10,995 bases of DNA from Anaerolineales bacterium. Its GTDB lineage: Bacteria > Chloroflexota > Anaerolineae > Anaerolineales > DRMV01. Numbering within the stretch: the first letter of the stretch is position 1; each line of letters begins with the position of its first letter. Under the pieces are notes generated by a model. The model did not search any database and was not told where the DNA came from. It worked only from the letters and a program-made list of their open reading frames with translations. Shown here in pieces: positions 1 through 10,995 of this stretch. Location of the stretch: the NCBI GenBank assembly GCA_027044735.1, contig JALUBW010000157.1:1-10995 (forward strand). Direction: 5' to 3'. A program made the translations under genes and the position numbers.

Positions 1-122
1 AAATCCCCAGCCCCATCCACCCGCCCGCGGGCTGCCGCTTTCACCCGCGCTGCCCCATCGCAGAGGAAATCTGCCGCCGCGAACCACCGCCCCTTCATCC
101 GGTTGAAGGTGAACCCGAGCAT
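1..122 (-). CDS. possible partial gene running off the left edge, unknown product
   Basis: Reading leftward from an ATG at 122-120, a frame of about 40 codons stays open to the window edge. It begins MLGFTFNRMKGRWFAAADF and its third codon positions are mostly G or C, as in the real genes here. I do not recognise the family. There is no convincing ribosome binding site, and the ATG lies exactly at the edge of the 22-bp repeat at 121-142, so the start may be accidental. The opposite strand is also open for a while here, which is common in GC-rich DNA. It could be a real gene start or part of a dispersed repeat. Confidence 0.25.
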   Translation of the reverse strand, partial: MLGFTFNRMKGRWFAAADFLCDGAARVKAAARGRVDGAGD

Positions 123-142
123 TTGGTGGCGTGCCACCTGCG
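121..142. repeat. 22-bp direct repeat, copy 1 (with internal hairpin)
   Basis: This 22-bp stretch recurs at 366-387 with one mismatch (21/22). Both copies contain GTGGCGTGCCAC, which is self-complementary apart from a two-base centre. The two copies lie in the same orientation on either side of the inverted-repeat element at 166-340, so the whole block looks like a composite repeat. Confidence 0.7.
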
Positions 143-165
143 GTGACTGGTTACCTGACACAAAA

Positions 166-340
166 ATTGAGCGACAGTTTTGATTGACTGGCAAAACGCT
201 GTTCCATAGGTCAATCTCTCCTATCCCCCGATGAGCCTCGCCTGCGCTCGGCTCGCCACGGCGACGCGATAGCGTTGCCGTAGCGGGGGTAAGGAGAGAT
301 CTCGTGGTAGAGTATGGCAAAATGAGTTCTGTCGCTCAAT
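166..340. repeat. inverted-repeat element with nested hairpins upstream of serS
   Basis: The outer arms ATTGAGCGACAG (166-177) and CTGTCGCTCAAT (329-340) are perfect reverse complements. A second inner arm pair, ATCTCTCCTATCCCCCG (214-230) and CGGGGGTAAGGAGAGAT (284-300), pairs at 15 of 17 positions. Inside these lie two hairpins: GAGCC/GGCTC (233-237 with 250-254) and CGGCGACGC/GCGTTGCCG (259-267 with 272-280, loop GATA). No protein is encoded. It resembles a small non-autonomous, MITE-like palindromic element, but a structured RNA leader for serS cannot be excluded. The stretch from 1 to 438 holds no firmly supported gene. Confidence 0.6.
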
Positions 341-365
341 GAGACAACGGTTGAGGCACATGTTG

Positions 366-387
366 ATTTTGTGGCGTGCCACCTGCG
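366..387. repeat. 22-bp direct repeat, copy 2
   Basis: This is the second copy of the repeat at 121-142 (one mismatch), in direct orientation, ending about 50 bp before the serS start codon. Its 3' end runs straight into CGCTAACGGCAACGC (386-400), which is complementary to part of the element at 272-285. Confidence 0.7.
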
Positions 388-438
388 CTAACGGCAACGC
401 ACCAAGCATTGGGCACTCCACCCTCAGGAGGTTAGCAA

Positions 439-1713
439 ATGCTGGACATCCGCTTATTCCGTGAACAACCCGACCTTGTGCGCACCGCGCTCGCCAATCG
501 GCAAATGGACCCTTCGGTGGTAGATGAGGTCATCGCGCTGGATGAACGCCGCCGCACCCTCGTCCGCCGCGTTGAAGACCTGAAGGCAAAACGCAACGCG
601 GCATCCAAGGAAATTGGCCGCACCAAAGACGCGGAAGAGCGCGCCAAAAAAATCGCCGCCATGCGCGCCGTGAGCGACGAAATCAAACAACTGGACGCCG
701 AACTGCGAGAACTTGAAGCGCGGCTGCGCTCGGTGCTCGCCACAATCCCCAACATACCCGACCCCCGCGTGCCCATCGGTAAAGACGAAAACGACAACGT
801 GGTAGTGAAACAGGTCGGCGAGCCGCAAGAGTTTCCTTTCAAGCCACTGCCGCATTGGGAAATTGGCACAAAGTTGGGAATTATAGACTTTGAGCGCGGC
901 GTCAAACTCAGCGGCACCCGCTTCTACATCCTAAAAGGGATGGGCGCACGGCTGGAGCGCGCCCTAATCGCATGGATGCTTGACCTCCACCGCAGCCAAG
1001 GCTATACCGAAATTTACCCGCCGTTCATGGTGAAAGAAGCGGCTGTGTTCGCTTCGGGGCAACTCCCGAAATTCCGCGACAACCTCTACCACGACGCCGA
1101 AGAGGATTTTTGGTGGGTGCCTACAGCCGAAGTGCCGCTCACGGCCATGCACATGGACGAAATTTTGGAAGGCGAGACCCTGCCGCGCTACTACACCGCC
1201 TACACACCATGCTTCAGGCGCGAAAAGATGAGCGCCGGGCGCGACGTGCGCGGCATCAAGCGCGGCCATCAGTTTGACAAAGTTGAAATGTACATCTACA
1301 GCCGCCCCGAAGAATCGGATGCCGCGCTGGAAAAAATGCTCGCCGACGCCGAAGCCACGCTGGCCGGGCTTGGCCTGACCTACCGGGTAGTGCAACTGTG
1401 CACCGGCGATTTAGGGTTTGCCGCGCGCATCACCTACGATTTGGAAGTTTGGGCGCCCGGCTTAGGCGAATGGCTTGAAGTCTCCTCGGTCTCAAACGTG
1501 GGCGATTTTCAAGCCCGTCGCGCCAACATCCGCTACAGGCCCGAAGGCGGCGGCAAGCCACGCTTCCTCCACACCCTGAACGGCTCAGGCCTCGGCCTGC
1601 CGCGCACCATGATAGCAGTGCTGGAAAACTACCAGCAAGCCGACGGAAGCGTGGTCATCCCCGAAGCATTGCGGCCGTATTTGGGCGGAGCAGAGGTTAT
1701 CAAGCCACAGTAG
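439..1713 (+). CDS. serS: seryl-tRNA synthetase
   Basis: This cytoplasmic class II aminoacyl-tRNA synthetase charges tRNA-Ser (and tRNA-Sec where present) with serine, using ATP. The 424 residues match the usual bacterial length. Residues 1-110 form the charged N-terminal helical arm that grips the long variable arm of tRNA-Ser. The catalytic core follows, with TAEVPLT (229-235), motif 2 [14 protein letters not shown] (259-272) continuing to GHQFDKVE, and motif 3 [11 protein letters not shown] (380-390). The start ATG is preceded by AGGAGG at 426-431 with a seven-base gap, which fixes the start. An RDD-protein gene follows after 34 bp and may be co-transcribed. I see no clear promoter; the upstream DNA is a palindromic repeat element. 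The gene is intact and the assignment is secure. Confidence 0.97.
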
Positions 1714-1747
1714 CCACGCTCAATCAAATCGCGCAAGAGGGAGAAAA

Positions 1748-2344
1748 ATGCAAAATCCGTTCACACCGACGCCGCAAATGCCGCCGCCGGGAGGTTTTTG
1801 GGTGCGCGCACTGGCGCGCATAATAGACATCGTGGTGGTCAACATAATCAACATGGCAGCCATACTTGCCGTGCTCTTTTTGGCGCGCCTGTGGGCGTTC
1901 TACAGCGGTATTTCGCCCTCGGTTGTGAACGCCGCCGCCAACGCTCGCGAAGCAGGCCTGTTTGCAAGCCTGCTCGGCGCAATTGCCTACCAAACCTTCC
2001 TTGAAGGAATTTACGGTGCCTCTATCGGCAAACTCCTTTTGCGGCTGCACGTATTCAAAACCGATGGAAGCCCGTGCACGCTGTGGTGTGCATTCGTGCG
2101 GTCGGTGGCATATTTGGTAGACTCGCTGTTTTTCGGCGCGGTTGCATTTTTGGCAATGAACTCATCACCTCTCCGCCAGCGCTTGGGAGACCGCTGGGCA
2201 GGCAGCGTGGTGGTGCGCTTCCCGGCGTTAGAAAGGCCAGCCGCCGACTGGGGAAAATTCCTGCTCGCCCTGTTCTGGGCAACCGTTTCATGCGCCGCTA
2301 TCAGCACACTCCCCATTTGGTGGAAACTAATTTTCGGTCTGTAG
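1748..2344 (+). CDS. RDD-family membrane protein
   Basis: This is a 198-residue integral membrane protein of the RDD family, whose molecular function is poorly defined (some members are linked to transport or ion exchange). After a proline-rich start, FWVRALARIIDIVVV (about residues 17-31) gives the family's Arg/Asp signature at the head of the first membrane segment. Three further hydrophobic segments lie near 70-92, 115-137 and 165-187. GASIGKLLLRLHVFKTDG (about 90-107) is the typical RDD cytoplasmic loop. AGAGGGAG at 1736-1743 places the start. The gene lies 34 bp after serS, so co-transcription is likely. Its last nine codons and stop (IWWKLIFGL then TAG) are repeated 68 bp downstream with only synonymous changes, which is odd. 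Confidence 0.85.
   Translation: MQNPFTPTPQMPPPGGFWVRALARIIDIVVVNIINMAAILAVLFLARLWAFYSGISPSVVNAAANAREAGLFASLLGAIAYQTFLEGIYGASIGKLLLRLHVFKTDGSPCTLWCAFVRSVAYLVDSLFFGAVAFLAMNSSPLRQRLGDRWAGSVVVRFPALERPAADWGKFLLALFWATVSCAAISTLPIWWKLIFGL
2315..2344 (+). repeat. 30-bp direct duplication of the RDD gene end, copy 1
   Basis: This is the last nine codons plus stop of the RDD gene. Copy 2 lies at 2383-2412 in the same orientation. The two differ at four of 30 positions (Leu CTA/CTG, Gly GGT/GGC, Leu CTG/TTG, stop TAG/TAA), and every difference is silent: both read IWWKLIFGL-stop. Confidence 0.85.
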
Positions 2345-2351
2345 CCCCCAT

Positions 2352-2379
2352 GTAGGGGCGACGCATGCGTCGCCCCTAC
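2352..2379. repeat. perfect 28-bp palindrome (REP-like)
   Basis: The sequence is GTAGGGGCGACGCA followed by its exact reverse complement, so it can form a 14-bp cruciform or an RNA hairpin. Palindromes of this GTAGGGGCGA..TCGCCCCTAC type are dispersed repeats in many bacterial genomes. A degraded relative occurs in this window at 10474-10497. It has no run of T after it, so it is not a classic terminator. It sits between the two copies of the RDD gene end. Confidence 0.85.
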
Positions 2380-2382
2380 CGA

Positions 2383-2412
2383 ATTTGGTGGAAACTGATT
2401 TTCGGCTTGTAA
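2383..2412 (+). repeat. 30-bp direct duplication of the RDD gene end, copy 2
   Basis: This second copy of the RDD C-terminal coding segment ends in TAA and no longer belongs to an open gene. It begins four bases after the palindrome and ends 26 bp before the next start codon. An ATG inside it (2385) is in frame with the downstream gene, which could mislead gene callers into adding 18 residues. Confidence 0.85.
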
Positions 2413-2438
2413 CGAAGCCAAGCCTCAAGGAGCACCCA

Positions 2439-3614
2439 ATGAGCGAAAGCCCAACCCGCTTGCCGTTGGAAGGGATACGCGTGGTGGATATGAGCCGCCT
2501 TTTGCCGGGGCCGTATCTCACCCAACTGTTAGCCGATTTCGGCGCGGAGGTGATAAAAGTGGAAACGCCGCGCCTCGGCGACTATGCCCGAATTGCACCT
2601 CCCAACACCGGCTTGGGCGGGCTTTTTCCGGCCGTGAATGGCGGCAAGAAGAGCCTTGCGGTCAACTACCGCCGCGCCGAAGGCCGAACAATCCTGCACA
2701 AACTTGTGGCGCAGGCCGATGTGTTTGTGGAAGGCTTCCGTCCGGGGGCGGTGAAGCGCTGGCAACTGGATTACGAAACTTTGAGTGGCATAAACCCCCG
2801 CTTGGTTTACCTCTCGCTTTCGGGTTATGGGCAATCAGGCCCCTACCGCGACCGCGCAGGCCACGACATCAACTACCAAGCAATCGGCGGCTCGCTGGGG
2901 CTGAACGGGCTGGCCGGCGGGCCTCCGGTGCCGCCTTCAATTCCGCTGGCGGATTTGGGCGGCGCCACCTTTGGCGCGATAGCCGTGCTGGCAAGCCTGC
3001 TGGCGCGCGAGCGCACCGGCAAAGGAGCGTATTTGGACATTGCCCTTATGGACGCCGTTGTGGCGTGGATGGCGCCGCTCGCAGGCGGGCAGTTTTTTGC
3101 AGAAGGGAAGCCGCCACGCCGCGGCAAAATGCCCCTCGCTGGCGGGCTGGCTTGCTTCAACGTGTACGAAACCGCCGACAGGCGCTATGTTTCACTTGCC
3201 GCCATTGAGCCGCAGTTTTGGGCTAACTTCTGCGAAACCGTCGGCCACCCAGAATGGCAAAACCGGCAGTGGGAACCGGAACTCTACCCCGAAATTGCCG
3301 CTGTCTTTCGCACCAAAACCCGCGCCGAGTGGGAAGAAATTTTCAGCAAGGTTGAAGCCTGTGTTGAGCCGGTGCTGGACTACGACGAGACCCTACAGCA
3401 CCCGCAAATACGGCACCGCGGCTTGGTGGAAACGGACGAAAACGGCAAACCGGTGGGGATTGCCTCGCCATTCCCGTTTTTGCCGCGGCAAAAGCGCCCA
3501 CCAGCACCGGCCTTGGGCGAGCACACAGCCGAAATTTTGCGCGGCTTGGGCTACTCAGAAGAAGAAATCGCCGCGCTCGGCGAGCGCGGCGTAATAGGAC
3601 TGCAGGAAGAATGA
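2439..3614 (+). CDS. CaiB/BaiF family III CoA transferase, possibly an alpha-methylacyl-CoA racemase
   Basis: Family III enzymes move CoA between carboxylic acids, or epimerise 2-methylacyl-CoA thioesters, in the cytoplasm, usually as interlocked dimers. The 391 residues show the typical N-terminus LEGIRVVDMSRLLPGPY (10-26), then LADFGAEVIKVE (31-42), and the family's conserved Asp in PLADLGG (D172). GHDINY (141-146) places a His 30 residues before that Asp, the same spacing as the His126/Asp156 pair of mycobacterial methylacyl-CoA racemase. An IEPQF motif like the racemase's catalytic-Glu segment also follows. This favours racemase-like chemistry, but substrate cannot be read from sequence. 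I chose the ATG at 2439 because CAAGGAG precedes it closely; the in-frame ATG at 2385 lies in a duplicated repeat and would add non-family residues. The gene ends 6 bp from a convergent gene. Confidence 0.88.
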   Translation: MSESPTRLPLEGIRVVDMSRLLPGPYLTQLLADFGAEVIKVETPRLGDYARIAPPNTGLGGLFPAVNGGKKSLAVNYRRAEGRTILHKLVAQADVFVEGFRPGAVKRWQLDYETLSGINPRLVYLSLSGYGQSGPYRDRAGHDINYQAIGGSLGLNGLAGGPPVPPSIPLADLGGATFGAIAVLASLLARERTGKGAYLDIALMDAVVAWMAPLAGGQFFAEGKPPRRGKMPLAGGLACFNVYETADRRYVSLAAIEPQFWANFCETVGHPEWQNRQWEPELYPEIAAVFRTKTRAEWEEIFSKVEACVEPVLDYDETLQHPQIRHRGLVETDENGKPVGIASPFPFLPRQKRPPAPALGEHTAEILRGLGYSEEEIAALGERGVIGLQEE

Positions 3615-3620
3615 GCGGGG

Positions 3621-4805
3621 TTAGATAATCCCCATTTCCTTGCCAACCTTGTGGTAAGCCTCCAGCACACGGTCAATCTGCTCATCAGTGTGCGTTGCCA
3701 TGTAAGAAGTGCGGAGCAAAGAGCGGTTAGGCGGCACCGCGGGCGGCAACACGGGGTTGACGAACACCCCTTCCTCAAACAACCGTTTCCAGACGAAGAT
3801 TGTCTTCAAATGGTCACCGATTATTATCGGAATGATGGGGGTCTCGCTGGTGCCGGTGTCGTAGCCCATGTTGTTCAACTCTTCCTTGACACGCTTGGCA
3901 ATCGCCCAAAGGCGCTCGCGGCGCTCGGGCTCTTCTTTCATGATTTTGAGGGCAGCGCGGGCCGCCGCGGCGTTTGCCGCAGGGATACTCGCGCTGAAAA
4001 TCATTGAGCGGCCAAAATGCTGAATGTAATGCACCACATCGGCATCGCCGGCAATAAAGCCGCCCAGCGAGGCAAACGATTTGCTAAAAGTGCTCATGAT
4101 AAGGTCAACCCCATCGGTAACGCCAAAATGCGCTGCCGTGCCGTTGCCCTGAGGGCCGAGGACGCCCATGCTGTGAGCATCATCAACCATCAGGCGCGCA
4201 CCGTGCTTGCGGCACACCGCTATCATTTCCGGCAGAGGGGCAATATCGCCATCCATGCTGTAAACGCCGTCAACCACCACCAGCGCGCCCCTCTCCGGGT
4301 CAACTTTGCCCAACACGCGGTCTAAATCTTGCACATCATTGTGCTTGAAACGCAAAATTTTGCCCTGAGAGAGAATTGCGCCGTCAACAATGCTGGCATG
4401 GTCGGCGCGGTCAAGCACAACAACATCTTCGCGCCCGACTATGGCCTGAATTGTGCCGAGGTTAGTTTGATAGCCTGTGCTGAACACCAAGGCCGCTTCT
4501 TTGCCTACAAACTCGGCCAATTCTTCCTCAAGTTCCTTGTGCAGACGCAAAGTGCCGTTCAAAAATCGAGAACCGGTGTTGGAAGTGCCGTATTTGCGGA
4601 TGGCTTCAATGGCGGCCTCTTTCACCTTGGGGTGTGTGGTCAGCCCCAAGTAGTTGTTAGAACCGCACATTATCAGCCTGTGCCCCTGATATTCCACCTC
4701 CGTGCCTTCATTTTCCTCAAGAGGTAGAAAATAGGGGTAATAACCTGCTTCCATTGCCTCTTTGGCTTCGGTAAAACTAAATGCCTTGCTAAAAATATCA
4801 TTCAT
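3621..4805 (-). CDS. PLP-dependent alpha-oxoamine synthase, serine-palmitoyltransferase-like
   Basis: This fold-type I PLP enzyme condenses an amino acid with an acyl-CoA and releases CO2. Relatives are serine palmitoyltransferase (SPT), glycine C-acetyltransferase (Kbl) and BioF. In the 394 residues the key positions are visible: GSNNYLGL (48-55), the PLP-stacking His in DHASIVDG (H136), DDAH (D208 and H211, cofactor ring and acyl contacts), and the Schiff-base lysine in TFSKSFASLGG (K242). The stretches GTSNTGSRFLNGT, MFSAS-like MIFSAS and GVFVNPVLPPAVP, and the late SYMATHT, resemble my recollection of Bacteroidota SPT (Sphingobacterium type) more closely than Kbl or BioF. First committed step of sphingolipid synthesis is therefore plausible, but no other sphingolipid gene is nearby. 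GGAGG lies seven bases before the ATG. It is divergent from the 5213 gene. Confidence 0.88.
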   Translation of the reverse strand: MNDIFSKAFSFTEAKEAMEAGYYPYFLPLEENEGTEVEYQGHRLIMCGSNNYLGLTTHPKVKEAAIEAIRKYGTSNTGSRFLNGTLRLHKELEEELAEFVGKEAALVFSTGYQTNLGTIQAIVGREDVVVLDRADHASIVDGAILSQGKILRFKHNDVQDLDRVLGKVDPERGALVVVDGVYSMDGDIAPLPEMIAVCRKHGARLMVDDAHSMGVLGPQGNGTAAHFGVTDGVDLIMSTFSKSFASLGGFIAGDADVVHYIQHFGRSMIFSASIPAANAAAARAALKIMKEEPERRERLWAIAKRVKEELNNMGYDTGTSETPIIPIIIGDHLKTIFVWKRLFEEGVFVNPVLPPAVPPNRSLLRTSYMATHTDEQIDRVLEAYHKVGKEMGII

Positions 4806-4902
4806 GATGATTCCTCCTACTGCTGCAAAAGCGAAAAGTTTGTTGGAATTTTGCCTCGGCTCAACCTAAATGCTACAAAGGCTTGCCGAAAACCCCGTCT
4901 TT

Positions 4903-4940
4903 AATTTTACCGCATCAGTGAAGAATTGTGCGGTATAATT
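4903..4940. promoter_or_regulatory. dyad with divergent promoter-like -10 boxes
   Basis: TGCGGTATAATT on the plus strand (4929-4940) and TGCGGTAAAATT on the minus strand (4914-4903) form an inverted repeat matching at 11 of 12 positions around a 14-bp centre. Each arm carries a -10 box, TATAAT (4934-4939) facing right and TAAAAT (4909-4904) facing left toward the oxoamine synthase. Clear -35 boxes are not seen. It may be a pair of back-to-back promoters, an operator, or both. Confidence 0.45.
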
Positions 4941-4975
4941 CCCGAAATAGGAGCACTAAAAGGTTGTTGAGAAAC

Positions 4976-5093
4976 GCCTTGCTTTGCCCTCACCCCTCAA
5001 GCCGCCTAACGGCGGCTTTCTCCCCTCTCCCAGTGGGAGAGGGGAGAAACGGCGAGCGCAGCGAGCCAAAGTGGGGTGAGGGCTGGATAAGGC
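4976..5093. repeat. long palindromic intergenic repeat
   Basis: The outer arms GCCTT (4976-4980) and CCCTCACCCC (4987-4996) face GGGGTGAGGG (5073-5082) and AAGGC (5089-5093). A 15-bp perfect stem is formed by TTTCTCCCCTCTCCC (5017-5031) and its complement at 5035-5049, and GCCGCC/GGCGGC (5001-5006 with 5011-5016) makes a smaller hairpin. Elements of this CCCTCACCCC / CTCCCCTCTCCC type are dispersed in many bacterial genomes and give spurious peptides containing SPLPLGEG. The rest of the 4806-5212 gap holds the promoter dyad and no gene that I can support. Confidence 0.75.
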
Positions 5094-5212
5094 TTCTACA
5101 CTTGTGAGCACCTGTTTCAACACATCTTTACTGCGCCCAAAAGCGGCGGGGGAATAACCCACCTCCCAAGCCAATTTGAAAGTTCAAAAATTTTCACGCC
5201 CAGAGATTTGGA

Positions 5213-6025
5213 ATGGCGGTTTCGCAACGACGCTCACTTCGGCTGATAATCTCCAATTTGTGGCACAATTGGCCTTCCTATCGGGGGGTATGCGAACGTA
5301 CACGACAAATAGTCGCGTTGGCGAAGGAGCATGAAGCGGATGTACTCCTGCTACAAGAAGTAGCGCGCACGCCCGATTGTACCGCCGCTAAGTTCATCGC
5401 AGAACGGCTAAACGCTGACCATGCCGTCGCCTATTTCAGCGGTGCAATTGAAAACGAAACAAAACCGGCAGAAGGCGTCGCAGTGGTAAGCAGATACCCA
5501 ATTGTGCAGTCCAAGCCTTACACCGGCGGGTGGGCTTTTCCGATTGTGCCGTATTTCACATTGGATACTGGACTGGCGGCGCGCATCAAACTACCTTGGG
5601 CGGAAATGTGGTTTGTCAGCATACACATGGGCTTCCGTGGCTTAGCCAACACCAAATCAGTAGAAGAACTGGCCGATTGGGTGGATGCCCTCGGCGGCGA
5701 AGAAAGCGTAATCGTAGGCGGCGATTTCAACATGCCGGCGGGTGGCAAGCCGGCGCGCTACGCCTCCTCTCGCTGGCGGGATCTCTTCCTTGAAAACGGC
5801 TCGGCTGCCGAAGAGCCACCCATCACCCATCGCATCCGCTACCCAATTTCCCTGCCGGTGCAAAATCGGCTGGACTACCTCTTCCTCCGCCCCGGCCACC
5901 CCGATTGGAAGGTGCGCGACGCCAAAGTTTTGAAGATAGAAGAAGCCGGTTTTGACCACTACCCGGTTTGGTACGAACTTGAAATTGCACAGCACCCAAA
6001 GGGGGAAAAGAACCAAGGCCATTGA
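5213..6025 (+). CDS. endonuclease/exonuclease/phosphatase (EEP) family hydrolase
   Basis: This 270-residue metal-dependent phosphoesterase has the DNase I-like EEP fold, whose members cut DNA, RNA, phosphoinositides, sphingomyelin or other phosphodiesters. The catalytic set appears complete: Asn in ISNLWHN (N15), the Mg-binding Glu in LLLQEV (E49), His in SIHMG (H138), Asp and Asn in GGDFNMP (D171, N173), Asp in RLDYLFL (D221), and the terminal Asp-His pair in FDHYPV (D249, H250). No signal peptide or membrane segment is present, so it is probably cytoplasmic. The substrate cannot be told; the divergent sphingolipid-type enzyme is only a neighbour. The ribosome binding site is poor, so the start is less certain. 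It heads a rightward gene group, followed after 56 bp by an M50 protease. Confidence 0.88.
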   Translation: MAVSQRRSLRLIISNLWHNWPSYRGVCERTRQIVALAKEHEADVLLLQEVARTPDCTAAKFIAERLNADHAVAYFSGAIENETKPAEGVAVVSRYPIVQSKPYTGGWAFPIVPYFTLDTGLAARIKLPWAEMWFVSIHMGFRGLANTKSVEELADWVDALGGEESVIVGGDFNMPAGGKPARYASSRWRDLFLENGSAAEEPPITHRIRYPISLPVQNRLDYLFLRPGHPDWKVRDAKVLKIEEAGFDHYPVWYELEIAQHPKGEKNQGH

Positions 6026-6044
6026 GCGGCTCGCAGTGCGCGCA

Positions 6045-6053
6045 TGTTATAAT
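6045..6053 (+). promoter_or_regulatory. extended -10 promoter of the M50 protease gene
   Basis: TGTTATAAT fits the extended -10 consensus TGnTATAAT exactly and lies in the 56-bp gap after the EEP gene, about 29 bp before the ATG at 6082. No good -35 box lies at the normal distance, as expected for extended -10 promoters. Transcription would start near 6060. Confidence 0.6.
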
Positions 6054-6081
6054 CCCGCGCACACCTCCGCGGAGAGCGCCA

Positions 6082-6714
6082 ATGCTTGTTTTGCCCAACG
6101 TGTTAGAAACCTTGTTCCGCCTCGCAATCATCGTGGTGGCTTTCCCAATCCACGAATTTGCCCACGCGTGGACGGCAACCCGCTTTGGCGACCCAACGCC
6201 CAAGCAGGCGGGGCGCCTCACCCTCAACCCCCTCGTTCACCTTGACCTGTGGGGCACAATTTTCTTTTTGCTCACCGGTTTTGGGTGGGCTAAGCCGACA
6301 CCAATTTCGCCCTACTACCTGCGCTCGCCGCGGGCCTACTTTTGGGTGGCCTTCGCCGGTCCGCTGAGCAACCTTTTGCTTGCCGTGGCCGCGGCGGTCT
6401 CCTACCGCCTCGCTTCACCGTTTCTCGCCACCACGGCTTTGGGCAGGTTAACTCTCCGCTTCCTCGCGGCGGTGGTGTTTTTTGACATTTTGCTCTTTTT
6501 CTTCAACCTCATCCCCATTCCGCCGCTGGACGGCGACAAGGTGATAGCAGGGCTTTTCCCACGGTTTTGGCAACGCTACCTCGCGCCGTTACAACCTTAT
6601 GCCATGCCGTTGTTTTTGGTGGTGCTGTTCGTGCTCCCGATGTTGCACATTGATGTTTTGGGATGGCTGGTAGTATGGCCTACGGTGAAACTGGGGCAAC
6701 TGCTTTTAGGTTAG
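6082..6714 (+). CDS. M50-family (site-2 type) membrane metalloprotease
   Basis: This 210-residue polytopic zinc protease would cut transmembrane segments of substrate proteins within the membrane. HEFAH (residues 24-28) is the HExxH zinc site inside the first membrane helix, and LDGD (149-152) in PIPPLDGDKV supplies the third zinc ligand, Asp150. GWAKPTPI (about 70) and FAGPLSNLLLA are family hallmarks. It lacks a PDZ domain, so it belongs to the small 'Rip-like/YwhC' group rather than the RseP group, and its substrate is unknown. The ATG at 6082 follows GGAGAG with a five-base gap; an earlier in-frame TTG at 6022 would add 21 residues, would overlap the promoter, and is rejected. The gene end overlaps the HD-domain gene by about 40-50 bp. 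Confidence 0.9.
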   Translation: MLVLPNVLETLFRLAIIVVAFPIHEFAHAWTATRFGDPTPKQAGRLTLNPLVHLDLWGTIFFLLTGFGWAKPTPISPYYLRSPRAYFWVAFAGPLSNLLLAVAAAVSYRLASPFLATTALGRLTLRFLAAVVFFDILLFFFNLIPIPPLDGDKVIAGLFPRFWQRYLAPLQPYAMPLFLVVLFVLPMLHIDVLGWLVVWPTVKLGQLLLG

Positions 6715-7211
6715 CCTACCGCGCCCGCCAGTTTGCCGATGCTCTGCTCGGAAAGCCCGATGAGGATTCATTGAACTTGGCGCTTAGGGTGCTCAACGAG
6801 CCTCAACGCGCCCTGTTCCTCAAAATGCCGATCGCCGAGCAAGCACATGCGCTACGCGTCTTCCGCCGCCTGTGGGATGCGGGGCATCGCGACGCTGATT
6901 TGCTCGCCGCAGCCCTTCTGCACGATGTAGGCAAAGCAATGCAGCGGCCGCGGGTTTGGGAACGGGTGCTCTGGGTGGTCGGGAGGGCTTTGTTCCCTCG
7001 GCGCGCCGCGGTTTGGGGAATGGGCGAGCCCAAAGGCTGGAAGCGCGCTTTTGTGATTGCCGCCCGTCATCCCGAGTGGAGCGCCCATCTGGCGGAAGGG
7101 GTTGGCGCATCGCCGCGGGCAATTGCCCTCATCCGCGAGCACCACCAGTCCCCCAAAACAGCCCCCGCAGATTTGCTGAGGCTTTTGCAGTGGGCAGACA
7201 ATCAGGAATGA
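6663..7211 (+). CDS. HD-domain hydrolase-like protein
   Basis: This 182-residue protein has an HD phosphohydrolase fold. HD-domain enzymes use paired metal ligands to cleave phosphate esters of nucleotides or signalling molecules. Visible ligands are His62 (EQAHALRV), His87-Asp88 (LLHDVGK) and Asp179 (LQWADN), with His136 and His160/161 (REHH) as further candidates, so the metal site appears intact. There is no partner effector domain, membrane segment or signal peptide. Two in-frame ATGs are possible, 6663 and 6675; neither has a good ribosome binding site, and translation may be coupled to the overlapping protease gene. Its stop codon overlaps the pcm start as ATGA. The substrate is unknown; a role beside a protease and a protein-repair enzyme is only suggested by position. 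Confidence 0.82.
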   Translation: MAGSMAYGETGATAFRLAYRARQFADALLGKPDEDSLNLALRVLNEPQRALFLKMPIAEQAHALRVFRRLWDAGHRDADLLAAALLHDVGKAMQRPRVWERVLWVVGRALFPRRAAVWGMGEPKGWKRAFVIAARHPEWSAHLAEGVGASPRAIALIREHHQSPKTAPADLLRLLQWADNQE

Positions 7212-7849
7212 ATTGGCAGGAATTGGCCGAGAAGATGGTGCAAACGCAAATTGCAGCGCGCGGCATCACCGATGAGCGCGTGCTTGAGGCAATGCGCCGC
7301 GTGCCGCGCCACCTTTTCGTGCCCGAGCCGCACCGCAATGAAGCCTACGCCGATTACCCCCTGCCAATTGGACATGGGCAGACCATTTCGCAGCCTTTCA
7401 TCGTGGCGCTGATGTGCTCGCTGCTCGGCTTGCAAGGCGACGAAAAGGTGCTGGAAGTCGGCACCGGCTCAGGCTATCAGGCGGCGGTGCTGGCGCACCT
7501 GGCGCGCGAAGTCCACACAATTGAGCGCATACCCGCGCTGGCCGAGCAAGCGGCGCAGCGCTTGGCGGAACTCGGGCTGGAAAACGTGCACGTCCACATT
7601 GGCGATGGCAGTTTAGGCCTGCCCAAAGAAGCCCCCTTTGAGGGGATTTTGATAGCCGCGGCGGCTCCGCGCGTCCCGCAGCCGCTTTTGGAGCAGTTGA
7701 ACGAAGGCGGCAGGCTGGTCGCGCCGGTTGGGTCGCGCGGCTGGCAAGTTCTGGAGCGCTGGACGCGCCGCGGAAACAGTTGGGAGCGCGAAACTTACGA
7801 TTCCGTAGCCTTTGTGCCGCTAATCGGCGAGCACGGCTGGGAAGGCTGA
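7208..7849 (+). CDS. pcm: protein-L-isoaspartate O-methyltransferase
   Basis: This cytoplasmic repair enzyme methylates L-isoaspartyl residues in age- or heat-damaged proteins with S-adenosylmethionine, allowing return to normal aspartate. The 213 residues include the substrate-binding segment HGQTISQPFIVALM (56-69), the SAM-binding motif I VLEVGTGSGYQ (81-91), IERI at the end of the next strand, GDGSLGLP, and the closing GGRLVAPVG. Length and order match bacterial PIMT. The start ATG overlaps the preceding stop as ATGA, a usual sign of translational coupling. The frame is open for 84 codons further upstream, but those residues are antisense-like filler and overlap the HD gene, so I exclude them. 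The small membrane gene that follows begins two bases after the stop. Confidence 0.95.
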   Translation: MNWQELAEKMVQTQIAARGITDERVLEAMRRVPRHLFVPEPHRNEAYADYPLPIGHGQTISQPFIVALMCSLLGLQGDEKVLEVGTGSGYQAAVLAHLAREVHTIERIPALAEQAAQRLAELGLENVHVHIGDGSLGLPKEAPFEGILIAAAAPRVPQPLLEQLNEGGRLVAPVGSRGWQVLERWTRRGNSWERETYDSVAFVPLIGEHGWEG

Positions 7850-7851
7850 GC

Positions 7852-8145
7852 ATGAACTTCACCGGATTGATTTTAGGCGTTGCCATGCTGGCGGCAATCG
7901 GCTTTGGCTTTTTGTGGGTGGTCAAACTTGAATATCACGTCGGCGCGCAGGTTTGGCCTGCGGTGCTCACTTTTGGCGCTGCTCTGGCTTTGGCAACGCT
8001 GTGGATAAGGCCGTTTTGGGCTTCGGCGCTGGTCGGAATCCTCGCTGGATCTATCGTTTGGGGCGCAACCGAACTCCCGCCGCAGGAAGAACGTGTGCGG
8101 CGCGGTCTCTTCCCCGCCAACCCCAAGCGAAGGAGAAAGTGGTGA
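7852..8145 (+). CDS. DUF4491 family small membrane protein
   Basis: This 97-residue protein has three predicted membrane helices (about residues 4-24, 35-52 and 56-74). It matches what I know of DUF4491: a MNFxGLILG start, the KLEYHVG...W stretch after helix 1 (25-35), and the cytoplasmic tail EERVRRGLFPANPKRR (80-95). The family's function is unknown. It starts two bases after the pcm stop and its own stop overlaps the next start as GTGA, so it is almost certainly in the same transcript. The gene after it encodes a diverged paralogue. Confidence 0.82.
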   Translation: MNFTGLILGVAMLAAIGFGFLWVVKLEYHVGAQVWPAVLTFGAALALATLWIRPFWASALVGILAGSIVWGATELPPQEERVRRGLFPANPKRRRKW

Positions 8146-8432
8146 ACTTCCAACCCGCAGGCATTGTCCTCGCCGTGACTACATTCGCCACAATCGGGCT
8201 TGGGCACGTGATGGTGCGCCGGTTTCACGCCCTTTGGGGCACGCGGCCAGCACCGGTTTTCTTTTTGCTCAGCGCGCTGGTGATGGCGGGCGCTTTTGCC
8301 ACGCCCAGCAACTTGCTTTCGGGCGTGCTGGGCATCACCGCCGCCACGCTGTTTTGGGACGGGGTGGAAATCTACCGGCAAGAAAAGCGCACACGGCGGG
8401 AAAAAGCCGCTCGGCGCGACGTTGGCCGCTAA
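8142..8432 (+). CDS. second DUF4491-like membrane protein, diverged tandem paralogue
   Basis: This 96-residue protein starts at GTG (8142-8144), preceded by AAGGAG at about 8129-8135 and overlapping the previous stop as GTGA. It aligns end to end with its neighbour: MNF..GI/LILxV at the start, three hydrophobic segments (about 6-24, 38-52, 55-72), then LxGILxGxxxWxxxE and a QEER/QEKR-type basic tail. It lacks the KxEYxxG stretch and the LFPANPKR tail of canonical DUF4491 members, so it may be missed by that family model. Function is unknown; a heteromeric pair with its neighbour is possible. Its stop codon overlaps the stop of queF on the other strand. Confidence 0.75.
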   Translation: MNFQPAGIVLAVTTFATIGLGHVMVRRFHALWGTRPAPVFFLLSALVMAGAFATPSNLLSGVLGITAATLFWDGVEIYRQEKRTRREKAARRDVGR

Positions 8433-8866
8433 AGCATACCGGCAACCGCTTCTTTGGCCTCTGGGGTTTTGACTTTTTCGGCGCTGACCGTGATGGCGAT
8501 GCCGCCGCGGATGTTAAATTCGCCCACAACGCGGATGAAATGGGGGTCAATCGCGGCAACCAAATCATCCAAAATTTTGTTCACCACATGCTCGTGAAAC
8601 ACGCCTTCATCGCGGTAAGACCACAAGTAGAGTTTGTACGATTTTGATTCCACAATTTTCTGGTCGGGAACGTAATAAACCTTAATGGTGGCAAAATCGG
8701 GCTGTCCGGTCACGGGGCAAAGGCACGTAAATTCGCTTGTAACCAGCGAAACTAGGTAATAGCGGTCGGGGGAACGGTTAGGAAAAGCCTCCAACTTCTT
8801 GCTTGGCTTGGCTTTGCGCCCCAAAAGCGTCAGATCTTTCAAATCTTCGGGCTGAGTTATCGGCAT
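8429..8866 (-). CDS. queF: NADPH-dependent preQ0 reductase (7-cyano-7-deazaguanine reductase)
   Basis: This enzyme reduces the nitrile of preQ0 to the aminomethyl group of preQ1, with two NADPH, in queuosine synthesis for tRNA anticodons. At 145 residues it is the short, single-domain (Bacillus-type) form. The catalytic Cys lies in CLCPVTGQPDF (C50), with the proton-donor Asp at D57. The QueF signature ESKSYKLYLWSYRDEG (73-88) is followed by FHEH, giving His91 and Glu92 for substrate binding. The ATG at 8866 is preceded by AGGAGG with a five-base gap; the frame stays open much further upstream, but only as a shadow of ttuA. It lies 25 bp after ttuA and is probably co-transcribed. No other queuosine genes are in the window. 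Confidence 0.96.
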   Translation of the reverse strand: MPITQPEDLKDLTLLGRKAKPSKKLEAFPNRSPDRYYLVSLVTSEFTCLCPVTGQPDFATIKVYYVPDQKIVESKSYKLYLWSYRDEGVFHEHVVNKILDDLVAAIDPHFIRVVGEFNIRGGIAITVSAEKVKTPEAKEAVAGML

Positions 8867-8891
8867 AGCAACCTCCTGAAGGTGCAATTTT

Positions 8892-9854
8892 TCAAGAAGA
8901 TGCGTTGGAAAGTTCGCGGCGGCGCTTGGCTTCTTCCACGCGCTCCACAAGGCGGCAAAAGGCGCATTTCCCGGGCGCCGAGGTGGGCTGACCGCAAACG
9001 GGGCAGGTGTGCAGGGTTTCAACGACCTCCTCGGCGCGCTGGGCAAACAGCCCCTCTTCTTTGGCGCGCAAAAATCCGAGGTAAAACTGCAACTTCGCCC
9101 CCGGGCGATCGGCTTCAAGACGGTTGAGCAGTTTTTTGTAGTAGATGGATTTCGCCCCCACCGAAAATGGGCATTCATCGTAAATGTATTTGATGCCGCG
9201 CAGGAGGGCATACGCGGCGGTTTCGCGCTCGTAAAAGCGGAAGAAAGGTTTGACCTTGCGCGCCAGCCCCGGCACCGCCTCAAGCACCGGTCCCTGCCGG
9301 ACGAGGTAGCCGGTCGCCCATGTGAGCGTGTTCCCAAACAGCACCGCCGCCTCATCGTCCAAATTGTGACCTGTGGCAAGGACAGAATAGCCGAAGTCGC
9401 GGGCAATGCGGTTCATTTCATGGCGCTTGACCAAGCCACACACCGAGCAAGGCTTCCCTTTCCCCCGATGCGTTAGCCGCGCCATCTCAGGGATGGTAGC
9501 GCCGTAACTTGCCACCACGTCAACAATGTGCAGTTTGAGCCCGCGTTCCTCGGCAAACGCGACCGTCAACTCCTTGGATTGGTTGGAATAGCCAAAGCCG
9601 CCGTCAATGCCGAGGTCAATGTAAAGCCCATCGGCTTGATAGCCCAAGCGCCACAGCACATCCCACAAGCCGAGCGAATCCTTGCCGCCCGAAACCGCCA
9701 CGAGCACTTTGTCGTCGTGGGTAAACATGCGGTATTTGCGGATGAAACGCTCGGTCTGCTCCACAATCCATTCAAGAAAATGCTCCTTGCAAAGCGCCAA
9801 CTTGTGATGGCGCATGTTGATGACGGCAGGCTTGCTGCACTTGCGACAGCGCAT
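8892..9854 (-). CDS. ttuA: tRNA-5-methyluridine(54) 2-sulfurtransferase
   Basis: TtuA activates U54/T54 in the tRNA T-loop with ATP and inserts sulfur delivered by TtuB, giving 2-thioribothymidine, which stabilises tRNA at high temperature. All cofactor sites of the 320-residue protein are visible: N-terminal zinc ligands C3, C6, C22 and H25, PP-loop VSGGKDS (54-60), the three Fe-S cysteines C136, C139 (PCSVCG) and C228 (ECPFS), the ATP-contact motif GHNLDDEA (162-169), and the C-terminal zinc ribbon C284, C287, C297, C300. These spacings agree with the Thermus enzyme as I recall it, so TtuA is favoured over the related TtcA (s2C32) and Ncs6 types. GAGAGG precedes the ATG. The ttuB stop is 30 bp upstream and queF follows after 25 bp. 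Confidence 0.95.
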   Translation of the reverse strand: MRCRKCSKPAVINMRHHKLALCKEHFLEWIVEQTERFIRKYRMFTHDDKVLVAVSGGKDSLGLWDVLWRLGYQADGLYIDLGIDGGFGYSNQSKELTVAFAEERGLKLHIVDVVASYGATIPEMARLTHRGKGKPCSVCGLVKRHEMNRIARDFGYSVLATGHNLDDEAAVLFGNTLTWATGYLVRQGPVLEAVPGLARKVKPFFRFYERETAAYALLRGIKYIYDECPFSVGAKSIYYKKLLNRLEADRPGAKLQFYLGFLRAKEEGLFAQRAEEVVETLHTCPVCGQPTSAPGKCAFCRLVERVEEAKRRRELSNASS

Positions 9855-9884
9855 AGGTTTACCTCTCGTTTTGGGAACTGGGTG

Positions 9885-10079
9885 CTACCCGCCAGAAATC
9901 ACATCCACAAGGCGGATGATGTCGCCATCTTTCAGGCGGGTGTCTTCGGTTACCAACTCGCCCTCACGGGTTGGGATTACCTCTTCGGCGGGAATGTCCA
10001 ACTTTTTCAACGCCTGTTTGATGGTGATGCCGTGGGGCACTTCGTAGGTTTTGTTGCGCAAAATCAACTTCGCTGGCAT
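9885..10079 (-). CDS. ttuB: TtuB-type ubiquitin-like sulfur carrier protein
   Basis: This 64-residue ThiS/MoaD-like beta-grasp protein ends in ISGG, the Gly-Gly tail that is adenylated and then thiocarboxylated to carry sulfur. It reads MPAKLILRNKTYEVPHG, then ITIKQALKKLDIPAEEVIPTR split over the central helix, and DTRLKDGDIIRLVDV before the tail, which is the family pattern. Its position directly before ttuA makes T54 thiolation its probable job, although such carriers can also serve other sulfur pathways or modify proteins. I chose the ATG at 10079, which follows GAGGTGAGC; an in-frame ATG ten codons earlier lacks a ribosome site. The activating E1-like enzyme (TtuC) is not in the window. 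Confidence 0.92.
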   Translation of the reverse strand: MPAKLILRNKTYEVPHGITIKQALKKLDIPAEEVIPTREGELVTEDTRLKDGDIIRLVDVISGG

Positions 10080-10131
10080 GCTCACCTCATCGGGTAGTGG
10101 GTATTGCATCGGCGGCTCACACTAAACGCAA

Positions 10132-10156
10132 AACCCCGCACCGAGCGGTGGGGGTT
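10132..10156 (-). terminator. rho-independent terminator after the bTHX gene
   Basis: Read leftward, AACCCCCACCG, a short loop, and CGGTGCGGGGTT form an 11-bp stem with one bulge, followed by TTTTGCGTTT. It lies about 80 bp beyond the bTHX stop and 53 bp before the ttuB start, so it should separate or attenuate transcription between the two. The gap 10080-10236 contains no gene; a weaker GCAGGG/CCCTGC hairpin lies at 10195-10219. Confidence 0.6.
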
Positions 10157-10236
10157 GCGTTGCGCGGGGAGCCGCGATGCGGTCTCTCAGCGTAGCAGGG
10201 CAAGAGAAATTCGCCCTGCGAGGATGGTCGCCGCGC

Positions 10237-10338
10237 CTACGCCTTTTGCTTGCGCACCTTCTTGGGCTTTGGGCGGCTCTTGCCATGAGAGCCCCGCCAA
10301 ATCTTGCCGCGGCGGGTGCGCCGATCACCTTTACCCAT
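10237..10338 (-). CDS. small ribosomal subunit protein bTHX
   Basis: This 33-codon gene is easily missed because of its length. The product starts [16 protein letters not shown], which matches the start of Thermus Thx almost residue for residue, and continues with a strongly basic [13 protein letters not shown] tail. bTHX sits in a cavity at the top of the 30S head and stabilises packed rRNA helices; it is known from Thermus, Bacteroidota, some other bacteria and, as PSRP4, chloroplasts. AAGGAGG lies five bases before the ATG, an ideal ribosome binding site, and an extended -10 promoter lies about 65 bp upstream. The frame continues upstream of the ATG for 35 codons, but those residues come from the promoter and repeat DNA and are not part of the protein. 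Confidence 0.93.
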
Positions 10339-10402
10339 ACTCGCCTCCTTAGAAACAAAATTCAGAACTACCCTCCCACTCAAACGCGGGCGGGCGCACC
10401 CA

Positions 10403-10411
10403 ATTATAGCA
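10403..10411 (-). promoter_or_regulatory. extended -10 promoter of the bTHX gene
   Basis: On the minus strand TGCTATAAT (10411-10403) fits TGnTATAAT exactly. Transcription would start near 10396, giving a leader of about 58 bases. The repeat tract begins only about five bases upstream of the motif, so the -35 region consists of repeat DNA (CTTGGCGTTACC on the minus strand). Confidence 0.65.
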
Positions 10412-10415
10412 TGAA

Positions 10416-10960
10416 GGTAACGCCAAGACGCCAAGAAACGCAAAGGACGCCAAGGTTAACGCAAAGGCGCAGAGTAGAGGCGAGGCATCGCCTCGCCCAG
10501 AGACGCAGAGAGAAACCACAGATTTCGCAGATTAGCACAGATTTTTCTGTGAAATCTGCGTAATATGCGGTTTCAGCCATCCAATCGGTGAAAATCTGTG
10601 TCAATCGGTGGGCGGTAACGCCAAGACGCCAAGAAATGCAAAGGACGCCAAGGTTAGCGCAAAGAGGTTAACGCCAAGGGCGCCAAGGGCGCAAAGGACG
10701 CCAAGGTCAACGCAAAGACGCAAAGGAGACAAAGAGCGCAAAGAAAAAATTTCTGTGTTCTCTGAAAGTTTCTGTGTTCTCGGTGGTTTTCTTTTTCAAT
10801 CGGTGCAAATCTGTGTCAATCGGTGGATGGTAACGCCAAGGGCACAAAGAAACGCAAAGGCGCAGAGGGGCGCAGAGGGGCGCAGAGACGCAGAGAGCAC
10901 AAAGAAAAATTCTGTGTTCTCTGTAAATTTCTGCGTTTTCTGTGTTTTTTCAATCAGTGG
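10416..10960. repeat. non-coding higher-order repeat tract
   Basis: Three degenerate units begin GGTAACGCCAAG and end CAATCGGTGG or CAATCAGTGG: about 10416-10611, 10614-10826 and 10828-10960. The first 51 bases of units 1 and 2 (10416-10466 and 10614-10664) match at 49 positions. The block CAATCGGTGNAAATCTGTGT plus CAATCGGTGG occurs at 10582-10611 and 10797-10826, 215 bp apart. Within units are short purine-rich words (CGCCAAG, CGCAAAG, CGCAGAG) and TTCTGTGTTCTCTG tracts. Such tracts are dispersed in many bacterial genomes, and their translations (rich in LRLCV or RAQR) have no homology to real proteins. I see no gene in 10412-10995. Confidence 0.85.
10474..10497. repeat. degraded REP-like palindrome inside the repeat tract
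   Basis: GTAGAGGCGAGGCATCGCC continues to CTCGCC and forms an 8-bp stem (10479-10486 with 10490-10497, three-base loop). Its left half resembles the perfect palindrome at 2352-2379 (GTAGGGGCGACGCA), so it is probably a decayed or truncated member of the same family, nested in the larger repeat. Confidence 0.55.
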
Positions 10961-10964
10961 ACAC

Positions 10965-10990
10965 AAAAAGCCGCCATAATGGCGGCTTTT
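10965..10990. terminator. bidirectional rho-independent terminator at the right edge
   Basis: AAAAGCCGCC (10966-10975), loop ATAAT, and GGCGGCTTTT (10981-10990) form a perfect 10-bp stem. Read leftward it is followed by TTTTTG, and read rightward it ends in TTTT before AGG, so it can act both ways. The leftward direction has the better T-run, which suggests a leftward gene just beyond the window. Confidence 0.75.
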
Positions 10991-10995
10991 AGGTG

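Follow-up and report, generated by a model that had tools for sequence, protein, structure and literature searches.

Duplicated gene ends around GTAG-type palindromes in Anaerolineales: an old structure at an RDD-family gene and its recurrence elsewhere in the family

The end of a gene for an RDD-family membrane protein is present on both sides of a perfect 28-bp palindrome in the stretch of DNA analysed here (10,995 nucleotides, hereafter the window), which is contig C157 of the Anaerolineales genome G000, an assembly of 1.3 Mb in 264 contigs that is 63% complete. The structure is genuine and of some age, and it recurs within the family. The palindrome is a GTAG-type repetitive extragenic palindrome (REP), and it is probable that an event preceding the split of the window species from its sister species left the final 31 bp of the RDD gene flanking it on either side. 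Related genomes show the same kind of layout, with a palindrome between copies of a gene end, at two further genes of the family, one of which has relatives with a single copy. Such a history would link the movement of REPs with the duplication of coding 3' ends. The features of the locus in the window are as follows.

1748 to 2344, plus strand: gene for an RDD-family membrane protein of 198 amino acids (ORF list; Pfam PF06271 RDD, 71 bits, cut-off 24.1)
2315 to 2345, plus strand: copy 1 of the 31-bp direct repeat, in which the RDD gene end is translated up to its stop codon
2346 to 2382, no strand: inter-copy segment of 37 bp, consisting of 6 nt, the 28-bp palindrome and 3 nt, an arrangement that is the same in the sister genome G001
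2352 to 2379, no strand: palindrome GTAGGGGCGACGCATGCGTCGCCCCTAC, perfect over 28 bases, a GTAG-tagged REP
2383 to 2413, plus strand: copy 2 of the 31-bp direct repeat, an untranslated remnant
2439 to 3614, plus strand: CoA-transferase family III gene, the 3' neighbour (Pfam PF02515, 355 bits)

An earlier reading of this DNA from its sequence only had described the RDD gene end as present twice, 68 bp apart, with the 28-bp palindrome between, and the two copies as differing at four bases, all of them silent. Both statements are confirmed on the window sequence, the second on the condition that copy 2 is taken to be the end of a gene. The coding part of copy 1 (2315-2344) is IWWKLIFGL-TAG, the end of the RDD open reading frame, while the corresponding part of copy 2 (2383-2412) ends in TAA and lies downstream of the RDD stop, outside the translation of that gene. 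The pair has four mismatches in 30 nt at a spacing of 68 bp, and one further base (C) agrees beyond these 30 nt, giving a repeat length of 31 bp. Within 2201-2520 the top-scoring ungapped direct repeat reaches 20, compared with a maximum of 11 over 100 dinucleotide-preserving shuffles. The CoA-transferase gene is likely to start at the ATG at 2439, which is preceded by AAGGAG, and with this start copy 2 would sit in the leader of that gene. No match to Rfam at gathering thresholds was obtained anywhere in the window, and no NCBIfam family matched the RDD protein.

Scanning for the 20-bp core of the palindrome returned at least 119 stretches, from many phyla. Among the matches listed, GTAG is found at an end in 118 of 138 distinct core occurrences (117 loci), nine of the 138 coming from a single array; the tag is on the left only in 45, on the right only in 34, at both ends in 39 and at neither in 20. 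The palindrome can be assigned from these comparisons to the GTAG-type REPs, of which 24 families have been published (PMC3733652). That report includes Chloroflexi among the groups in which GTAG repeats occur and describes the ends of the repeats as often providing the stop codon of flanking ORFs, and REPs as common 3' of coding regions; GTAGGGGC was not found in its main text. One pattern detected four copies of the palindrome in G000, and a slightly looser one detected 12 in G001 and 74 in G008 (0-2 with a reversed-pattern control). With the looser pattern at least one copy is present in 11 of 17 family genomes, most of them having a low copy number. The centre of the palindrome differs among the copies in G000, G001 and G008 (CGCATGCG, ACGGCCGT, CCGGCCGG); despite this variable centre the arms are mostly complementary, as if one arm corrected the other.

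Two proteins of G000 are REP-associated tyrosine transposases (RAYTs), scoring 96.3 and 84.9 bits against the NF047646 cut-off of 80, and Y1 transposase domains are present in all five genomes tested. We infer that these G000 enzymes move this REP. The palindrome was not found beside the RAYT genes of G000 in the stretches examined around them (L176 and L178). A RAYT-like gene on contig C32 of G008 ends in the GTAG of a REP and is followed by REPs, and on contig C72 of G011 (L182) REP-like hairpins lie approximately 350 bp from another; the two proteins score 66.6 and 67.8 bits, both below the cut-off of 80.

The age of the duplication was studied by comparison with other genomes. Seven of the 61 genomes searched with the RDD protein match it, the window's own included; G001, of the same genus, is the only close one, with an orthologue that is 94% identical, and five are distant. 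On contig C15 of G001 both RDD end copies and the palindrome are found in the layout seen in the window, the palindrome having two changes, both in one arm. In the window copy 1 is ATTTGGTGGAAACTAATTTTCGGTCTGTAG and copy 2 is ATTTGGTGGAAACTGATTTTCGGCTTGTAA; the corresponding sequences of G001 are ATTTGGTGGAAATTAATTTTCGGCCTGTAG and A-TTGGTGGAAACTGATTTTCGGCCTGTAG, the latter with a 1-bp deletion. That the structure is an assembly artefact has next to no probability: G000 is fragmented into its 264 contigs, but the same structure bearing its own mutations in G001 in effect refutes this explanation.

Differences were polarised by taking the state in three of the four RDD copies (two each in the window and G001) as ancestral. 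At a single site (CTA/CTG) the two copies differ from each other in both species, and each of four further substitutions, as well as the deletion, is confined to one copy in one species. On this majority rule, three of the window's four differences postdate the species split and arose in its own lineage, and in the common ancestor of the window species and G001 the copies were at most one base apart. Each of the four substitutions that could be polarised is C-to-T or G-to-A. At copy 1, 2 of 30 positions have changed since the split, and at copy 2, 2 of 31 plus the indel, a divergence like that of the RDD gene (48 of 597). The duplication event would predate the split of the two species, probably not by long.

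It had been suggested that silent-only differences imply that both copies once served as a functional gene end, either following a deletion within a tandem RDD duplication or through replacement of the end from a relative carrying the palindrome. This explanation is now quite unlikely. The silence of all four window differences is what it was built on, yet silence is to be expected under the mutation bias: 12 G or C positions in the repeat allow a C-to-T or G-to-A change, six of which are silent, and the chance that both substitutions in the window's copy 2 should be silent, as they are, is approximately 23% under this bias, approximately 10% with all transitions equal (10/30 silent) and approximately 4% with all substitutions equal (18/90 silent). 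Silence by itself is not decisive; the functional reading fails because of the shared age of the copies, nearly identical in the ancestor, and the deletion in copy 2 of G001. In addition, each matching genome has a single RDD match, with no sign of a tandem RDD gene, and the next closest protein to the RDD protein, P0002, has a different C-terminus, AIWVRLLGAL. The best account of the silent differences is mutation subsequent to an old duplication event. In the absence of an outgroup, silent-only differences are weak evidence for past function.

No empty site for the RDD structure was found, either with the RDD protein against the 61 genomes or with P0002 as the query against 18 family genomes, two of which (G000 and G001) match P0002. 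Similarly, no empty palindrome site was found within the genus when the flanks of G001 palindromes were compared with G000: the flanks of five loci (both flanks for three, the right flank for two) gave one match in G000, which also bears the palindrome in an altered form. The loci L005 and L160 share another palindrome.

Duplicated coding ends around other palindromes, for which the sequence-only reading had proposed a search, are found in G008 and G016. At L171 (G008 contig C135, 1299-1720) the last 72 bp or more of an alpha-glucan phosphorylase gene (TIGR02094, 616.7 bits) are present three times with a period of 158 and REPs between; each full unit has two hairpins, and the second copy begins immediately after the CTAC of a REP. 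A search of seven genomes located this gene in six, all but G000, and it has a single end in G005, G011, G014, G017 and G001. At L248 (G016 contig C245), however, the phosphorylase end is present twice, 101 bp apart, with GGGGCTTGCGCCCC between, a small palindrome without a GTAG tag; both the palindrome and the spacing differ from those of G008. The G016 copies differ at 4 of 40 bases, and by our own reading all four changes in the second copy are G-to-A or C-to-T and two alter amino acids. Each of the extra copies in G008 is 5 of 40 bases off the first, again including amino-acid changes. These non-silent changes in duplicated ends, a result that the earlier reading had itself named as speaking against functional copies, mean that the extra phosphorylase copies behave as untranslated DNA. 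The single phosphorylase end of G011 is followed by hairpins, one with GTAG, and copy 1 of G016 with its palindrome resembles this end, which replacement of a gene end by transfer from a relative could also give. Extra ends have thus been acquired by the phosphorylase gene in G008 and in G016 at least, and both spacing and palindromes differ between the two. The expectation of empty sites was accordingly borne out in part, in that single-copy relatives exist for the phosphorylase, with none for RDD among the 61 genomes searched with its protein. As one-, two- and three-copy states of this locus occur in related genomes, the route of duplication is testable there.

The second of these genes is the transposase-like gene of L165 (G008 contig C32, 973-2300; NF047646, 66.6 bits, below the cut-off of 80), in which a REP lies inside the frame and the stop codon is the TAG of a REP. 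Further copies of the final 127 bp of this gene lie at 314 bp, with no mismatches, and at 560 bp, with five; REPs lie between the copies, and the locus is partly masked.

The level of association between REPs and repeated gene ends was also assessed. Among the collected loci, 11 of 192 REP-side frames (those of at least 150 aa ending within 150 bp of a REP) have a repeat of their last 30 bp no more than 500 bp downstream, as against 9 of 2722 others; most of the 11 are open frames located within REP arrays, and perhaps not genes, and the credible loci among them number three (RDD in the window and in L008 of G001, L165 and L171). With 60-bp flanks, which are too short for longer repeat units, 5 of 109 distinct palindromes score at least 13, compared with 13 of 1073 mismatched pairs; two of these five are the RDD locus and three come from G008, one of the three (L165) being a duplicated gene end. 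Of 263 GTAG hairpins, seven have a flank score of at least 18 and the same number at least 20, against 6 and 3 of 780 controls respectively, and the seven comprise three from one REP array (L108), two from RDD and two from one place in G008. Scanning the window together with 20 stretches of G001, 401,419 bp in all, gave 43 near direct-repeat pairs, of which two touch the stop of a frame of more than 120 aa: RDD and L191, a 339-aa frame with a CGCAGATT-type repeat. Most REPs of this kind lack a duplication in their 60-bp flanks.

This rarity is in keeping with a pair of unconnected events, in which a short tandem duplication of the gene end arose and a REP inserted separately between the copies, with hairpins and duplications simply both occurring at gene ends; REPs are indeed described as common downstream of coding regions (PMC3733652). 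Such a coincidence seems unlikely given that the CTAC of the REP lies 0 nt from the start of the next copy in L171 and 3 nt in the window, and that REP-side ends are repeated more often than others in the counts above, though many of the 11 are array frames. Mobilisation of the palindrome by a transposase making a fixed 31-bp target-site duplication would account for repeats that lie only 6 and 3 nt from the palindrome and for ancestral copies that were nearly identical. It is nevertheless very unlikely, and an element with a duplication of fixed length was rejected, as the repeat length varies by locus (31 bp, 72 bp or more, 127 bp) and most of the 109 palindromes have no repeat in their 60-bp flanks; moreover the IS200/IS605 transposases, relatives of the RAYTs, are said in PMC2817692 to make no larger target duplications. 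Off-target integration of a CRISPR spacer, with the 37 nt as an insert between 31-bp duplications, is extremely improbable. The 68-bp period resembles that of a repeat-spacer unit, and G001 contains a CRISPR-like array close to a Cas1 match, but this array has a period of 60-63 and an unrelated repeat, on which grounds a repeat-spacer unit was dropped; the insert is a REP, and a Cas1 search of G000 (63% complete) gave no match.

Several other repeats were noted in these sequences. A 27-nt repeat in the window (121-147 and 366-392, 89% identical) is the end of the upstream gene twice, the ends being HLVACHLR-TGA and FVACHLR-TAA by our own reading. Between them, at 147-365, lies one copy of a dispersed, inverted-end repeat that is distinct from the REP and has 36 matches in G000 and 66 in G001, partial matches included. 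The ends of four other copies resemble CTGGTTACCTGACACAAAA, and the repeats flanking these copies are approximately 8 bp long (again our own reading); the right end of the window element is gene-like where these copies have the terminal repeat. G001 has a single gene-end copy and no element at the site corresponding to 121-392. Degenerate CGCCAAGG / CGCAAAGG and CACAGA-type repeats at 10416-10960 of the window recur in loci of G001 and G008, and two more near-perfect palindromes of other kinds lie at 5017-5049 and 10966-10990. Palindromes of 37 bp beginning GCCCCCT, loosely resembling the window REP, occur in loci of G001 and G008. L073 (4130-5459) and L161 (G008 contig C93) have tandem arrays of approximately 131 bp and 165 bp, the units of which contain GTAGGGGCG-type palindromes. 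From approximately position 10691 of L236 (G001 contig C41), directly 3' of the Cas1 match, runs the CRISPR-like array, with at least 40 repeats of GTTGTCCCCACACGCGTGGG at a period of 60-63.

The way in which the duplicated-end structure forms is testable; the molecular route is one that we infer. When a REP is gained or moves beside a gene, the DNA just upstream would sometimes be copied twice, the far end of the REP being joined to a site 30-130 bp or so upstream, or synthesis restarting there. As the gene end, the first copy would stay under selection, while later copies, being untranslated, would drift. More generally, and only as a tentative possibility, small palindromic elements in this family may arrive at gene ends through a one-ended process in which the end of the gene is re-created beyond the element: one end of the element would be joined, or synthesis resumed, tens of bases upstream, keeping the host gene end working, and old copies would accumulate downstream as drifting remnants. 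This route fits RDD in the window and G001, the phosphorylase in G008 and G016 and the transposase-like gene in G008. As RDD and the G016 phosphorylase have one palindrome and L171 and L165 several, the mechanism may not be common to all.

A mobile-looking element between direct repeats is also what an insertion sequence or MITE with a target-site duplication would produce, but here the repeat is long, varies in length and is absent at most copies of the palindrome. The elements share with the GTAG-tagged REPs described by Di Nocera et al. (2013, PMC3733652) the GTAG tag, a GC-rich palindromic body and an occurrence both as dispersed single units and in clusters that include flanking DNA; in the descriptions given there the tag is unpaired and at one end, whereas 39 of the 138 core occurrences among the matches listed are tagged at both. 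L171 and L165, where REP and flank are repeated together, belong to the same type as the REPIN tandem clusters of Bertels and Rainey (2011, PMC3116915), described as REP units repeated together with their flanks. By contrast with those clusters, the window and G016 repeat the flank only, around a single palindrome, and in all the present cases the flank is the 3' end of a gene.
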